The notes below the pieces were generated by a model, which did no database searches, was not told the DNA's origin, and worked only from the letters and a program-made list of their open reading frames with translations. Shown piece after piece: positions 1-64,000 of a stretch of 64,000 nt of DNA. The translations under genes were made by a program, and so were the position numbers. The DNA comes from Sulfurovum sp. FS08-3 (lineage in GTDB: Bacteria > Campylobacterota > Campylobacteria > Campylobacterales > Sulfurovaceae). The DNA lies in assembly GCA_000830175.1 (NCBI GenBank), contig JQIS01000001.1, positions 221,482-285,481 on the forward strand. Direction: 5' to 3'. Within the stretch, counting starts at the first letter, position 1, and every line of letters starts with the position of its first letter.

Positions 1-148
1 TGAAGATATAGAGAAGCCCTAGCTCATCGCTCATTTTTTTGATTTCTCGTGCCAACTCCATCACCATAGCTTCGCTCTCAATCACGCAAGGACCTGCTAG
101 GATAAACTTTTGCTCTTTTAGTTTGTTATACAATAGGTCACTTTGCAT
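1..148 (-). CDS. kdsA: 3-deoxy-D-manno-octulosonate 8-phosphate synthase (partial, N-terminal 49 residues)
   Basis: KdsA condenses phosphoenolpyruvate with arabinose 5-phosphate to make Kdo-8-phosphate for the LPS inner core. Only the start of the gene is in the window; it runs off the left edge. The visible protein begins MQSDLLYNKLKEQ and carries the diagnostic KdsA N-terminal motif FILAGPCVIESE. Start ATG is at 148. It is divergent from the polysaccharide exporter permease and kdsD, and its substrate arabinose 5-phosphate is the product of kdsD two genes away, which fits a Kdo and surface-glycan neighbourhood. Confidence 0.9.
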   Translation of the reverse strand, partial: MQSDLLYNKLKEQKFILAGPCVIESEAMVMELAREIKKMSDELGLLYIF

Positions 149-322
149 CTTATTCCTTAATGGTTCATTTTTGGGTCAATTTTTAAAAATACTACACCCA
201 ATTTTAACGAAACTTAACTAAAACTCTATAAAATTTTTCACATATTTACGATTTTTATCAAAAATAGTTAAATTTAATTTTGGATTGAGTACAATATCTT
301 TGTTACAAATTAAGGAGCTTTA
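149..322. promoter_or_regulatory. divergent kdsA / exporter promoter region
   Basis: This AT-rich 174-base spacer separates kdsA from the rightward exporter gene. On the plus strand a TACAAT -10-like hexamer sits at 290-295, with no convincing -35 box, as is usual for Campylobacterota sigma70 promoters. An AAGGAG ribosome binding site at 312-317 lies 5 bases before a TTG codon and decides the exporter start. No operator repeat is obvious. Confidence 0.45.
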
Positions 323-1135
323 TTGCACTACTTAAACGAATTTAAACTATTTATACTCCATCTCTTTGCCAATCAAAGGCTTATCATGACGCTTATCAAA
401 AACGAATTTAAAAAGAGCTATTTGGGTTCTTATTTGGGGTTGTTTTGGGCGTTTGTGCAACCTCTTGTCTTTATGTTGGTGATTTGGTTTGTCTTTGAAG
501 TGGGATTTCGCACAGGTCCCGTTACGGGTGATACCCCCTTTGTGTTGTGGCTAATAGCGGGGATGATACCGTGGTTTTTTCTCTCTAGTGGACTCTCAAG
601 TGGCACCAATGCTGTCGTATCCAACGCCTTTTTGGTCAAAAAAGTAGCCTTTCGTACGAGTATTTTACCGCTTGTTCAGATTGGTTCGGAGATGATTATT
701 CATTTGGTTTTGGTGGGATTGTTGCTTGGGGTCTTTTTGCTTTATGGCTACATGCCTACTCTCTATTGGTTGCAACTTTTGTATTATATTTTTTGCACCA
801 TTGTATTGCTTTTGGGCTTGACGTGGCTTACTTCGGCTATTCGAGTCTTTGTTAAAGATATTGGCAATTTTATTACCGTAGTGATACAAATAGGCTTTTG
901 GGCAACCCCTATCTTTTGGTCGCTTGAGTTGGTACCTCAAGAGTATCGCTACATTTTTGAACTCAATCCTGCTTTTTATATCGTAGAGGGTTTTAGAGAT
1001 AGTTTAATAGCTCAGGTTTGGTTTTGGGAGAAGGGGTATCTAACACCCTATTTTTTGATGATGGCTTCATTTACTTTTGTGGTAGGAGCGGTAGTGTTTC
1101 GTAAACTTCGTGTGCATTTTGGGGATGTACTGTAG
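323..1135 (+). CDS. ABC-2 type polysaccharide export permease (Wzm/TagG/KpsM-like)
   Basis: This is a 270-residue integral inner-membrane protein with about six hydrophobic segments and an N-terminal amphipathic region (KNEFKKSYLGSYLGLFW), typical of ABC-2 permeases that export O-antigen or capsule. The C-terminal signature around LNPAFYIVEGFRDSL also fits. The TTG start is chosen because an AAGGAG lies 5 bases upstream; an internal ATG at residue 22 is the alternative. Its cognate ATP-binding subunit (Wzt/KpsT), normally the adjacent gene, is absent here. A 20-codon Wzt-like N-terminal remnant exists near 45185. The stop abuts the kdsD start with no spacer, so the two are probably translationally coupled. 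Confidence 0.85.
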   Translation: MHYLNEFKLFILHLFANQRLIMTLIKNEFKKSYLGSYLGLFWAFVQPLVFMLVIWFVFEVGFRTGPVTGDTPFVLWLIAGMIPWFFLSSGLSSGTNAVVSNAFLVKKVAFRTSILPLVQIGSEMIIHLVLVGLLLGVFLLYGYMPTLYWLQLLYYIFCTIVLLLGLTWLTSAIRVFVKDIGNFITVVIQIGFWATPIFWSLELVPQEYRYIFELNPAFYIVEGFRDSLIAQVWFWEKGYLTPYFLMMASFTFVVGAVVFRKLRVHFGDVL

Positions 1136-2080
1136 ATGGATCTTCTTGCTATTGCTCATGAGGTATTTAGGATTGAAGCCCAAGAGATAGCCCATCTTAG
1201 CGATAATCTCAGTGAAGATTTTGCACACGCCATTGAGAGCATTTTGAGTTCTAAGGGCAAAGTGGTGGTATGTGGCATTGGCAAATCGGGACTCATTGGC
1301 AAAAAGATAGCGGCAACACTAGCAAGTACAGGAACAAGTAGCTTTTTTTTGCACCCTGCCGAAGCCTATCACGGGGATTTGGGGATGGTGGGGCGTGAAG
1401 ATATTGTGGTACTTATCTCCAATTCAGGCGAGAGCGATGAGATACTCAAACTTATCCCCTTTTTTAAACATCAAAAAAACACAATCATTGCCATGAGTTC
1501 CAATAGAGCCTCGACACTTGTCCAAAACAGTGACTATTTTTTGAACATCTCCGTCGAAAAAGAGGCGTGTCCGTTGCAATTGGCTCCTACAAGTTCTACA
1601 ACAGCAACGCTTGTCATGGGCGATGCCATGGCGGTGGCACTGATGAAAAAGCGAGGATTTTTAGAGGGAGACTTTGCTACGTTTCACCCTGGTGGGAGTT
1701 TGGGGCGACGATTGCTTGTCAAAGTGGGCGACAAAGCCAAAAAAGAACCCCTTCCCCTTGCTATGCCCCATGAGAGTATTGTTGAAGTGGTACATACCAT
1801 ATCAAAATGCGGATTGGGGCTTTGCGTGATTGTTGATGCCCAAAAGATTGTAGGTATTATCACCGATGGGGATATTCGCAGAGCTATGGAGAGACAAAAA
1901 GAGGACTTTTTTGCGCTTCAAGCCAAAGATTTGATGAGTCAAAATCCCAAAACCATTGCCCACGATGCCACCTTGCATCAAGCAGGGCAGATGATGGAGG
2001 AGAAAAAAATCAATGCATTGCTTGTGGTGCAAAACGATAAATTGGTAGGTATCGTACAAATTTACGACTTGGGTATTTAA
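1136..2080 (+). CDS. kdsD: arabinose-5-phosphate isomerase (KdsD/KpsF)
   Basis: The enzyme interconverts ribulose 5-phosphate and arabinose 5-phosphate, the first committed step of Kdo synthesis. The 314-residue protein has the full family layout. An N-terminal SIS sugar-isomerase domain (about residues 30-165) carries GIGKSGLIGKKIAATLASTG and the conserved HPAEAYHGDLG. Two CBS domains follow (about 205-314). The ATG follows the exporter stop directly. It belongs functionally with kdsA (position 1) and kdsB (13863), which bracket the locus. Whether it is the general or the capsule-linked isomerase cannot be told from sequence. Confidence 0.93.
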   Translation: MDLLAIAHEVFRIEAQEIAHLSDNLSEDFAHAIESILSSKGKVVVCGIGKSGLIGKKIAATLASTGTSSFFLHPAEAYHGDLGMVGREDIVVLISNSGESDEILKLIPFFKHQKNTIIAMSSNRASTLVQNSDYFLNISVEKEACPLQLAPTSSTTATLVMGDAMAVALMKKRGFLEGDFATFHPGGSLGRRLLVKVGDKAKKEPLPLAMPHESIVEVVHTISKCGLGLCVIVDAQKIVGIITDGDIRRAMERQKEDFFALQAKDLMSQNPKTIAHDATLHQAGQMMEEKKINALLVVQNDKLVGIVQIYDLGI

Positions 2081-2100
2081 ACTTTTTAGAACTTTTGTAG

Positions 2101-2106
2101 TATAAT
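2101..2106 (+). promoter_or_regulatory. -10 box for the glycan gene run
   Basis: TATAAT lies 29 bases upstream of the ATG at 2136, with no clear -35. It falls in the only noncoding gap between kdsD and the following run of tightly packed glycan genes, so it may drive at least the genes from 2136 to 10780. Confidence 0.45.
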
Positions 2107-2135
2107 TAAAGAATTTTTCACTTTGTAGGATAACA

Positions 2136-3752
2136 ATGAACAATAAGAGACAGACTTGTATTTTGGTTTTAGGAATGCATCGAAGCGGCACTTCGGCTTT
2201 GACGGGAGTGTTGAGTTTGCTGGATGTTTATTTGGGAAGTGAACTTATGGAGGCAAACTTTGCTAACGAAAAAGGCTACTTTGAAAACAATATACTCTAT
2301 AAAATAAATGAAAAACTATTAGGACAAATTAACAGTTCATGGAATGATACCTTTTATGATGAAGAGAAGCTTGAAAATATTAGTGGGTTAAATGAACTCA
2401 AAGTTGCTTTGAAATCGGAATTTAAATACGCTCATACGTTTGCCATCAAAGATCCACGACTTGCCTATCTATTCCCTATCTATAAAAAAGTACTTAAACA
2501 ACTAAAAATAGATATAAAAATTATTCTTCCCTATCGAAATCCCTTGGAGGTAGCTAGTTCTTTGAAAAAACGAGACGCTATGTCGCTTGAAAAAGGGATG
2601 CTTTTGTGGGCGTATCACTTTTTGATGGCAGAGAAGTTTAGCAGAGGACACGCTAGAGTTTTTGTAAATTTTGACGAACTTATAGCCAATACTTCGGATG
2701 TTATTGATACTATTTCTTCAAAATTAACCCTAGAACTCGCAGATAAATTTAACAAAAACAAAACCCAAATAGAGGCTTTTTTGGAGCCTAGTTTAAAACA
2801 TCACAATGTATCTATCGAAAATCTATCGCACAATACTCCAACCATTGTCAAAGAGACATTGGCACTAAAAGATAGGTTTAATATCGACGATCTTGATAGG
2901 GAGTTTGATATTTTAAGAGAAGGGCTATTTAGCTACCAAAAGCTCTTTTATAATTTTGACATTGTAAACGCTTTGCATGAAGGCGAAGTGGCTAAACAAA
3001 GTTTGCATATCAAAATTCAAGAACTCAACCAAACAACACACAATTTGCATCTCAAAGAGCAAGAATTAACTCAAACGCAACACAATTTACAAATCAAAAT
3101 TCAAGAACTCAACCAAACAACACAAAACCTACACCTCAAAGAGCAAGAGCTTAACCAAACTGTACAAAACTTACAAGCCAAAGAGCAAGAATTAACTCAA
3201 ACGCAACACAATTTGCATCTCAAAGAGCAAGAGCTTAACCAAACTGTACAAAATTTACAAGTCAAAGAGCAAGAACTCAACCAAACAACACACAATTTGC
3301 ATCTCAAAGAGCAAGAACTTAACCAAACTGTACAAAATTTACAAGTCAAAGAGCAAGAACTCAACCAAACAACACACAATTTGCATCTCAAAGAGCAAGA
3401 ACTCAACCAAACAACACAAAACTTACACCTCAAAGAACAAGAGCTTAACCAAACAACACAAAACTTACAAGCCAAAGAGCAAGAACTCAACCAAACAACA
3501 CAAAACTTACAAGCCAAAGAGCAAGAGTTAAGAGAAAAAAGTAGTGAACGTTTAATTTTAAATGATGCATTGAAATCAAAAGATCAAGAGCTTAGCCAAA
3601 CCAAACACAAATTGCAAACCAAAGAGCAAGAGTTTGTTCAATCTCAACAAGAGTTGGACAATGTAAAAACAGAATTAACAAGTTTGTATATGAGCAAAAG
3701 TTGGAAAATTACAAGACCCTTAAGAAGAGTGATGAGGATAGTTAAAAAATGA
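2136..3752 (+). CDS. sulfotransferase-like protein with tandem-repeat coiled-coil tail
   Basis: The 538-residue protein has three parts. Residues 1 to about 270 resemble a sulfotransferase/P-loop kinase fold: GMHRSGTSALTGVLSLL near residue 11 is the PAPS-binding loop, followed by GYFEN and the FAIKDPRLAYLFP segment typical of bacterial sulfotransferases. Residues 291-458 are twelve perfect 14-residue repeats (consensus HLKEQELNQTTQNL), with diverged copies to about 510, predicted as a long coiled coil. The end, SKSWKITRPLRR, is a short motif often seen at the end of glycan-locus proteins. It probably sulfates a surface glycan in the cytoplasm or acts as a length-setting scaffold; the target is unknown. 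No signal peptide is visible. Its stop overlaps the next start (ATGA). Confidence 0.75.
   Translation: MNNKRQTCILVLGMHRSGTSALTGVLSLLDVYLGSELMEANFANEKGYFENNILYKINEKLLGQINSSWNDTFYDEEKLENISGLNELKVALKSEFKYAHTFAIKDPRLAYLFPIYKKVLKQLKIDIKIILPYRNPLEVASSLKKRDAMSLEKGMLLWAYHFLMAEKFSRGHARVFVNFDELIANTSDVIDTISSKLTLELADKFNKNKTQIEAFLEPSLKHHNVSIENLSHNTPTIVKETLALKDRFNIDDLDREFDILREGLFSYQKLFYNFDIVNALHEGEVAKQSLHIKIQELNQTTHNLHLKEQELTQTQHNLQIKIQELNQTTQNLHLKEQELNQTVQNLQAKEQELTQTQHNLHLKEQELNQTVQNLQVKEQELNQTTHNLHLKEQELNQTVQNLQVKEQELNQTTHNLHLKEQELNQTTQNLHLKEQELNQTTQNLQAKEQELNQTTQNLQAKEQELREKSSERLILNDALKSKDQELSQTKHKLQTKEQEFVQSQQELDNVKTELTSLYMSKSWKITRPLRRVMRIVKK
3006..3509 (+). repeat. 42-bp tandem repeat, 12 units, in frame
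   Basis: Twelve consecutive 42-base units encode 14-residue repeats. Units alternate in pairs, beginning HLKEQEL or QxKEQEL, and differ by a few bases, so they arose by repeated unit duplication. Each unit is a multiple of three, so slippage would change coiled-coil length without shifting the frame. Ten of the twelve units encode ELNQT; units 2 and 5 encode ELTQT. Confidence 0.95.
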
Positions 3753-6700
3753 TTAAAAGACTAAAATATAAAAAATGGAAAAAAGTCATTGAGAAGAGTG
3801 GACTTTTTGATGTAAAATATTATCTCTTCACCTATCCAGATATACGACAACACGATATAGACCCTATTATGCATTACATCCAATACGGTGCTAAGGAGAG
3901 AAGAAATCCATCGGCTCACTTTAATACAAATTATTACCTTTCTGTGTATCAAGATATAGATGTAAACAAAATAAATCCACTTTTTCACTATATAGTATTT
4001 GGCTACAAAGAAAATAGAAATCCTTCTGGAACATTTGATACACAATTTTATTTAGAAACTCACAAAGATGTACAAAAAAAATCTATCAATCCGCTGTTGC
4101 ATTTTATGAAATATGGTCAAAAAGAGAAGAGAAGAACCAAACAAGAGAAGCAGTTGGACAATCAAAAAATCAAATCAAGCCCAATAATTATTGATGTGAA
4201 GCATGAAAAATTAAGGGAAGTTGCATACAAATACAATGTGGGTGTAGTGGTTCATGTCTATTATGTAGAATTGTGGGATGAAATTTATGAATATCTCAAT
4301 AATATATCGCATAATTACACTTTATATATCACAACAATAAAAAGCTTGTATGAAAAAGTTAAAACACTTAAGATGCCCAATGTAAAAGTTGAGATTTATG
4401 TGTATGATAACGTCGGTTATGATATTTATCCTTTTTTGCAAATAATGAAAATTTTAGAAAGAGACAATATTGATGTTTTTTGCAAACTACATACCAAAAG
4501 AGGAGATAAGCATACTGGCAAGGATTGGAAATTAGAATTGATAAATTCACTCATTGGTACGGATTCTATTTTTGCTGGAGCTGTGTCGGCTTTTGAAAAA
4601 AATAGTAATTTACATATGGTTGGCTCATCTTCTTTTTATAAATCTATTGAGTATTTGCTGATGAACAATAAAGAAAATATAACAGATTTAGCAAATATGG
4701 CACATTTTGATATAAATAACGTCTTATCGTGCGGTTTCTTTGCTGGAACAATGTTTTGGGGAAGATTAAGCCACTATACTGAACTATTTGCAAATATAGA
4801 TGTGCAAATCTTACTCTCAAAACAAAACAATAAATCCACAATATCAAACAGTGATGGAACATTGTGGCACGCACTGGAGCGTTTTTTGGGTGTCACTACA
4901 AATAAACAGAGCGAAGTTGGACTGGTATATTGTGGAAATATACATAATGATTATTATCTTGATATTCTACCATCAAGCTTATCTGCTTGTATTAGAAACA
5001 ATATTGGTCATAGCATAGTGGATTTAAGAAACTTATCATCCAATTATAAACTAATAAAAAATTTTAGATTATTTGATAATGTAAAATATTTAGAGAATTT
5101 TCCAATGCTTACAAGTAGCGATGTGGATAAAGTATTGCATTACTTAAAAATTGGAAGGTTTTTTGTATATGATGAAATTAATAAAGAACTAAAAACACTT
5201 TTTAGATACCTAAAAGATAGTTTTGTGCAAACACCACAAACCTATCATGAATTGGCAGTCCATGGTGCCAAAGCTCCTAAGTATAACGGAGATGACAAAA
5301 CTTTAGAGTTTCAATATCTTAGCACAAGAATGTCAATTCTCGAAACACATCTAATAGATTGGGATATAGAAAAAAACAAAAAGCGAAACAATTACATAGT
5401 ATCCATTGTAATTCCTGCCTATGGTCAAAAAGAGATGACAGATGAATGTATCGCATCCATACTTAGATGCAATGCAGGAGTTGAATATGAAATTGTAATT
5501 GTCAACAACAGTCAAGATGAGAGCGATAGCGATTCTTTAGAGAAATGGAAAACAAATCCTATTGTAAAAGTCGTAAACAATGAAGAAAATTTAAATTTTG
5601 CACTTGGCTGCAATCTTGGTTTTAGTAGAAGCATAGGTTCTATAGTAGTTTTTTTAAACAACGATACGACGGTTACTGATAATTGGTTAATTGAACTTAT
5701 CGAACCATTAAACGATAGCAATATCTCAATGACCCAACCACGTCTTTTGTACCCCGATGGGTCTTTGCAGTGTATGGGATTGGTTTTTTCAAACAAAAGT
5801 CCCTTGGCATATCCAATCTATCAAAATACCCAACCACCAAAAGATATTTTGGAAAACAATAGAACTTTCAAGGCGGTTACAGGTGCTTGTCTTGCTATAA
5901 GATACGATGATTTTGTTTTAGCTAGAGGGTTTGATACGCACTATATCAATGGACAAGAAGATGTTGATTTGTGTTTAAGATTAAATAATCTTAAAGGCAC
6001 AAAAGCACTCTATTGTGCAAACTCTACAGTCTATCACCATGAAGGCAAAACGCTAGGAAGAGGAAAATTTGTCTTGCAAAACAGACAACTCTTTGTCAGC
6101 AGATGGAAAAAGTCGATTGAAGAAGATGACACTATGCACTACAATCAAGACAATGTGCAAGTTTTGGAGTGGCAATTGGATTCAGAGAGTTTTAAAAAAT
6201 TTGGAGTTGAAAACCATATTCCTAAAGTAAAATTTTCAGAAACATTTTTGCAAAGTCTCAAAAGTAATTCATACGATGATAATTTTTATATACAAGGCGA
6301 TAATCAATGTGATAAAAATAAACAAAATATTATGCTAACTGCACACACATTGGGGACTCAAATTTTTGGCGGAGAAAGAAGTTTTTTGGATATGGTTACA
6401 TCCATTGATAGTTCTAAATATAATATTTTTGTTGTTTTGCCCAATAATAGTAATAGAGAATACATTGATATTCTTAGAAAATACGTTGTATCTATCTATA
6501 TTGTGAGGTATCAAATGTGGGATAAAACTTCTTTAAATGAAGAGTTGATACATCTTTTAGAAAGTATTATAGTTTGCAATAATATAAAACTTTTATATGC
6601 AAATACCATTATGTGTCGTGAAGCACTTCTAGCAGCAAGAAATTTAGGTTTAAAAACCGCTATTCATGTAAGAGAACTTATCAATCAAGACGAGCATTTG

Positions 6701-8290
6701 AGGGATGCTATTGGGCTAGATACTCAAGAGATACTATCTGAACTTAATTTATTGAGTGACTACATAATAGCCAATTCAAAAATTACAAGCCAAATGTTTT
6801 TTCATGAGAATAAAAATTTAGTATATAACAAAATAGATATAAAAATGTATGAAAATATAACAAATAGTATTCAAAACAATAAAGTAAAATTTGCCTTAAT
6901 TAGTAGCAATATTCCCAAAAAAGGAATAAATGACTTTTTTGAAATAGCAAAGATATGTCAAAAAAATAAAATAGATGCAGAATTTTTACTCATTGGACCT
7001 CTCAATGTAGATACTCAAGAGTTGGTCAATAAAATTGAAAAACATCAGCTCAAAAATTTAAAAATTCTAGGATATTTTGAAGATCCTCTTGAGGCTATAG
7101 GGAAAGCTAATGTTATTTTAAGTTTATCGCATTTTGCCGAATCGTTTGGTCGAACCGTAGGCGAATCAATGGCTGCAAGGAGACCTGTGATAGCCTATAA
7201 CTATGGAGCAATTCCAGAATTGATAGAAGATGGAGTTGATGGCTATTTGTGTCCGTACAAAAATATAGATGAAGTGGTTAAGCGTATTGACTATTTATGC
7301 AATAATGTGTCTCAAATTCAAATTTTAGGCAATAATGCACAGAAAAAAATTACAGCACTATCTTCGGAAGATGTTTACAAAAAAGCAATCAATGAAGGTA
7401 TTGAAAAAGCATTAAAAGTCACTAAAAATTTCAAAGATAAACACATTGTAAAAACCGCAATTATAATTCCTATCTACAACGCATACAGTGAAGTTTCTAA
7501 TTGTATTGATAGTGTATTAAACACTACAGAGAGTAAACAGTGTGATATTTTTTTGATTAATGATGGAAGCACAGATGAACGCATAACACTATTGCTCAAA
7601 AAATATAAAAATATTTCAAATCATATTCATGTAATAGAGAATGAAACCAATATGGGGTACACCAAAACAGTCAATAAAGGAATCAAGTTGGCAAAAGAGA
7701 AAGATGTTGTTTTGCTCAATAGTGATACTATCGTAACTCATGGATGGCTAGAGAGTTTGCAAGATGTTGCTTATAGGGAATCAAAATTTGGGACTGTCAC
7801 AGCAATGAGTGACAATGCGGGAGCATTTTCTTTTCCAAAACAAAGTATAGCCAATCCAAAACCAAAATTTTTAACTCACAATAACTATGCTGCATTAGTG
7901 ACGAGAGACAGCGTAGATGCATTGGATTTAATGCCTATAGAGGTTCCTACTGGATCAGGTTTTTGTTTTTATATAAAAAAGGATTTACTAAAAGATATAG
8001 GCTTATTTGACGAAGTGGCTTTTCCAAGGGGATACGGTGAAGAGAATGATTTTTGTATGAGAGCAATGAAACATGGTTGGATAAATGTAATATCGCACAA
8101 GACTTTTATTTATCATGTAAGAACGGCTAGTTTTGGAAGCGAGAAAGAGAAATTAGTCAAAGATGGTGTAGTGGAGGTAGTGAGAAGATTTCCAGACTAT
8201 CATGAAAAAATACAGCAATCTTTTGGTTGCATTGAAATGCAAAATTTTCGAGATGCAATTCAAAGGAGAGTATTGATTGATAACCACTAA
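3749..8290 (+). CDS. giant multidomain glycosyltransferase (RgpF-GT2-GT4-GT2)
   Basis: This 1513-residue cytoplasmic enzyme seems to join several glycan-building steps in one chain. Residues 10-135 hold three copies of a roughly 40-residue module ending like P(L/I)xHYxxxGxxExR. Residues about 165-500 match a rhamnan-synthesis RgpF-like domain (VYDNVGYDIYPFLQIM and KLHTKRGDKHTGKDW). A GT2 domain starts near 549 (SIVIPAYGQ, with NNDT as the nucleotide-sugar motif and GQEDVDLCLR). A GT4 domain spans about 861-1220 (FGGERSF, then FAESFGRTVGESMAARRPV). A second GT2 starts near 1235 (IIIPIYNAYSEV, NDGSTDE, GYGEENDFCMR). It is followed with no gap by a related enzyme. Sugar and linkage specificities cannot be read from sequence. 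The gene is AT-rich relative to the housekeeping genes, as is common for surface-glycan loci. Confidence 0.85.
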   Translation: MIKRLKYKKWKKVIEKSGLFDVKYYLFTYPDIRQHDIDPIMHYIQYGAKERRNPSAHFNTNYYLSVYQDIDVNKINPLFHYIVFGYKENRNPSGTFDTQFYLETHKDVQKKSINPLLHFMKYGQKEKRRTKQEKQLDNQKIKSSPIIIDVKHEKLREVAYKYNVGVVVHVYYVELWDEIYEYLNNISHNYTLYITTIKSLYEKVKTLKMPNVKVEIYVYDNVGYDIYPFLQIMKILERDNIDVFCKLHTKRGDKHTGKDWKLELINSLIGTDSIFAGAVSAFEKNSNLHMVGSSSFYKSIEYLLMNNKENITDLANMAHFDINNVLSCGFFAGTMFWGRLSHYTELFANIDVQILLSKQNNKSTISNSDGTLWHALERFLGVTTNKQSEVGLVYCGNIHNDYYLDILPSSLSACIRNNIGHSIVDLRNLSSNYKLIKNFRLFDNVKYLENFPMLTSSDVDKVLHYLKIGRFFVYDEINKELKTLFRYLKDSFVQTPQTYHELAVHGAKAPKYNGDDKTLEFQYLSTRMSILETHLIDWDIEKNKKRNNYIVSIVIPAYGQKEMTDECIASILRCNAGVEYEIVIVNNSQDESDSDSLEKWKTNPIVKVVNNEENLNFALGCNLGFSRSIGSIVVFLNNDTTVTDNWLIELIEPLNDSNISMTQPRLLYPDGSLQCMGLVFSNKSPLAYPIYQNTQPPKDILENNRTFKAVTGACLAIRYDDFVLARGFDTHYINGQEDVDLCLRLNNLKGTKALYCANSTVYHHEGKTLGRGKFVLQNRQLFVSRWKKSIEEDDTMHYNQDNVQVLEWQLDSESFKKFGVENHIPKVKFSETFLQSLKSNSYDDNFYIQGDNQCDKNKQNIMLTAHTLGTQIFGGERSFLDMVTSIDSSKYNIFVVLPNNSNREYIDILRKYVVSIYIVRYQMWDKTSLNEELIHLLESIIVCNNIKLLYANTIMCREALLAARNLGLKTAIHVRELINQDEHLRDAIGLDTQEILSELNLLSDYIIANSKITSQMFFHENKNLVYNKIDIKMYENITNSIQNNKVKFALISSNIPKKGINDFFEIAKICQKNKIDAEFLLIGPLNVDTQELVNKIEKHQLKNLKILGYFEDPLEAIGKANVILSLSHFAESFGRTVGESMAARRPVIAYNYGAIPELIEDGVDGYLCPYKNIDEVVKRIDYLCNNVSQIQILGNNAQKKITALSSEDVYKKAINEGIEKALKVTKNFKDKHIVKTAIIIPIYNAYSEVSNCIDSVLNTTESKQCDIFLINDGSTDERITLLLKKYKNISNHIHVIENETNMGYTKTVNKGIKLAKEKDVVLLNSDTIVTHGWLESLQDVAYRESKFGTVTAMSDNAGAFSFPKQSIANPKPKFLTHNNYAALVTRDSVDALDLMPIEVPTGSGFCFYIKKDLLKDIGLFDEVAFPRGYGEENDFCMRAMKHGWINVISHKTFIYHVRTASFGSEKEKLVKDGVVEVVRRFPDYHEKIQQSFGCIEMQNFRDAIQRRVLIDNH

Positions 8291-10780
8291 ATGATACAAA
8301 TGATACAAAAAGCCAAAAAACTCTTTTGTCGTCTTAATGTAGCTCCTGTGATGTTTGAGCGACTTAAGTATAAAAAATGGAAAAAAATCATTGAAAAAAG
8401 TGGATTATTTGATGCTCACTATTATCGCTTGACCTATTTGGATAGAGACAATCACGCCATAGACCCCATAGAGCATTATATTTTTCAAGGAGCAAATGAG
8501 GGTAAAAATCCATCTGAAAGGTTTGATACGAACTTTTACGCCAAAAGCTATCTTGATATAAAAAATGCTAAGATAAATCCTTTGGTGCATTTTATACAGT
8601 ATGGAAGCAAAGAGGGGCGAACTACCCATAGCCAAAACGGTATCATCACGGTTCATAAAATGTCAAAAATCAAAAAGCTTATCGCTATCGTGAGATACGT
8701 TGCTCACAATCCACAATTAATCAAAAGAACTATCCATGAAATGAAATTATACGGGATTAGAGGGACTATTATAAAAATAAAAAACAAATCAAGCAAAATA
8801 GAAAGCTCTTTTGTATCTGAAAATGAAACCAAAGATGTTGAAGAGTTGCTTACCATTTTCAATAAAAATATCAATATACCCAGTTTCACAATTCAAAAAC
8901 CAATTGATATAATTATCCCCGTTTACAATGGTTTTGAATTTTTAACACCCCTTCTTGAAAGTATCATACACAATACATCCATGGAGTATAGAATCATTAT
9001 GTGTGATGATAAAAGCTCTGATGAGAAAGTTTTGCCTCTACTTAAACGCTTCAAAGAGCAAAATCCACGCATAGAAACGATACTTTTGGAAAATGAACAC
9101 AATTTAGGTTTTATCAAAACGGTTAATAGACTTGTCCAATACACCAACAATCACTTTGTGCTTTTAAATACAGACACACAACTCCCACCCTACTGGATAG
9201 AGAGGCTTATGTATCCAATTTTTGAGATGAACAGCATTGCAAGTACGACACCCTTTACCAATGCAGGTACTATTTGCAGTTTTCCCCGCTACTTAGAAGA
9301 CAATCCTATCTTTGAAAATATGACTGTAGAGGAGCTTGATGGTTATTTTCAATACGTAAACTTTGAAAAAACACACATTGAGATACCTACGGGGGTGGGT
9401 TTTTGTATGGGAATTAATAAAAATTTAGTTGATACAATAGGTATGTTTGATGAAGCCTTTGGCAAGGGGTATGGCGAGGAGAACGATTGGTGTCAAAGAG
9501 CGATAGAAGATGGATACAAAAATCTGCATATAACCAATCTCTTTGTCTATCATAAGCACGGTGGCTCTTTTGCTAGTGAGGAGAAGCAGCGATTAATAGC
9601 ACAAAACCTTCGCCTACTCAATCAAAAGCATCCTACTTACGATAGACAAGTGCAATCGTTGGTCGAAAAAAATGAACTTGAAACGTTGCGAGAGTTTATG
9701 CAAATCACAATAAAAAATAAAAAATTAGATACTGTTTTGATTATTGATCACGGTTTAGGTGGCGGTGCCAATCACTACATTGATGAAAGCATGGATACAA
9801 GAATACACAATAAACAAATGACGGTTCTTGTGCGATATGATTTTCATGCACTCAAGGCTTACAACATTTACTTTATTGCGTACAACCTAGAGTATAAATT
9901 TGTCTCATCGAATTTGTCAAAAATTATTGCCCTATTGAGTGAATTTAAAATCAATACAATCTTTTTAAATTCATTTGTTTCCTATCCCAATGTTCATGAA
10001 ATTATAAATGAGATAGTATTATTAAAAGAACAAACCAAAGCAAGACTCATTTTGCCTATACATGATTTTTTCCCTCTGTGTCCTAGCTATACATTGCTTA
10101 ATGAAAAAATGCAATACTGCGAAGTTCCCGATGATGTCAAAGTGTGTGAAAATTGCTTAAAACACAACAAGCATGAATTTAAAATCTTTGAAAACGAAAC
10201 AGATATTGAGCATTGGAGAAGTTCGTGGAGCAACATCATTGCACTGTGTGATGAGATACTCTGTTTTTCAGACTCCTCAAAAGAGATATTTCTCAAAGCT
10301 TATCCCAAAAGTATCGAAAAAATTATCGTTAAACCGCACGATATATCGGGAAGGTATCCAAAAATTTATGATGCCAACTGTAACTCTGGCATGACTATTA
10401 TTGGAGTGTTGGGTGCAATAAATGAAGCCAAAGGTGCAAATATCGTTAAAGATTTGGTTTCGTATATAGATAAAAATAGGCTCAATACAAAAGTTGTAGT
10501 GATTGGAGAAATATCAATACCTATACATTCTGATTCTTTTGAAGTGACGGGTAGATACGATAAAAAAGAGTTGCCCAAAATAGTCAAAAGGTTTAATATA
10601 ACAAAATTTTTGATACCCTCAATTTGCCCAGAGACATTCTCTTATACAACCGATGAAATCATGCAGATGGGTTATCCTCTTGTAGTTTTTGATTTAGGAG
10701 CACCCGCACAGAGGGTTCGAGATTATGATTTGGGGCAAGTTATAGAGATGGATAGATTGTACGAGGTGATTTTTGAATAG
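8291..10780 (+). CDS. multidomain glycosyltransferase (GT2 plus GT4-like)
   Basis: The 829-residue protein starts with the same module as its upstream neighbour (KYKKWKKIIEKSGLFD versus KYKKWKKVIEKSGLFD), here in two copies (about residues 25-120). A GT2 domain begins near 205 (DIIIPVYNGFEFL, CDDKSSDE, LLNTDTQLPPYW, GKGYGEENDWCQRA). From about 482 onward there is a GT4-like half with HGLGGGANHYIDE and, near the end, CPETFSYTTDEIMQMGYPLV, which corresponds to the ExxG-type donor site. It starts directly after the previous stop. The shared N-terminal DNA suggests that the two genes exchanged or duplicated modules. The substrate is unknown. Confidence 0.8.
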   Translation: MIQMIQKAKKLFCRLNVAPVMFERLKYKKWKKIIEKSGLFDAHYYRLTYLDRDNHAIDPIEHYIFQGANEGKNPSERFDTNFYAKSYLDIKNAKINPLVHFIQYGSKEGRTTHSQNGIITVHKMSKIKKLIAIVRYVAHNPQLIKRTIHEMKLYGIRGTIIKIKNKSSKIESSFVSENETKDVEELLTIFNKNINIPSFTIQKPIDIIIPVYNGFEFLTPLLESIIHNTSMEYRIIMCDDKSSDEKVLPLLKRFKEQNPRIETILLENEHNLGFIKTVNRLVQYTNNHFVLLNTDTQLPPYWIERLMYPIFEMNSIASTTPFTNAGTICSFPRYLEDNPIFENMTVEELDGYFQYVNFEKTHIEIPTGVGFCMGINKNLVDTIGMFDEAFGKGYGEENDWCQRAIEDGYKNLHITNLFVYHKHGGSFASEEKQRLIAQNLRLLNQKHPTYDRQVQSLVEKNELETLREFMQITIKNKKLDTVLIIDHGLGGGANHYIDESMDTRIHNKQMTVLVRYDFHALKAYNIYFIAYNLEYKFVSSNLSKIIALLSEFKINTIFLNSFVSYPNVHEIINEIVLLKEQTKARLILPIHDFFPLCPSYTLLNEKMQYCEVPDDVKVCENCLKHNKHEFKIFENETDIEHWRSSWSNIIALCDEILCFSDSSKEIFLKAYPKSIEKIIVKPHDISGRYPKIYDANCNSGMTIIGVLGAINEAKGANIVKDLVSYIDKNRLNTKVVVIGEISIPIHSDSFEVTGRYDKKELPKIVKRFNITKFLIPSICPETFSYTTDEIMQMGYPLVVFDLGAPAQRVRDYDLGQVIEMDRLYEVIFE

Positions 10781-10834
10781 GCTACCTTTTGCAAACAACT
10801 TATCTAAAAAATTTCTCCCACAGAGGTAACCGCT

Positions 10835-12301
10835 TTGCTCTTCAATAGCTACGAATTTATATTCCTATTCTTGCCCATCACCTTTTTTGTCTATTTCTAT
10901 CTCAACTCCAAAAGACTCACTGAGGCGAGTAAGGGGTTTTTGGTAGCTTCGTCGCTCTTTTTTTACAGTTGGTGGAATGTTATTTATCTTCCGTTGATAC
11001 TCGCTTCGATGCTCTTTAACTACCTTTTGGGAGCTTCCCTTACCAAAGAGTCGCAACATAAAAAAGTCTCCAAAAAACAGCTCCTAAGTATGGGAATTGT
11101 TGCCAATGTTGCACTGCTAGGCTATTTTAAATACTCTGATTTTTTTATCGACAACCTCAACAAAGCTTTGGGTAGTGATATGGCTTTGCTTCATCTTGCT
11201 CTTCCTCTTGCTATTAGTTTCTTTACTTTTCAACAAATTGCCTATTTGGTTGATAGCTTTCGTGGGGAGACCAAAGAGGATGATTTTTTAAACTATGCGT
11301 TGTTTGTCACCTTTTTCCCTCAACTTATAGCTGGTCCCATCGTCCATCACAAAGAGGTAATGCCTCAATTTGCCTCATCGTGGAACAAAGTCAAAAACTA
11401 CCGTAATATTGCATTGGGACTCTTTATCTTCTCTATTGGACTCTTCAAAAAAGTTGTCATTGCTGATACCTTTGCGGTGTGGGCTACGCAAGGATTTGAT
11501 GTGGCTACAGCTTTAACTTTTTTTGAAGCGTGGGCTACGTCGCTCTCTTATACCTTTCAGCTCTATTTTGATTTTAGCGGATACACCGATATGGCGATAG
11601 GGGCCGCGCTGCTTTTTAATATCAAATTGCCTATCAACTTTGATTCTCCCTACAAAGCAACCGATATTCAAGACTTTTGGCGACGATGGCACATTACACT
11701 TTCACGATTTTTAAAAGATTATATCTACATTCCACTGGGCGGAAACAGAGCAGGAAGCTTTAGAACCTACACCAATCTTATGGCTACGTTTATATTGGGT
11801 GGATTGTGGCACGGGGCAGGATGGACGTTTGTCTTTTGGGGATTTTTGCATGGATTGGCTCTAGTCATTCACCGCATTTGGCACTCTTTGGGCTTTAGAC
11901 TTTGGACTTGGTTAGCATGGTTTATCACTTTTAACTTTGTCAATATCTCATGGGTTTTCTTTCGAGCCAAAGAGTGGGAGGATGCGGTGAAAGTTTTGAG
12001 GGGGATGGGGGGATTGAGCGGAGTAGTTGTAGCCGAAAAATATGAAAAATATCTATCAAAGCTCTCGGAGTATGGAGTGGAATTTGGAATAGTAACGACC
12101 AATATACAAAGCGGTTCGCAGATTATTGGATGGCTTGTTTTTGCGTTGGTTGTTTCGTTGGCACTCAAGAACTCCTATAAATTTACGTTTGAAAAAAAGT
12201 TACATCCCCTTATCATTGTCTTTGCATCCTTTATTTTTGCTTATGCAATGATTGGTTCTTTGGTTAGCAGTAGTGAAGTTTTTTTGTATTTTAATTTTTA
12301 G
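10835..12301 (+). CDS. MBOAT family O-acyltransferase (AlgI-like)
   Basis: This is a 488-residue polytopic membrane protein of the AlgI/DltB class, which carries acetyl groups across the inner membrane for O-acetylation of a surface polysaccharide. The TTG start gives the canonical AlgI N-terminus LFNSYEFIFLFLP, with GAGG upstream. Family motifs are clear: FPQLIAGPIVHH, FDFSGYTDMAIG, DFWRRWHITLSRFLKDYIY and the catalytic His in GGLWHGAGW. The next gene is an AlgJ/AlgX-like SGNH protein, the usual partner. The glycan may be the product of the upstream glycosyltransferases. Confidence 0.92.
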   Translation: MLFNSYEFIFLFLPITFFVYFYLNSKRLTEASKGFLVASSLFFYSWWNVIYLPLILASMLFNYLLGASLTKESQHKKVSKKQLLSMGIVANVALLGYFKYSDFFIDNLNKALGSDMALLHLALPLAISFFTFQQIAYLVDSFRGETKEDDFLNYALFVTFFPQLIAGPIVHHKEVMPQFASSWNKVKNYRNIALGLFIFSIGLFKKVVIADTFAVWATQGFDVATALTFFEAWATSLSYTFQLYFDFSGYTDMAIGAALLFNIKLPINFDSPYKATDIQDFWRRWHITLSRFLKDYIYIPLGGNRAGSFRTYTNLMATFILGGLWHGAGWTFVFWGFLHGLALVIHRIWHSLGFRLWTWLAWFITFNFVNISWVFFRAKEWEDAVKVLRGMGGLSGVVVAEKYEKYLSKLSEYGVEFGIVTTNIQSGSQIIGWLVFALVVSLALKNSYKFTFEKKLHPLIIVFASFIFAYAMIGSLVSSSEVFLYFNF

Positions 12302-12309
12302 GATTTACT

Positions 12310-13866
12310 ATGAGCTATAAAAAATCAACCCAATACTTTTTGCTTTTATCCATTGTTTTAATAAGTATATTACCCATTGCCAACACTCTCATATTTTTGG
12401 TTTTTTCAAAAAATAATCAAACATTATTAGATTTAGACAAAAAACAACTCTTCAGTACGGATAATATCGAATCTTATGTTAATTATAGTGCCTACAAACA
12501 ATTTAATATCTCTTTGGTAAACAATAAAGTGATTATAGGCAAAGATGGTTTTTTGTTTTTGGGTAATGATTTTGGTAGAGTATTGGACAAAACCAAGGGG
12601 ATATTTAGACCCTCCCAAAAAGAGATAGAACAGTGGAGTGATAAATTAAAAGATTTGCAAAACTGGTATGAGAATCAAGGCATAAAGTTTGTTATAGTCA
12701 TAGCACCCAATAAGCACTCCATCTACCCAGAAAAATTACCCCATTGGATGGAGTATCACGGCAAAACGATTACCGATGATATTGTGGAGAGTGCTATCAA
12801 AAGAAGTGTTCATCTATTGGATTTGAGACCCATTTTGCTAAGCAAAAAAGAGGATAAGCCATTGTATTTTAAAACCGATACGCACTGGAACCAAAGAGGT
12901 GCTGGGTTTGCATTTGAAGCAATTATCGCCTATCTCAACCGTAAACACAACGTAAACATTATAATACCAAACTATCGTTTCGATCAAACCTATCAAGGAA
13001 CGGGCGATTTGGCTAATTTCTTAAAAATATCTGCAATATTGGATAAAAATTATGAAAAAAGCTACCCTTATAGGTTTGATAAACAATCAAAAATTTGCAA
13101 AGGAGATATTGATAAAGAAGAGAGCAACCTAAGCAAATGCCAAGAGGTAGAAAATCAAATAATGTACATTAATAATCGACCTTTGTATATGATTAATAAC
13201 ACTATACAAAAGCATAAACTTTTATTGATATGTGACTCTTTTTCAGAAACTCCATCTGTGCTTTACAATCGCAGTTTTAACACGATATACAAGTGGCATT
13301 TTAGTCATATTTACGGAGAAAAACTAAAACACTTTGTCAATCAAACGCAACCCAATATTGTGATTTATCAAATTGTAGAGAGAGATTTTTATAATAACCA
13401 CATTGTAACGCCTATATCCAAATCTAATATATCATCCATTGACGTTAGCCATTTGGCTCTAAAAGAAAAAATATTCACCCTCTCTCACCATCCATACACT
13501 CAAAACGATCAATTTTCATTGCGATTTAACAAGGGTGTTGTGGAGTTAAATGCCACCAAACATGACCCCATTATCACTTTAAACCAAACCCAATCGCAAT
13601 CAAACAATGTTGTTTTGTCTTATGAAATAGATTCGCCCATTGATACAACATTTCAGATTTTTTACAAAGAGACAAAAACTTCGCATTATAATCAAAAAGA
13701 TTCCTATCGTGTTGCTCTCAAAAAAGGAAACAATAGGTTAAATCTACTCATTCCATCAAGATATATTAATAATACATTACGGGTTGATTTGGTATCATCT
13801 GTTGGGAATTATAAAATAAAAAAATTTGAGATGTATGGAATGAATAGTTACGGAGAACAAAAATGA
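12310..13866 (+). CDS. AlgJ/AlgX-like SGNH O-acetyltransferase
   Basis: The 518-residue protein has an N-terminal membrane anchor (about residues 10-33) and a periplasmic AlgJ/AlgX-type SGNH domain. The entry motif is VIIGKDGFLFLGNDFG. KTDTHWNQRG carries the Asp-x-His catalytic pair, and LLICDSFSETPS supplies the nucleophile Ser. A C-terminal beta-rich extension (about 400-518) may bind carbohydrate. It probably receives the acetyl group from the MBOAT gene just upstream and transfers it to glycan in the periplasm. Its last codons overlap the kdsB start (ATGA), which ties acetylation to the Kdo operon. Confidence 0.82.
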   Translation: MSYKKSTQYFLLLSIVLISILPIANTLIFLVFSKNNQTLLDLDKKQLFSTDNIESYVNYSAYKQFNISLVNNKVIIGKDGFLFLGNDFGRVLDKTKGIFRPSQKEIEQWSDKLKDLQNWYENQGIKFVIVIAPNKHSIYPEKLPHWMEYHGKTITDDIVESAIKRSVHLLDLRPILLSKKEDKPLYFKTDTHWNQRGAGFAFEAIIAYLNRKHNVNIIIPNYRFDQTYQGTGDLANFLKISAILDKNYEKSYPYRFDKQSKICKGDIDKEESNLSKCQEVENQIMYINNRPLYMINNTIQKHKLLLICDSFSETPSVLYNRSFNTIYKWHFSHIYGEKLKHFVNQTQPNIVIYQIVERDFYNNHIVTPISKSNISSIDVSHLALKEKIFTLSHHPYTQNDQFSLRFNKGVVELNATKHDPIITLNQTQSQSNNVVLSYEIDSPIDTTFQIFYKETKTSHYNQKDSYRVALKKGNNRLNLLIPSRYINNTLRVDLVSSVGNYKIKKFEMYGMNSYGEQK

Positions 13867-14615
13867 AAACCGTTGTCATTATCCCCGCACGTTTGGCTTC
13901 TACTAGGTTGCCCAATAAAGTCTTGCTTGATTTGCACGGGAAGAGTGTGATACAAAGGGTTTATGAACAAGCCCTAAAAGCCAAAACGATTGATGCGGTT
14001 TATATTGCAACCGATTCGATAGAGGTGCAAAAGCATTGTCAAAGCTTTACACAATGCGTTGTAATGACAAGCCAAAGCCATGAGTCTGGGACCGATAGAG
14101 TAGCACAAGCAGTTGAAGAGCTAGAGGCGGATATTGTTATCAATGTTCAAGGCGATGAGCCTTTTATTGAGCCGCAGCTGATTGATGATTTGGTAGAGGC
14201 GTTTGATGAAAATGAGGTAATGGTGAGTGCAATGCACCGTTTGCACAGCGTAGAGGAGCTTAAAAATCCCAACGTTGTTAAGGTCACTGTCGATAAAAAT
14301 TATCACGCTTTGTACTTTTCTCGTTCTATTATCCCCCATCACCGTGATGATTGGGAGTCGCTTTTGCATCATCATAGCACCATACCTTGGGCTTTGAAGT
14401 TCTATCGCCATTTGGGGATTTACGGTTACCGCAAAGAGTTTTTGATGCACTATACACAAATGGACTCCTCTTATCTTGAACGGCTAGAGAAGTTGGAGCA
14501 GTTGCGGGTGCTTGAAAATGGATACAAGATTAAAATGGTCGAGACATCCTATCAATCTATTGGTATCGATACGCTAGAGGATTACCAAAAGGCGTTGCGT
14601 TGGTTGCAAGGTTGA
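13863..14615 (+). CDS. kdsB: CMP-Kdo synthetase (3-deoxy-manno-octulosonate cytidylyltransferase)
   Basis: KdsB activates Kdo with CTP to CMP-Kdo, the donor for LPS core assembly. The 250-residue protein is full length: IIPARLASTRLPNK at the N-terminus (nucleotide binding), SGTDRVAQAVE, and INVQGDEPFIEP, which carries the metal-binding Asp. The start overlaps the previous stop by 4 bases. It closes a Kdo gene set with kdsA and kdsD, 14 kb away across the glycan genes, and ends 6 bases before the convergent trpE stop. Confidence 0.96.
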   Translation: MKTVVIIPARLASTRLPNKVLLDLHGKSVIQRVYEQALKAKTIDAVYIATDSIEVQKHCQSFTQCVVMTSQSHESGTDRVAQAVEELEADIVINVQGDEPFIEPQLIDDLVEAFDENEVMVSAMHRLHSVEELKNPNVVKVTVDKNYHALYFSRSIIPHHRDDWESLLHHHSTIPWALKFYRHLGIYGYRKEFLMHYTQMDSSYLERLEKLEQLRVLENGYKIKMVETSYQSIGIDTLEDYQKALRWLQG

Positions 14616-14638
14616 GGGCGTTTAGACCTCTTGCAACT
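14602..14638. terminator. possible bidirectional terminator at kdsB/trpE ends
   Basis: GTTGCAAG at 14603-14610 pairs perfectly with CTTGCAAC at 14630-14637, extended by one G-T pair. The hairpin overlaps the last codons of both convergent genes. No long T run follows on either side, so it is only a candidate. Confidence 0.4.
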
Positions 14639-16031
14639 GTGCAATCGTCTCCAAAAGAGCGTTGAGTTTGTTTTTAACCTCTAGGTACTCAAGGACGGGT
14701 TTGCTATCGGCTACGACACCCGCACCCGCTTGAAGGGTGATAGAGTTTGGTTGAATCAAGGCGGTACGGATAGTAATGGCACTATCCATATCCCCTGTAA
14801 ATGAAAAATAGGCGACGCTTCCGCTATAAAAGCCTCTTTTGAGTTTTTCAAAGTGGCTAATAAGCTCCATTGCTTTGATTTTGGGAGCACCCGTCATCGT
14901 TCCAGCCGTAAAGGTGGCACGGAATAGGTCAAACATATCTTTGCCCTCTTGAATTTGGGCTTGAATATCGCTTACCATGTGCATAACGTGCGAGTAGCGT
15001 TCGACACGCATCATTTGGGTTACTTTGACGCTGCCTACTTTGGCGACACGCCCCACGTCGTTGCGTCCCAAATCGACAAGCATAAGGTGTTCGGCACACT
15101 CTTTGGGGTCATTGAGCATCTCCTCTTCAAGCTCTTTGTCACGGTGGTGTGTTTTGCCTCGTTTTCGAGTGCCTGCAATAGGGCGTAGCAAAATATCACC
15201 ATCATCAAGCTTAACCATCACTTCGGGCGAAGAGCCACAAATGGAAAAATTCTCAAAATCAAGCAAAAAGAGATAGGGAGAGGGATTTTTGGCACGTAAG
15301 GCTCGATAGAATGTCAAAGGGTCAATTGAGCCGTGTTGGGTGTAGCGATTGGAGATAAGGATTTGAAAAACATCCCCTGCTTTGATACTCTCTTTGGACT
15401 CCTCAATAATCGCCTTAAAACGCTCCTCGTCAATCGCAAAAGAGCCATCTTGTTCGAGCTTGATAGGTTTGAGCGGTTGCGGAGTGTAGGGTTGGCTTAG
15501 GCTCTCTTTGAATCTTGCGAGTTTGTCTTGCAACGAGGGGTGGTTTTCGATAATGGTGAGTTTGGCACTCTTGTGGGAGTAGGCGATAATAATCTTGGGT
15601 CGTATCAAATCCATATCGGGCGTATGGAGAGTATCTTCCAAAGCATCCATGTGGGGTTTAAGGGTAGGTTCAAAAACCTTGACCATATCGTAACCAATAA
15701 AGCCAATAAAGCCATCTACAAAACCAAATCCATGCTCCAATGCTTTGGTCTTATAGAGTTTAGGGTCAAGTTTGGCGTAGTAAGATTGCAAAAACTCAAA
15801 AGGATTTTGCTCTATGGTTTGTTGAGTATCATCCAAAGTATAGAGCGTTTGGTTGTCGATGTATTGCAATCGCTCTTGCGTACCAATCGTAATAAAGCTG
15901 AAGTTTCCCTCATTGCTATTGACGACACTCTCAAAGAGCATCGTGATTTCACCTGTAAAAATCTCTTTGATTTTGGCGTAGAGGGCGACGGGGGTAAGCT
16001 CATCAAATAGTAAATGTTTCATTATGGTCAT
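14622..16031 (-). CDS. trpE: anthranilate synthase component I
   Basis: The enzyme converts chorismate plus ammonia or glutamine to anthranilate, the first step of tryptophan synthesis. The 469-residue protein has the chorismate-binding domain with PIAGTRKRG. Alanine at this site favours TrpE over PabB, which has PIKGT. It also has DLGRNDVGRV, TAGTMTGAPK and a tryptophan-site-like LFES near the N-terminus. No glutaminase subunit or other trp gene is adjacent. The ATG at 16031 overlaps the SPOR-gene stop; an in-frame ATG three codons later is an alternative start. Confidence 0.85.
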   Translation of the reverse strand: MTIMKHLLFDELTPVALYAKIKEIFTGEITMLFESVVNSNEGNFSFITIGTQERLQYIDNQTLYTLDDTQQTIEQNPFEFLQSYYAKLDPKLYKTKALEHGFGFVDGFIGFIGYDMVKVFEPTLKPHMDALEDTLHTPDMDLIRPKIIIAYSHKSAKLTIIENHPSLQDKLARFKESLSQPYTPQPLKPIKLEQDGSFAIDEERFKAIIEESKESIKAGDVFQILISNRYTQHGSIDPLTFYRALRAKNPSPYLFLLDFENFSICGSSPEVMVKLDDGDILLRPIAGTRKRGKTHHRDKELEEEMLNDPKECAEHLMLVDLGRNDVGRVAKVGSVKVTQMMRVERYSHVMHMVSDIQAQIQEGKDMFDLFRATFTAGTMTGAPKIKAMELISHFEKLKRGFYSGSVAYFSFTGDMDSAITIRTALIQPNSITLQAGAGVVADSKPVLEYLEVKNKLNALLETIAQLQEV

Positions 16032-16756
16032 CTTGTAATAAAGGCGTTTTTATTGATTTTATCTTTAATCTCAATCAATGCTTTCGCTGCTTGGTTTTTG
16101 CTCTCGTAGCCACCAATAAGGAGTTTTTTGCTACCCCCTTGCTCTTTGATAATGTATCGGTATCCATTGGATTTGATAATATTTAAAAAGCGTTCCCCTG
16201 GTTTTTCCACAAAAGAGCCTACTTGAATGTAGTAGGTTCCTTCAGGAGTAGTGGGTACAGAGTTGGTTTTGGGCTTTGACTCCTCAATGGGCAAGGGAGT
16301 TGTCTCTTTGCTGGGTGAGGTTTCGTTGTCGTTTGCTTCGGTGTTGCTTGTTTCGTTCTCTTCGTTTGCCCCGTCGTTGCTTTTTTCTACATCCATAATG
16401 GATGTTGCCTCTTCATTATCAATGCCATCAATGCTCTCATCCTCGTAGGAAGCAATATCGTAAATGGATTTCGTTTCGGGCTTAAGCGTCTCATTCTCCT
16501 CTTGTTTCTTTGTCTCATCGACGATTAAATCGGGGTCACGAATGCTATCGGGGTCTTGGAGAAGATTTTCATCATCTAGGGAGTCATCAAGTATAATCTT
16601 CGTTGCAATAATGGTGGACATCAATACAATAATAAACAAAGCCACAATGGTGAGTATCGTATGGGTTCGATTTTTGGGCGGTTTTAAATCATTAGCAATG
16701 AGATTCTCTACATACTCGCTTGGTTCTGGGTTATTATTGAACTCTTTGGTATCCAT
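16028..16756 (-). CDS. SPOR-domain membrane protein
   Basis: The 242-residue protein has a cytoplasmic N-terminus, one transmembrane helix (about residues 34-56), a long acidic low-complexity linker rich in Glu, Asn, Ser and Thr, and a C-terminal SPOR domain (YYIQVGSFVEKPGERFL to the end). SPOR domains bind denuded septal peptidoglycan, so a role near the division site is likely. A GGAGG site 5 bases before the ATG fixes the start. A SPOR gene downstream of glyA is also found in Campylobacter. Confidence 0.82.
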   Translation of the reverse strand: MDTKEFNNNPEPSEYVENLIANDLKPPKNRTHTILTIVALFIIVLMSTIIATKIILDDSLDDENLLQDPDSIRDPDLIVDETKKQEENETLKPETKSIYDIASYEDESIDGIDNEEATSIMDVEKSNDGANEENETSNTEANDNETSPSKETTPLPIEESKPKTNSVPTTPEGTYYIQVGSFVEKPGERFLNIIKSNGYRYIIKEQGGSKKLLIGGYESKNQAAKALIEIKDKINKNAFITR

Positions 16757-16779
16757 ACATGCCTCCTCGTGGTTTGTGT

Positions 16780-18030
16780 TTAGTAGATAGGTCTATCGTA
16801 GATGATAAAATCTTGAGCCAATTGTTTCATCTCATCTTTGATTTGAAGATGCAAAGCCTCATCGTGGATATTGTCGAGTACATCGGCAATTTTATTGGCA
16901 ATGATTTCAAACTCTCTCTCTTTCATTCCTCTGCTTGTCAATGCAGGTGAGCCAATGCGTACACCGCTTGTGACAAAAGGACTTCGTGTTTCACCTGGGA
17001 CGGTGTTTTTATTGACCGTAATACCCGCTCTTCCTAATGCCGCATCGGCATCTTTTCCGCTAAAATCTTTATTTAAAAACGATACCAAAACCAAATGGTT
17101 ATCTGTACCACCGCTTACGACATCGTAGCCTCTTTGGATGAGTACATCGGCTAAGACTTTGGCATTGATTTTGACTTGCTTGGCGTACTCTTTCCACTGC
17201 GGTGATAGGTTGTGTTTAAATCCTACTGCTTTGGCAGCAATAACGTGAACGAGTGGTCCTCCTTGCAATCCAGGGAAGATAGCCGAATTGACCTTTTTGG
17301 CAATCTCTTCATCATTGGTAAGAATTATTCCTCCCCTAGGACCTGCTAAGGTTTTGTGTGTCGTAGAGGTAACCACATCGGCATAAGGGAATGGGCTAGG
17401 GTGTTCACCTGCGACCACAAGTCCTGCAATATGGGCAATATCGGCAAAGAGCAACGCCCCTACTTCATCGGCTATTGCTTTGAAGCGTTTGAAATCAATC
17501 TCTCGTGCATAAGCCGAAGCACCGCACACAATGATTTTGGGTTGTGTGATTTTGGCAATTTCTCGTACTTTGTCGTAGTTGATACGACCATCAAGCTCTA
17601 CGCCGTATGTAAAACTGTGGTAGTTTTTACCGCTAAAGCTCACTTTTGAGCCGTGTGTAAGGTGACCTCCGTGGCTCAAATCCATACCCAATAGCTTATC
17701 ACCTGCTTGGAGCAGTGCCGCATAAACCGCACCGTTGGCTTGGCTACCCGAATGGGGTTGAACGTTGGCAAACTTGCAATCAAACAGCTCACACGCTCTA
17801 TCAATGGCTAGTTGTTCTACACGGTCAGCATTTTCGCAACCCCCATAGTAGCGTTTGTAGGGATACCCCTCAGCATACTTATTGGTAAGCAGACTTCCCA
17901 TCGCTTCGATTACAGCGGGATGGGTAAAGTTTTCACTTGCAATCATCTCAAGGTGGTCGTTTTGCCTAGTAAGCTCATGGTTGAGCGCTTCAAAAATCTC
18001 GGGATCAAACGTTTCTATTTGGTAACTCAT
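16780..18030 (-). CDS. glyA: serine hydroxymethyltransferase
   Basis: This PLP enzyme interconverts serine and glycine with tetrahydrofolate, feeding one-carbon units to purine and thymidylate synthesis. The 416-residue protein is full length. The PLP-lysine motif [15 protein letters not shown] is present, along with [15 protein letters not shown] and the substrate-binding region [10 protein letters not shown]. An AAGGAAA site precedes the ATG. It sits in the fur-lysS-glyA run conserved in Campylobacterota, 18 bases after lysS. Confidence 0.97.
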
Positions 18031-18048
18031 GACTGTTTCCTTTTTTAG

Positions 18049-19686
18049 TTATTTATCGGTTTGTGTACGTTGTTTACACGCTAGGGCATCGATACACAAG
18101 AATCCTTTGCCCTTTTTGGCAGGTTTTAGCTCTTCTATCGCTTCATTGCCGCATTTGCTGCATTTTTGTTCATCGTTTGCAACCACTACTTTGGGTGCTT
18201 CGGGACGCATGGCAGGGAAGAGCAAAACATCTTGAATCGAGTGTTGATTGGTGAGTATCATCACCAAACGGTCAATCCCAATCCCCTCTCCAGCCGTTGG
18301 TGCCATGCCGTAGCTTAGGGCATTGATGAAATCCTCATCCATCTCGTGGGCTTCATCGTCGCCTGCATCTTTGGCTTGACCTTGTTGCACAAAACGCTCC
18401 CATTGATCAAGGGGGTCGTTAAGCTCACTAAAGGCATTGGCAATCTCTTTTCCCGCCATAAAAAGCTCAAATCGTTCGGTAATAGCGGGGTTTTCATCGC
18501 TTCGTCTTGCCAAAGGACTAAGCTCTACGGGGTAATCGGTAATAAAAGTAGGATTGATAAGCTTGGCTTCAACAAACTCATCAAACAACTTCCCTTGCAA
18601 TTGACCCAAATTGAGATTGGGTTTGATGGGTATCCCTTTGGCTTTGAAATAGGCATAAATGGCATCCATATCGTGGCAAATGTGGGCAGGTACGCCTCCG
18701 ATTTGTGAGAGCGAATCGACAAGGGTAATTTCAACAAAGTTGCTAAAATCTATCTCAAACTCACCGTAGGGAAGCTTGGAGGGAAGATTGAGGTGTGTAA
18801 AGAGATACTCAAAATAATCTTTGGTAATCTCAATCAAATCCCGATAGGTTTTGTAAGCCCAATAGAACTCAATAGCGGTAAACTCTGGATTGTGCGTAGA
18901 GTCCATACCCTCGTTTCTAAAGTTTCGATTGATCTCATAAACCGCTTCAAATCCACCGACAATCAAACGCTTAAGATAGAGTTCGGGAGCGATACGCAAA
19001 TATCTATCGACTCCCAAAGTGTTGTGGTGCGTAATAAAAGGACGCGCATTAGCTCCCCCTGCAATAGGGTGCATCATAGGAGTTTCGACCTCCAAAAAGC
19101 CTCGCTCTTCAAAAAATCTACGGGTGAGCGAAACGATACGACTACGCATCTCAAAGGTCTTTTTGACCGATGTGTTCATGATTAAATCAAGGTAGCGTTG
19201 GCGATAGCGAAGCTCTTTATCTTGCAATCCGTGGAACTTTTCGGGAAGAGGATGAATCGATTTGGTGACGATACGGAGTGCATTGCAATGGAGGGTAATC
19301 TCACCCGTTTGCGTCACAAAAGCGTAACCAATGGCTTGGACAATATCGCCCACTTCAAAAAGCTTTTTAATTTGGTTGTAGTACCCCTCTGGTAAATCGT
19401 CACGGTTGTAATAGATTTGTACCAACCCGCAACTATCTTCAATCTTAGCAAACGCTGCTTTTCCCATAATACGGATAAATTTGATACGTCCTGTTAGATG
19501 AAATATCTTGTTTTCATCTTTTTTAACCTCGTCACTTAGGGTGAGTAGGTGAGCCGATTGGGAGAGGAAATCCTCTGAAGTCTCTCCTCTTTCGATCGCA
19601 TTAGGGTAGGGATTGATACCCATTTGACGCAATTGGTCAGCTTTTTTTATTCTCTCTTGTATGTATTGATTTTCAAACAATGACAC
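18049..19686 (-). CDS. lysS: lysyl-tRNA synthetase (class II) with C-terminal Cys4 tail
   Basis: The enzyme charges tRNA-Lys. The 545-residue protein has the OB-fold anticodon-binding domain and the class II catalytic core ([14 protein letters not shown] as motif 2, [11 protein letters not shown] as motif 3). After the usual end ([10 protein letters not shown]) there is an extra tail of about 50 residues with CSKC at 509-512 and further Cys at 531 and 537, resembling a zinc ribbon; this is not part of the standard bacterial enzyme. The start lies inside the 3' end of fur (40-base overlap), so translation is probably coupled. Confidence 0.95.
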
Positions 19687-20150
19687 TTCTCCTCAATCTT
19701 AATATCTATTTTTTTGGCTTGACACTCTTGACACACACCGATGATTTGCATGGTGTGGTTTGTCATTTTAAAGTTAAACTTTTTGGCAATCACCTCTTGT
19801 TGATGCTCAATGAGTTCATCGTGAAACTCCATAATTTTTTCGCACTCGGTGCAAACAAGATGGTCATGATGTTCATGCGACAACAACTCGTAGCGTTTAC
19901 CTTGATCGGCTACGCTTAATGAACTGATTAAATTGGCATCCTCAAGAAGCGAAAGGGTTCGATAGACTGTGGCGATACCGATTTTGATTTTGGGGTATCG
20001 ATACTGTATCAATCGATGAATCTCTTCGGGTGTAAGATGATGATGATTCCCATAGAGCGTTTCCAAAATATACTCTCTTTGTTTGGTCTGTTTTAGACCG
20101 CTGTTTTTGAGAATATCTCGAAAATTATCCAATAGCTCATCATAGCTCAT
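19647..20150 (-). CDS. fur: ferric uptake regulator Fur
   Basis: Fur is a dimeric metal-sensing repressor that blocks iron-uptake genes when Fe2+ is plentiful. The 167-residue protein has the winged helix ([29 protein letters not shown]), the metal sites in [19 protein letters not shown], and a C-terminal CQEC plus a further CHC. It overlaps lysS by 40 bases, in the gene order used by Campylobacter. No Fur box was sought in detail upstream. Confidence 0.95.
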
Positions 20151-20165
20151 CTTTGACCCACTTGC

Positions 20166-20804
20166 CTACGGCTCATTTACGATGAGTTTATTGATCTGCG
20201 GATTTGTCTCATTGGCTTGTGTAGTCGTAGTTGTCTCATTGGTTTCTTGGTTCTCTATTTTCTTTTGAAAATTTGTGGAATCAAAGACTCTCATCTCCTC
20301 AAGCAATAAGAGTTCATTGCCGTATTGTTCCATATAAGGATAGGCAATGGAGTTATTGAGATCCAATTTGGGTGCAACATTATCACGAATGAGCGTGATT
20401 TTTAAAAGCGAAATGAAAAGAACCGAAAAAAACAAAAAGTATTTGCCCACGCTCAATCCCAATCCTGCCAAACGACTAATGAGTCCCATTTTTGAGTGCT
20501 TGTTGGCAAAATAGGCAAATACAATCCCCACAATCGCTACAATAATCCAAATTGCTAAAGCAATAGCTATAAAACCTATAAGATTTAAAAGAGCAGGATT
20601 TTCAAGAGGAGCTTTGCTGTAAATGTATTGAGCTGCCAAAGCGTATTGTTGTGAGGCGACTATTACACCGCCCACTAATCCAATAACACCAAAAAACTCT
20701 TTGATAAAACCATTCACAAAGCCCTTGAGTCCCAAAATGGCAATCAAGGTAATGAGAGTAACATCAAGATAGTTTAGGGTGCTGTAGTCAATATGTTCAA
20801 TCAC
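20166..20804 (-). CDS. cvpA: CvpA family inner-membrane protein
   Basis: The 212-residue protein has four predicted transmembrane helices and the CvpA signature (GLKGFVNGFIKEFFGVIGLVGG, with LISRLAGLGLSVGK further on). CvpA proteins support envelope integrity; the molecular role is not firmly known. The start is GTG (the codon at 20804); no in-frame ATG fits. The C-terminal 45 residues are polar and Thr/Asn-rich. A cvpA gene next to fur is conserved in Campylobacter. Confidence 0.85.
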   Translation of the reverse strand: MIEHIDYSTLNYLDVTLITLIAILGLKGFVNGFIKEFFGVIGLVGGVIVASQQYALAAQYIYSKAPLENPALLNLIGFIAIALAIWIIVAIVGIVFAYFANKHSKMGLISRLAGLGLSVGKYFLFFSVLFISLLKITLIRDNVAPKLDLNNSIAYPYMEQYGNELLLLEEMRVFDSTNFQKKIENQETNETTTTTQANETNPQINKLIVNEP

Positions 20805-20813
20805 GCATAGACC

Positions 20814-21899
20814 TTAAGCAATTCCAAGTTTTTTCTTGACTTCATCTTTTTTGTTGGCGTATTGCAACGCAACCTCTTTGGAAATCCGCCCCGCTTCGTA
20901 CTCTCGTACAATGACTTGTGTTTGGGTTTGCATACCCGAATCCCCTTGTCCTAGTTGCATTTGCGAATAGATTTGATGCACTTTGTCTTCACGAATAAGA
21001 CTCGATATGGCGTTGTTGGCGATGAGAATTTCAGGCGTAGCAACCCGTCCACCTCCAAGTTTGGGAAGCAACATTTGTGAAATAACCGCAATAAGCGACC
21101 CTGCAATCATTGCTCGAATAGCGGGTTGCTCACCTGCATCAAATACATCCAAAATCCTTGCAATAGTACCCGCAGCGGAGGAGGTGTGCAGTGTACCAAA
21201 TACCAAGTGACCCGTTTCAGCCGCCGAAAGTCCCGCTCCGATAGTCTCACGGGTACGCATCTCCCCAATAACGATAACATCGGGGTCTTGACGTAGGGCG
21301 TATTTCAAAGCCGCCGCAAAACTCACCGTATCGGGACCAACGCCTCGGTGAGAAAAGAGACACTTTTTGTTTTCATGCACGAACTCGACGGGGTCTTCTA
21401 CGGTAAGAATGTGTTTGTTATCGGTGAGGTTAATCTCGTTGATAATAGCCGCCATGGTGGTTGATTTACCCGAACCCGTAGGACCCGTAACTAAAATAAC
21501 GCCTTTTTCTCGTTTGATAATCTCTTTGTAAACCGCAGGAGCGTTGAGTTGGTCAAGTGAAGGAATGACGGTGGGAATAATACGAAACGCCGCAGCCATA
21601 TCGGTCATGGTTTTGTAGTAGTTGCCCCTAAATCGTCCAATCCCTGGAAGCATAATAGCAAAGTCAAGTTCGTTGTGTTCTTCAAACTCCTGTTTTTGCT
21701 TTTCGGTAATGATGGAGTAGCACATCTCTTCAATATCATCGCCTGTTAAAACGGGTAAATTGACAGGTTTTAGCTTACCGCTGATACGAATTTGCGGTTG
21801 CGAACGACTTACTAGGTGCAAATCCGATGCACCATGCTTAACAACACTTTTTAAAAGTTTCTTGACATCAATAACATCTTTTTTTTCTTCTTCGATCAT
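20814..21899 (-). CDS. pilT: PilT-type secretion/retraction ATPase
   Basis: This 361-residue hexameric ATPase of the PilT/VirB11 superfamily normally powers type IV pilus retraction (twitching). The N-terminal PAS-like domain (HGASDLHLVSRSQPQIRISG) is followed by Walker A GPTGSGKST, the Asp box (ILTVEDPVEFVH), Walker B (VIVIGEMRTRET), the His box (GHLVFGTLHTSSA) and AIRAMIAGSLIAVISQ, equivalent to the PilT AIRNLIRE motif. AAAGGA precedes the ATG. No other pilus gene is in the window, so its partners must be elsewhere. It sits between cvpA and gatC, which are neighbours in Campylobacter, so this is a lineage-specific insertion or rearrangement. Confidence 0.9.
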   Translation of the reverse strand: MIEEEKKDVIDVKKLLKSVVKHGASDLHLVSRSQPQIRISGKLKPVNLPVLTGDDIEEMCYSIITEKQKQEFEEHNELDFAIMLPGIGRFRGNYYKTMTDMAAAFRIIPTVIPSLDQLNAPAVYKEIIKREKGVILVTGPTGSGKSTTMAAIINEINLTDNKHILTVEDPVEFVHENKKCLFSHRGVGPDTVSFAAALKYALRQDPDVIVIGEMRTRETIGAGLSAAETGHLVFGTLHTSSAAGTIARILDVFDAGEQPAIRAMIAGSLIAVISQMLLPKLGGGRVATPEILIANNAISSLIREDKVHQIYSQMQLGQGDSGMQTQTQVIVREYEAGRISKEVALQYANKKDEVKKKLGIA

Positions 21900-21910
21900 A
21901 GTACCATCCT

Positions 21911-22249
21911 TTAAAGTAATTTTTGATTGTATTCATTCAAATCAAAACCAACCATTATTGCGTTGTCTTGTTCAATAACGGGTCGTTTGATAAGCATTGG
22001 CTCTTTGAGTAGCCACTCTATTGCTTCGCTATCGTTTAGATTTAACTCTTTGAGTTTAAGATTTCGATAGGTGGTTGAACGTCTATTGAAGAGTTGCTCT
22101 ATAGGTACATACTCTAGCCATCTTTTGATAACCAAACGTTCTATTTTCTCTTGTTTGAGATCAACAAAATCATACGCCATAGCGTGAGCATCAAGCCAAT
22201 TCAAAGCCTTTTTGACACTGCCGCAACTTTTGATACCATATACTTTCAT
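21911..22249 (-). CDS. ArsC/Spx-family thioredoxin-fold protein
   Basis: The 112-residue protein starts MKVYGIKSCGSVKKALNWL, the single-cysteine thioredoxin-like motif of the YffB/ArsC-like family, and ends with the family's MLIKRPVI substrate-loop motif. It may act as a glutathione-dependent reductase; arsenate reduction is not established for this subgroup. The start at 22249 is preferred over an upstream in-frame ATG inside gatC, because MKVYGIK aligns with the family N-terminus. Confidence 0.8.
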   Translation of the reverse strand: MKVYGIKSCGSVKKALNWLDAHAMAYDFVDLKQEKIERLVIKRWLEYVPIEQLFNRRSTTYRNLKLKELNLNDSEAIEWLLKEPMLIKRPVIEQDNAIMVGFDLNEYNQKLL

Positions 22250-22253
22250 CGGT

Positions 22254-22544
22254 TTACTCAATAATAGCGGGGACAATAAAGAAATCATCTTGAGATTGCG
22301 GTGCGTTGCTTAGTATATCGTGTGAAATAGCACTATCGCAATAAGGCTCATCGCTTCTCATGAGTGTACCCCCTTGCAGCGTGGAAAAAGAGGCATCCAA
22401 ATGATCGGTATCAAGCTCATTGAGGTTTTCGACATAGGAGAGAATATCACTTAATTGAGCAATAATCTCGACTTTTTTATCCTCATCAATATGCAGATGC
22501 GAAAGCTTTTCAAGATTCTCTAAAATAGTGCTATCAATTTGCAT
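22254..22544 (-). CDS. gatC: Asp-tRNA(Asn)/Glu-tRNA(Gln) amidotransferase subunit C
   Basis: GatC is the small stabilising subunit of GatCAB, which converts misacylated Glu-tRNA-Gln and Asp-tRNA-Asn to the correct species. The 96-residue protein matches the family (LEKLSHLHIDEDKK, LSDILSYVENLNELDTDHL, then LRSDEP-like MRSDEPYCDS). A and B subunits are not nearby. AAGGGATTG precedes the ATG, with a TATAAT on the minus strand at 22574-22579. Confidence 0.92.
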   Translation of the reverse strand: MQIDSTILENLEKLSHLHIDEDKKVEIIAQLSDILSYVENLNELDTDHLDASFSTLQGGTLMRSDEPYCDSAISHDILSNAPQSQDDFFIVPAIIE

Positions 22545-22573
22545 ACAATCCCTTTACTTATATCTTGTCGATA

Positions 22574-22579
22574 TTATAA
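22574..22579 (-). promoter_or_regulatory. -10 box upstream of gatC
   Basis: On the minus strand TATAAT lies about 30 bases before the gatC ATG, inside an AT-rich stretch. It probably starts the leftward gatC-ArsC-pilT-cvpA-fur-lysS-glyA transcript. No -35 is evident. Confidence 0.5.
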
Positions 22580-22606
22580 TATTAAAAACTTAAACCTTAA
22601 TAATTT

Positions 22607-22646
22607 AATAGCCTCTTTAGTAAACAAATCCTACTTGCTTGAGTGC
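22607..22646 (-). pseudogene. duplicated 3' end of the radical SAM gene
   Basis: Read on the minus strand, this stretch encodes ALKQVGFVY followed by TAA. That is nearly the last residues of the intact radical SAM gene at 23696 (EALKEVGFVY, stop). The first 22 bases (22607-22628) are identical to 23686-23707; beyond that the copies differ mainly at synonymous sites. It marks the left boundary of an inserted cassette of about 1.08 kb. Confidence 0.75.
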
Positions 22647-22710
22647 CTCCCTCTCCACCTCTCCCGAGCTAGAATGCATACCATAAGCTAATCTATACTA
22701 AAATATTCAA

Positions 22711-22896
22711 ATGAGAAAACTTGGAGCAGATTACGATATGTATGTATATAATCCTAGTGGCACTCTCATGTGTAGTAGCAAATCGTATTGCAACCCTTGC
22801 GAAGTTTCAGGAGCATATGGGGTGAGAATTGTACGAAGTAGAAACAACGATACAACTCTAAATATGTCATTGGGTATGACAGTCAATAGATATTAA
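22711..22896 (+). pseudogene. fragment of a secreted PPC-like domain
   Basis: This 61-codon open frame encodes LGADYDMYVYNPSGTLMCSS and then Cys pairs and GAYGVRIVRS, which resembles the end of a beta-rich pre-peptidase C-terminal (PPC-like) domain of an exported protein. There is no signal peptide, no convincing ribosome binding site and no N-terminal catalytic part, so it looks like a truncated remnant. It could be a genuine tiny gene, but nothing supports expression. Confidence 0.45.
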
Positions 22897-22913
22897 TTTG
22901 CAAGGAGCTAAAA

Positions 22914-23456
22914 ATGAAAAAAATATTTTTACTACTATCAAGTGTGATAATAGTCGCTACTTTGACGGCGTGTAGTGGAGGCGATAGTGATAGTAGTGTC
23001 ACGGAGCAAAATACTTCCGTGTCACAAACCGATAAAGTGACAAAAGTCATCGTAGAATGGACACCCGATATTTTCTTCTTGCCAACACCCACAGCTAGGG
23101 TAATTAAAACTCAAGATGAGCTAAATAAAACCATCGGTGAACTTGAAGTCGCCAAAGATAGTGATCCCGATACGGTCGAATCGTGGATTAGTTCATTGCA
23201 AAACAGTGATATTGATTTTGAAAAAGAGAATCTTATCACCTACGCATTTCTTTATGGCTGTATCCCAGAGTACAAAGTCGATACAACTTTGGCAACTGAT
23301 ACGCAGTCAAATATCATCATGACAAAAACAAGAGAAGAGTGCGATTCAGCAGAGATATTATTCTTTTTAGCCTACAAAGTCTCGAAAGATATCGAAACAG
23401 TTCAGATTATTCCGTTCAATCAGGAGACTGTGACTATCAACATGACCCAGCCCTAA
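22914..23456 (+). CDS. putative lipoprotein of unknown function
   Basis: The 180-residue protein has a type II signal peptide with lipobox LTAC (Cys20), then a Ser/Asp-rich linker and a globular domain with Cys pairs (YGCIPEYK and REECDSAEI) that may form a disulfide. It is presumably anchored to a membrane and faces the periplasm or the surface. I do not recognise the family. It has its own AAGGAG site and lies inside the cassette bounded by the duplicated radical SAM gene end, so it is probably acquired. Confidence 0.7.
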   Translation: MKKIFLLLSSVIIVATLTACSGGDSDSSVTEQNTSVSQTDKVTKVIVEWTPDIFFLPTPTARVIKTQDELNKTIGELEVAKDSDPDTVESWISSLQNSDIDFEKENLITYAFLYGCIPEYKVDTTLATDTQSNIIMTKTREECDSAEILFFLAYKVSKDIETVQIIPFNQETVTINMTQP

Positions 23457-23483
23457 AACATACCGCACTACGGCTCTGCTACT

Positions 23484-23680
23484 TCTCATTCCACCTCGGG
23501 AGAGAGTGTGAAATAACATGGGAAAACTTCGGAAGCGGGACTTTAGTCCCGCCAAAAAAGTCTAAAAATGACAGATTTATCATTTTTTAAACATATTTAG
23601 TAGGACTAAAGTCCTACTTCCAGTGGCTTAAGCTTTAATTTAGATAGTTATTTCACACTCTCGGGAGAGGTGGAACGAGA
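23484..23680. repeat. REP/BIME-like element: 34-bp inverted arms with two inner palindromes
   Basis: Outer arms 23484-23517 and 23647-23680 are inverted copies. They share CTGTGAAATAAC-type flanks (GAGTGTGAAATAAC) and the TTCCAC side, but a central 10-bp block (CTCGGGAGAG at 23495-23504 and 23660-23669) is in opposite relative orientation in the two arms. Inside are two perfect hairpins: GCGGGACT-TT-AGTCCCGC at 23535-23552 and AGTAGGACT-AA-AGTCCTACT at 23599-23618. They share a GGACT..AGTCC core, and the second has the GTAG tetranucleotide typical of REPs mobilised by RAYT transposases. No transposase gene is present here. Confidence 0.75.
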
Positions 23681-23695
23681 ATGGGAATAGCCTCT

Positions 23696-24652
23696 TTAGT
23701 AAACAAACCCCACTTCTTTAAGTGCTTCATAGATGTAGATTTGCATCGCATTGCGTCCCAAACCGCACCATTGAGGAGCCAAAAGTGTATCATCGTCGAT
23801 ACCTGCCGTGACACGTTGGATAGAGATAGTATCGGGTTTCATTTGGATAGCTTTGGTGAGCGTATCGAGATAGAGTTGGCGGCTAATGGGTTCAAATTTG
23901 CCTAGTAGGTAGTCATTGGCAAGAAGGGTGTTTTTGACGACATAGAGCGGATGGTATTTGACCGAATCGATTCCCCACTCGTAACTTGTTTTGGCACTTT
24001 GCAACATCATCTCTTGCGTTTCGCCTGGCAAACCAAAGATAAGATGACCGCAAACATTAAGCCCCAAGGCTTTGGTTTTGGCAATCATCGTTTCAACGCT
24101 CTTAGCGTCGTGTCCTCGGTTGATTTTTTGGAGTGTCTCATCGTAAATCGATTGAATACCGTACTCTATCCATATCTCATACTTTTGACTTAACAAGGCT
24201 AAATACTCCAATGTCTCATCGGTAACGCTATCGCTTCGTGTACCGATACTAAGTCCCACTACATCGGGATAGGTGAGGGCTTTGTCGTAGAGTGTTTTGA
24301 GCGTCTCAAAAGGGGCATAGGTGTTGGTAAAAGCTTGAAAATAGACGATAAACTTTTGTGTGCCGTAGTTTTGGCGTTGATACTTTTGGGTGGTTTTGAT
24401 TTGATGGTCCAATTGAGCCAACTGTTTAGCAAGAAGCGGATTGGAGGGGCTATCGAGATTGAGAAAAAATTTGCCTTTGTTGTGTTCCAAATTGGGACTA
24501 AAGGAGTCGTTTTGACAAAAGGTACACCCCCCCCTAGCCACTTTGCCATCAATATTGGGGCAAGTAAATCCGCTGATACCCAAAGGAATTTTGCTCACTT
24601 TGACCTTGTATTTTTTTTTGAGATACCTACCAAATGTATTGAGTTGTTTCAA
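23696..24652 (-). CDS. radical SAM protein, YhcC-like (TIGR01212 family)
   Basis: The 318-residue protein has the atypical radical SAM cluster site of this family: FTCPNIDGKVARGGCTFCQN (Cys residues for the 4Fe-4S cluster). It also has the elongator-like TIM barrel (IVYFQAFTNTYAPFETLK, GLSIGTRSDSV, LNVCGHLIFGLPGET). The biochemical role of the family is not established. The start is TTG at 24652, chosen because AAGGAAAC precedes it. Its 3' end is partly duplicated 1.08 kb away at 22607. Confidence 0.88.
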   Translation of the reverse strand: MKQLNTFGRYLKKKYKVKVSKIPLGISGFTCPNIDGKVARGGCTFCQNDSFSPNLEHNKGKFFLNLDSPSNPLLAKQLAQLDHQIKTTQKYQRQNYGTQKFIVYFQAFTNTYAPFETLKTLYDKALTYPDVVGLSIGTRSDSVTDETLEYLALLSQKYEIWIEYGIQSIYDETLQKINRGHDAKSVETMIAKTKALGLNVCGHLIFGLPGETQEMMLQSAKTSYEWGIDSVKYHPLYVVKNTLLANDYLLGKFEPISRQLYLDTLTKAIQMKPDTISIQRVTAGIDDDTLLAPQWCGLGRNAMQIYIYEALKEVGFVY

Positions 24653-24666
24653 ACCGTGTTTCCTTA

Positions 24667-25335
24667 TTAATCTATAATATAGTGTTCAAATTCGTTTTTT
24701 AGTGTTTCATTATGGCGTATAATATAGCGTTTAAATGCTGTAAACTCTATGCTATTGTTGAGATGTTGTTTGATTTTGAGTAAAAATGTTGCATCTTTAC
24801 CGTATTTGTAATAATCAATTAATAGCTCTTGAAACTCTTTTATGCTTTTGAGTAACAAATCTCTTAAGTTAGCTCCCTCTAATGCCTTCAAAGAAGTAGG
24901 TTCGCCATTGAAGACTCTATCTAGTAGCTCTTTGGCGTGAGTAGCTTTTTGTGAGGGAATAAGCACTTCAAAATGTGGTTTTTCTTTTGGAAATGGGTTG
25001 AATTGATAAGCAATAGCACGATCGACTTGATCACTTTTTAGAGTGCAATTAAGTATTTCATCAAACTCTTTTTGAGCTAATTTTACATTATTACAGTGAC
25101 CACAAGCATAAAAGAGGTTGTTCCAATCAAACATTAGGTCTCTATCTCCACGATGAGGCATAAAGTGTTCTATGTTGATAGTTGTTGGGTTTTTTTGTCC
25201 GCAAATATAGCATTTGCTGTAAAAATCTTTATCAAGTCGAGCAATAACTTCAGCTGTTCGATAAGTACCTGATTTTTTGTTTTTTTCAAGAAGTAAAGAG
25301 GGGGGTGCAGGTTGTGATTTTTCAAAATAAACCAT
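24667..25335 (-). CDS. HNH endonuclease of a two-gene defence-like system (PtuB-like)
   Basis: The 222-residue protein carries a zinc-supported HNH nuclease: CYICGQ, INIEHFMPHRG, FDWNNLFYACGHCNNVK. Cys pairs at both ends bind zinc, and His and Asn are in the expected order. The N-terminal PAPPSLLLEKN..GTYRTAEV pattern is shared by HNH proteins that partner with AAA ATPases in Septu and some retron systems. The start overlaps the ATPase stop by one base (TAATG), so the two proteins are made together. Likely role: DNA or RNA cleavage in antiphage defence, controlled by the ATPase. No reverse transcriptase or retron RNA is seen. Confidence 0.78.
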   Translation of the reverse strand: MVYFEKSQPAPPSLLLEKNKKSGTYRTAEVIARLDKDFYSKCYICGQKNPTTINIEHFMPHRGDRDLMFDWNNLFYACGHCNNVKLAQKEFDEILNCTLKSDQVDRAIAYQFNPFPKEKPHFEVLIPSQKATHAKELLDRVFNGEPTSLKALEGANLRDLLLKSIKEFQELLIDYYKYGKDATFLLKIKQHLNNSIEFTAFKRYIIRHNETLKNEFEHYIID

Positions 25336-26408
25336 TAAACTGCCTTAGATAAGTTTCTTAGTTTAATCTCATTTAATTTAACGGCTAACTCATCGGACAT
25401 AAAAGTAGGCAAAGAGTCAAAATATTTTTTTAATCTATAGTACTCCTCTTTTTCATTGTCATCCAAAGCACTTTTGCTCGATAAAGTTTCAAAAACTTCA
25501 ATTTTATCTTTGACCTCTTGGGAGTACTTATCGCTATCAAAGTAGCTCTCCACAAGTGCATCGTAGGAGTAGCCCGATAGGTCTTCAACTTGTATCTGTT
25601 TTTCCAAATCATACACCACACTATTGTCAATCGATTGCAATACAAAGGGGCTATGGGTAGTCACAATAAATTGAATATTAGGAAAAAAGTTTGTAAGCAG
25701 TGGCATAATGTTTTTTTGCATCTCTACATGAAGATGAGTTTCAACTTCGTCGATTAATACAATGCCCTCAATATCAAAACTTTTAGACTCGGTCGTTTCA
25801 ATTTTGAGTAGTAGTTCTGTGACTATATCGATAATTGCCGAATAGCCATCGGAAAGAGTAGTAAAATCAAAAAGTTCACGATTGCTTCGTTTAATCAAAA
25901 AATTATAACTCATAATATTGCGTCTATCAAATTGTAATTCAAGTGAGGGGTCATTAAATATCTGCCTTAACATCTTCTCAAAGGTGTTAAACCAACTATC
26001 TATTGTTTTAACGGTTTGTGTGTCATTGTCATCTTTGGCAAATGAGCGTTCGGCTTTGAGGGCAACGATATATTTTAAAAAGTACTTATTTAACTTTTCA
26101 TCTTTAATTTTAGAGAGTTCTATCTTTTCAATGCCATTGGGTTTATCCATACTATTTGTGGTTCGTTTGGCAGAAAAAAATGCATAAATTGTTTCACCTT
26201 TTTTAGAAGTAACAAAGTTGGTATCAGTTTTAATAAAAACTTCACCTTTTCCAAGTAAACTATTATTTAATTCTTCCAAAACCGAACTTTTACCGCTTCC
26301 ATTTTTGCCTGTTAAAATAAGATGCTTTTTGGTATCGCCTAGATAGATAGAGAGGTTTTCTAAATGGCGTACTTTATTGATTTTGAGTTCAGTAATGTAG
26401 TTGCTCAT
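25335..26408 (-). CDS. AAA/SMC-like ATPase of a two-gene defence-like system (PtuA-like)
   Basis: This 357-residue ABC/SMC-type ATPase has Walker A GKNGSGKSSV (about residues 34-43), a signature-like TLSDGYSAI, Walker B GIVLIDEVETHLH and the H-loop IVTTHSPFVLQSI. It has a short insert instead of a long coiled coil and no TOPRIM domain, so it is not an OLD nuclease. At 357 residues it seems shorter than typical PtuA proteins. It lies directly upstream of the HNH gene with TAATG coupling. GGAG precedes its ATG. Position between a radical SAM gene and purF suggests an accessory insertion. Likely a sensor ATPase that controls the HNH partner. Confidence 0.75.
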   Translation of the reverse strand: MSNYITELKINKVRHLENLSIYLGDTKKHLILTGKNGSGKSSVLEELNNSLLGKGEVFIKTDTNFVTSKKGETIYAFFSAKRTTNSMDKPNGIEKIELSKIKDEKLNKYFLKYIVALKAERSFAKDDNDTQTVKTIDSWFNTFEKMLRQIFNDPSLELQFDRRNIMSYNFLIKRSNRELFDFTTLSDGYSAIIDIVTELLLKIETTESKSFDIEGIVLIDEVETHLHVEMQKNIMPLLTNFFPNIQFIVTTHSPFVLQSIDNSVVYDLEKQIQVEDLSGYSYDALVESYFDSDKYSQEVKDKIEVFETLSSKSALDDNEKEEYYRLKKYFDSLPTFMSDELAVKLNEIKLRNLSKAV

Positions 26409-26429
26409 TTGCTCTCCTCTCTCCTATTT

Positions 26430-27794
26430 TTATGAACTACACGAGGGAGATTCGCTACTTCCCCCTGCGAAGTAGTTGCCATCAAAGCTTACGAGTGAGT
26501 ACTCCCTATCGTTGCCCAAAGCCTCTTTGAGTCCCTCGATAGATAGAAATCCTAGTGATGTTGCCCCTATCTTTTTGCTAATTTGAGCGGGTGTTTTGTT
26601 GGCAGAGATAAGCTCTTTTTTGGTAGGTGTATCGATTCCGTATCGACAAGGGTATTTGATTTCGGGGGCTGCGATACGCATGTGCACTTCGGCTGCTCCT
26701 GCATCTTTGAGCATTTTGACGATTTGTTTGGAGGTCGTTCCTCTTACCAAAGAGTCATCAATAATGGCTATGCGTTTTCCTTTGATGAGGTTTTGGATGG
26801 GAGAGAGTTTGAGACGCACTTTAAGATCTCGCACCTCTTGGGTAGGCTCAATAAAGGTACGTCCTATGTAGTGATTGCGTACAATAGCCATCTCAAACCC
26901 TACGCCTAGCCCCCTAGCATAACCCAGTGCCGCTGCTATTCCGCTATCGGGTATGGGCAAGACAAGGTCGATTTCGCAAGGCTCCTCTTGAGCCAATCTT
27001 TGCCCCATTTTGAGACGCATCTCATAGACATTTTTGCCATCGATGATGCTATCGGGTCTTGCAAAGTAGATGTACTCAAAAGCACACGGGCGATAGTCGC
27101 TTGGAAAGAGTTGTTGCGATAGCGGCTCTTTGTCGCCATCAAAAATAAGCATCTCGCCTGGGCGTATATCACGGATAAATTTTGCTCCTACCAAATCAAA
27201 AGCACACGTTTCACTTGCGACGATGTATCCTCCATCCTTGAGTCGTCCCAAACTCATAGGGCGAATGCCGTAGCGGTCACGAATGGCAAACATCTTTTTG
27301 CGACTTTGAATCACAAGGCAATAGGCTCCTATGAGCTTATTGATGGTATCTTTGATGCGATCTTCAAGAGAGTTTTTTTGGCTTTTGGCGATCAAATGGA
27401 CGATGTTTTCGGTATCCATATCGCTTTGAAAAATAGCTCCATTGGCTATGAGTTCATTGCGTACTTCGTTTTTATTGACCAAATTGCCGTTGTGTGCAAT
27501 GGAGATTTCGCCCAGTTTGTAACGTGCAAAGACGGGCTGGGCATCAAGGATAGAATCGTTCCCAGCCGTAGAGTAGCGGTTGTGACCAATAGCCATTTTA
27601 CCTTTGAGTATCTTAAAAGAGTCTTCATTGAAAATCTCTGTGACGAGTCCTCTTTTTTTGAAGGTATGGATTTTGACCCCATCGCTTGAGCTAATCCCTG
27701 AAGACTCTTGCCCACGATGTTGCATCGCAAAAAGAGCATAATAGGCAATTTTGGAAGCCTCATCCGAACCGTAAACACCGACAATCGCACACAT
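26430..27794 (-). CDS. purF: amidophosphoribosyltransferase
   Basis: PurF transfers glutamine ammonia to PRPP, the first committed step of purine synthesis. The 454-residue protein begins MCAIVGVYG, so Cys2 becomes the N-terminal nucleophile after Met removal. There is no propeptide. The Ntn-glutaminase (HRGQESSGI, GHNRYSTAG) and the PRPP-binding loop (IAIIDDSLVRGTTSKQIV) are intact. The C-terminal tail SSESPSCSS is Ser/Cys-rich. purD lies elsewhere in the window (52378). Confidence 0.97.
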   Translation of the reverse strand: MCAIVGVYGSDEASKIAYYALFAMQHRGQESSGISSSDGVKIHTFKKRGLVTEIFNEDSFKILKGKMAIGHNRYSTAGNDSILDAQPVFARYKLGEISIAHNGNLVNKNEVRNELIANGAIFQSDMDTENIVHLIAKSQKNSLEDRIKDTINKLIGAYCLVIQSRKKMFAIRDRYGIRPMSLGRLKDGGYIVASETCAFDLVGAKFIRDIRPGEMLIFDGDKEPLSQQLFPSDYRPCAFEYIYFARPDSIIDGKNVYEMRLKMGQRLAQEEPCEIDLVLPIPDSGIAAALGYARGLGVGFEMAIVRNHYIGRTFIEPTQEVRDLKVRLKLSPIQNLIKGKRIAIIDDSLVRGTTSKQIVKMLKDAGAAEVHMRIAAPEIKYPCRYGIDTPTKKELISANKTPAQISKKIGATSLGFLSIEGLKEALGNDREYSLVSFDGNYFAGGSSESPSCSS

Positions 27795-27803
27795 ATCTAT
27801 CCT

Positions 27804-28571
27804 TTATATTCCCAAGCAGTCATTAATAGTATAAAATCCTACCTCTTGAGCTACCAACCATTTAGCGGCTCTTAAAGCACCCTTCGAGAAGGTCTCTCTA
27901 CTTGTAGCGGTATGGTTGAGTTCCAAAAACTCGCCATCGTTGTAAAATCCTACCGTGTGGCGACCCACAATATCACCGCCTCTTAGTGCCATAACGGCTA
28001 TCTCCTCTTTGCTTCTAGCCCCGATTTGTCCATCTCGACCGCTAATGCGTACGCTATCGAGATCAACGCCTCGCCCTTTGGCGGCAAATTCACCCAAAGT
28101 AATCGCCGTACCTGAGGGAGAATCTACTTTGTGGCGATGGTGTTGCTCTATAATCTCTATATCAAAATCTTTGAGTGTATGCGAAACACGTTCAACGAGT
28201 TGTTTGAGCAAAGCAATACCTACCGACATATTGGATGAGTAGAGCAAAGGCATCTCTTTGGAGGCCTCTTTCATAAGATTTTGTTGGTGTGATGTAAAAC
28301 CTGTCGTTGCAATCACAAGAGGCTTAGGATTTTTAAGGGCTGCTTCAAGCAAAGTTTGCGTTGCTTGTGGGGCAGAAAAATCTATCACAACATCGCAGTG
28401 ATTCAAAAGTTCATCCATAGAGTTGGTAATAACCACTCCTGCACCTACCTCTTTTTTGAGTTCATCAAAGACATGTACGCAACTAAGCACCGCTTCGCTA
28501 TCGTGGGCTAAATTCTCAATAAGCAATGACCCCACACGTCCTGTGCTGCCAACTATTCCTACTTTAAGCAT
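27804..28571 (-). CDS. dapB: 4-hydroxy-tetrahydrodipicolinate reductase
   Basis: DapB reduces the DapA product with NAD(P)H in the lysine and meso-diaminopimelate pathway. The 255-residue protein has the Rossmann start KVGIVGSTGRVGSLL, the active-site motif EQHHRHKVDSPSGTA and the C-terminal RGGDIVGRHTV. Its ATG overlaps the trxB stop (TAATG). dapF, a later step, is at 35997. Confidence 0.96.
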   Translation of the reverse strand: MLKVGIVGSTGRVGSLLIENLAHDSEAVLSCVHVFDELKKEVGAGVVITNSMDELLNHCDVVIDFSAPQATQTLLEAALKNPKPLVIATTGFTSHQQNLMKEASKEMPLLYSSNMSVGIALLKQLVERVSHTLKDFDIEIIEQHHRHKVDSPSGTAITLGEFAAKGRGVDLDSVRISGRDGQIGARSKEEIAVMALRGGDIVGRHTVGFYNDGEFLELNHTATSRETFSKGALRAAKWLVAQEVGFYTINDCLGI

Positions 28572-29512
28572 TAACTTCGCTCCTGAATATAGGCTATGAC
28601 TTGAAGTGCAGCTGTTGCTCCATCACTGGCAGCACAAACGACTTGCTTGGGGGCTTCGATGCGTATATCACCCGCAGCAAAAAGCCCCTCAACGTTGGTT
28701 TTCATACTCAAATCAACGATTACTTGTCCCCAGTCATTAACGGCACAGATAAACGTACCATCGGCATCTTTGAGTACGCTGTTGTTTACATCATGCCCTA
28801 CAAAGACAAAAAGCCCCGTATTGGGCATATCGGTGATTTCACCTGTTTTGATGTTTTTGATTTTGACACCATCAAGCCCCATCATACCGCCGTACGCCTC
28901 TTCGATAATGCTATCGGTGATGAGGTGAATGTTTGTTTTTTTCATGACACGCTCAAGCGTAGGAGGGGCGGCACGAAAGGCATCTCTGCGGTGTACGACA
29001 TAGACATCGCTACAAATATTGGAGAGATAGAGTGCCTCTTCGAGTGCGGTATCGCCTCCGCCTAGTATGGTAACGGGTTTGTTTTTGTAAAAAAACCCAT
29101 CGCACGTTGCACAAGTACTCACGCCCTTGCCAAAAAACTCATCTTCGCCTTTGAAATTGGCTCGTTTGGGAGTCGAACCCGTAGCAACAATCACGCTCAT
29201 AGCTTCGATACTTTCGCCGCCCTCCAAAGTCACGACAAAGTGTTCACCGCTTTTGGCTACACGTTCAACCTTTTTCATCTCATGCTTAAGTCCAAAGTGG
29301 AAAGTCTGCTCTTGCCATGTGTTCATAAAGTCCATACCCGTTTTGCCGTGTTCAAAAAAACCTGGGTAGTTCTCAATTTCAGAACTTTGTGTGATTTGCC
29401 CCCCTGGCATTCCTAGTTCAAACATGACGACATTTTTGAGTCCACCACGTGTAGCGTACAATCCAGCCGTCATTCCTGCGGGTCCTCCACCGATAATAGC
29501 ACAATCTAACAT
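28571..29512 (-). CDS. trxB: thioredoxin reductase
   Basis: This NADPH-dependent flavoenzyme keeps thioredoxin reduced. The 313-residue protein has the FAD motif [15 protein letters not shown], the redox-active CATC in [12 protein letters not shown], the NAD(P) motif [15 protein letters not shown] and the C-terminal FAD-binding [13 protein letters not shown] precedes the ATG. It is the first gene of a leftward trxB-dapB-purF group. Confidence 0.96.
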
Positions 29513-29595
29513 CTTCTCTCCATCTATTGTTTATTTGAATTTTTTAGTTTGATGATTGTATCGAAAATCAAATTATAGCAGAGTATCATTGAGTT

Positions 29596-30585
29596 TCAAA
29601 GATAATCTTTTTTGTTGCGTTTGATTTTTTGGTAAATGGTTGGATTTTGGTTACGTTTGTGGGCTATTTTTTGGATAATAGAGGGGTTGGTGTAGGGTTG
29701 TGTGAGCGATTGCCAGTAGATTTTACGTTTTTTAATGATGGTTTGATGCAAATTGATACGGTTGGCTCTTCGTTGGAGTATGGCTTGATGGCTTGATTTG
29801 ATTTGCGTATCGGTAAGTTTGCGAATTTTACGCTGTATTTTACGCACCAAAAGAGCCAAAAGGTGCTTGATAGGCAGGTGCAAAAATTTCTCCAAAACAC
29901 TCTCAAATGCCCTAAATGCCACCAAAAATATATCGTAAATTTTGGCAAACCAACGCTTAAAAGTAGGGATTTTTTCAAGCAACTCAATAAGCCACGAGAA
30001 GATAAGGATTTCTATCAAGGGAGCGATAAAGCTATTCCATAGATAGTCGTTAAAAAAGTACGCCGTAGTCGCCCCGATTTTGAGAAACACCGCCAACAAA
30101 AAGCTCCACATGCGTGCCAATAGTACCTTAAGAGCCAAAAAAAGACCCATAAATTTGGTCACGATGCTTAGCGAAGCGATAAAGGCAAAGAGAGCAATAA
30201 CCTTTTGCATAAGAGGGGAGCGTTTGAAAAGATGGATAAAATAGGTTTTGATGATGGCTATTTCATCTTTGAGATGACGCAAAAAGTGTTTTTTGAAATT
30301 GTAAATAATAATCTTTTCAGTGATATAGCGTTTGCCTAGCCCCACCGTGGTAAGCAGAGCAATTTTTTTCATAAATGCCAATAGGATAAATTTGCCGTTG
30401 ATAAGAAAAAAAGAGACGACAAACGAGACGATGTGTTTTTTGACAAAGAAAAAGGAGCGTATTACTAAAGCAACAATAAACGTACGGCTTTGCTCAAAAA
30501 GCAGAGGAATAGCAAGAAGTACCGCTATGCCCAAAACGATATAGAGGGTTTTGTTACTCTTTGGTTTGAGTCGTGTTCGTCTCAT
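29596..30585 (-). CDS. basic multi-pass membrane protein of unknown function
   Basis: The 329-residue protein has about five or six hydrophobic segments between residues 12 and 200, and a strongly basic, soluble C-terminal 90 residues (many Lys, Arg, Gln), including repeated KIxxKRNQNPTIYQKIKRNKK-type text. I do not recognise a family. The charge pattern would suit binding to nucleic acid or anionic lipid, but that is conjecture. It overlaps the next upstream gene by 32 bases, and the two look like a pair. Confidence 0.6.
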   Translation of the reverse strand: MRRTRLKPKSNKTLYIVLGIAVLLAIPLLFEQSRTFIVALVIRSFFFVKKHIVSFVVSFFLINGKFILLAFMKKIALLTTVGLGKRYITEKIIIYNFKKHFLRHLKDEIAIIKTYFIHLFKRSPLMQKVIALFAFIASLSIVTKFMGLFLALKVLLARMWSFLLAVFLKIGATTAYFFNDYLWNSFIAPLIEILIFSWLIELLEKIPTFKRWFAKIYDIFLVAFRAFESVLEKFLHLPIKHLLALLVRKIQRKIRKLTDTQIKSSHQAILQRRANRINLHQTIIKKRKIYWQSLTQPYTNPSIIQKIAHKRNQNPTIYQKIKRNKKDYL

Positions 30586-31183
30586 GGTCGCTCTTTGGTT
30601 GAGATCTCTTTAGACTATTTTTGATAGCACGATAGAGGTGTTGAAATCGCTCCATAAAGCCACTCTTTTTGGAAAAAAAACGCTCTTTGAAAGCTTTGAA
30701 CTCTTTTTTGAGCCACTCTTTGGTTTTTTTGAGTCTCTCGATAAGCTCTTGATAGGTTTGAAGCGATTTGAGCCACTTCATAAAAGCGGTGATACGTTTG
30801 TACGCCCCCGCCATAAAACCAAATGAGAGCATCTTAAATTTGGTCACTTTAAATATCCAAAAGGTAAAAGCGGCGAGTGGAATTTTGGCGATGTAGAGAA
30901 ATCCACCTATGAGCAGTTGCCCATTGACAAACAAAATCCCCGAGACAATCCCTGCAGCTTCAACCACAATAAGCAACACCACAAAGATAAACAACGCCAC
31001 ATAAGCGTTTACTTTGGCAAGATGACCCTCAAGGCGTTGCACGAGATTGAGTGCATGAAAATAGTTGTAGATAGGTTGTGCAATGCCTTCCCAAATAATC
31101 TCTTCAAAGATGATAAAAAGCAAAATCAAAACCAGTTGCAACGCATAGAGTATTTTATTGAAAAATTGACGAACAAAGTACAT
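30554..31183 (-). CDS. membrane protein of unknown function, partner of the downstream gene
   Basis: The 209-residue protein has three hydrophobic segments (about residues 12-32, 60-90 and 95-120) and then a basic amphipathic helix region (KWLKSLQTYQELIERLKKTK) and a polar tail. An AGGA site precedes the ATG. Its 3' end overlaps the next gene by 32 bases, so the two are co-translated. The family resembles uncharacterised conserved membrane proteins; no function can be assigned. Confidence 0.6.
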   Translation of the reverse strand: MYFVRQFFNKILYALQLVLILLFIIFEEIIWEGIAQPIYNYFHALNLVQRLEGHLAKVNAYVALFIFVVLLIVVEAAGIVSGILFVNGQLLIGGFLYIAKIPLAAFTFWIFKVTKFKMLSFGFMAGAYKRITAFMKWLKSLQTYQELIERLKKTKEWLKKEFKAFKERFFSKKSGFMERFQHLYRAIKNSLKRSQPKSDHETNTTQTKE

Positions 31184-31306
31184 GATTATCCTAATGTGTT
31201 CTATGATTGAAATTTTATCGAAAGTTATTTATAGATAGGATGTGAAGTGGTAAGATTTTGTAATAGTTTGGAGTAGGGTAGGGGGCAAACCCCAACCGTG
31301 TGAAGA

Positions 31307-31666
31307 TTATTTTCTTCGTAGTTCTTTGATTCTCGCTGCTTTACCTTTGAGATCTCGAAGATAGAAGAGTTTAGCACGTCTTACACGTCCTCTTCTAAGT
31401 ACTTCGATAAATTGAATACTATCGGAGTAGATAGGGAAAATTCTCTCAACGCCTACACCGTTAGCTCCTACTTTTCGTACCATAAAGGTTTTGCCTGTGC
31501 CTTCGCCTCGAAGAGAGATACAAAGACCCTCAAAGTTTTGAACCCTTTGCTTATCACCCTCTTTAATCATTACACCTACTCTAAGAGTATCACCAGCTCT
31601 AAACTCTGGAATATTTTTGCTTTCCATTTGAGCGTTTTCAAAGTTTTCAATATATTTATTTCTCAT
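31307..31666 (-). CDS. rplS: ribosomal protein L19
   Basis: L19 is a 50S protein at the subunit interface. The 119-residue protein has the family text [32 protein letters not shown] and [25 protein letters not shown]. It overlaps the end of trmD by 11 bases, the standard rimM-trmD-rplS order. Confidence 0.98.
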
Positions 31667-32360
31667 TGTTTGCCTTTTGTTTGACTATATTGTATAGGTC
31701 AGGACGAAAATATTGCGTTTTTGCCCTAGATAGTCGATTTTTTAAGTCTGTAATTTTACTATGATTTCCCTTAGAATATTCTAAAATACTAGAGTAGTTC
31801 CCATAAATAAGAGGTTTTGTAAAGGCAGGTGCTTCCAAAAGTGCATTGTCATAGCTCTCAATCGCCAAAGAGTCGCTATTGCCTAGTACTCCCTCCACGT
31901 TGCGGCTTATTGCATCGCATAGCACCATACTTGCCAACTCTCCACCCGTAAGAATATAATCTCCAATCGAAAATATCTCATCGGCATACTTCTCAATCAC
32001 CCGCTCATCAATCCCCTCATAGCGTCCGCTTACGAGTACAATATGCTCTTTTTTCGCCAAACGTTTGGCATCGTGCTGCCTAAAAGGTTTGCCCACAGGA
32101 GAACAAAAGATAATATGAGCATGAGGCGAAGAGGAGAGGATAGACTCTAGGGTATCAAAAAGCGGTTGCGGAGTCATCAACATCCCCGCCCCTCCACCGA
32201 CCATAGGAGCGTCCACACGGTTGTGCTTGTCGCTCGTGACATCACGAGGATTGTAAAAATCTATCGAAATCTGCCCACCCTCAACCGCACGAGCCAAAAT
32301 CGAATCACCAAAGTAGCCCTCAATAATATTTTGAAAAAGTGTTACGAAAGTAAAACGCAT
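31656..32360 (-). CDS. trmD: tRNA (guanine37-N1)-methyltransferase
   Basis: TrmD methylates G37 of tRNAs reading CNN codons and prevents +1 frameshifts. The protein (234 residues from this start) has [17 protein letters not shown], the SAM-knot region [14 protein letters not shown] and [14 protein letters not shown]. The open frame extends 63 bases further upstream, but MRFTFVTLF aligns with the family start and AAGG precedes it. A minus-strand TATAAT at 32386-32391 gives it a promoter of its own, needed because a toxin-antitoxin cassette separates it from rimM. Confidence 0.95.
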
Positions 32361-32385
32361 AAGTTGAGCCTTAAAAAAATGTCTA

Positions 32386-32391
32386 ATTATA
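32386..32391 (-). promoter_or_regulatory. -10 box for trmD-rplS
   Basis: On the minus strand the sequence reads CGCTATAATTAG, with the ATG 26 bases downstream. It lies next to the divergent toxin-antitoxin promoter and probably restores expression of trmD-rplS, cut off from the rpsP promoter by the inserted cassette. Confidence 0.55.
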
Positions 32392-32407
32392 GCGAAGTTT
32401 TTGGCTA

Positions 32408-32436
32408 TTGACATAGCGACCAAAGGGTTGTATAAT
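32408..32436 (+). promoter_or_regulatory. consensus sigma70 promoter of the toxin-antitoxin cassette
   Basis: TTGACA at 32408-32413 and TATAAT at 32431-32436 are separated by exactly 17 bases, a perfect textbook promoter. Campylobacterota promoters rarely have a -35 like this. The direct repeat TTGTATAA-TTGTATAA overlaps the -10 (32428-32443) and could be the antitoxin operator. Confidence 0.75.
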
Positions 32437-32462
32437 TGTATAAATAGATAAAAGGTTTATAA

Positions 32463-32708
32463 ATGAACATTACGGCAACTCAACTTAAACAACAAACGCA
32501 TATTCTTTCACATCTAAAGGAAGAGGATATTATTGTCACCAAAAGAGATAAGCCTTTTGCAGTCATTATAGCGTATGATAAATACCAAGAGATGCTAACT
32601 CAAAACCAACAACAAGCTATCAAGAAAAAAATTCAAGCCCTCCAATCGATGGAAGCTATTGATTTAGGTGGCAAAGACTATCAAAGTATCAAAAGCGAAA
32701 TGGCATAA
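32463..32708 (+). CDS. Phd/YefM-type antitoxin
   Basis: The 81-residue protein begins MNITATQLKQQTHILSHLKE and has DIIVTKRDKPFAVIIAYDKYQEM, the dimerisation and DNA-binding fold of Phd/YefM antitoxins. The C-terminal half is Gln/Lys-rich and would be the disordered toxin-binding tail. It precedes a PIN toxin by 3 bases. Members of this family repress their own promoter, and a direct repeat overlaps the -10 here. Confidence 0.85.
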   Translation: MNITATQLKQQTHILSHLKEEDIIVTKRDKPFAVIIAYDKYQEMLTQNQQQAIKKKIQALQSMEAIDLGGKDYQSIKSEMA

Positions 32709-32711
32709 CCG

Positions 32712-33113
32712 ATGCAAAAGCTTTTTTTGGATGCCAATATTATTTTAGACCTTATTGATGCCAAGAGGGATAGAGTTGCCATCACCAAAGAGCGGCTCAC
32801 CACCCATTTGGCTAACGGTGATAGGCTCTATACAAGTTGCGATATTTTTACTACGGTCTATTATGTAGCAGCTAAACACAATGAATTTAGTAAAGTCATT
32901 GCTCAACTTGAAGCTATTGCAAGCTTTGTTGAGATTATCCCTATTGATGCTAATATTATCCATGAAGCTATCAGGGTTAGTAAAGCCAGTGAGCATAAAG
33001 ATTTGGAAGATATACTTCAATATATCTGTGCCAAAGAGATGGTATGTGATTTGATTTTGAGCAACGACAAAGGATTTTATGCTCCCGATATTGAGCTTCA
33101 AAGAGTAGTTTGA
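32712..33113 (+). CDS. PIN-domain toxin ribonuclease (VapC-like)
   Basis: The 133-residue protein starts MQKLFLDANIILDLIDAKR (first catalytic Asp) and has SCDIFTTVYYVA and SEHKDLEDILQYICA, with later acidic residues and NDKGF. This is the acidic-cluster pattern of PIN nucleases that cut tRNA or mRNA. It is coupled to the Phd/YefM antitoxin 3 bases upstream. The pair lies in the middle of a ribosomal protein operon on the opposite strand. Confidence 0.85.
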   Translation: MQKLFLDANIILDLIDAKRDRVAITKERLTTHLANGDRLYTSCDIFTTVYYVAAKHNEFSKVIAQLEAIASFVEIIPIDANIIHEAIRVSKASEHKDLEDILQYICAKEMVCDLILSNDKGFYAPDIELQRVV

Positions 33114-33131
33114 AAAGGTATAGGGTAATAA

Positions 33132-33164
33132 GATAAGCAGATAAGCGATGAGCTTATTCTTATC
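33132..33164. terminator. hairpin between convergent toxin and rimM genes
   Basis: GATAAG..ATAAGC pairs with GCTTAT..CTTATC around the loop GATGA, giving two 6-bp stem blocks with a small bulge. It sits in the gap between convergent genes and may stop transcription both ways, although the flanking T runs are weak. Confidence 0.5.
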
Positions 33165-33186
33165 AAAAGTTGATTGTGAAGCTACT

Positions 33187-33714
33187 TTAACTCGCTTCTA
33201 ATATATCTTTGGTATCTTTGGTCACTATTTTTTTTGCATCTTTATCGACACTAAGAATATAGCGATCGATATAGGGGACTAAAAAACTTTTGGCTAAACC
33301 TTTTTCTATCAAAGTTGAGTCGGTATCGATTTGAAGGTAGTCAGTGTTGAGGATTCGTTGAATGTCGCTTACTTTTCCCAAAAGCTCTTCGTAGTCGTAG
33401 AGAAGCAAACCGATAATGTCAAACCAAAAGTACTGCCCCTCTTGAAGGTCACAGCTCTTTTGGGTCTCTTCAAGCGAGGTGTAGATTTTGGCATTGGTAA
33501 GGCGTTTGGCACTATCAACATCACCGTATCCTACAAAACCAATCAATCCCTTTTCCAAATCAATACGAGCCACTTCAAGTTTGCCCCTATCGCTCTCAAA
33601 CGATTTGCCTTTTTGAAATTGTTCTGGGAAGTCGGTATGAAAGTGGATTTTGAGATCTCCCCAAAGTCCGTGGGTTTTGCCGATTTGGGCGATAAAAAAT
33701 TGATGGGTTTTCAT
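33187..33714 (-). CDS. rimM: 16S rRNA processing protein RimM
   Basis: RimM binds S19 and helps mature the head of the 30S subunit. The protein (175 residues from this start) begins MKTHQFFIAQIGKTHGLWGD, which matches the family N-terminus, and has the C-terminal PRC barrel (YFWFDIIGLLLYDYEELLGKV, FLVPYIDRYI). The open frame extends 69 bases upstream into the khpA end; that extension is rejected. The ribosome binding site is weak, so coupling with khpA is likely. Confidence 0.92.
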   Translation of the reverse strand: MKTHQFFIAQIGKTHGLWGDLKIHFHTDFPEQFQKGKSFESDRGKLEVARIDLEKGLIGFVGYGDVDSAKRLTNAKIYTSLEETQKSCDLQEGQYFWFDIIGLLLYDYEELLGKVSDIQRILNTDYLQIDTDSTLIEKGLAKSFLVPYIDRYILSVDKDAKKIVTKDTKDILEAS

Positions 33715-33731
33715 TGAAAGCAAGAGAGCAT

Positions 33732-33971
33732 CTACAGAGGTTTCACGTTGATGCGGTAGTTTTTGCCACCTTTTGCTTTGCATCCTGAGATAAAGGTTTT
33801 GATAGAATTGATCATCCGCCCCTCTTTGCCAATAAGCTTACCAATATCTTCACTTGATGCGTAAATGGTAATCTCATCAAGAGCATTATCAATATTTTCA
33901 ACATCTACACGGATGCTTTGAGGGCTACTGACGAGTAACCTTGCATAGGAGGCAATAAACTCTTCTACCAT
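33732..33971 (-). CDS. khpA: KH-domain RNA-binding protein (KhpA/YlqC family)
   Basis: The small single-KH protein (79 residues from MVEEFIASYARLLV) has the core IGKLIGKEGRMINSIKTFI. The family binds RNA and in other bacteria works with KhpB on division or translation. The longer open frame would add 22 residues from the rpsP overlap and is unlikely. Its place between rpsP and rimM is conserved. Confidence 0.88.
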   Translation of the reverse strand: MVEEFIASYARLLVSSPQSIRVDVENIDNALDEITIYASSEDIGKLIGKEGRMINSIKTFISGCKAKGGKNYRINVKPL

Positions 33972-33979
33972 AAGGACTC

Positions 33980-34207
33980 TTATTTGTTGGCTAGTCGTGA
34001 AACTGTTGGACTCATCTTTGCACCCACGCCTGTCCAATAGGTCAATCTCTCTCTATCGATGACAAGATCTTTTTGAGCTGAAATAGGGTTGTAGTATCCA
34101 ATGGCTTCAATCCAACCGCTATCTCGTCTCTTTCGGCTATCGGTTACGACGATTCTGTAAAAGGGCTTTTTTTTGCGTCCCATTCGTGTTAATCTAATGA
34201 CTGTCAT
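33980..34207 (-). CDS. rpsP: ribosomal protein S16
   Basis: This 75-residue 30S protein begins [24 protein letters not shown], diagnostic for S16. It is the first gene of the rpsP-khpA-rimM(-trmD-rplS) operon. The transcript seems to start at a TATAAT about 85 bases upstream and runs through a strong hairpin before the start codon. AAGGAAAA precedes the ATG. Confidence 0.98.
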
Positions 34208-34231
34208 TGTTTTTTCCTTTGTGTAAATATG

Positions 34232-34298
34232 CTAAAGTATTCACAACTCATTTCATCCCTCAAAGGGAGTTGTCAATACTTTAGGGAAGGGAATTATA
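34232..34298 (-). promoter_or_regulatory. rpsP promoter and 5' leader hairpin
   Basis: On the minus strand TATAAT at 34293-34298 predicts a transcript start near 34285. Immediately after, 34284-34267 pairs with 34249-34232 in an 18-bp stem with one mismatch (CTAAAGTATT on the outer side), enclosing a second 5-bp hairpin (TCCCT-caa-AGGGA, partly competing). The RNA would therefore begin with a stable hairpin about 53 bases long, 25 bases before the rpsP start codon. This suits mRNA stabilisation or autogenous control by S16; no known riboswitch class was recognised. Confidence 0.65.
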
Positions 34299-34431
34299 GC
34301 AAAATAATATTAAATTAACCTGAAGGATGTCTTTTAGTAAAAAATAGATAATTCTTTGATTTTTGAATGCAATAACACTATGAAATAAGCATCAAAAAGT
34401 TATAATATATCTTTAGTATTAAAGTTAGGGT

Positions 34432-35976
34432 ATGATAGTGAATAGAAAGTTTTATCTTTTTGCCTCCATGTTTGCGACACTCTTGCTGTTGTGTGGTTTC
34501 TATTCTTCTGTGCATATCCATTATGGTGTTGGATTTTTGTTTTTGATAGTGTTGGTATTTTGGGGCGTAGTGCTTTATCAATGGTTTAGAGACCATAATG
34601 AGACACTCAAACTCAATCACATTCTTGATAAAAAAGTCAAAGCCCAAACCCAAAAGCTTGACCATCTCAACAATGAGCTTCAACGCTACAACAAAAAACT
34701 CTCCAATGTCATTGAAGGCTCCAATATGGGTTATTGGGATTGGGAGCTTGCAACCGATAAGTATTACGTCAATCAGCGTTGGTTGGAGATGTTAAAATTG
34801 CAACGAGGCAGTATCACCAATACTGTCAAAGATTTGCTCAATCGCCTCCATCCTATCGACAAATCGCACATTATGCCCAAAATCACACAAGCAATCGAAG
34901 AGGATGTGCATTTTAATGTAGAGTATCGCTTGATGGACAAAAATGGAGAGTATGTTTGGATCGAGGCATCGGGAGCGGTAATTGAACGGGACAAAGAGGG
35001 CAATGCCTTGCGTCTATCGGGAACGCATCAAGATATTAGCAAACGAAAAAGTTTGGAGCGTATCCGTAACAAAAACAGAGAGTATCTCAATATTCTCTTT
35101 GATAACAATCCCAACATTATCGTAGTGAGCAACGCCCATGAGATATTAAGTACAAATCATCAATTTTTTAGATACTTTCCTGAATTTAGTTCTATCAAAG
35201 AGTTTAAAAAGCACTACCGTTGTATTTGTGATCTTTTTGAATACGTAGAAGATAGTCACTTTTTGCACTCCTCAAAAGCCAACAATTGGATCAACGAAGC
35301 GATTGCCAACCCCGATAGCAAGGTGTTGATTCAATACAAAGAGAACCAATACTACTTCAAGGTGATTGCTAGTTTGGTTAAATTTGATGGGGAGTTGCTC
35401 TATATCGTCACCTTTACCGACATTACCCAGCAGCAACTTTTGCAAAAAAAGCTTGAAGAGATCTCTATTATCGACGAACTTACCAAGGTCTATAATCGTC
35501 GCCATTTTAATAGAGTATTCAAAGAGGAGTATGCCAAAGCCAAAGAGATGCAAACGAGTTTAAGTTTTGTAATGATGGATTTGGATAACTTCAAACTCTA
35601 CAACGACAACTACGGACACGACAAGGGGGATAATGTCCTTCAAAGCGTTGCCAATGCCTTTAAGGCTTCACTCAAACGCTCAGGTGATTATGTTTTTCGA
35701 TTGGGAGGAGAGGAGTTTGGTTTGCTCTTTAGAAATATTGATTACGCACACTCCATTGAGTATGCCAACAGTATGCGTCACAATGTAGCTCAATTAAATT
35801 TGGAGCATCTTCTCAATAAGCCTTACGACAAAGTAACACTCTCTTTGGGGCTTTGTTATGTCGATTTTGCCAGTGATGAGGTGGAGCTTAAAGATATTTA
35901 TCACTATGCCGACCAAGCCCTCTATGAGTCCAAAAGCAACGGCAGAAATGTAGTCTCTTCGTGGAGATTGGATTAA
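34432..35976 (+). CDS. membrane-anchored PAS-PAS-GGDEF diguanylate cyclase
   Basis: The 514-residue protein has two N-terminal transmembrane helices (about residues 5-25 and 30-52), a short coiled coil, a PAS_3-type domain (GYWDWELATDKYYV; its PAC end is SGTHQDISKRKSLE), a second PAS domain (about 215-335) and a C-terminal GGDEF domain with an intact active site RLGGEEFGLLF and DLDNFKLYNDNYGHDKGD. It should make cyclic di-GMP in response to a PAS-sensed signal. No RxxD inhibitory site was noticed just before GGEEF. No phosphodiesterase is adjacent. Confidence 0.9.
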   Translation: MIVNRKFYLFASMFATLLLLCGFYSSVHIHYGVGFLFLIVLVFWGVVLYQWFRDHNETLKLNHILDKKVKAQTQKLDHLNNELQRYNKKLSNVIEGSNMGYWDWELATDKYYVNQRWLEMLKLQRGSITNTVKDLLNRLHPIDKSHIMPKITQAIEEDVHFNVEYRLMDKNGEYVWIEASGAVIERDKEGNALRLSGTHQDISKRKSLERIRNKNREYLNILFDNNPNIIVVSNAHEILSTNHQFFRYFPEFSSIKEFKKHYRCICDLFEYVEDSHFLHSSKANNWINEAIANPDSKVLIQYKENQYYFKVIASLVKFDGELLYIVTFTDITQQQLLQKKLEEISIIDELTKVYNRRHFNRVFKEEYAKAKEMQTSLSFVMMDLDNFKLYNDNYGHDKGDNVLQSVANAFKASLKRSGDYVFRLGGEEFGLLFRNIDYAHSIEYANSMRHNVAQLNLEHLLNKPYDKVTLSLGLCYVDFASDEVELKDIYHYADQALYESKSNGRNVVSSWRLD

Positions 35977-35996
35977 ATAACCCATAAGGATAAACA

Positions 35997-36746
35997 ATGA
36001 ACGTTACCAAATACAGTGCCAACGGCAACGATTTTATACTCTATCACTCGCAAGAGAGAAAAGATAGAAGCAGTGAGGCAAAAAAGCTTTGCCATCGACA
36101 AAACGGCGTAGGAGCCGATGGATTGGTGGTGTTGCTTCCTCATCCTCAGTATGATTTTGAGTGGGATTTTTACAACTCCGATGGCTCTTACGCCTCAATG
36201 TGTGGCAATGCCTCACGAGCGGTAGCACATTACGCCCACGAAAAGGGAATATCCAGAGATAATGTTGCACAATTTCTCACAGGTGCGGGGGTCATTAACG
36301 CTACGATTAATGGAATGTATGTCATAAGTCAAATGACTGATCCAAAAATTCTGGATGAGGGTATCGAGGAGTATGGACAAACGTGGTGGCTTATCGATAC
36401 AGGTGTGCCACACCTCATTAGTATCCAAGACTCTATTGAGAGCTTTGATATTGCCATGGCAAGGGAGCTACGCTACAAATACAACGCCAATGTCAATATC
36501 GCCAAAATTGCAGGGAACGATATTTATGTACGCACCTACGAGCGAGGTGTAGAGGATGAGACGTTGGCGTGTGGCACGGGGATGGTAAGTGCGTTTGTGA
36601 GAGCCAAAAAAGAGGGTTTGGTGGATGATAGTATCCGAGCTTTGCCCAAAAGCGGTGATGAGCTTTATATCAAATACGAAGAGGGCAAATATCACTTTGG
36701 GGGCGAGGTTAAAAAAACCTTTGTAGCGGAGCTTTTCGATATTTAG
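35997..36746 (+). CDS. dapF: diaminopimelate epimerase
   Basis: DapF converts LL- to meso-diaminopimelate for lysine and peptidoglycan. The 249-residue protein has YSANGNDFILY, RQNGVGADGLVVL, FYNSDGSYASMCGNASRA (first catalytic Cys) and ERGVEDETLACGTGM (second catalytic Cys). The first motif has MCGNAS where MCGNG is commoner. It starts 20 bases after the cyclase stop. Confidence 0.94.
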   Translation: MNVTKYSANGNDFILYHSQERKDRSSEAKKLCHRQNGVGADGLVVLLPHPQYDFEWDFYNSDGSYASMCGNASRAVAHYAHEKGISRDNVAQFLTGAGVINATINGMYVISQMTDPKILDEGIEEYGQTWWLIDTGVPHLISIQDSIESFDIAMARELRYKYNANVNIAKIAGNDIYVRTYERGVEDETLACGTGMVSAFVRAKKEGLVDDSIRALPKSGDELYIKYEEGKYHFGGEVKKTFVAELFDI

Positions 36747-36751
36747 CAGGG

Positions 36752-36964
36752 CTAATTGGACGCTTTGTCCTTGCCTGTGCTTTTGCCACCATCTTCTTTG
36801 TCTTTTTGGGCATCGGCCTCAAGAGAATCCAAAATATCCTCTTCGATACTATCAATCTTCTCCATCTCACTGTTGGGTTTAGAGGTATCTGTGGCGTTAT
36901 TTTCGGCATAGATAGTGCTAAGGAGTAGCGTAGCGACTACAATAGATGGTATTAAACGTTTCAT
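36752..36964 (-). CDS. small secreted acidic protein
   Basis: The 70-residue protein has a Sec signal peptide (MKRLIPSIVVATLLLSTIYA) and a short, highly charged mature part. It overlaps the FtsB-like gene by 4 bases. In Campylobacter the same position after recA-eno-FtsB-like holds an AMIN-domain glycoprotein gene (Cj1670c). This could be a shortened equivalent, though no domain is visible here. Confidence 0.65.
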   Translation of the reverse strand: MKRLIPSIVVATLLLSTIYAENNATDTSKPNSEMEKIDSIEEDILDSLEADAQKDKEDGGKSTGKDKASN

Positions 36965-37233
36965 AAGTTATCCTTTGCTTCAAGTTGTTTTAGTTCAAAA
37001 TAGTTTTTTTGCAATCGTTTGTTTTCTTGCCTAAGTTTATAAACCTCTTGATGGAGTGAATGTTTCTTCTCTCTTAGTTCTACTAGGGTGTAGATTGAGT
37101 TTTTGCCAAAAAATACATTGGCAATATAAATCCCTAGCAGAATGGTGATAACAAATGATAACGCAATGTATTGAATAGATATTCCTGCTCTATACTCTAG
37201 CTGTTTTATCGAATCTATGAGCAAGTATCTCAT
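36961..37233 (-). CDS. FtsB/DivIC-like septum protein
   Basis: The 90-residue protein has one transmembrane helix (about residues 20-42) followed by a coiled coil (ELREKKHSLHQEVYKLRQEN), the architecture of FtsB/DivIC division proteins. It follows eno, as in Campylobacter. It probably joins the divisome through its coiled coil. Confidence 0.75.
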   Translation of the reverse strand: MRYLLIDSIKQLEYRAGISIQYIALSFVITILLGIYIANVFFGKNSIYTLVELREKKHSLHQEVYKLRQENKRLQKNYFELKQLEAKDNL

Positions 37234-37239
37234 CCAATG

Positions 37240-38553
<1,314 letters not shown>

Positions 38554-38586
38554 CTAAAAGCTCAATATTGCAACAACACTTTTGCG

Positions 38587-39621
38587 CTATTCATCTATCA
38601 CCATTTCGCCATCATCCATCATAAGCATTCCGCCAATGCCCAGTGACTCTTTGACTTTGGTTTGTATCTCTTTGGCTACTTGGGGGTTCTCTTTGAGGAA
38701 GACTTTAACGTTCTCTTTGCCTTGCCCCAGCTTGGTAGCCCCGTAGCTAAACCATGCACCGCTTTTGTCGATAATATCCATCTTCACGCCGTAATCGACC
38801 AATTCACCCTCTTTGGAGATTCCCTCACCAAACATAATATCAAATTCAGCTTGTCTAAAGGGAGGAGCGACTTTGTTTTTGACCACTTTGGCTTTGACCC
38901 TGTTTCCAATAGAGGACTCACCGCTTTTGAGCGTGGCAATACGACGCACATCAATACGCACCGAGGCGTAAAACTTCAACGCATTTCCTCCCGTGGTTGT
39001 CTCAGGTGAGCCGTATCCCATCATGCCAATTTTCATACGAATTTGATTGATAAAGATGACAGTGGTGTTGAGTTTGTGCAGTATCCCCGTGAGTTTTCGC
39101 AGAGCTTTACTCATAAGTCGTGCTTGTACGCCTACTTGCTGGTCGCCCATCTCTCCATCGATTTCGGATTTGGGAGTAAGTGCTGCTACGGAGTCGATAA
39201 CAATCAAATCCACCGCCCCACTGCGTGCAATCGTCTCCAAAATATCCAATGCTTGTTCACCAAAATCGGGTTGAGAGACAAGAAGATTTTCGACATCTAC
39301 TCCCAAATTTTTGGCGTACATCACATCCAAAGCGTGCTCGGCATCGATAAAAGCACACACTTTGCCCTCATCTTGAGCCGAAGCGATGGTTTGAAGCGCC
39401 AATGTCGTTTTGCCTGAGCTTTCTGGCCCGTAAATCTCTATCACACGCCCTATAGGAATGCCCCCAATGCCCAGTGCCATATCAAGTCCTAGCGAACCCG
39501 TACTAATGGACTCAATGGGCTCGATCTCTTTGTCTCCTAGACGTATCAAAGCCCCTTTTCCAAAGGTTTTGTCAATCTGTTTCATCGCCATCTCTAAGGC
39601 TTTGCGTTTACTCTCATCCAT
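38587..39621 (-). CDS. recA: recombinase RecA
   Basis: RecA polymerises on single-stranded DNA and drives homologous strand exchange. The 344-residue protein has Walker [11 protein letters not shown], the Walker B-type [13 protein letters not shown]-binding loop L1 ([12 protein letters not shown]) and the signature [15 protein letters not shown] minus-strand TATAAT lies at 39649-39654, 28 bases upstream. Campylobacterota generally lack LexA, and no LexA box was seen. Confidence 0.98.
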
Positions 39622-39648
39622 CTTTTATACCTTAATTATGTTTTTGGT

Positions 39649-39723
39649 ATTATATAGCAACTTTTCTAAAATGGAGTAAAATATCTCAAATTGATACTCC
39701 ATTTAGTCAAGTTGGGTTATAAT
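39649..39723. promoter_or_regulatory. divergent recA-mqnD promoter region with inverted repeat
   Basis: The recA -10 (minus strand) is at 39649-39654 and the mqnD -10 (TATAAT) at 39718-39723. Between them AAATGGAGTA (39669-39678) and TACTCCATTT (39695-39704) form a perfect 10-bp inverted repeat with a 16-base spacer. It could be a regulator site acting on both promoters or an mRNA hairpin; no known box was recognised. Confidence 0.55.
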
Positions 39724-39749
39724 CTTGCTAAAAATTAGGAAAACCATTT

Positions 39750-40613
39750 ATGAAAAACATCTCTCTAGCCCACTCGCCCGATGCTGATGATATTTTTATG
39801 TATTATGCTATCAAATTTGGTTGGGTTGATACCAAAGATTACGCTATCTCCAACGAAGCTTTGGATATCGAAACGCTCAACGTTGAAGCCTTCAAAGGCA
39901 GTTACGATATGAGTGCTATTAGCTTTGGGGCTTATCCCTACATCAAAAACGACTACGCTTTGTTGCGTACAGCGGTGAGCTTTGGCAATGGATACGGCCC
40001 TAAACTTATCAAACCAAAAGGCAAAAAACTCAAACGCAACTTCAAAGTAGCCCTTAGCGGTAAATACACCACCAACGCTTTGCTTTTTAAGCTCTACTAC
40101 CCCCATGCTCGTATGAGCTATCGAAACTTTTTGGAGATCGAACAAGCCGTGCTGAGCGGTGAGGTCGATGCGGGGGTGCTTATCCATGAATCAATTTTGG
40201 ATTTTGATAAGAGCCTTGAGGTGGAAAAAGAGATATGGGATATTTGGGTGGAACTTGCAGGAGAAAATCTTCCGCTTCCGTTAGGAGGTATGGTCATTCG
40301 ACGAAGTCTGCCGCTCAATCGTGCCTTGGAACTTGAAGATATTTTGATAGAGGGAGTCAAGGTAGCCAACGAGAAAAAAGAGGAGTTGTGCCAAAGATTG
40401 CAAGAGGAGAAGCTGGTGCGTATCGGTGATAGTATGCTTGAAAAATATCTCGATATGTACGCCTCGGATGAGTCGATAGAGCTAAGTAGGCTACAACTCA
40501 AAGCACTCGATAGGCTCTACGCTATAGGATTTGAACAAGGCTTTTTTGATACACCACTCAAAACAGACGACTATCTACTCCCTAGAGAGTATGGGGTCGA
40601 TAGAAATTTATGA
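39750..40613 (+). CDS. mqnD: 1,4-dihydroxy-6-naphthoate synthase (futalosine menaquinone pathway)
   Basis: MqnD converts cyclic dehypoxanthine futalosine to 1,4-dihydroxy-6-naphthoate on the route to menaquinone. The 287-residue protein has the periplasmic-binding-protein-like fold with SLAHSPDADDIFMYYAIKFG, AISFGAYPYI, SGKYTTNALLFKLYYP and GVLIHESILDF, closest to MqnD rather than MqnA. Menaquinone is the respiratory quinone of Campylobacterota. AGGAAAA precedes the ATG. Confidence 0.88.
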   Translation: MKNISLAHSPDADDIFMYYAIKFGWVDTKDYAISNEALDIETLNVEAFKGSYDMSAISFGAYPYIKNDYALLRTAVSFGNGYGPKLIKPKGKKLKRNFKVALSGKYTTNALLFKLYYPHARMSYRNFLEIEQAVLSGEVDAGVLIHESILDFDKSLEVEKEIWDIWVELAGENLPLPLGGMVIRRSLPLNRALELEDILIEGVKVANEKKEELCQRLQEEKLVRIGDSMLEKYLDMYASDESIELSRLQLKALDRLYAIGFEQGFFDTPLKTDDYLLPREYGVDRNL

Positions 40614-40631
40614 TATAATGGCTTACCGTAG

Positions 40632-40714
40632 GTTTGGCACTGCCAAACGAGAGAGATTTGATATTTCGTAGCGATAGACAAAAGCCTATCAATACGTCAT
40701 TGCGAACAAAACAA
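40632..40714. repeat. REP-like hairpin plus truncated dispersed repeat
   Basis: GTTTGGCA-C-TGCCAAAC at 40632-40648 is a perfect 8-bp stem with a one-base centre, preceded by the GTAG tetranucleotide seen in REP sequences. Further along, 40695-40714 (CGTCATTGCGAACAAAACAA) is a partial copy of a dispersed element whose fuller copy is at 58897-58960. The hairpin could also end mqnD transcription, but no T run follows. Confidence 0.5.
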
Positions 40715-40724
40715 AGGAGTCTAA

Positions 40725-41270
40725 ATGGGGGCGATAGAGTATTACAGTTACGATGATTATGCACAGTGGAGAGGCGATTGGGAGCTAATTTACGGCTATC
40801 CTGTAGCTATGTCGCCCTCTCCTGTCATTACGCATCAAATGGTAGCGACACAGATAGTCATTGAGCTTAGCGATGCACTAGAGGAGTGCAAAGAGTGCAT
40901 GGTTTTGATGGAGCAAGATTGGAAGATTAGCGATGAAACCGTGGTGCGTCCCGATGTAGTAGTAATATGCAATGAGCCTCACGAGGAGTATATCACCAAA
41001 ACGCCCAAAATTGTAGTAGAGGTAGTCTCCAAAAGCTCTGCCAAACGGGATGAAACCACCAAATTTGAACTCTACGAAAAAGAAAAAGTACCCTATTACA
41101 TCATCGTCTATCCCCACGACCTCAAAGCCAAAATATATAAACTAGAGGATAAAAAATACTCCAAAGTAGCCGACTTTAGCGATGAGGTTGCCTATTTGGA
41201 TGAGCCAAACGAGTGCAAAACCCAGATTGATTTCGAGCGTGTTTTTAGAAGGTTGCGTAAAAAGGTTTAA
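40725..41270 (+). CDS. Uma2 family (DUF820) endonuclease-like protein, copy 1
   Basis: The 181-residue protein of the Uma2 family has a PD-(D/E)XK-type fold. Motifs: YDDYAQWRGDWELIYGYPVAM, HQMVATQIVIELSDAL, VVRPDVVVICNEPHEEY (acidic site), KIVVEVVSKSSAKRDETTKF (E-x-V plus Lys region). The true role of Uma2 proteins is not settled; they are frequent in mobile and multicopy contexts. A paralogue is at 44106. AAGGAG precedes the ATG. A small gene follows 4 bases later. Confidence 0.8.
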   Translation: MGAIEYYSYDDYAQWRGDWELIYGYPVAMSPSPVITHQMVATQIVIELSDALEECKECMVLMEQDWKISDETVVRPDVVVICNEPHEEYITKTPKIVVEVVSKSSAKRDETTKFELYEKEKVPYYIIVYPHDLKAKIYKLEDKKYSKVADFSDEVAYLDEPNECKTQIDFERVFRRLRKKV

Positions 41271-41274
41271 AGTG

Positions 41275-41583
41275 ATGGAAAAGTTGGATCGTATGCGTAA
41301 AGAGTGTTTTTGGGAGTATCGTTTGAGTGATGATGAAATCAGACGATTGGCAAAGAGTCCAAATGAAAGGGAGCAAAAATTTTTGTTTGAAAAAATTTTG
41401 CTTAATAGTTCCGTGATGTTTCGTGATCTTAAAATCTTTGATACGAAAAGATTAGAAGAGTTAATTGAGAGTTATCAACCACCCATATGCAATCACGACT
41501 ATGCCTTCAAACGCAAAAATATGGCAGAAGTTTACTTTTTAAATACGCCCTTATTGGTGGATGAGCTAAGATGGATAGTATAA
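41275..41583 (+). CDS. small protein of unknown function next to Uma2
   Basis: The 102-residue protein from ATG 41275 reads FWEYRLSDDEIRRLAKSP, EREQKFLFEKILLNS and FKRKNMAEVYFLNTPLLVD. It looks like a helical, accessory-type protein; similar short proteins often sit beside nucleotidyltransferases or nucleases as possible antitoxins, but I cannot name a family. A longer in-frame start inside the Uma2 gene is unlikely. It is probably co-transcribed with the Uma2 gene. Confidence 0.6.
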   Translation: MEKLDRMRKECFWEYRLSDDEIRRLAKSPNEREQKFLFEKILLNSSVMFRDLKIFDTKRLEELIESYQPPICNHDYAFKRKNMAEVYFLNTPLLVDELRWIV

Positions 41584-41632
41584 AGTCTGTAGCAAAAGTG
41601 TGTGACACGGTCACACCTACGGGTAGGTTATA

Positions 41633-42421
41633 ATGCAAACTAAATCCATAGATTTCTCCAAATATTCGAGCATTAAAGTAGGTTCTATTGCTGATGTGAT
41701 GGTCATTGAAAAAGGCGACACTATTCCCCAAGAGCCTTATATCATAGGCGGAGCCAACAATCTACTCCTCTCTCCCCATCCGCCCCCTCTTATGATGCTG
41801 GGCAAAGATTTTGACTCTATCAGTGTAGAGGGCAATGAACTCATCATAGGCGGAGCTACCAAAAGCGGACGCATTTTTAGCTTTGTCAAAAAGCACAATA
41901 TCGCAGGGTTGGAGTTTCTATCGCATTTGCCAGGTACTTTGGGGGGGCTTGTGGCGATGAATGCGGGACTCAAATCCTATGAGATATTTAATCTTTTAAA
42001 CTCCCTCACTATCATTAAGGGTGAAATCAAAACCTCATTGCCCAAAGATGCCATAAGGCACGGCTATCGCTATGCCTCGATGGATGGGGTGGTGATAGAG
42101 GCACGCTTTAAGCTTCGTGAGGGTTTTGATGCCTCGCTTGTAGAGCATTTTAGGGCTATGCGTGCCAATCAACCCCCGCAGCCTAGTGCAGGGTCGGTAT
42201 TTAAAAATCCCCAAGGCGACTACGCAGGGCGACTCATCGAAGCGGTAGGACTCAAAGGCAAAAGGGTAGGGGATATGGCATGGAGCAGTATTCACGCCAA
42301 CTTTTTGGTCAATCTAGGCAAAGGGAGATTTGAAGAGGCACTCTATCTCATCAATCTAGCCAAAGAGCGGGTCAAAGAAGAGTTTGAAATAGAGCTTAAA
42401 GAAGAAATTAAAATCCTTTAA
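41633..42421 (+). CDS. murB: UDP-N-acetylenolpyruvoylglucosamine reductase
   Basis: MurB is an FAD enzyme that makes UDP-MurNAc for peptidoglycan. The 262-residue protein is the short type. It has IIGGANNLLLSP, the FAD and active-site motifs LEFLSHLPGTLGGLVAMNAG, HGYRYAS, and PSAGSVFKNPQGDYAGRLIE, which carries the proton-donor Ser. The C-terminal Glu region is INLAKERVKEEFEIEL. It sits between two accessory stretches. Confidence 0.94.
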   Translation: MQTKSIDFSKYSSIKVGSIADVMVIEKGDTIPQEPYIIGGANNLLLSPHPPPLMMLGKDFDSISVEGNELIIGGATKSGRIFSFVKKHNIAGLEFLSHLPGTLGGLVAMNAGLKSYEIFNLLNSLTIIKGEIKTSLPKDAIRHGYRYASMDGVVIEARFKLREGFDASLVEHFRAMRANQPPQPSAGSVFKNPQGDYAGRLIEAVGLKGKRVGDMAWSSIHANFLVNLGKGRFEEALYLINLAKERVKEEFEIELKEEIKIL

Positions 42422-42520
42422 TTGGTTTAAAGTCGCTACATTTAAGTTTTTTTGGGTTTGTTTTAATTTTGCTATAAGCTAAAAGGTGTTAGAATTTTGA
42501 TTAGAAATCTCAGGAGTGGG

Positions 42521-42534
42521 ATTTCGCGCGAAAT
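42521..42534. promoter_or_regulatory. 14-bp perfect palindrome upstream of the surface protein
   Basis: ATTTCGCGCGAAAT is a perfect palindrome 27 bases before the start codon of the secreted protein gene, downstream of a TATAAG-type -10 near 42472. The CG-rich core stands out in AT-rich DNA. It could be an operator or a hairpin in the mRNA leader. Confidence 0.5.
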
Positions 42535-42561
42535 TAACTCAATTTAAACAAAAAGGATACA

Positions 42562-43929
42562 ATGATGAAAAAAATCATTACTTCAGCTGCAGTAGCAGTA
42601 GCTTTAACAACAGGTGCATTTGCAGGTGCTATTGCACTCAACGATCCAGCTGGTAAAATCACATTCAACAAAAATTTTATCTCTGCAGATACAAATGTCT
42701 CTAATTATGTAGCTGGTGTTGATATTAACTATACAACAGATGCTAAAATCGTAAAAGATAGTTCAGTTGTTTTCACGCTTAGTAATGGTGGTGCATTTAT
42801 GGGAACAGCCAACAAATGGACACTCGAAAGCAATGTAACTGGAAAAGTAGCAACAGGTCTATCGCTAAGCGATACCTCAAAGCTTGTTATGCAAGTTGAT
42901 TCAGCAGGTGATATGAATGCATCTCATGGTTTTCAATTGAAGTATAATGGTTCTACTGCTGCAATGAATATGATCAAGATTAAAAACGGTGCAACTGATG
43001 ATATTACTTTAAGCGTAGAAGCTACAACTGTTGCTGGTGGTGACAAAGTAGCAGTGGATGGTGCAAAAGTGGACAAACACCTTGTTATTGATTCATTGGA
43101 CAATGTATTCCCAACAGACACATTAACCTGTACTACAAAAACAGTAAACAGTGACGATAGAACAGTATTTAATGCAGGTACTGGAAATACAAAACAAGCT
43201 ACATGTACCTACGTCATTGCAGCTACGCCAACTATGGGTGATATTGACTACAATACATCTGACCTTAACTTGACACTCTCAGTAGATGGTATTGACTACG
43301 CTGAAGGTAACGTTACTATTACTGGAGGTAACCTTGCAGCTGAAACAGTTAATGGTGATACTATTATTGCAAAAGTTGCTAACGATGAAGTAAATGCTAC
43401 ATACAATCTTGTATTTGACCTTGACCTCACAACGGGTACACCACTTTTGGGTTCAAAAACACTTACTTTGACATCAGTAGTTGATTACAATACAGATACT
43501 GCTCTTGCTTCTAATAAAGTAACAAAACAAACAACACTAAAAAACAATGTTGATTCTATTAATTGGGAACTTACTACTTACAGTGCTGACCTTTTACAAA
43601 TTGGACACAACACAGCGACTGGTAAAAACACATTCATTACAATAGACAACAACGGCGATACTGCAACCAAAGCCTCTTTGATTGTATATCCAAAAGATGG
43701 AAGTGCTGCTATTACTTTGGCTGATTTTGTAGACGTACCTGCTAATGGTTCAGTTACTGTGAATGCTGCCACTATCTCTGCTGCAGCTAGCAATCAAAAC
43801 AACTTTAAGTTAAATGTTAGTATGCCAATTGATGCTAAAAAAGGTGATGTCATTGCATTCCAAGCTTTGAATAATGGTAAAACAATTATTAAAACTGTAG
43901 ATAACAACGACGACAACAACGGTAACTAA
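42562..43929 (+). CDS. secreted surface-layer-like protein with eight N-glycosylation sequons
   Basis: The 455-residue exported protein has a Sec signal peptide (cleavage probably after AFA, residue 21) and a beta-rich mature part high in Thr, Asn, Asp, Ala and Val, with only two Cys (190 and 215), probably one disulfide. It ends in an acidic tail (DNNDDNNGN). Eight sites fit the bacterial PglB sequon D/E-x-N-x-S/T: Asn 45, 56, 91, 119, 231, 236, 250 and 278. The codon pattern differs from its neighbours (regular GCA/GCT, GTA, ACA choices), which suits a highly expressed gene. AAAAGGATAC precedes the ATG. No family was recognised; S-layer or surface-coat protein is the best guess. Confidence 0.75.
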   Translation: MMKKIITSAAVAVALTTGAFAGAIALNDPAGKITFNKNFISADTNVSNYVAGVDINYTTDAKIVKDSSVVFTLSNGGAFMGTANKWTLESNVTGKVATGLSLSDTSKLVMQVDSAGDMNASHGFQLKYNGSTAAMNMIKIKNGATDDITLSVEATTVAGGDKVAVDGAKVDKHLVIDSLDNVFPTDTLTCTTKTVNSDDRTVFNAGTGNTKQATCTYVIAATPTMGDIDYNTSDLNLTLSVDGIDYAEGNVTITGGNLAAETVNGDTIIAKVANDEVNATYNLVFDLDLTTGTPLLGSKTLTLTSVVDYNTDTALASNKVTKQTTLKNNVDSINWELTTYSADLLQIGHNTATGKNTFITIDNNGDTATKASLIVYPKDGSAAITLADFVDVPANGSVTVNAATISAAASNQNNFKLNVSMPIDAKKGDVIAFQALNNGKTIIKTVDNNDDNNGN

Positions 43930-43940
43930 TCTTGTTTTTT

Positions 43941-43965
43941 TATCCCCCTCTCCCGAGGTGGGATA
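43941..43965. repeat. hairpin with CTCTCCCGAG core
   Basis: TATCCCCCT pairs with AGG-T-GGGATA around CTCCCG. The core CTCTCCCGAG is the same 10-mer found in the repeat arms at 23495 and 23660 and near 22665. A T run comes before, not after, the hairpin, so it is not a standard terminator for the gene to the left. Confidence 0.5.
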
Positions 43966-44034
43966 GATACTTCAAACCAACTCTCCATACAAAATTTTCA
44001 AACCAAACTCTTTTATAAACAACGACAAATAATA

Positions 44035-44069
44035 GATTACTTCGTCGCTTTGCTCCTCGCGTAATGACG
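44035..44069. repeat. dispersed palindromic element, copy 2
   Basis: This reads GATTACTTCGTCGCTTTG and then CTCCTCGCGTAATGAC, the inverse of the CGTCATTGCGAGGAGCGAAG-type dispersed repeat seen in many bacterial genomes. It is related to copies at 40695-40714 and 58897-58960 and lies just upstream of the second Uma2 gene. A TATAAT at 44080-44085 follows. Confidence 0.5.
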
Positions 44070-44105
44070 GGATTTGTGGTATAATATTCCAAAAAGGAGC
44101 AACCC

Positions 44106-44651
44106 ATGTCCCATCTCGAACTTTTGCCACGATACACCTACGATGATTATTGCTTATGGGAAGGAGAGTGGGAACTCATAGAGGGTATGCCCGTATCCAT
44201 GGCACCCGCTCCCATGAAAGTGCATCAACGCATCGCAAGTGAGCTTTTTTTTGCACTTAAACAACAATTAGATGAAGAGTGCGAATGCGAATTGCTCTAT
44301 GAAACCGACTGGAAACGCTCCAACGATACCGTTTTGCGTCCTGATATTGTTTGGGTGTGTGGAGATGAGAGCGAAAAATACCTTACCAAAGCTCCCAAAA
44401 TCATTATCGAAATAGTAAGCCCCTCCAGTATCCAAAAAGATGAAACGCTCAAATTTGCTATCTATGAAGAAGAAAAAGTCACCTACTATATCCTTGTCTA
44501 TCCCGATGATTTGGTAGCAAAGGTTTATACCATCAAAGAGGATAAATATACTAAAGTAGGCGATTTTTCCAAAGAGAAGTTGCATTTTGAAACTATTGAG
44601 TGCGATTTAACACTCGATTTTGATACCGTATTCAAAAAATTTCGCCGTTAG
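44106..44651 (+). CDS. Uma2 family (DUF820) endonuclease-like protein, copy 2
   Basis: This 181-residue paralogue of the gene at 40725 shares YTYDDYCLWEGEWELIEGMP, VLRPDIVWVCGDESEKY, KIIIEIVSPSSIQKDETLKF and the ending VFKKFRR. All the acidic and Lys positions of the Uma2 core are kept, so it appears intact. AAAAAGGAG precedes the ATG. Downstream are decayed nuclease-like genes. Function unknown. Confidence 0.8.
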   Translation: MSHLELLPRYTYDDYCLWEGEWELIEGMPVSMAPAPMKVHQRIASELFFALKQQLDEECECELLYETDWKRSNDTVLRPDIVWVCGDESEKYLTKAPKIIIEIVSPSSIQKDETLKFAIYEEEKVTYYILVYPDDLVAKVYTIKEDKYTKVGDFSKEKLHFETIECDLTLDFDTVFKKFRR

Positions 44652-44659
44652 ATTCTTTA

Positions 44660-45050
44660 GTGGCTTCATTGGCTATCGCACGAGCAAAAACTGATGATAA
44701 TTTCGGAGAGTTCAGCAAAAAGCTTGATAAGCTAGAGAAATTTGTAAATAATCTTTTCAATAAAGAAGATGATACCTTTTGGGAAGAATTGGATAGGTGT
44801 TCACCAACCCAAAATGAAGTAGCCGAGGAGTTTTTTACAACTCTCTTAGGGCTAACCCTGCTTTGGCTGAAATATCCTACGACTTTACAGACAAAAATGT
44901 AACCCGTGCAAAAAATCGCATAGCCACTACAACCACCACCTAGCTTTGGCTAGTTTTTATATTAGCGACGATGTCAAAAACGAAGCCCTTCAAAATAATA
45001 TAATGGTGTTGCAACGCAAAGGGGATATTGTAGAGACGATAATGTCTTAA
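44660..45050 (+). pseudogene. decayed PD-(D/E)XK-like nuclease gene, copy A
   Basis: The first frame from GTG 44660 encodes a coiled N-terminus (FGEFSKKLDKLEKFVNNLF) and SPTQNEVAEEFF. The reading frame then breaks: the continuation NSLRANPALAEISYDFTDKN is in another frame, and a third frame gives HHLALASFYISDDVKNEAL and VLQRKGDIVETIMS to the stop at 45048. The catalytic middle (E-x-K) is deleted. The C-terminal text matches fragment C below. Two frameshifts and a deletion make this a dead gene. Confidence 0.7.
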
Positions 45051-45184
45051 AAGGGGAAGTGAGATTTTAAGCTCACCTATTTATGAAGCCAAAGCACCGC
45101 TTTCAATCAAAAAATATGGATTGCTTCTATAGAGTCTTTAGCTCAAATAGGATATAATTTAGTGACTTTAACAAAGAGAGATAG

Positions 45185-45248
45185 ATGCCAAACGTCATAG
45201 TGATACAAAACCTAACTAAAAAATATAAACTCTATTCCCAGCCCATAA
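45185..45248 (+). pseudogene. N-terminal remnant of a Wzt/KpsT-type exporter ATPase
   Basis: ATG at 45185 opens MPNVIVIQNLTKKYKLYSQP, which closely fits the start of polysaccharide-export ABC ATPases (a first beta strand followed by LTKKYKLYxxP). Homology ends after about 20 codons, before Walker A, and the frame reaches a stop at 45287. A TATAAT (45153-45158) and an AAAGAGAG site remain upstream, so the old promoter seems preserved. The intact permease at 323 lacks its ATPase neighbour. Confidence 0.55.
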
Positions 45249-45455
45249 TACAAAGCCCACTCGCAAGATGTAGAAAAACTCATCAATAAAAAATATAAAA
45301 ACTTTCAAATACTCTATCCTGAATACAGCGATTATAACCACCATCTAGGCATAGCCTCATTTTACATCAACGACGATACCAAAGAGATGGCACTTGATAA
45401 TAATGTAATGGTCTTACAACGCAAAGGCGATGTGATAGAGACGAGTTTGCCTTAG
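45249..45455 (+). pseudogene. decayed PD-(D/E)XK-like nuclease gene, C-terminal fragment C
   Basis: An open frame of 68 codons without a start encodes YKAHSQDVEKLINKKYKNF, then NHHLGIASFYINDDTKEMAL and VLQRKGDVIETSLP, and stops. This is the C-terminal half of the same family as copy A and begins just after the expected E-x-K catalytic Lys. It is fused directly behind the Wzt-like remnant, which points to a deletion that joined two genes. Confidence 0.65.
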
Positions 45456-45471
45456 GGTACGACATTATCTC

Positions 45472-46248
45472 CTACGACTCTTTCAAAAAACTCAACAACT
45501 CTTGTGTGATCATTCCATTGGTCGCTATCAGTACTTTCTCGCCGATACGATAGGGTTTGTTGATGGAGAGAACCTCGCCTTTGGCTTCAAGCAAAATCAA
45601 AATCCCTGCACCCACATCCCACGGTTTGAGATCCATCTCATAATAGCCATCAAACTTTCCTTGAGCTACATAGCATAAATCCAACGCCGCTGCCCCCAAA
45701 CGGCGAATATCTCGAATGTGGGGAAGCAAATTTGCCATCGTATCCATCACCCAATGATACTCCATGCCTCGCTCCACCTTCGCATAAGGAAAGCCCGTAG
45801 CAATAAGCGATTGTTGCAGATTGCTTTGGGTCGAAACGCTTAGCCTTGTGCCGTTGAGATAAGCTCCCTCTCCACGCACCGCCCAAAAGAGTTCATTTAA
45901 AATAGGATTGTAAACCACTCCCATGGTCGGTTCATTCTCTTCCCAAATGCCCATAGAGAGGGCTACATGGGGGATACCGTGGACAAAATTGGTCGTGCCA
46001 TCAATGGGGTCGATGTAAATCGTTTTAGGATAAATATACTCTCCGCTATGGCTCTCTTCGGCTACCAAAGTATAATCGCCAAAGTGTTGCGAAAGCTCTT
46101 GCAAAACAAACTTCTCCACCGCTACATCGTACTGCGTCACCAAATCCACCGTGCCTTTGAAATGCAACTCCTTGGAGGCATAAAAGCCCTCTTCTATCAT
46201 TTTTCCCGCTCTCAAAGCGATGGTTTTTAAAATCTCTATTTTTTGCAT
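45472..46248 (-). CDS. suhB: inositol monophosphatase family protein (SuhB-like)
   Basis: This 258-residue Mg-dependent sugar phosphatase has the metal sites LVAEESHSG and YIDPIDGTTNFVHG and the C-terminal KPWDVGAGILILLEAKG. It may hydrolyse inositol phosphate or related substrates; SuhB members also act in rRNA antitermination. Its ATG follows the DksA-like gene stop directly, so it is coupled to the accessory genes upstream. Confidence 0.88.
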   Translation of the reverse strand: MQKIEILKTIALRAGKMIEEGFYASKELHFKGTVDLVTQYDVAVEKFVLQELSQHFGDYTLVAEESHSGEYIYPKTIYIDPIDGTTNFVHGIPHVALSMGIWEENEPTMGVVYNPILNELFWAVRGEGAYLNGTRLSVSTQSNLQQSLIATGFPYAKVERGMEYHWVMDTMANLLPHIRDIRRLGAAALDLCYVAQGKFDGYYEMDLKPWDVGAGILILLEAKGEVLSINKPYRIGEKVLIATNGMITQELLSFLKES

Positions 46249-46599
46249 CTATTTTCCCTTTTGAAATTGAGTTGCACACGCAATACATCGAACCGACTCA
46301 GGACGTATCATAAGCCGTCCTATGGCAATATCCTCTTCACAATCAATACAGATACCAAAATCCTCTCTATCGACTCGATGCATCGCACTCTCTAGGCGTT
46401 TAAGCTTCAAGCGTGACTCATCAAGTATCCTATCATTGACCGCTTTTTCATTCATCGCCTCTACCCGTGTGAGTCGCCCCAGCGAACAATCGGGAGCTAT
46501 GGGTTGCGTTATTGCCTCTAGTGCTTTGATTTGCTTGTGAAGATGAGCAATCTCTTCGATGATTTTGGTTTTGATTTGGGTTCGTTCTTGGGGTGTCAT
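46249..46599 (-). CDS. DksA/TraR-type zinc-finger protein
   Basis: The 116-residue protein has a coiled-coil N-terminal half and the C4 zinc finger ICIDCEEDIAIGRLMIRPESVRCIACATQF. The coiled coil lacks an obvious DxxDxA tip, so full DksA activity on RNA polymerase is uncertain. Its start overlaps the nucleotidyltransferase stop (ATGA). SuhB follows with no gap. Confidence 0.82.
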   Translation of the reverse strand: MTPQERTQIKTKIIEEIAHLHKQIKALEAITQPIAPDCSLGRLTRVEAMNEKAVNDRILDESRLKLKRLESAMHRVDREDFGICIDCEEDIAIGRLMIRPESVRCIACATQFQKGK

Positions 46600-46880
46600 A
46601 GTTTCATTCCATTACAAAGAGCCTCTTGTTCGATGGCTCTGTTTTTATTGTAACTTAATACCACATCAATTTTTTGCTCACCGATGCGATTTTTGAGGGC
46701 TACTAAAAAGTCTATCTTTTTGGATACTTTGTTCTCTACGGGTGTATCGATGTAGAGGTCAATATCGCCACCTCTTTGGCTATCATCTACTCTACTACCA
46801 AAAAGATAGATAGAGCCTTCATCAAAGATAGAAGCAAAGCTCTCTTTAATCGCCTCTATCTCATACTCTTTTAGACGCAT
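46596..46880 (-). CDS. MNT-type nucleotidyltransferase (antitoxin-like)
   Basis: This 94-residue minimal nucleotidyltransferase has GSRVDDSQRGGDIDLYID, the GS..DxD catalytic pattern of MntA-type proteins that AMPylate and silence HEPN toxins. It overlaps the HEPN-like gene by 20 bases and the DksA-like gene by 4 bases. Confidence 0.82.
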   Translation of the reverse strand: MRLKEYEIEAIKESFASIFDEGSIYLFGSRVDDSQRGGDIDLYIDTPVENKVSKKIDFLVALKNRIGEQKIDVVLSYNKNRAIEQEALCNGMKL

Positions 46881-47307
46881 CTTTGACCTTTGTATAAATA
46901 TCTTTGAGTACTCTATAGCTCTCTAAAACCAATCCGATGTTCTCTACCCTCTCCTCTATCTCAAAAGGATACTCATAGGCTAAGAGATTACGCACTTCTC
47001 GAAGCTTCTCCCAATCATCTTTGTTTACAATATCAAGCTTTTCCAATCGATTGAGTACATCAATCATAGGCAAGGTTATACTATCAATCTCTTTAAGTTC
47101 GTAGAGAAGTTGTTTCAAGAGCTTTGCTCCAATCTTATCTTGTAGTTTAGAAAAATTAAACAAAAAACTATTAACGATTCGAGTATTGTTATAATCATCA
47201 AAAAAGGTTGTATCAATAAATTTGTCCTTCAAATCATTATAATCCATATCGCAACTGCTTATCATCTGCTCACAAATCAAAAAGAGTTTGTTTAGTGTTT
47301 GGCTCAT
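46861..47307 (-). CDS. HEPN-like protein, probable MNT partner
   Basis: This all-helical protein of about 148 residues (start ATG 47307, with GGAG upstream; an ATG 27 bases earlier inside the AAA gene is less likely) ends with LREVRNLLAYEYPFE. In HepT toxins this site is R-x4-H-x-Y; here Tyr replaces the His (RNLLAYEY). The ribonuclease may therefore be inactive or altered. Pairing with the MNT gene supports the assignment. Confidence 0.6.
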   Translation of the reverse strand: MSQTLNKLFLICEQMISSCDMDYNDLKDKFIDTTFFDDYNNTRIVNSFLFNFSKLQDKIGAKLLKQLLYELKEIDSITLPMIDVLNRLEKLDIVNKDDWEKLREVRNLLAYEYPFEIEERVENIGLVLESYRVLKDIYTKVKDASKRV

Positions 47308-47308
47308 C

Positions 47309-48997
47309 TTACTCTTCTCCTTGAAATATCTCACAATGCACCAACTCCCACGAGCGATAGATGAGTACTACCTTTAGAAACTCTTTTTGTTTGAGGTTGG
47401 GTATTTGGGTGATGTCGTATCGTGCCAACTGGGCTTTGGCTTCTTGGATTTTTTGTTCGAGTAGCTCTTGGGTAAAGTGCGATTTGGAGATATATTTGAG
47501 TTCTATTACTCCACCATAAACAATCTCATCACGAATGGGATTGAGGAGTATATCGACATACCCTTTGGTCACTTCAGCTTCGCTTTTGACTTCGTAGTAG
47601 GGATTAAGCGAGAGATAGGCAATCAAAAATCCTTTCATAAAGGCTTCGCCCTCAATGTAGTCTCGAATGCTTGATTGGGCTTTGACTTGTTCGTTGAGGT
47701 ACTCAAAGAGTTTCAAATCACCATCAAGGGCAAAATGGGCAAGGTGTTCATTGAAGCGTTGGAGTTGGAGATTAAAATCAATATCTCTATAGGCATTTTC
47801 AATAAAATCGGCGACTATCTTTTTAATCGTTTGATTGGGGATTTTAAGATTGATACTCAAAAAACGCTTCTCAATCGTCACAAACCCCAAAGCAAACAAA
47901 AAGGAGGAGAAATTGGTCGTTTGCAACATCTCAAAGGCAGAGAAGTTATCTTTGAGTTCGGAGATGGTTACTTGTTCATCCCTGAGTAAACGACTAAGCA
48001 GTTCAAAATTACCGTTAAGCTTTTGGTTGGTATAGACGAGATATTTGAGTTTGGAGTAGTCGGTTCGTACATTGACATCAATGAGTTGGTCGGGTTCTTG
48101 TTGGCTACTTATAAGATGATAGATATAGTAGAGTATCATATCGCTATTGTAGAGAGTATGAGGTGTATCTTGATGAAACCTGTAGCTATCGTACCATGCA
48201 TCGCAACGTGTAACAATAAGCTCTTTTTTATCTTCGAGATTGTAGTGGCAAATAAGTTGATGCAGCTCCTCTTTGGTAACTCCCGTAAAGTCATTAAACT
48301 TTCGATTGATTGAGATATTTGAACCTATATTGCTTCCGCTGGTGACATCATAGAGTGCCAAAGGCGAAACACCCGTAAAAAACATCTTGCGAATAGCACT
48401 GTTGTTGGAACTCGTACCCACTTTGAGCATAGTAAAAAACTGCTTGTAGAGAGCCTCTTTGGTAGTGACTACATCTTTGTAATTACTCATATCACTTACA
48501 AGCAATTTATTGACAAAGTTATCGTACTCATCGATAAAGATGTAGATAGGGAGAGAGTGTTTGGAAGAGTAGTCGAAAAGAGTTTCTAATCTATCAATGG
48601 GTTCTTGAGTCTTAAAGCTTATATCAATATCGTAACGCTCTACAAAGTCATCGACTCGTAAGTTGAGATGGTGTTTAAAACTCTCATTGTAGCGTGTAAT
48701 ATCCACCGCCGAAAAGTCAAACTTCATGATATAGTAGCTGTGTTTGCGTTTGGTAGGATGGGCGTAGATGTAGGTATCCCCAAAGAGCCTTTGAAACTTC
48801 TCTTTGTAGTTTACATCGTAATAGGCGATAAGCATATTGACCAATAGACTTTTACCAAATCGCCGTGGACGCAAAAAAAACAAAAAATCGGGCGCTTCCT
48901 CCAAAGTAGGAATATGGTGCGTTTTATCGATGTAGTAATACTCTTCTGTTTTTATGCGTTCATAGTCGCTAAGTCCGTAGGGTAGTCGCTTTTTCAT
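47309..48997 (-). CDS. AAA-ATPase-like protein with C-terminal PD-(D/E)XK nuclease domain
   Basis: The 562-residue protein begins LPYGLSDYERIKTEEYYYID and has Walker A RPRRFGKSLL (about residues 43-52) and Walker B YIFIDEYDNF. This is the PF09820 type, fused to a PF08011-like C-terminal nuclease domain (GYVDILLNP, GGVIELKYIS, the D..ExK site). These proteins are abundant and often multicopy; function is unproven, perhaps defence or mobile-element related. It is the first gene of the leftward run ending in suhB. Confidence 0.82.
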   Translation of the reverse strand: MKKRLPYGLSDYERIKTEEYYYIDKTHHIPTLEEAPDFLFFLRPRRFGKSLLVNMLIAYYDVNYKEKFQRLFGDTYIYAHPTKRKHSYYIMKFDFSAVDITRYNESFKHHLNLRVDDFVERYDIDISFKTQEPIDRLETLFDYSSKHSLPIYIFIDEYDNFVNKLLVSDMSNYKDVVTTKEALYKQFFTMLKVGTSSNNSAIRKMFFTGVSPLALYDVTSGSNIGSNISINRKFNDFTGVTKEELHQLICHYNLEDKKELIVTRCDAWYDSYRFHQDTPHTLYNSDMILYYIYHLISSQQEPDQLIDVNVRTDYSKLKYLVYTNQKLNGNFELLSRLLRDEQVTISELKDNFSAFEMLQTTNFSSFLFALGFVTIEKRFLSINLKIPNQTIKKIVADFIENAYRDIDFNLQLQRFNEHLAHFALDGDLKLFEYLNEQVKAQSSIRDYIEGEAFMKGFLIAYLSLNPYYEVKSEAEVTKGYVDILLNPIRDEIVYGGVIELKYISKSHFTQELLEQKIQEAKAQLARYDITQIPNLKQKEFLKVVLIYRSWELVHCEIFQGEE

Positions 48998-49024
48998 CTT
49001 TTTGCCTTTGTGAAAATTGCTTGA

Positions 49025-52084
<3,060 letters not shown>

Positions 52085-52118
52085 GAAAAGAGTCGTAAAT
52101 ATTTAACAAAAATATTGC

Positions 52119-52124
52119 TATAAT
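52119..52124 (+). promoter_or_regulatory. -10 box of the 6S RNA gene
   Basis: TTGCTATAATAT: TATAAT is placed 6 bases before the first base of the 6S terminal stem, the usual distance to a transcription start. No -35 is evident. Confidence 0.65.
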
Positions 52125-52129
52125 ATTAT

Positions 52130-52320
52130 CCCTGAGTGGTACGACATCTTGCAATTTATGTGGTCCAACATTACTTTTTTATGGGATGTGTAGTGGGCTT
52201 GTGTGTGCGCTTTTTCATTTGAGCTTCCAACGAAGCGAGAAATTGATCCCTAATGGCACGCTCTCTCCCTTTCTCTTTGGCTTTTTGGGGCCAGCGTTAC
52301 GCAGAACGGCCACTTGGGAA
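52130..52320 (+). ncRNA. ssrS: 6S RNA
   Basis: A noncoding stretch of about 190 bases lies between a TATAAT box and purD. Its two ends pair: CCCTGAGTGGT at 52130-52140 with GGCCACTTGGG at 52308-52318 (10 pairs, one bulged T). That is the closing stem expected of 6S RNA, and the length fits. Location just upstream of purD is where 6S RNA is known in other Campylobacterota. 6S RNA mimics an open promoter and binds sigma70 RNA polymerase in stationary phase. An open frame that would extend purD through this region is rejected. Confidence 0.72.
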
Positions 52321-52377
52321 ATTGGTTTTTATAAGATAGTGTGGCTATTTGATAAAAATCAATTCAAAGAGAGTGTT

Positions 52378-53646
52378 ATGGATATATTAATAGTAGGTTC
52401 GGGTGGTAGAGAGTACTCCATTGGATTGGCGTTGCGAAACGACGAGAGTGTAAAAAATCTCTATTTTGCTCCTGGCAATGGGGCAAGTGATAGATTGGGT
52501 GAGAATATTGCTATAAGCGATTTTGAACAACTTGCCGATTTTGTAGAGCTTCACGGGATTGATTTGACTATTGTGGGGCCCGAAACACCTTTGGTAGAGG
52601 GGATTGTCGATGTTTTTGAAGCACGAGGGCTTACGATTTTTGGCCCTTCAAAAGCCGCAGCCCAGCTTGAAGGCTCTAAAATTTTTATGAAAAACTTTTT
52701 GGCTCGTCACAATATCCCCACAGCACGCTACGTTGAGACAGACTCTCAAGAGGTAGCCTATGCCTTTATAGAGTCCCTAACCCCTCCTATTGTTGTCAAA
52801 GCCGATGGATTGTGCGGTGGCAAAGGGGTCATTATCGCTCCCAATCACCACGAAGCCAAAGAGGCTATCAAAGAGATGCTAAGCGGTTCTAGCTTCGGAG
52901 AGGCAGGAAAAAAAATCGTTGTAGAGGAGTTTTTGGATGGTTACGAACTCTCGGTTTTTGCTATTTGCGATGGCAAAGATTATGTGATTTTACCCGCCGC
53001 ACAAGACCACAAACGTCTCCTTGACAACGACAAAGGACCCAATACGGGCGGTATGGGAGCCTATGCCCCCACGCCTTTAGTCAATGAAACTATCTATAAG
53101 GCATTACGCCAAAAAGTCGTTGAACCTACCCTCAAAGGGATGGAGGCTGAGGGTATGCCCTTTAGAGGAGTGCTTTTTATGGGTGTAATGGTCGTCGAGG
53201 GCGAACCGCTTATTTTGGAGTACAATGTGCGTTTTGGTGACCCTGAATGTGAGGAGCTTATGCCGTTGCTCAAATCACCCGCTAGTGAGCTTTTCTACAA
53301 AGCAGCGATAGGAGATTTGGCAAATGCAACGATTGAGTTTCACGACAAATACGCCGTAGGTGTGGTCATGGCAAGTAAGGATTACCCCTACAAATCCTCC
53401 CCACCCACTCAAATTATTATCGATGATATTATCCATGATGATATCAAAGCCAATGCTCACATCTCTTTTGCGGGAGTGACTCAAGGTGACAACGGGGAGC
53501 TTCTAGCAACAGGCGGTAGGGTGCTTGTGTGCGTAGGTGTGGGTGAGAGTCTCAAAGAGGCACACGCTATGGCGTACAAACTTTGCGGTCAAATTCACTT
53601 TGCTGGGAAGCAGTGTCGTACCGATATTGCCTACCAAGCTCTTTAG
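52378..53646 (+). CDS. purD: phosphoribosylamine-glycine ligase
   Basis: PurD makes GAR from phosphoribosylamine, glycine and ATP, the step after PurF. The 422-residue protein begins MDILIVGSGGREYSIGLAL and has the ATP-grasp motifs PPIVVKADGLCGGKGVIIA, GPNTGGMGAYAPTP and VRFGDPECEELMPLL. The start at 52378 matches the family; the 64-residue upstream extension runs through the 6S RNA. GAGTG before the ATG is a weak ribosome binding site. Confidence 0.97.
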   Translation: MDILIVGSGGREYSIGLALRNDESVKNLYFAPGNGASDRLGENIAISDFEQLADFVELHGIDLTIVGPETPLVEGIVDVFEARGLTIFGPSKAAAQLEGSKIFMKNFLARHNIPTARYVETDSQEVAYAFIESLTPPIVVKADGLCGGKGVIIAPNHHEAKEAIKEMLSGSSFGEAGKKIVVEEFLDGYELSVFAICDGKDYVILPAAQDHKRLLDNDKGPNTGGMGAYAPTPLVNETIYKALRQKVVEPTLKGMEAEGMPFRGVLFMGVMVVEGEPLILEYNVRFGDPECEELMPLLKSPASELFYKAAIGDLANATIEFHDKYAVGVVMASKDYPYKSSPPTQIIIDDIIHDDIKANAHISFAGVTQGDNGELLATGGRVLVCVGVGESLKEAHAMAYKLCGQIHFAGKQCRTDIAYQAL

Positions 53647-53655
53647 GAAGAGGCG

Positions 53656-54108
53656 ATGGTAGAGCATTACGAGTTTGAGATAGCCTCAACCCAAAAACGT
53701 ACGGTGGCTTTTTTTATTGATGATTTGGTTGTAGCCCTTTTGGTCTTTGCTATTTTTTATGAAAAGCTTATGGGGCTTAGTGCCATTGTCTCGCTTGAAG
53801 AGCGTATCAACGCCGTGCAACTTTTTTTAAACCAAAGCATCCCCATTTTTGTGGCTATCAAAACAGTCTATCACACCTTTTTTGTGTGGCAAAACGGTAA
53901 AACACTGGGCAAACACCTGATGAAAATCAAAGTGATTGAGATTTTCCGTCACACACACCCTACCTTTGCGACGGCTTTTTTGAGGGCATTGTTACGCATT
54001 GTGAGTGAAGCGATTTTTTATGTGGGATTTATTTTTGCTTTTTTCTCCCCTATGGCTCAAACGCTTCACGATAAACTATCCAAATGCGTTGTGGTATATG
54101 ACAAATAG
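53656..54108 (+). CDS. RDD family membrane protein
   Basis: The 150-residue protein has three predicted transmembrane helices and the RDD pattern (KRTVAFFIDDLVVALLVF, where the Arg and Asp pair defines the family, and NGKTLGKHLMKIKVI). RDD proteins may be cation or small-molecule transporters or accessory factors; function is unproven. Its end overlaps lptD by 11 bases. Confidence 0.82.
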   Translation: MVEHYEFEIASTQKRTVAFFIDDLVVALLVFAIFYEKLMGLSAIVSLEERINAVQLFLNQSIPIFVAIKTVYHTFFVWQNGKTLGKHLMKIKVIEIFRHTHPTFATAFLRALLRIVSEAIFYVGFIFAFFSPMAQTLHDKLSKCVVVYDK

Positions 54109-56164
54109 AGCCTTTGCTTATCTCTTTGTGAGCCTCTCTACGCTATGGGGTGCTTCTCGCATAGAGATCAATGCCAAAGATATCAACTCCTCCAATAGAC
54201 AATTTGAAGCCTCCCACGATGTGGTAGCTTTTGCAAACGATGCCATGATTGGTGCTACGCATCTTATGTACGACAAAAACACAACAGCTCTTCGTCTTAG
54301 CGGAGGGGTTAATATCTTGGAGTATGATGGCAAAAATATGATTGCCCGTGCTATTGAGATGAATGAGAGAGCCAAAACGTCGCACTATCAAGATGCCTTT
54401 ATCGTGACACAAGAGGATTTTTGGCTCTATAGCGACACCATTGATCGCCACCATGAACAATACACCTTTGGTCCTTCAATCTTTTCAAGTTGTGCTATCA
54501 AAAATCCCGATTGGATAATAGGAGGCGAACGCTCACTCTACGATGCCAACCGCTCCAAAATGAAGATTTATCATGCCAAAGTCTATGCTAAAAATCTGCC
54601 TATTTTCTATTTTCCCTATCTCTCCTTTTCGACCAAAAAAGAGCGTAGTAGCGGTTTGCTCTTCCCTACCTTTGGCTACAACCAAAACGAAGGATTTATC
54701 TATGAACAACCCCTCTTTATCGCTCCTTACGCCAACTGGGATATAGAACTCAACCCTCAAATACGCACCAAACGAAGCCGTGGGCTATACGGTACGTTTC
54801 GCTTCAAGGACACCCCCTACTCTTATGGGAGTTTACGTTTGGGACACTTTGAGGATACTTTGGAGTATTCACAAGATAATAATCTCAAAAACAACACCCA
54901 CTACGGTTTGCAATTTCACTACGACTCATCGGATTTTTTAACCTCGCTCAAACCTCAAGGCTTCAAAGATGGTCTCTATACCAATATTACGCTACTCAAC
55001 GATATAGATTACATCAATCTTCAAAAAGATCAAATGGTGTCGCTTTTGGGAAGTGATAGTTACATTAGAGAATCACGTATGAACTATTTTTTGCACAACG
55101 ACAATTACTACTTTGGACTCTATGGCAAATACTTTATTGATACCCGCAAGAGCGATAGCGACAACGACGATACCATTCAAGAGCTTCCAACGTTTCATCT
55201 CCACAAAAGCACCGCACAGCTCTACAATGACCTAATCTATAACGTCGATTTAAAATCCTACAACTACTTTAGAAAAGATGGGACAAAAGCCCAAAAGATA
55301 GATTTTTTTCTCCCTTTATCCTTTAGCCACTCTTTTTTTGATGACTATCTCACCGTGGAACTCTCGCACAATATCTATGCAACCAAAGTCTATTTTGCCA
55401 ATAGCGACGAAGCAAAGCTTGATGATTACAAATACGCCGCAACCTATACCAAAGTAGGGCTTTCGAGTGAACTGACACGCATTTACGACAATGCCATTCA
55501 TACTATCCGCCCTTTTATCTACTACATTCATCCCGCTTGGGAAGATGAATCAAGCGTTGCTTATGAAGATCTTACAGGGGAAGCAAGAGAGCTTTTTTGG
55601 GTCGATTATGCTCAAGAGTCGCTTGGAATGGGGCTAAGTCACTACCTCTATGCCAAAAGTGGCAAATTGAAGTTTTATCATCGTCTCTTTTATACGCACT
55701 TTCTTGAGGGGGAAGCCACAAAGGGGGATATTCGCAACGAAATGGGCTACTACGGCGACACCTTTGTCCTCTACAACAATCTCATCTACTCACAAGAGGA
55801 TAAAAAAATCAAATCCTCTTTGAGTTCTATCGGACTTAACAATAGAGATTTCTATCTTGGGGCTACCTATTACTACAACAATGCTTTTGAGCTTCAAAAA
55901 ACCAAAAGTGTGGGATTAAACTTTCGCTACAGCGTCAATGATCGCCTCAGTTTGCAAGGCGGAGTCAATTACGATTTGCAAAACCACTACAAAACACAGT
56001 GGCAATTTGGATTGAAATACGATAGGGATTGCTGGTCGATTGCTTTGCTCTTCCAACAAAATACACAACCTATACTCACTACCCTAGGAGCCGATGCCCT
56101 AGAGAACACCTCTTTGACGCTACAGTTTAATGTTGTTCCTTTTGGTACATTGGGAAGTCCATAG
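54098..56164 (+). CDS. lptD: LPS-assembly outer-membrane protein LptD
   Basis: LptD is the outer-membrane barrel that inserts LPS into the outer leaflet. The 688-residue protein has a signal peptide (AYLFVSLSTLWGASR), an N-terminal OstA/LptA-like beta-jellyroll (RIEINAKDI..., LRLSGGVNILEYDGK) and the LptD core (YFPYLSFSTKKERSSGLLFP, YDANRSKMKIYHAKVYAKNL), with a C-terminal barrel. The start at 54098 is chosen because it directly precedes the signal peptide. It connects with the Kdo and glycan genes at the other end of the window. Confidence 0.9.
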   Translation: MTNRAFAYLFVSLSTLWGASRIEINAKDINSSNRQFEASHDVVAFANDAMIGATHLMYDKNTTALRLSGGVNILEYDGKNMIARAIEMNERAKTSHYQDAFIVTQEDFWLYSDTIDRHHEQYTFGPSIFSSCAIKNPDWIIGGERSLYDANRSKMKIYHAKVYAKNLPIFYFPYLSFSTKKERSSGLLFPTFGYNQNEGFIYEQPLFIAPYANWDIELNPQIRTKRSRGLYGTFRFKDTPYSYGSLRLGHFEDTLEYSQDNNLKNNTHYGLQFHYDSSDFLTSLKPQGFKDGLYTNITLLNDIDYINLQKDQMVSLLGSDSYIRESRMNYFLHNDNYYFGLYGKYFIDTRKSDSDNDDTIQELPTFHLHKSTAQLYNDLIYNVDLKSYNYFRKDGTKAQKIDFFLPLSFSHSFFDDYLTVELSHNIYATKVYFANSDEAKLDDYKYAATYTKVGLSSELTRIYDNAIHTIRPFIYYIHPAWEDESSVAYEDLTGEARELFWVDYAQESLGMGLSHYLYAKSGKLKFYHRLFYTHFLEGEATKGDIRNEMGYYGDTFVLYNNLIYSQEDKKIKSSLSSIGLNNRDFYLGATYYYNNAFELQKTKSVGLNFRYSVNDRLSLQGGVNYDLQNHYKTQWQFGLKYDRDCWSIALLFQQNTQPILTTLGADALENTSLTLQFNVVPFGTLGSP

Positions 56165-56174
56165 AGAAACTATT

Positions 56175-57386
56175 GTGAGAGATGCGATTGTTATTGGCGG
56201 AGGAGCTGCGGGAATCATGGCGGCTATTAGTGCCAAAAAGCTTGGTAAACGTGTGGTTTTGATTGAGAAACTCTCCGCTTTGGGAGCCAAACTCAAAGCC
56301 ACAGGTGGTGGGCGATGCAATCTTAGCAATAGGCTTGATAACGCTACGTTTATGGAGCGTTTTGGAGCTAATGGACGCTTTATGCAAGAGGCACTAAAGG
56401 CTTTTTCTCATCAAGACCTTACGCAATTTTTTCAATCCATTGGAGTAGAGACGCATTCACCTGATGGTTTTCGTATCTTTCCCACAACGCACAGCTCTGC
56501 TACTATCATCGAAGCACTCCAAAAGCAACTTCAAAACATAGGCGTTGAGGTGATGCTAGGTCAAACCATCCACTCTATTGCCAAAACACAACACTTCACC
56601 ATTGATACAGCCGATACTACCCTAGAAGCCCACAATATCATTATTGCTACAGGAGGCTTGGGCTACCCCATGCTGGGTGCTTCGGGCGATGGACATCGAT
56701 GGGCAAATGCTTTGGGACACTCCATTACACCGCTCTATCCCGCCATGCTACCACTCCATACGCAAGAGCGTTGGGTAGCCAACTGCAAAGCCGATACTAT
56801 TCCCAAAGCTACCTTAAGGGTAGCTCTCCCAAAGGCAACCAAAGCCAAAGCCAAAGGGGATCTTATCTTCACAAGCAAAGGAATACGAGGACCTGTGGTG
56901 CTTGATTTTGCACGAGAGATTACCCCTTTGCTTCAAACGTACGACAAAGTTTCTATTGAAATCAACCTTACCAAAGGCATGAACGAAGAGCAAATACGAG
57001 AGCATCTCAAACAAACATCCCACGATACCATCTCTCAAAGCGTTGCAAAGCTACTGCCCCAATCTCTAAGCCTAGAACTCCTCAAACTTGCCGATATTGA
57101 TGCCACGCTCCACTACAAAGCCCTTGAGGGGGCTAAGCGTGATAGGCTTATCAAAATCTTGGCATGGACTCCTCTAACGGTTATTGGCAGTGATGGATTT
57201 GATAAAGCGATGATTACACGAGGAGGAGTGAGTCTCAAAGAGATAGATCCCTACACCATGCAAAGCAAAAAAACAAAGGGTCTCTACTTCGCTGGAGAGG
57301 TGATTGACATCGATGGGCCGTGTGGCGGGTACAATTTGCAATGGTCCTTTTCAAGTGGATTTTTGGCAGGGCAACTTGCCACCTAA
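56175..57386 (+). CDS. HI0933/BaiN-type FAD-dependent oxidoreductase
   Basis: The protein of about 403 residues has the FAD motif AIVIGGGAAGIMAAISAKKL, LGAKLKATGGGRCNLSN (family signature), IIATGGLGYPMLGASGDGH and the C-terminal AGEVIDIDGPCGGYNLQWSF. The GTG at 56175 starts just before the FAD motif; an ATG at 56130 inside lptD is less likely. The physiological substrate is unknown. Confidence 0.88.
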   Translation: MRDAIVIGGGAAGIMAAISAKKLGKRVVLIEKLSALGAKLKATGGGRCNLSNRLDNATFMERFGANGRFMQEALKAFSHQDLTQFFQSIGVETHSPDGFRIFPTTHSSATIIEALQKQLQNIGVEVMLGQTIHSIAKTQHFTIDTADTTLEAHNIIIATGGLGYPMLGASGDGHRWANALGHSITPLYPAMLPLHTQERWVANCKADTIPKATLRVALPKATKAKAKGDLIFTSKGIRGPVVLDFAREITPLLQTYDKVSIEINLTKGMNEEQIREHLKQTSHDTISQSVAKLLPQSLSLELLKLADIDATLHYKALEGAKRDRLIKILAWTPLTVIGSDGFDKAMITRGGVSLKEIDPYTMQSKKTKGLYFAGEVIDIDGPCGGYNLQWSFSSGFLAGQLAT

Positions 57387-57494
57387 GCCTCTTGTATGGG
57401 TTGGTCATTAAGGTATTCGCTGACCTTATGCACCTTGTACACTATGCAGTGAGAATGGCATTTAAACAAAAATCTATATCATCAAAGGATAACT

Positions 57495-58841
57495 ATGTCT
57501 CAAAAGAAAAATAAAATATCACTCACAACCCAATTTATTGTTGGTATGGTATTGGGCATTATGGCAGGGCTTGTTTTAAACTATACAGGCATGAACGCTC
57601 CCGATAGCTTCTTGATGGGTACATTGGAGATTGTAGGGCGAATGTTTCTTGCTATGCTTAAACTTTTGGTTGTGCCACTGGTACTCTTTTCGCTTCTTAG
57701 CGGTGTTTTGGGTATTGGCAATATCTCTACATTGGGCAAAGTTGGAAGTGCGTCGTTTATTTTGTACATCTTTACTACCGCTATTGCCATTATTACAGCT
57801 ATTGGAATTGCACTTATTGTTAATCCAGGAGCGGGTATTGAACCCATAGCCAAAGAGGGTACAGAGCTTCATACCAAAGAGACACCGCCTATAAGTGAAG
57901 TACTTATCAATATCATTCCTAGCAATATCTTTGAAGCTCTAAGCAGTGACAATATGTTGCAAATTATCTTCTTTGCTATCTTTTTTGGTATCGCTCTTTT
58001 GATGGTAGGAAACAAAATCAAACCCATTGCACAAGGCATTGAGCTACTCAATGAGGCGATGATGAATATGGTCAATATGGTCATGGCTATTGGTCCTTAC
58101 GCTGTTTTTGCACTGATGACCAAAGCTGTGGCTACACTGGGAATGGGTATGCTTATAGAACTTGGGGGCTATGTTTTGGTTGTCATTTTGACGCTTTGTG
58201 TTCATCTTTTTGTCACTCTAATGATACTCTTTAGACTTTTGAGCGGTTTAAGTCCTATGATTTTACTCAAAAAACTTCGAGGAGTGCAAATCTTCGCCTT
58301 TTCGACTTCAAGCTCCAACGCCACTATCCCTATCACACTTCAAACGCTAACCCAAAAAATGGGAATCGACAACTCAGTAGCCTCCTTTACTGTCCCCTTT
58401 GGAGCAACTATCAATATGGATGGAACAGCCATTATGCAAGGTGTGGCGACGGTTTTTGTAGCCAATCTTTACGGTGTCGAACTTGGACTTACGGGCTATT
58501 TGAGCGTTATTGTCATGGCGATTTTAGCCTCTATTGGTACGGCGGGAGTCCCTGGAGCGGGGCTAGTAATGCTCTCAATGGTCTTTGTGCAAGTTGGATT
58601 ACCCATAGAGGGGATTGCTATTATTTTGGGAGTCGATAGGCTACTTGATATGCTTCGTACTATTGTCAATGTCTCGGGAGATGTTGTTGTGTCGGTCATT
58701 GTGGCAAAACGTCAAAACAAATTGCACCTTGCTACCTTCAATGACCCCGATGCTGGTGTATTGAGAGATGATATTCGTATTGATGAGAGAGTAGAACAAG
58801 AGTTGGCTCATACCATTCATACACTAGAGCAAACACACTAA
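57495..58841 (+). CDS. dicarboxylate/amino acid:cation symporter (DAACS family)
   Basis: This 448-residue inner-membrane transporter of the GltP/DctA family has about eight helices and re-entrant loops. It has the Ser-rich loop FSTSSSNATIPITLQ, the substrate and cation motif FGATINMDGTAI, and GVPGAGLVMLS near the C-terminus. It should bring in glutamate, aspartate or C4-dicarboxylates with protons or sodium; specificity cannot be fixed. AAGGATAAC precedes the ATG. Confidence 0.92.
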   Translation: MSQKKNKISLTTQFIVGMVLGIMAGLVLNYTGMNAPDSFLMGTLEIVGRMFLAMLKLLVVPLVLFSLLSGVLGIGNISTLGKVGSASFILYIFTTAIAIITAIGIALIVNPGAGIEPIAKEGTELHTKETPPISEVLINIIPSNIFEALSSDNMLQIIFFAIFFGIALLMVGNKIKPIAQGIELLNEAMMNMVNMVMAIGPYAVFALMTKAVATLGMGMLIELGGYVLVVILTLCVHLFVTLMILFRLLSGLSPMILLKKLRGVQIFAFSTSSSNATIPITLQTLTQKMGIDNSVASFTVPFGATINMDGTAIMQGVATVFVANLYGVELGLTGYLSVIVMAILASIGTAGVPGAGLVMLSMVFVQVGLPIEGIAIILGVDRLLDMLRTIVNVSGDVVVSVIVAKRQNKLHLATFNDPDAGVLRDDIRIDERVEQELAHTIHTLEQTH

Positions 58842-58896
58842 TCAAGAAAAGAGAGCAATCAACCTTACGCACTTAAAAATTACCCCGTACAAACAG

Positions 58897-58960
58897 TTCA
58901 TTGCGAACAAAGCGAAACAATCTCAAACGTTATAGATTGGCTTCGTGCCTTGCAATGACT
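58897..58960. repeat. dispersed palindromic element, full copy
   Basis: GTTCATTGCGAACAAAGCG and AAACAATC on the left face GATTGGCTTCG and TGCCTTGCAATGAC on the right, giving an imperfect hairpin of about 25 pairs around a loop of about 12 bases. It belongs to the ATTGCGAGnnnCGAAGCAATC-type repeats common between genes in many bacteria. Partial copies are at 40695 and 44035. Confidence 0.6.
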
Positions 58961-59056
58961 AGCTCAAAGATGAAATGTTGGGCGAAGTGCGTCACATCAG
59001 AGGGTAAAATAGGTATTTTTATGCTAAAATAGTTTAATTCCAAATAAGGTTTGATT

Positions 59057-60160
59057 ATGGACTTCAAAGCAATCAAAGAGCAACTCGATACCCATTATGA
59101 CAATGTGTTAGAGTTGCACACAATCCTCAAAAAGGGCTTCAAAGCCAAAAGTGTTGATATTCTCTTCTACGATGATACCAAAAAAGCCTTTTTTGATAAA
59201 ATCAATCAAACAAGAATTTATACCAAATTTCTCAACTCATCAAGCCTTATTGGTAGTGCCTATCTCAATCGCAAACGCTATTTTATTGAAGATATTTCTA
59301 CTTGCACCCCCTACCATACAGCACTTGACAACCCTTTTAAACTTGATGTACGCACTATGCTTATTCTTCCCTCGCTTCACAATGGAGAGGTTGAGGGGTT
59401 TATTCGCATTCATGGACTCGAATACTTTACGCAACAACAGCTTGAAGATACCTATACGCTTGATGATGCTCTTGCCAAAATATTTACCCAAAAAGAGTCT
59501 ATTCAAGAGGATGAGAAGATTCACGACAACGCCTTTGTGGATCGTATGAAGATATTTACAACCATTAGTCAAATGAAAAAACTCTACAATGTGCTTTCGC
59601 AAAATGCTCGTAATCAAGAGGTAGAAAAACTTATCGAAGAGGGTCGTCAAAATCTTGAAAATATCTACACCTATCTCAATCCCAATTTTGAGCATATTAG
59701 CAAGATTCAACAGACTCGTCAAGCCATTGATCATGCCAACGAGAGGAGATTCAATCTACTTATCGCCGATGACCTCAAGATTAATGTACAAATTCTTAAA
59801 TCAATGCTCTTAGTTGATGGAGTCGTCAATGAGATTAAACTCGCTTACGACGGACTAGAGGCGATTGAAGTGCTTCAAAATCATGAAGATTCAAGTGATC
59901 CTATTCATGTCGTCTTCCTTGATCATCACATGCCTGGAAAATCTGGAAGCGAAATAGCTACACAACTCAAAAGCCAAAAGAGCGATGGCGAGATAATCAT
60001 TGTTTCGATTACCAACGACAAAGAGATACTTGAAAATAACAAAGAAATTTATGATTATCACCTCCCTAAACCTTTTACAAAAGATAATGTTGCTAAAATT
60101 ATGGATAAAATAAAAAGTGAAAAACTTTTAACCTATCAAAAACCAAAAGAGTCCCTATGA
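59057..60160 (+). CDS. GAF-like plus receiver-domain signalling protein
   Basis: The 367-residue protein from ATG 59057 (TAAGGT 7 bases upstream) has a GAF-like sensor region (about residues 5-130; LIGSAYLNRKRYFIEDIS, VRTMLILPSL), a helical linker and a C-terminal receiver domain with LIADDLKINVQ (acidic pair), phospho-acceptor Asp in VVFLDHHMPGKSG, VSITND and LPKPF. There is no output domain, so it probably passes signal by binding. It overlaps the hybrid kinase by 4 bases, its likely partner. Confidence 0.85.
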   Translation: MDFKAIKEQLDTHYDNVLELHTILKKGFKAKSVDILFYDDTKKAFFDKINQTRIYTKFLNSSSLIGSAYLNRKRYFIEDISTCTPYHTALDNPFKLDVRTMLILPSLHNGEVEGFIRIHGLEYFTQQQLEDTYTLDDALAKIFTQKESIQEDEKIHDNAFVDRMKIFTTISQMKKLYNVLSQNARNQEVEKLIEEGRQNLENIYTYLNPNFEHISKIQQTRQAIDHANERRFNLLIADDLKINVQILKSMLLVDGVVNEIKLAYDGLEAIEVLQNHEDSSDPIHVVFLDHHMPGKSGSEIATQLKSQKSDGEIIIVSITNDKEILENNKEIYDYHLPKPFTKDNVAKIMDKIKSEKLLTYQKPKESL

Positions 60161-62364
60161 GCCAAAGCATTGAAGAGCTAGAGCAGCAAATCCAAGCATT
60201 GCAAGCACAATCGCAACGCAAAGATCAATTTTTTGCTTCGATTGCACATGAGCTACGCACCCCCATGAATGCCGTTATTGGTCTAAGCCAAATTCTGCTT
60301 AAAAGCGACCTAACCCCCAAACAACAAGAGTATATCTCCAAAATTGAGAGTTCGGGGACTATTTTGGTTGAGCTTGTCAATGATATTTTAGACTTTTCCA
60401 AAATCGAAGCGGGTAAACTCAGTATTGAAAATATTCTATTTGACATCAATGATGTTTTGGATAGAGTATCAGAGATATTAGCCATAAAAGCACAAGAGAA
60501 GGGAATTGAGCTTATTTTTGACCTTGAAGATCAATTGGTAAGTCTCCTCAGGGGAGATTCTTTGCGATTGGGGCAGGTAATCATCAATTTGATGGGCAAT
60601 GCTATTAAGTTTACACAAAGTGGTGAGGTCTATTTGGGCATTAAAGCCATCGATGAACAAACACTTGAATTTCGCATCAAAGATACAGGCATCGGACTCA
60701 CGCAAGAGCAAATAGACTCTCTTTTCCAAAATTTTGTTCAAGCCTCCGATTCGACAACGAGAGAGTACGGTGGCACAGGGCTAGGATTGGCTATCTCCAA
60801 ACAACTTATCAATCTTATGGGCGGCGATATTCGTGTGGAGAGTCAATTGGGCAACGGAAGTGAGTTTATCTTTACCATAAAGACACGTTTTGAGTACGAC
60901 AAACGCCTCTATCACCTTCCTAGTATTGACCTTGTGGGCAAAAAAGTCTTGCTTATAGATTGCAATCAATCAACGCTCAACGCCCTTGCCCATATGCTCA
61001 ACTACTTTAAATACCACTCGACTGTTTGCAACGGCAATGAAGATGAAATCGAAAAACTCATCGAAAATAGGGAATTTGATATTATCTTCATTGATATAAA
61101 CAGTATTAAATCGCTCAACCAAGAGATTCTCTTAGGTCGCAAAGGGTGCAAAACAGTCATCCTAAAGAGTGCTATAGAACTCTACGAAAGCGACACCATC
61201 AACGGTATCTCTATTGATGCCTATCTCTTTAAGCCTTTTAATCTACACAAAGTCTTTGAGCTTATCTTAAAGCTGTATCATCATGAAATTGTCTCTTTGA
61301 TCTCCAAAGAGAACAAACTGAGCAAACGAGACCTTGCACAACTCAAAGGTAGCCGTATTGCTTTGGCAGAGGACAACAAAATCAACCAAACCGTCATTGC
61401 AGCCATGCTTGAAGATACCGATATTGAAATAACCTTTTTTAACAACGGTAGAGAGCTATTAGGCTACCTTCGGGCAAAAGATAGAGACCTTGATCTTATT
61501 TTAATGGATGTCAATATGCCCATTATGGATGGCTATGAGGCCACCAAGGCGATTTTACAGGAGAGTCGATACAAAGATATTCCCATCATCGCCCTCACAG
61601 CCTCACAAGCCAAAAAGGATGCAGATAAAGCTCTCGAGGTGGGTATGATAGAGTACCTAGCCAAACCCATCTATATGCACCAACTCTACGCTATTTTAAT
61701 CAAACACATCCGACCCAAAGTCGATAAGCGTATGCCCAAAGCCGAAGACCTCGTTCTCTTTAGTGCCAAATTCAATGCTTCCATCAAAAAGTTTCATTCG
61801 CTTTTGGAGGAAAAAAAGTGTGAAGATATGGAGAGTCTGATTGTCAAAATGGAAAAAGAGGCCAATCGTGTCGATATTGATACGCTTGATGGAATGTCGT
61901 ACATCATGCGAAATATTTTCAAAAAAACGCAAGAGAGTATGAACACTTTTCTCTTTGAATACGAGGAGGCATTCGATACATTTCTAAAGGCATACAATAA
62001 GATTTATACGGAGAACAAAAATCTTACGCAAAAGGATTTTGAGTATGCCAAGGAGATAGTAAGTTTTGAAAAGGGGGTGGAGAGTTTTGGAGGGGATGAG
62101 CAGAGCTATCGCAATGCTCTGCAAAAGTTCTGCAATGAGTATGCAAACTCCCTAACGTTACTTAAACAAAATATTCGCAATAGGAGAATTTTAGAAAGCT
62201 TTGCCAAGGAGCTTGCAAAGAATGCACAACGCATTGATGCCAAAATAATGCTATCCTTATCCACCGCATTGAGTGAGCTTTTGGCTCATGAAGATAAGGA
62301 ACTTAGAAAATTTATCGATAACTATCAAGATGCATTTGATGCAACGACACACAAACAGTCATAA
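60157..62364 (+). CDS. hybrid sensor histidine kinase with two receivers and a divergent tail
   Basis: The 735-residue cytoplasmic kinase has no sensor domain beyond a short coiled coil. HisKA carries the phospho-acceptor His in FFASIAHELRTPMNAVIGLS. The ATPase domain has NLMGNAIKFT, DTGIGL and GTGLGLAIS. The first receiver is degenerate (LLIDCNQST, FIDINS). The second is complete (LAEDNKINQ, LILMDVNMPIMDGYEAT, IALTAS, AKPI). Residues from about 533 to the end form a helical module with FGGDEQSYRNALQKFC that looks like an Hpt domain but has no phospho-acceptor His. The next gene is a free-standing copy of that module. Input probably comes from the GAF-receiver protein upstream. Confidence 0.88.
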   Translation: MSQSIEELEQQIQALQAQSQRKDQFFASIAHELRTPMNAVIGLSQILLKSDLTPKQQEYISKIESSGTILVELVNDILDFSKIEAGKLSIENILFDINDVLDRVSEILAIKAQEKGIELIFDLEDQLVSLLRGDSLRLGQVIINLMGNAIKFTQSGEVYLGIKAIDEQTLEFRIKDTGIGLTQEQIDSLFQNFVQASDSTTREYGGTGLGLAISKQLINLMGGDIRVESQLGNGSEFIFTIKTRFEYDKRLYHLPSIDLVGKKVLLIDCNQSTLNALAHMLNYFKYHSTVCNGNEDEIEKLIENREFDIIFIDINSIKSLNQEILLGRKGCKTVILKSAIELYESDTINGISIDAYLFKPFNLHKVFELILKLYHHEIVSLISKENKLSKRDLAQLKGSRIALAEDNKINQTVIAAMLEDTDIEITFFNNGRELLGYLRAKDRDLDLILMDVNMPIMDGYEATKAILQESRYKDIPIIALTASQAKKDADKALEVGMIEYLAKPIYMHQLYAILIKHIRPKVDKRMPKAEDLVLFSAKFNASIKKFHSLLEEKKCEDMESLIVKMEKEANRVDIDTLDGMSYIMRNIFKKTQESMNTFLFEYEEAFDTFLKAYNKIYTENKNLTQKDFEYAKEIVSFEKGVESFGGDEQSYRNALQKFCNEYANSLTLLKQNIRNRRILESFAKELAKNAQRIDAKIMLSLSTALSELLAHEDKELRKFIDNYQDAFDATTHKQS

Positions 62365-62391
62365 AAATTTTTAAAAAGGTAGGACAAGAAG

Positions 62392-63006
62392 ATGGACAAT
62401 AGCACATTAACACTCTTTAAGATAAAGTTCAAAGCATCGATTAGAAAACTTGAGGAACTTTTAGCCATTCGAGACATAAACAACGCAATGACACTGCTTG
62501 AGAAGATGAAAAAAGAGGCAAACAGCCTAGAGATAGACTCTCTTGATAGTTTTGGGACAAAACTTATGACCATTCAAACAAACAGCTTCAAAAAAATTCT
62601 TGCATCCAAAGAGGAGCTTGAGGTGCTTCATGGCAAATTTACAGATGGGTGCGAAGCGATTTTAAACAATAAATTTCAAGACGAAACACATAAAAAAGAG
62701 AGCTTAGCGTTTGTGGGCGTATATCAAGGAATGGCTTACTACAAAAACGACGCAAAAGCCTATCGAGAAGCTTTGATTGCATTTTGCGATTGGTTTAAAG
62801 AGAGTATCGAAAAGCTCGAACAACTCATCAATGAAAAGAATTTTTTACATTTTGTTGATTTAGCAGAGCAATTCAATGCAAAAGCACAAACCATTCAAGC
62901 ACAAGAGATGCTCCAGTTTGCCTTAACACTCAATAAAATTATCGTGGAAGATAAAAATCAATGCAAAATCTTTTTAAGCTCTTACCAAAAAAGCATTGAA
63001 CTGTAG
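62392..63006 (+). CDS. free-standing paralogue of the hybrid-kinase tail (Hpt-like)
   Basis: The 204-residue helical protein aligns along its length with residues of about 533-735 of the kinase just upstream: LFKIKFKASIRKLEELL versus LFSAKFNASIKKFHSLL, MKKEANSLEIDSLD versus MEKEANRVDIDTLD, and AYREALIAFCDWFKESI versus SYRNALQKFCNEYANSL. No Hpt-type His is conserved. It may compete with or cap the kinase tail. It starts 27 bases after the kinase stop with AGGA upstream. Confidence 0.75.
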   Translation: MDNSTLTLFKIKFKASIRKLEELLAIRDINNAMTLLEKMKKEANSLEIDSLDSFGTKLMTIQTNSFKKILASKEELEVLHGKFTDGCEAILNNKFQDETHKKESLAFVGVYQGMAYYKNDAKAYREALIAFCDWFKESIEKLEQLINEKNFLHFVDLAEQFNAKAQTIQAQEMLQFALTLNKIIVEDKNQCKIFLSSYQKSIEL

Positions 63007-63034
63007 AGGGAAGAGAAAACCCCTTATCTCTACA
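63002..63034. terminator. hairpin between convergent signalling genes
   Basis: TGTAGAG (63002-63008) pairs with CTCTACA (63028-63034), with possible inner GG-CC pairs. It lies between convergent stops at 63006 and 63043 and may end transcription from both sides. Confidence 0.5.
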
Positions 63035-63042
63035 ATCGCTCT

Positions 63043-63402
63043 TTAACCCGCTGCAACTTCTTTCATGATTTTTCGTGCAAGTGCCAAGGTTGTTTCGGCT
63101 TTAAACGCTCCGTACAAGAAAAGTTCTGGATGGGCAGGTACAATCATCAAAATGTGTTGTTGTGCATCAAGGGTAATTAATATATCTTTAATCGTGTGCT
63201 GACCCAAGCCTGTACTCTTCATTACCGCCATTTTGGCTTTGATTACCTCTGTATTACCCGCAGCAGCCATCTCAATATCAAATTTACCATCTGAGCGAGT
63301 TCCCAATGTCATACCACTCTCCCAATCAATCAAAGCAGCAGCAAGTGCTCCATTGAGCGACATAATACTATCTAAACCAGCGTCTATGTTATTCATATCC
63401 AT
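63043..63402 (-). CDS. Roadblock/LC7-domain protein
   Basis: The 119-residue protein has the Roadblock fold: LDSIMSLNGALAAALIDWES, GTRSDGKFDIEMAAAGNTEV, and ILMIVPAHPELFLYGAF. In bacteria such proteins often regulate small GTPases of the MglA type or act as dimeric scaffolds. No GTPase is adjacent; it is convergent with the kinase cluster. AGGAG precedes the ATG. Confidence 0.82.
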   Translation of the reverse strand: MDMNNIDAGLDSIMSLNGALAAALIDWESGMTLGTRSDGKFDIEMAAAGNTEVIKAKMAVMKSTGLGQHTIKDILITLDAQQHILMIVPAHPELFLYGAFKAETTLALARKIMKEVAAG

Positions 63403-63480
63403 AATAATACTCCTGAAAATCTGTTTTGTTTTATCACTAAAACTTATAGTATTCTAACATAAAACTACTTTAATAAACGC

Positions 63481-63505
63481 TTTGGGTATCACTCGTTTAC
63501 CCAAA
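63481..63505. other. hairpin in the gap upstream of the Roadblock gene
   Basis: TTTGGGTA (63481-63488) pairs perfectly with TACCCAAA (63498-63505) around a 9-base loop. It sits between two divergent genes and has no T run, so an operator or leader structure is more likely than a terminator. Confidence 0.35.
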
Positions 63506-63589
63506 AAGGGTTATTGTACAACTATAGGTAAATTCGAGATAGAAAAAAATATTATCCATGCTTATGAGCAATAGAGTCTTGACAATGGT

Positions 63590-63618
63590 TTGAGTTTTTA
63601 GAGAAGTTAAGATACAAT
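63590..63618 (+). promoter_or_regulatory. promoter of the secreted protein at the right edge
   Basis: TTGAGT (63590-63595), then 17 bases, then TACAAT (63613-63618), 28 bases before the ATG. The spacing is ideal and both boxes are close to consensus. Confidence 0.5.
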
Positions 63619-63646
63619 GCACAAATATTACGCTTAGGAGCATACG

Positions 63647-64000
63647 ATGAAAAAAAATCTATGGACACTTTTATTTTTAACCCTTCTCTCTTTTGGCTCT
63701 CAAGGCGGAGCAAAACTTGCCAAAGAGACAAAAGATGAAGCATTGGTTGAAAATAGTTTAGAGGTATCCAAAGTGATTCAATTGGACATTTTTGAGGACA
63801 AACAACTGCTCTTATTTATTCAAGAGATCAAAACAAGCATTGCTACACACAATTGGAGTGCTTTTATTGATTTGTGTTCGAGCGAACATTACAAAACTCA
63901 AGTAAACGATAGTGGCATGAGTGCTACACAATACATCGCCGAAGCCATTGGAGTACACCATCAAGAGAATACTATTTTTGAAGAGGGTGAGAGCAAAATC
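63647..64000 (+). CDS. secreted protein of unknown function (partial)
   Basis: The first 118 codons of a gene that runs off the right edge. It begins MKKNLWTLLFLTLLSFGSQG, a Sec signal peptide, then a charged region and VIQLDIFEDKQLLLFIQEIK and NWSAFIDLCSSEHY, which suggests a small helical domain for coping with or binding something in the periplasm. No family was recognised. TTAGGAG precedes the ATG. Confidence 0.7.
   Translation, partial: MKKNLWTLLFLTLLSFGSQGGAKLAKETKDEALVENSLEVSKVIQLDIFEDKQLLLFIQEIKTSIATHNWSAFIDLCSSEHYKTQVNDSGMSATQYIAEAIGVHHQENTIFEEGESKI

Follow-up and report, generated by a model that had tools for sequence, protein, structure and literature searches.

The hairpin upstream of rpsP in Sulfurovum sp. 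FS08-3 as a proposed derived form of a candidate S16-operon leader RNA

Judged by its place and its 3' arm, the hairpin upstream of rpsP in Sulfurovum sp. FS08-3 is homologous to a structured leader RNA of the family of Sulfurovum relatives, yet it is a non-canonical member. The fuller reading, in which this hairpin is its clade's derived form of a family-specific structured leader of the S16 operon whose canonical form binds a protein, appears to us evenly balanced. The features concerned, numbered within the window (the whole 64,000-nucleotide stretch of DNA that was analysed), are given below.

34293..34301, minus strand: TGC-TATAAT, read from the sequence as the extended -10 box of a predicted promoter for rpsP, with TATAAT at 34298-34293
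34284..34287, minus strand: predicted transcription start, placed 6-9 nt past the -10 box
34267..34284, minus strand: 5' arm of the stem, with UGACAACUC where UGAUGAGU stands in relatives
34250..34266, minus strand: apical 17 nt, in part unpaired and in part folded as the inner hairpin CCC-UUUGA-GGG
34232..34249, minus strand: 3' arm of the stem, GAGUUGUGAAUACUUUAG, of which AGUUGUGAAUACUUUA is the same as in the congener G003 (L086), which carries the family core
34215..34220, minus strand: rpsP Shine-Dalgarno sequence AAAGGA, predicted to be unpaired
33980..34207, minus strand: rpsP, ribosomal protein S16, 75 aa (open reading frame; rpsP matches in relatives)
33732..33971, minus strand: khpA, KH-domain RNA-binding protein (Pfam KH_KhpA-B, 73.5 bits)
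33187..33783, minus strand: rimM, 16S maturation factor (Pfam RimM; open reading frame as listed, the true start probably further in)
32463-33113, plus strand: Phd/YefM-type antitoxin (below the Pfam cut-off) and PIN-domain toxin, between rimM and trmD

The initial annotation had described an 18-bp stem with one mismatch after a TATAAT, and exactly such a stem is found at 34232-34284 (minus strand), where two arms of 18 nt, 17 nt apart, are complementary at 17 of 18 positions (94%) with a single G·G mismatch, beginning at 34284, 8 nt past the TATAAT. The 64-kb window contains 18 inverted repeats of 14 nt or longer whose arms are separated by no more than 60 nt, and none but this one combines arms of at least 18 nt with more than 90% complementarity; the stem lies between the -10 box and rpsP, 24 nt 5' of the rpsP start codon, and is present in one copy in the genome (2,543,982 bases, 68 contigs). 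Folding of 34232-34298 on the plus strand gave a z-score of -4.1, with 1 of 200 dinucleotide shuffles as good, while z-scores of -3.7 (0 of 200 shuffles as good) and -3.0 (1 of 200) were obtained for 34200-34287 on the minus strand and for the leader together with the rpsP start, respectively. Judged from the -10 box, the stem is predicted to begin near the 5' end of the rpsP message; the proposal that its first base is the transcript start holds to within a few nucleotides, if the start lies 6-9 nt past the box. A simple promoter scan, which requires a -35 hexamer, omitted this TATAAT. The Shine-Dalgarno sequence is left unpaired in the predicted fold, so that the hairpin does not mask it. 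The inner hairpin shares bases with the outer stem and separates the minimum-energy from the centroid structure of the leader. Two alternative folds had been suggested on this account, and they hold for the window, but most relatives have another alternative, in which the loop UCAUUA or CGUCA is set against UGAUG(A).

A covariance model, R1, was built from 10 equal-length sequences of a motif that recurs past the -10 box, and it matched 134 of the 175 family genomes at E <= 0.05, including 78 of the 90 of good quality; rpsP was located in 153 of the 175. Almost all matches (130 of 137, in 129 genomes) share the strand of rpsP and precede the gene by 19-143 nt. The remaining seven comprise matches in G055, G056 and G124, where no rpsP match is listed on the contig, in G088 and G170, where no rpsP place is among those listed (G170 being shown adjacent via L196), a second copy in G030 and an antisense match in G052. 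In a sample of the class, 25 of 397 genomes matched R1; the two outside the family (G505 and G527) are weak, lie within coding sequences and not 5' of rpsP, and were dismissed as chance. No Rfam 15 family was found at the element, whether in the window at gathering scores, at 13 loci at E <= 5 or at 11 loci at E <= 3. The only Rfam match of the window at gathering scores is a purD RNA motif (RF01069, 74.7 bits) at 52190-52319 on the plus strand. Taken together, a conserved structured RNA element almost certainly exists in this family.

In its canonical form this RNA has three parts. A 9-bp lower helix, whose end lies 22-144 nt from the rpsP start codon, is followed by a core helix AUGAGU/AGUUGU, in which tandem U·G/G·U wobbles and one G·G mismatch occur; above it, the upper helix is variable and closes a loop that often reads UCAUUA or CGUCA. 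The initial annotation had proposed covariation in relatives as a check, and two-sided changes were indeed found in a stem that is conserved in the family. RNAalifold, applied to a MAFFT alignment of 23 sequences, recovered this same helix as one irregular hairpin in which 6 of 17 pairs show two-sided changes. For 96 distinct sequences, picked by a text pattern for the core, 97.3% of the pair cells were paired compared with 90.2% after shuffling, two-sided changes occurred at 9 of 18 pairs and in 123 cells compared with 23.4 (0 of 500 shuffles as high), and the covariation score was 0.283 compared with 0.143 (0 of 500). This alignment was fitted to the R1 structure and leans towards it, and its sequences are related, which leaves the unaided RNAalifold run as the independent check. 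When the structure was slid by 1-3 columns, 34-56% of the cells were paired and 2-15 were two-sided.

A model search of 181 loci without prior selection (E <= 0.003) gave 157 matches, 98 of them distinct and one antisense, and added to the pattern-picked set one sense sequence with an altered core (L149) and the antisense match. Both AUGAGU and AGUUGU are exact in 95 of the 97 distinct sense sequences, the exceptions being L149 (AUAAGU) and L198 (AGUCGU); the diverged leaders L085, L119, L159, L160 and that of the window stand outside the 97, and the invariance is partly a product of selection, because the model was built on canonical sequences. Leaving aside the two core wobbles, G·U pairs outnumber A·C pairs by 183 to 11, and by 105 to 11 when the mostly U·G pair 9-79 is set aside as well, which indicates that the sense RNA, and not the DNA, is under selection. 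The same excess weighs against the idea that the inverted repeat acts as DNA, either as the operator of a repressor or as a cruciform to which S16 binds. What speaks for such a site is the near-perfect palindromic sequence at a promoter, together with the reported binding of cruciform DNA by E. coli S16 (PMC10931766). In G000, G001 and G002, however, the rpsP side of the intergenic region is nearly identical while the side of the divergent gene varies, and we regard a DNA site as very unlikely. A terminator or a functionless dispersed repeat, for which the A+T-rich intergenic location of the hairpin might speak, has a negligible probability; it is refuted by the single genomic copy, the position just past a promoter, the covariation in relatives and the absence of any terminator-like site.

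Of the five genomes that represent the genus of the window, one (G003) carries the canonical core, three (the window, G001 and G002) share an identical derived hairpin, and G004 has another. The window keeps AGUUGU but carries ACAACU in place of AUGAGU. Compared with G003, its 3' arm is identical at 15 of 15 positions, while its 5' arm differs at 4 of 15, and all four differences create Watson-Crick pairs with the kept 3' arm, for which the random expectation is about 1 in 80. The long near-perfect stem of the window is thus a derived state, in which the conserved 5' recognition arm was altered to match the 3' arm. From this pattern, the 5' arm looks as if it had been copied from the other arm, as in quasi-palindrome correction, or as if a stronger stem had been selected. 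Against R1, the sense strand of the window scored 16.6 bits (E 0.88) and the opposite strand 20.3 bits (E 0.096); an inverted copy of the element, which the higher opposite-strand score might suggest, was nevertheless rejected, as the sense 3' arm is identical to that of G003. A tree built from RpsP, KhpA and RimM gives the genus of the window a support of 100 and groups it with the canonical genus g9 (96). Within it, G003 pairs with G004 (91), separate from the window clade (83), implying that the overwriting probably occurred twice; the deep branches are weak (41-56). Between the element and the Shine-Dalgarno sequence, the linkers of g9-type leaders (L003, L013, L033, L024 and L150) hold a hairpin whose six-nucleotide loop ends in CCUC (UUCCUC, UACCUC or AUCCUC).

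A rival explanation is that a 5'-terminal hairpin protects the message from 5'-end-dependent decay, by pyrophosphohydrolase and RNase J, without any protein ligand. Among the 93 canonical leaders in which the distance from the -10 box was measured (3 of the 96 had too little upstream sequence), the stem begins 8-14 nt past the box, near the expected start, in 70, and an extended TGn precedes the box in 63. The window clade and G004 retain a strong stem without the core, and there is a precedent in the same phylum, as disruption of a 5' UTR stem-loop shortened an mRNA half-life in Helicobacter pylori (PMC4843948). Genus g3 has no R1 match in its 12 genomes, a point against the leader reading, although the genus branches at a weakly supported point of the tree. 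Its leaders may be read in favour of protection: ten g3 leaders keep CCAAAA past the -10 box, and 9 of the 10, though lacking the motif, still fold a short hairpin of unrelated sequence just past it. The mean z-score of these hairpins, which are singly mostly unremarkable, is -1.6 to -1.7. For three stretches upstream the values are -0.3 to -0.6, and for a downstream one 0.05 (n=3). Protection, however, needs no fixed sequence, yet the core is invariant, with wobbles and a mismatch that weaken the stem, and in 23 of the 93 leaders the stem starts 20-28 nt past the -10 box and is not 5'-terminal. An invariant but imperfect core favours specific recognition over a hairpin kept solely for its stability, and for the family as a whole we therefore hold protection without a ligand to be rather unlikely. 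The initial annotation had offered protection and autogenous control as alternatives; covariation and the near-invariant core favour control in the family, whereas for the window clade protection by a 5' hairpin explains the observations no less well.

As for the protein that may be bound, position does not single out S16, since khpA, rimM and usually trmD and rplS also follow the leader. The KhpA-type protein mentioned in the initial annotation is indeed encoded next to rpsP, as judged by Pfam; khpA and rimM stand behind rpsP in 36 of the 36 loci tested. In the window, trmD and rplS come after rimM (minus strand; named from sequence). Another operon ligand, above all KhpA, but also L19, TrmD or RimM, would therefore be conceivable, as would a two-state switch in which the main helix alternates with a UGAUGA(G)-(C)UCAUUA hairpin. 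The complementarity of the loop to the 5' arm averages 5.9 nt compared with 3.9 nt in shuffled loops, a statistic taken over related sequences, but the loops of the g2 genus and of L206 are without long complementarity. The gap between rimM and trmD has a median of -1 nt (144 loci with both genes), and in the core-overwritten window clade (window, G001 and G002; loci window and L002) a toxin-antitoxin pair in the opposite direction splits trmD-rplS from rpsP-khpA-rimM, which may be counted in favour of such a ligand or switch. The same pair adjoins rimM in L082 and L084. In G003 and G004, however, rimM and trmD almost abut, so that G004 lost the core with its junction intact, while L065 retains the core with a 1175-nt gap, and no conclusion can be drawn from junction and core. 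Overall, we consider a different ligand or a switch unlikely.

Ribosomal-protein leaders often, though not always, resemble the rRNA site of their ligand. For both strands of the core, the best match in three 16S genes, compared by sequence alone, was no better than that of shuffles. In common with ribosomal-protein leaders, the element is a covarying structure in the 5' leader of an operon and was found in one bacterial family; unlike them in general, it mostly occupies the extreme 5' end, it showed no resemblance to 16S rRNA in this comparison, and its ligand is putative. A close counterpart is the Flavobacteria S16 leader, a predicted structured RNA directly upstream of rpsP, usually followed by rimM, with S16 as the inferred ligand (Eckert and Weinberg, 2020; PMC7247131), which shares this place with the present element but belongs to another phylum. 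The present element matched no Rfam 15 family, though Rfam may not hold that of the Flavobacteria. The same paper cautions that the first gene behind a leader is often not the ligand. For the rpsP-rimM-trmD-rplS operon of E. coli, a 2024 review (PMC10931766) states that information on regulation is lacking. In the window and its sisters, the predicted location of the stem, terminal or nearly so, recalls the 5' stabilising stem-loops of vacA in H. pylori (PMC4843948) and of the E. coli genes ompA and papA (titles cited by PMC3997798). The family element differs from these by its invariant imperfect core and its non-terminal position in about a quarter of the examined leaders. A literature search, with most subscription papers outside its reach, returned no report of a Campylobacterota rpsP leader, and the Flavobacteria prediction was the sole S16 leader found within that scope. 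The rpsP leader of the Sulfurovum family thus appears to be a new candidate among ribosomal-protein leaders.

On balance, it seems mildly probable that the canonical element is a protein-binding autogenous leader. S16 is its likeliest ligand, as the first product of the operon and by analogy with the predicted Flavobacteria leader, an assignment that we make tentatively and at somewhat less than even confidence. In such a mechanism, the structured RNA would form the 5' end of the rpsP-khpA-rimM(-trmD-rplS) message, and its core would bind an operon-encoded protein, most likely S16, whenever this is in excess of free 16S rRNA. The complex at the 5' end would then reduce translation or hasten decay of the message and so match S16 output to rRNA. 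With a distance to rpsP of up to 143 nt, a simple block of the ribosome site cannot operate in every leader; in the long ones at least, binding would have to affect decay, early elongation or the refolding of the leader. In the window species and its two sisters, four sites of the 5' recognition arm have changed so that each now forms a Watson-Crick pair with the kept 3' arm; specific binding there has probably been lost or changed, and a stable 5'-terminal hairpin would remain, perhaps protective of the message.

The linker between the 5' element and rpsP holds a second structured domain in L192-L196, L188, L190, L200, L214, L216, L044, L049, L183 and L187, in which the hairpin loop UUCAGCA pairs with a downstream UGCUGAA (a pseudoknot with compensating changes) and which also has a conserved UAGUUA loop; by eye, it is duplicated in tandem in L183 and L187, and it has no Rfam match. 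Dispersed relatives (L257-L276) stand between tRNA genes and 5' of rplT-, rpmE-, tuf-, glnB- and nadA-like genes, sometimes in tandem. This domain looks like a member of a repeat family, and the weaker matches are likely chance; its kinship to a repeat found in many places led us to reject the second domain of many g11 leaders (model R2) as an rpsP control element. In L267 and L273, 5' of an rpmE-like gene that reads as L31, a conserved-looking leader GUUGCAACGACC ... CAGGUUAGUUNCCUG is observed, possibly another ribosomal-protein leader.

Short, at about 50 nt, and nearly invariant in its core, which some genomes have naturally overwritten, this RNA offers ready test molecules for binding by S16 (or KhpA), and a comparison of canonical with overwritten leaders would let the role of specific binding be separated from that of a 5' hairpin. 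The furthest reading is possible but doubtful: Sulfurovum relatives would regulate their S16 operon by a new RNA family, whose core combines tandem wobbles with a G·G mismatch and which may work as a two-state switch; the window clade and G004, two lineages of one genus, would each have copied one arm onto the other and so lost the binding site but kept the hairpin. If this is true, the window clade and G004 would represent a natural loss-of-control experiment.

Follow-up and report, generated by a model that had tools for sequence, protein, structure and literature searches.

Why should a single exported protein of a Campylobacterota bacterium carry eight D/E-x-N-x-S/T sites, the extended sequon of bacterial PglB, and carry all of them in the first 280 of its 455 residues? 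The question is raised by the gene at 42562..43929 (+ strand, as for all of its features listed below) in the 64,000-nucleotide stretch of Sulfurovum sp. FS08-3 DNA that was analyzed here and is referred to as the window. A sequence-only reading had proposed the product as a heavily glycosylated surface coat. The gene, which we call slr4-like for reasons given below, encodes a 455-aa secreted protein, putatively a coat protein of the S-layer type and predicted to be N-glycosylated. Its ATG start is preceded by AAAAGGATACA, with a good ribosome-binding site (AAGGA, 42553..42557, read directly from the sequence), and the N-terminus shows by inspection a Sec signal peptide, MMKKIITSAAVAVALTTGAFA followed by G (residues 1-21, ending in AFA; 42562..42624), of the same kind as in the homologues and predicted to direct export to the periplasm. 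The chain is composed of 10% Asn, 9% Asp, and 14% Thr, with D+E amounting to 10%. Its codon choice, described earlier as regular, ranks at the 98th percentile of adaptation to ribosomal-type genes, i.e. at the level of ribosomal and ATP-synthase genes, a value that is partly driven by the amino-acid composition; judged from codon usage, the protein appears to be highly expressed. Promoter or terminator signals around the gene did not rise above those in shuffled sequences.

All eight sites were found at the residues given for them, namely DTNVS (Asn45, 42688..42702), DINYT (Asn56, 42721..42735), ESNVT (Asn91, 42826..42840), DMNAS (Asn119, 42910..42924), DYNTS (Asn231, 43246..43260), DLNLT (Asn236, 43261..43275), EGNVT (Asn250, 43303..43317), and EVNAT (Asn278, 43387..43401). 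Their density is above chance: residue shuffles of the mature protein contained 0.99 extended sequons on average, and 0 of 20,000 reached eight (maximum 7). The excess lies at position -2, since plain N-x-S/T occurs at chance level in the mature protein (11 versus 9.2 expected, P = 0.31), with D/E at -2 in 8 of the 11; an acidic residue at this position is the mark of bacterial PglB. No extended sequon follows residue 280, in agreement with the bare C-terminal part noticed before, which includes a sequon-free domain starting at an invariant Trp (residues 335-455, 43564..43926).

Homologues are rare. Six were found among several hundred Campylobacterota searched, at 16-35% identity: G001 and G002, of the same genus and found first, and then, by profiles, G004, G003, G430, and G291. 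We term the window protein, G001, and G002 type A, and the other four type B. In a scan of genome contigs, the sole match was the record of the G002 homologue itself, and searches of viral contigs and plasmids gave no matches. The type-B proteins match the Pfam family Slr4 (PF19526) at 64-221 bits (G291 6e-65 over the whole model, G004 2e-20, G003 4e-19, and G430 2e-17), and Slr4 of Pseudoalteromonas tunicata forms a square S-layer, as established by TEM and knockout (PMC7821379). The window protein, G001, and G002 do not reach the cut-off of this Pfam family, and the window protein is therefore described as a divergent Slr4 relative. A comparison of the type-A with the Slr4-type profile gave 96% probability (E 2.8e-9) for residues 325-437, and whole-length type-A profiles recover the type-B proteins; the link of the window protein to Slr4 is thus transitive and strongest over ~110 C-terminal residues. 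Within the same part, residues 347-419 only, the window protein came close to the cut-off of DUF5719 (PF18986; 25.6 versus 26.2 bits), which none of the other members matched. Several candidates were discarded: L013, matching by its signal peptide alone and by eye a TRAP-type solute-binding protein; L057 and L058, cytoplasmic-type proteins with weak Slr4 scores; and L056, which covers only ~60 positions of the Slr4 model. Structures predicted from 4 and from 7 sequences were not confident (mean pLDDT 46). Compared with PDB folds, the model had nothing similar at E <= 0.001, and the family profile had no significant match among PDB sequences. In the fold comparison, the Anabaena sensory rhodopsin transducer came up repeatedly (prob 1.00, E values from about 0.008) as weakly resembling part of the model; sugar binding has been predicted for its beta-sandwich fold (PMC2739507), and the match, coming from a low-confidence model, is taken as a lead only.

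The genomic surroundings of the family are in line with a secreted surface protein. In G291 and G430, slr4 lies directly downstream of a full T2SS operon (ATPase, F, pseudopilins, K, L- and M-like proteins, secretin), the same arrangement as for slr4 of P. tunicata (PMC7821379), and is followed by the gene for a small exported protein and by Wzm and/or Wzt polysaccharide exporter genes. In the window, no T2SS operon is present directly upstream of the slr4-like gene, which stands apart after murB, and no gene for a small exported protein lies 3' of it. A T2SS-like secretin set is located 25 kb away on the same contig (L067:6680-10792; G000:C59:290680-294792). Its secretin matches the slr4-linked orthologue at 1.7e-102 and comes with three upstream genes, L- and M-like ones included, in the same order, the set being 20-32% identical to its counterparts in G291 and G430. 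The window itself begins with a polysaccharide exporter cluster including a sulfotransferase-like protein and an MBOAT acyltransferase (10835..12301, +), a similar gene to the latter being linked to slr4 in G002; at its edge lies a Wzm-type ABC-2 exporter permease (323..1135, +), and Wzm or Wzt is found near slr4 in four relatives.

Some further observations concern these loci. The small exported protein (113-133 aa) is encoded directly 3' of slr4 in all type-B loci (L052:2748-3134, L042:994-1395, L012:1412-1753) and is possibly an S-layer partner or anchor. CysQ/CysC/CysN/CysD-like sulfate-activation genes, recognized by eye at about 211406-216783 of G000:C59 (L025), and the sulfotransferase-like gene at 2136-3752 of the window both lie near Wzm, and the surface polysaccharide may be sulfated; in G291, a CysQ-like gene is located 5' of the slr4-linked T2SS operon. 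Two related Uma2-like genes (by eye; 40725-41270 and 44106-44651) flank murB and the slr4-like gene. At 46596-47334, a nucleotidyltransferase (MNT)/HEPN-like pair (by eye) is probably a toxin-antitoxin module; in Cognaticolwellia mytili, too, a HEPN/MNT pair has been reported within the slr4 locus (PMC11094555).

Taking these lines together with the sequons, we consider it likely that the product of the slr4-like gene is a surface-coat (S-layer) subunit of the Slr4 type, divergent in sequence and N-glycosylated by PglB. The coat assignment of the earlier reading has gained independent support from Slr4 homology and from the T2SS linkage in relatives, while the lattice and the occupancy by glycans are predicted. 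One may also envisage an abundant PglB-glycosylated beta-protein, secreted or periplasmic, that is not part of an S-layer, e.g. an adhesin, a biofilm-matrix protein, or a minor surface protein, with the likeness to Slr4 limited to a shared beta-sandwich domain. This would be in line with the transitive and mostly C-terminal homology (residues 325-437, where the weak DUF5719 match is also located), with the lack of T2SS linkage in the window genome and of support from structure prediction, and with the finding that Slr4 itself is also a component of the biofilm matrix (PMC7821379). We nevertheless judge it unlikely, as whole-length type-A profiles recover type-B proteins that match nearly the full Slr4 model, and as size class, signal peptide, sequon layout, and genomic partners are all alike, along with codon usage at the ribosomal level.

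An N-glycosylated coat presupposes the enzyme, and a genome lacking pglB had been named beforehand as an argument against glycosylation. The gene is present (L001 1453-3615, 721 aa, 5e-153 to Campylobacter lari PglB). The match to the C. lari enzyme (5ogl) is full-length, the WWDYG motif is present, and E315/R327 correspond to C. lari E319/R331. Adjoining it is a PglF-like dehydratase (1e-129 to C. jejuni WlaL structures), and in a second locus, a homologue of PglC, matching the diNAcBac-1-phosphate transferase at 1e-79, is grouped with a PglD-like acetyltransferase and a PglE-like aminotransferase. Of the pgl cluster that was to be looked for, the PglC/D/E/F-like enzymes are hence encoded, although scattered over at least two loci; in Helicobacter pullorum, pgl genes are likewise scattered and pglB is doubled (PMC6025236). 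By homology, this gene set suggests a diNAcBac-type reducing sugar. The genome encodes two STT3 proteins, the second of which (PglB2-like, L009:10462-12474, G000:C1) has WWDYG as well, carries Phe at the R331 position, and adjoins exported Asn/Thr-rich proteins. Because of the Phe, it is less likely than the first to be the enzyme behind the -2 rule, and its own sequon rule may differ; R331 has been proposed for -2 recognition, yet is not the sole determinant (PMC4894442). Studies on the PglBs of Sulfurovum and Nitratiruptor, relatives from vents, are cited in PMC6025236. In the draft genome of G430, no pglB was found, while two genus-mates have one; an assembly gap is the probable reason, and a true absence, which would contradict the glycosylation of its sequons, is the less likely one.

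Traces of such a system are seen well beyond this protein. In a genome sample of ~0.5 Mb (431 ORFs), sorted into crude classes by signal peptide and hydrophobicity, exported proteins contain 88 extended sequons versus 17 reversed motifs and ~20 in shuffles, as compared with 104 versus 62 reversed and 79 shuffled in cytoplasmic proteins, where 10 stem from one tandem-repeat protein. With outliers removed, D/E occupies position -2 of N-x-S/T in 31% of cases in exported versus 14% in cytoplasmic proteins of the sample (P = 3e-7), and among all offsets from -6 to +6, D/E is raised at -2 alone and in exported proteins only. A general N-glycosylation system thus looks active, and we regard this as strong sequence evidence that it shapes the exported proteome of Sulfurovum sp. 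FS08-3. The slr4-like protein is not the extreme of the genome, as a predicted lipoprotein of 1142 aa (L017:4035-7463, +; G000:C59 about 44035-47463) contains 24 extended sequons, of which 13 form a single (E/D)TN array; going by this count, it may be the genome's most densely glycosylated protein. That sequon counts alone can mislead is illustrated by window gene 2136-3752, whose sequons were rejected as an artefact. Its product is of the cytoplasmic type, with a sulfotransferase-like N-terminus (by eye; a similar N-terminus follows Wzt in G291) and then 14-residue tandem repeats (LKEQELNQT...), whose ELNQT element accounts for the 10 sequons.

The second test proposed beforehand was the conservation of the sequons in orthologues relative to other positions. 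Extended sequons number 8 in G001, 7 in G002, 6 in G004, 4 in the partial G003, 7 in G430, and 10 in G291, and the seven family proteins contain 50 of them versus 6 reversed motifs. Aligned shared sequon pairs amount to 47, versus 7.7 expected if sequons were dealt randomly among Asn residues, and most other positions are not conserved. Asn250 is one of only six invariant columns in the whole seven-protein alignment and lies within D/E-x-N-x-S/T in 7 of 7 members. Sequons near Asn45, Asn91, and Asn278 recur in most members, some displaced by a few residues: that of Asn45 is found at its place or within a few residues in every homologue covering it, that of Asn91 is aligned in G002, shifted by <=3 columns in G004 and G430 and by a few residues more in G001, and that of Asn278 is present at or beside its place in 5 out of 6 aligned sequences. 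Among the remaining sites, Asn236 is kept in 3 of 3 type-A proteins, Asn231 is common to the window protein and G002, Asn119 is confined to the window protein, and the place of Asn56 is not conserved. Moreover, D/E at -2 is found in 50 of 66 N-x-S/T sites before the conserved Trp335 and in 0 of 20 after it (seven proteins; Fisher P = 4e-10), which makes the bareness of the C-terminal part a rule of the family.

These data also bear on the notion that the D-x-N-x-S/T motifs are structural, serving as Ca2+-binding or beta-turn elements of an unglycosylated protein rich in Asp, Asn, and Thr. Many S-layer proteins bind Ca2+. The composition given above would suit such a role, G430 keeps its 7 sequons in a draft genome in which no pglB was found, and the conserved N-x-S/T context could partly reflect structure, e.g. 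Ca2+-binding D-x-N loops. We rate this explanation as very improbable in view of the disparity between the reversed and the true motif (6 versus 50; ~1 in shuffles), of the use of both E and D at -2 and of both S and T at +2, and of an enrichment that is genome-wide, restricted to exported proteins, and peaks exactly at -2. In addition, several sites are displaced by a few residues or move between homologues while full-length members keep a total of 6-10, a pattern more readily expected of glycan decoration than of fixed ion ligands. Chance or a low-complexity artefact, by which the cytoplasmic-type product of 2136-3752 indeed obtains its sequons from the repeat alone, has a negligible probability for the eight sites, as these are non-repetitive, mutually different, and kept in place across the seven proteins despite their low identity, so that the conservation test refutes it.

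If the slr4-like protein is an N-glycosylated Slr4-type coat subunit, its path may be pictured as follows. The protein would be exported by the Sec pathway through its N-terminal signal peptide, whereupon periplasmic PglB would move a lipid-linked glycan onto the Asn of D/E-x-N-x-S/T along the first two thirds of the protein; the enzyme and the sites are both encoded, and their occupancy is predicted. A dedicated type II-like secretion system would then carry the protein across the outer membrane, as suggested by the gene order in two relatives and by the secretin/L/M set of the genome itself. On the outer membrane, the abundant coat would assemble, possibly anchored to the Wzm/Wzt-exported polysaccharide by the sequon-free C-terminal beta-domain. 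The glycans would sit on the N-terminal two thirds, Asn250 being the one universal site, and the C-terminal domain would stay bare because it provides a contact or anchoring surface. A bolder version, which we put forward as a long shot, is a Campylobacterota S-layer in which N-glycosylation of the Slr4-type subunit is obligatory: PglB glycans would be needed for lattice assembly, the universal one at Asn250 as a structural element, and the bare C-terminal beta-domain, the low-confidence model of which is similar to the predicted sugar-binding fold of the Anabaena transducer, would bind surface polysaccharide or the glycan of a neighboring subunit. In Bacteria, such an S-layer would parallel the N-glycosylated S-layers of Archaea while being made of unrelated parts.

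Slr4 and PglB are each already known; no Slr4-type coat proteins with conserved PglB sequons in Campylobacterota were found in the literature searched. The Slr4 family is 98% gammaproteobacterial, and the paper describing Slr4 makes no mention of glycosylation (PMC7821379). With an Slr4-type coat of 6-10 conserved sequons, PglB would become an enzyme of coat building in these Campylobacterota, and the range of Slr4 would reach past marine Gammaproteobacteria. The same coat family with and without PglB would offer a natural comparison for the role of N-glycans in an S-layer, and the conserved sequons together with the bare C-terminal domain lead to specific, testable predictions.

Among known systems, Slr4 of P. 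tunicata (EAR28894) resembles the window protein in profile homology, Sec signal peptide, beta-rich composition, and likely high expression. The window protein differs in falling outside the Pfam model, in being shorter (about 434 aa when mature, below the ~57 kDa reported for Slr4), in lacking adjacent T2SS genes, and in its abundance of PglB sequons. SapA of Campylobacter fetus forms a surface layer in the same phylum, but has no signal peptide and leaves the cell by type I secretion. With C. jejuni-type N-glycosylation, the system shares D/E-x-N-x-S/T sites in exported proteins as well as PglB, PglC, and PglD/E/F-like enzymes. It departs from it in placing eight sites on one predicted major surface-coat protein, where the >60 C. 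jejuni PglB substrates are diverse extracytoplasmic proteins (PMC6025236), and in having a second STT3 without an equivalent of R331. In the literature searched, bacterial S-layer glycans are characterized as typically O-linked (PMC2943079), and N-glycosylated S-layers have been reported from Archaea. The archaeal S-layer glycoproteins modified by AglB (Haloferax, Sulfolobus) are similar to the proposed coat in the way they work, with many N-x-S/T sites on the S-layer subunit and an enzyme of the STT3 family, and unlike it in that the window protein follows the acidic -2 rule of bacterial PglB and is a subunit of the Slr4 kind; the resemblance is one of working and does not imply homology.
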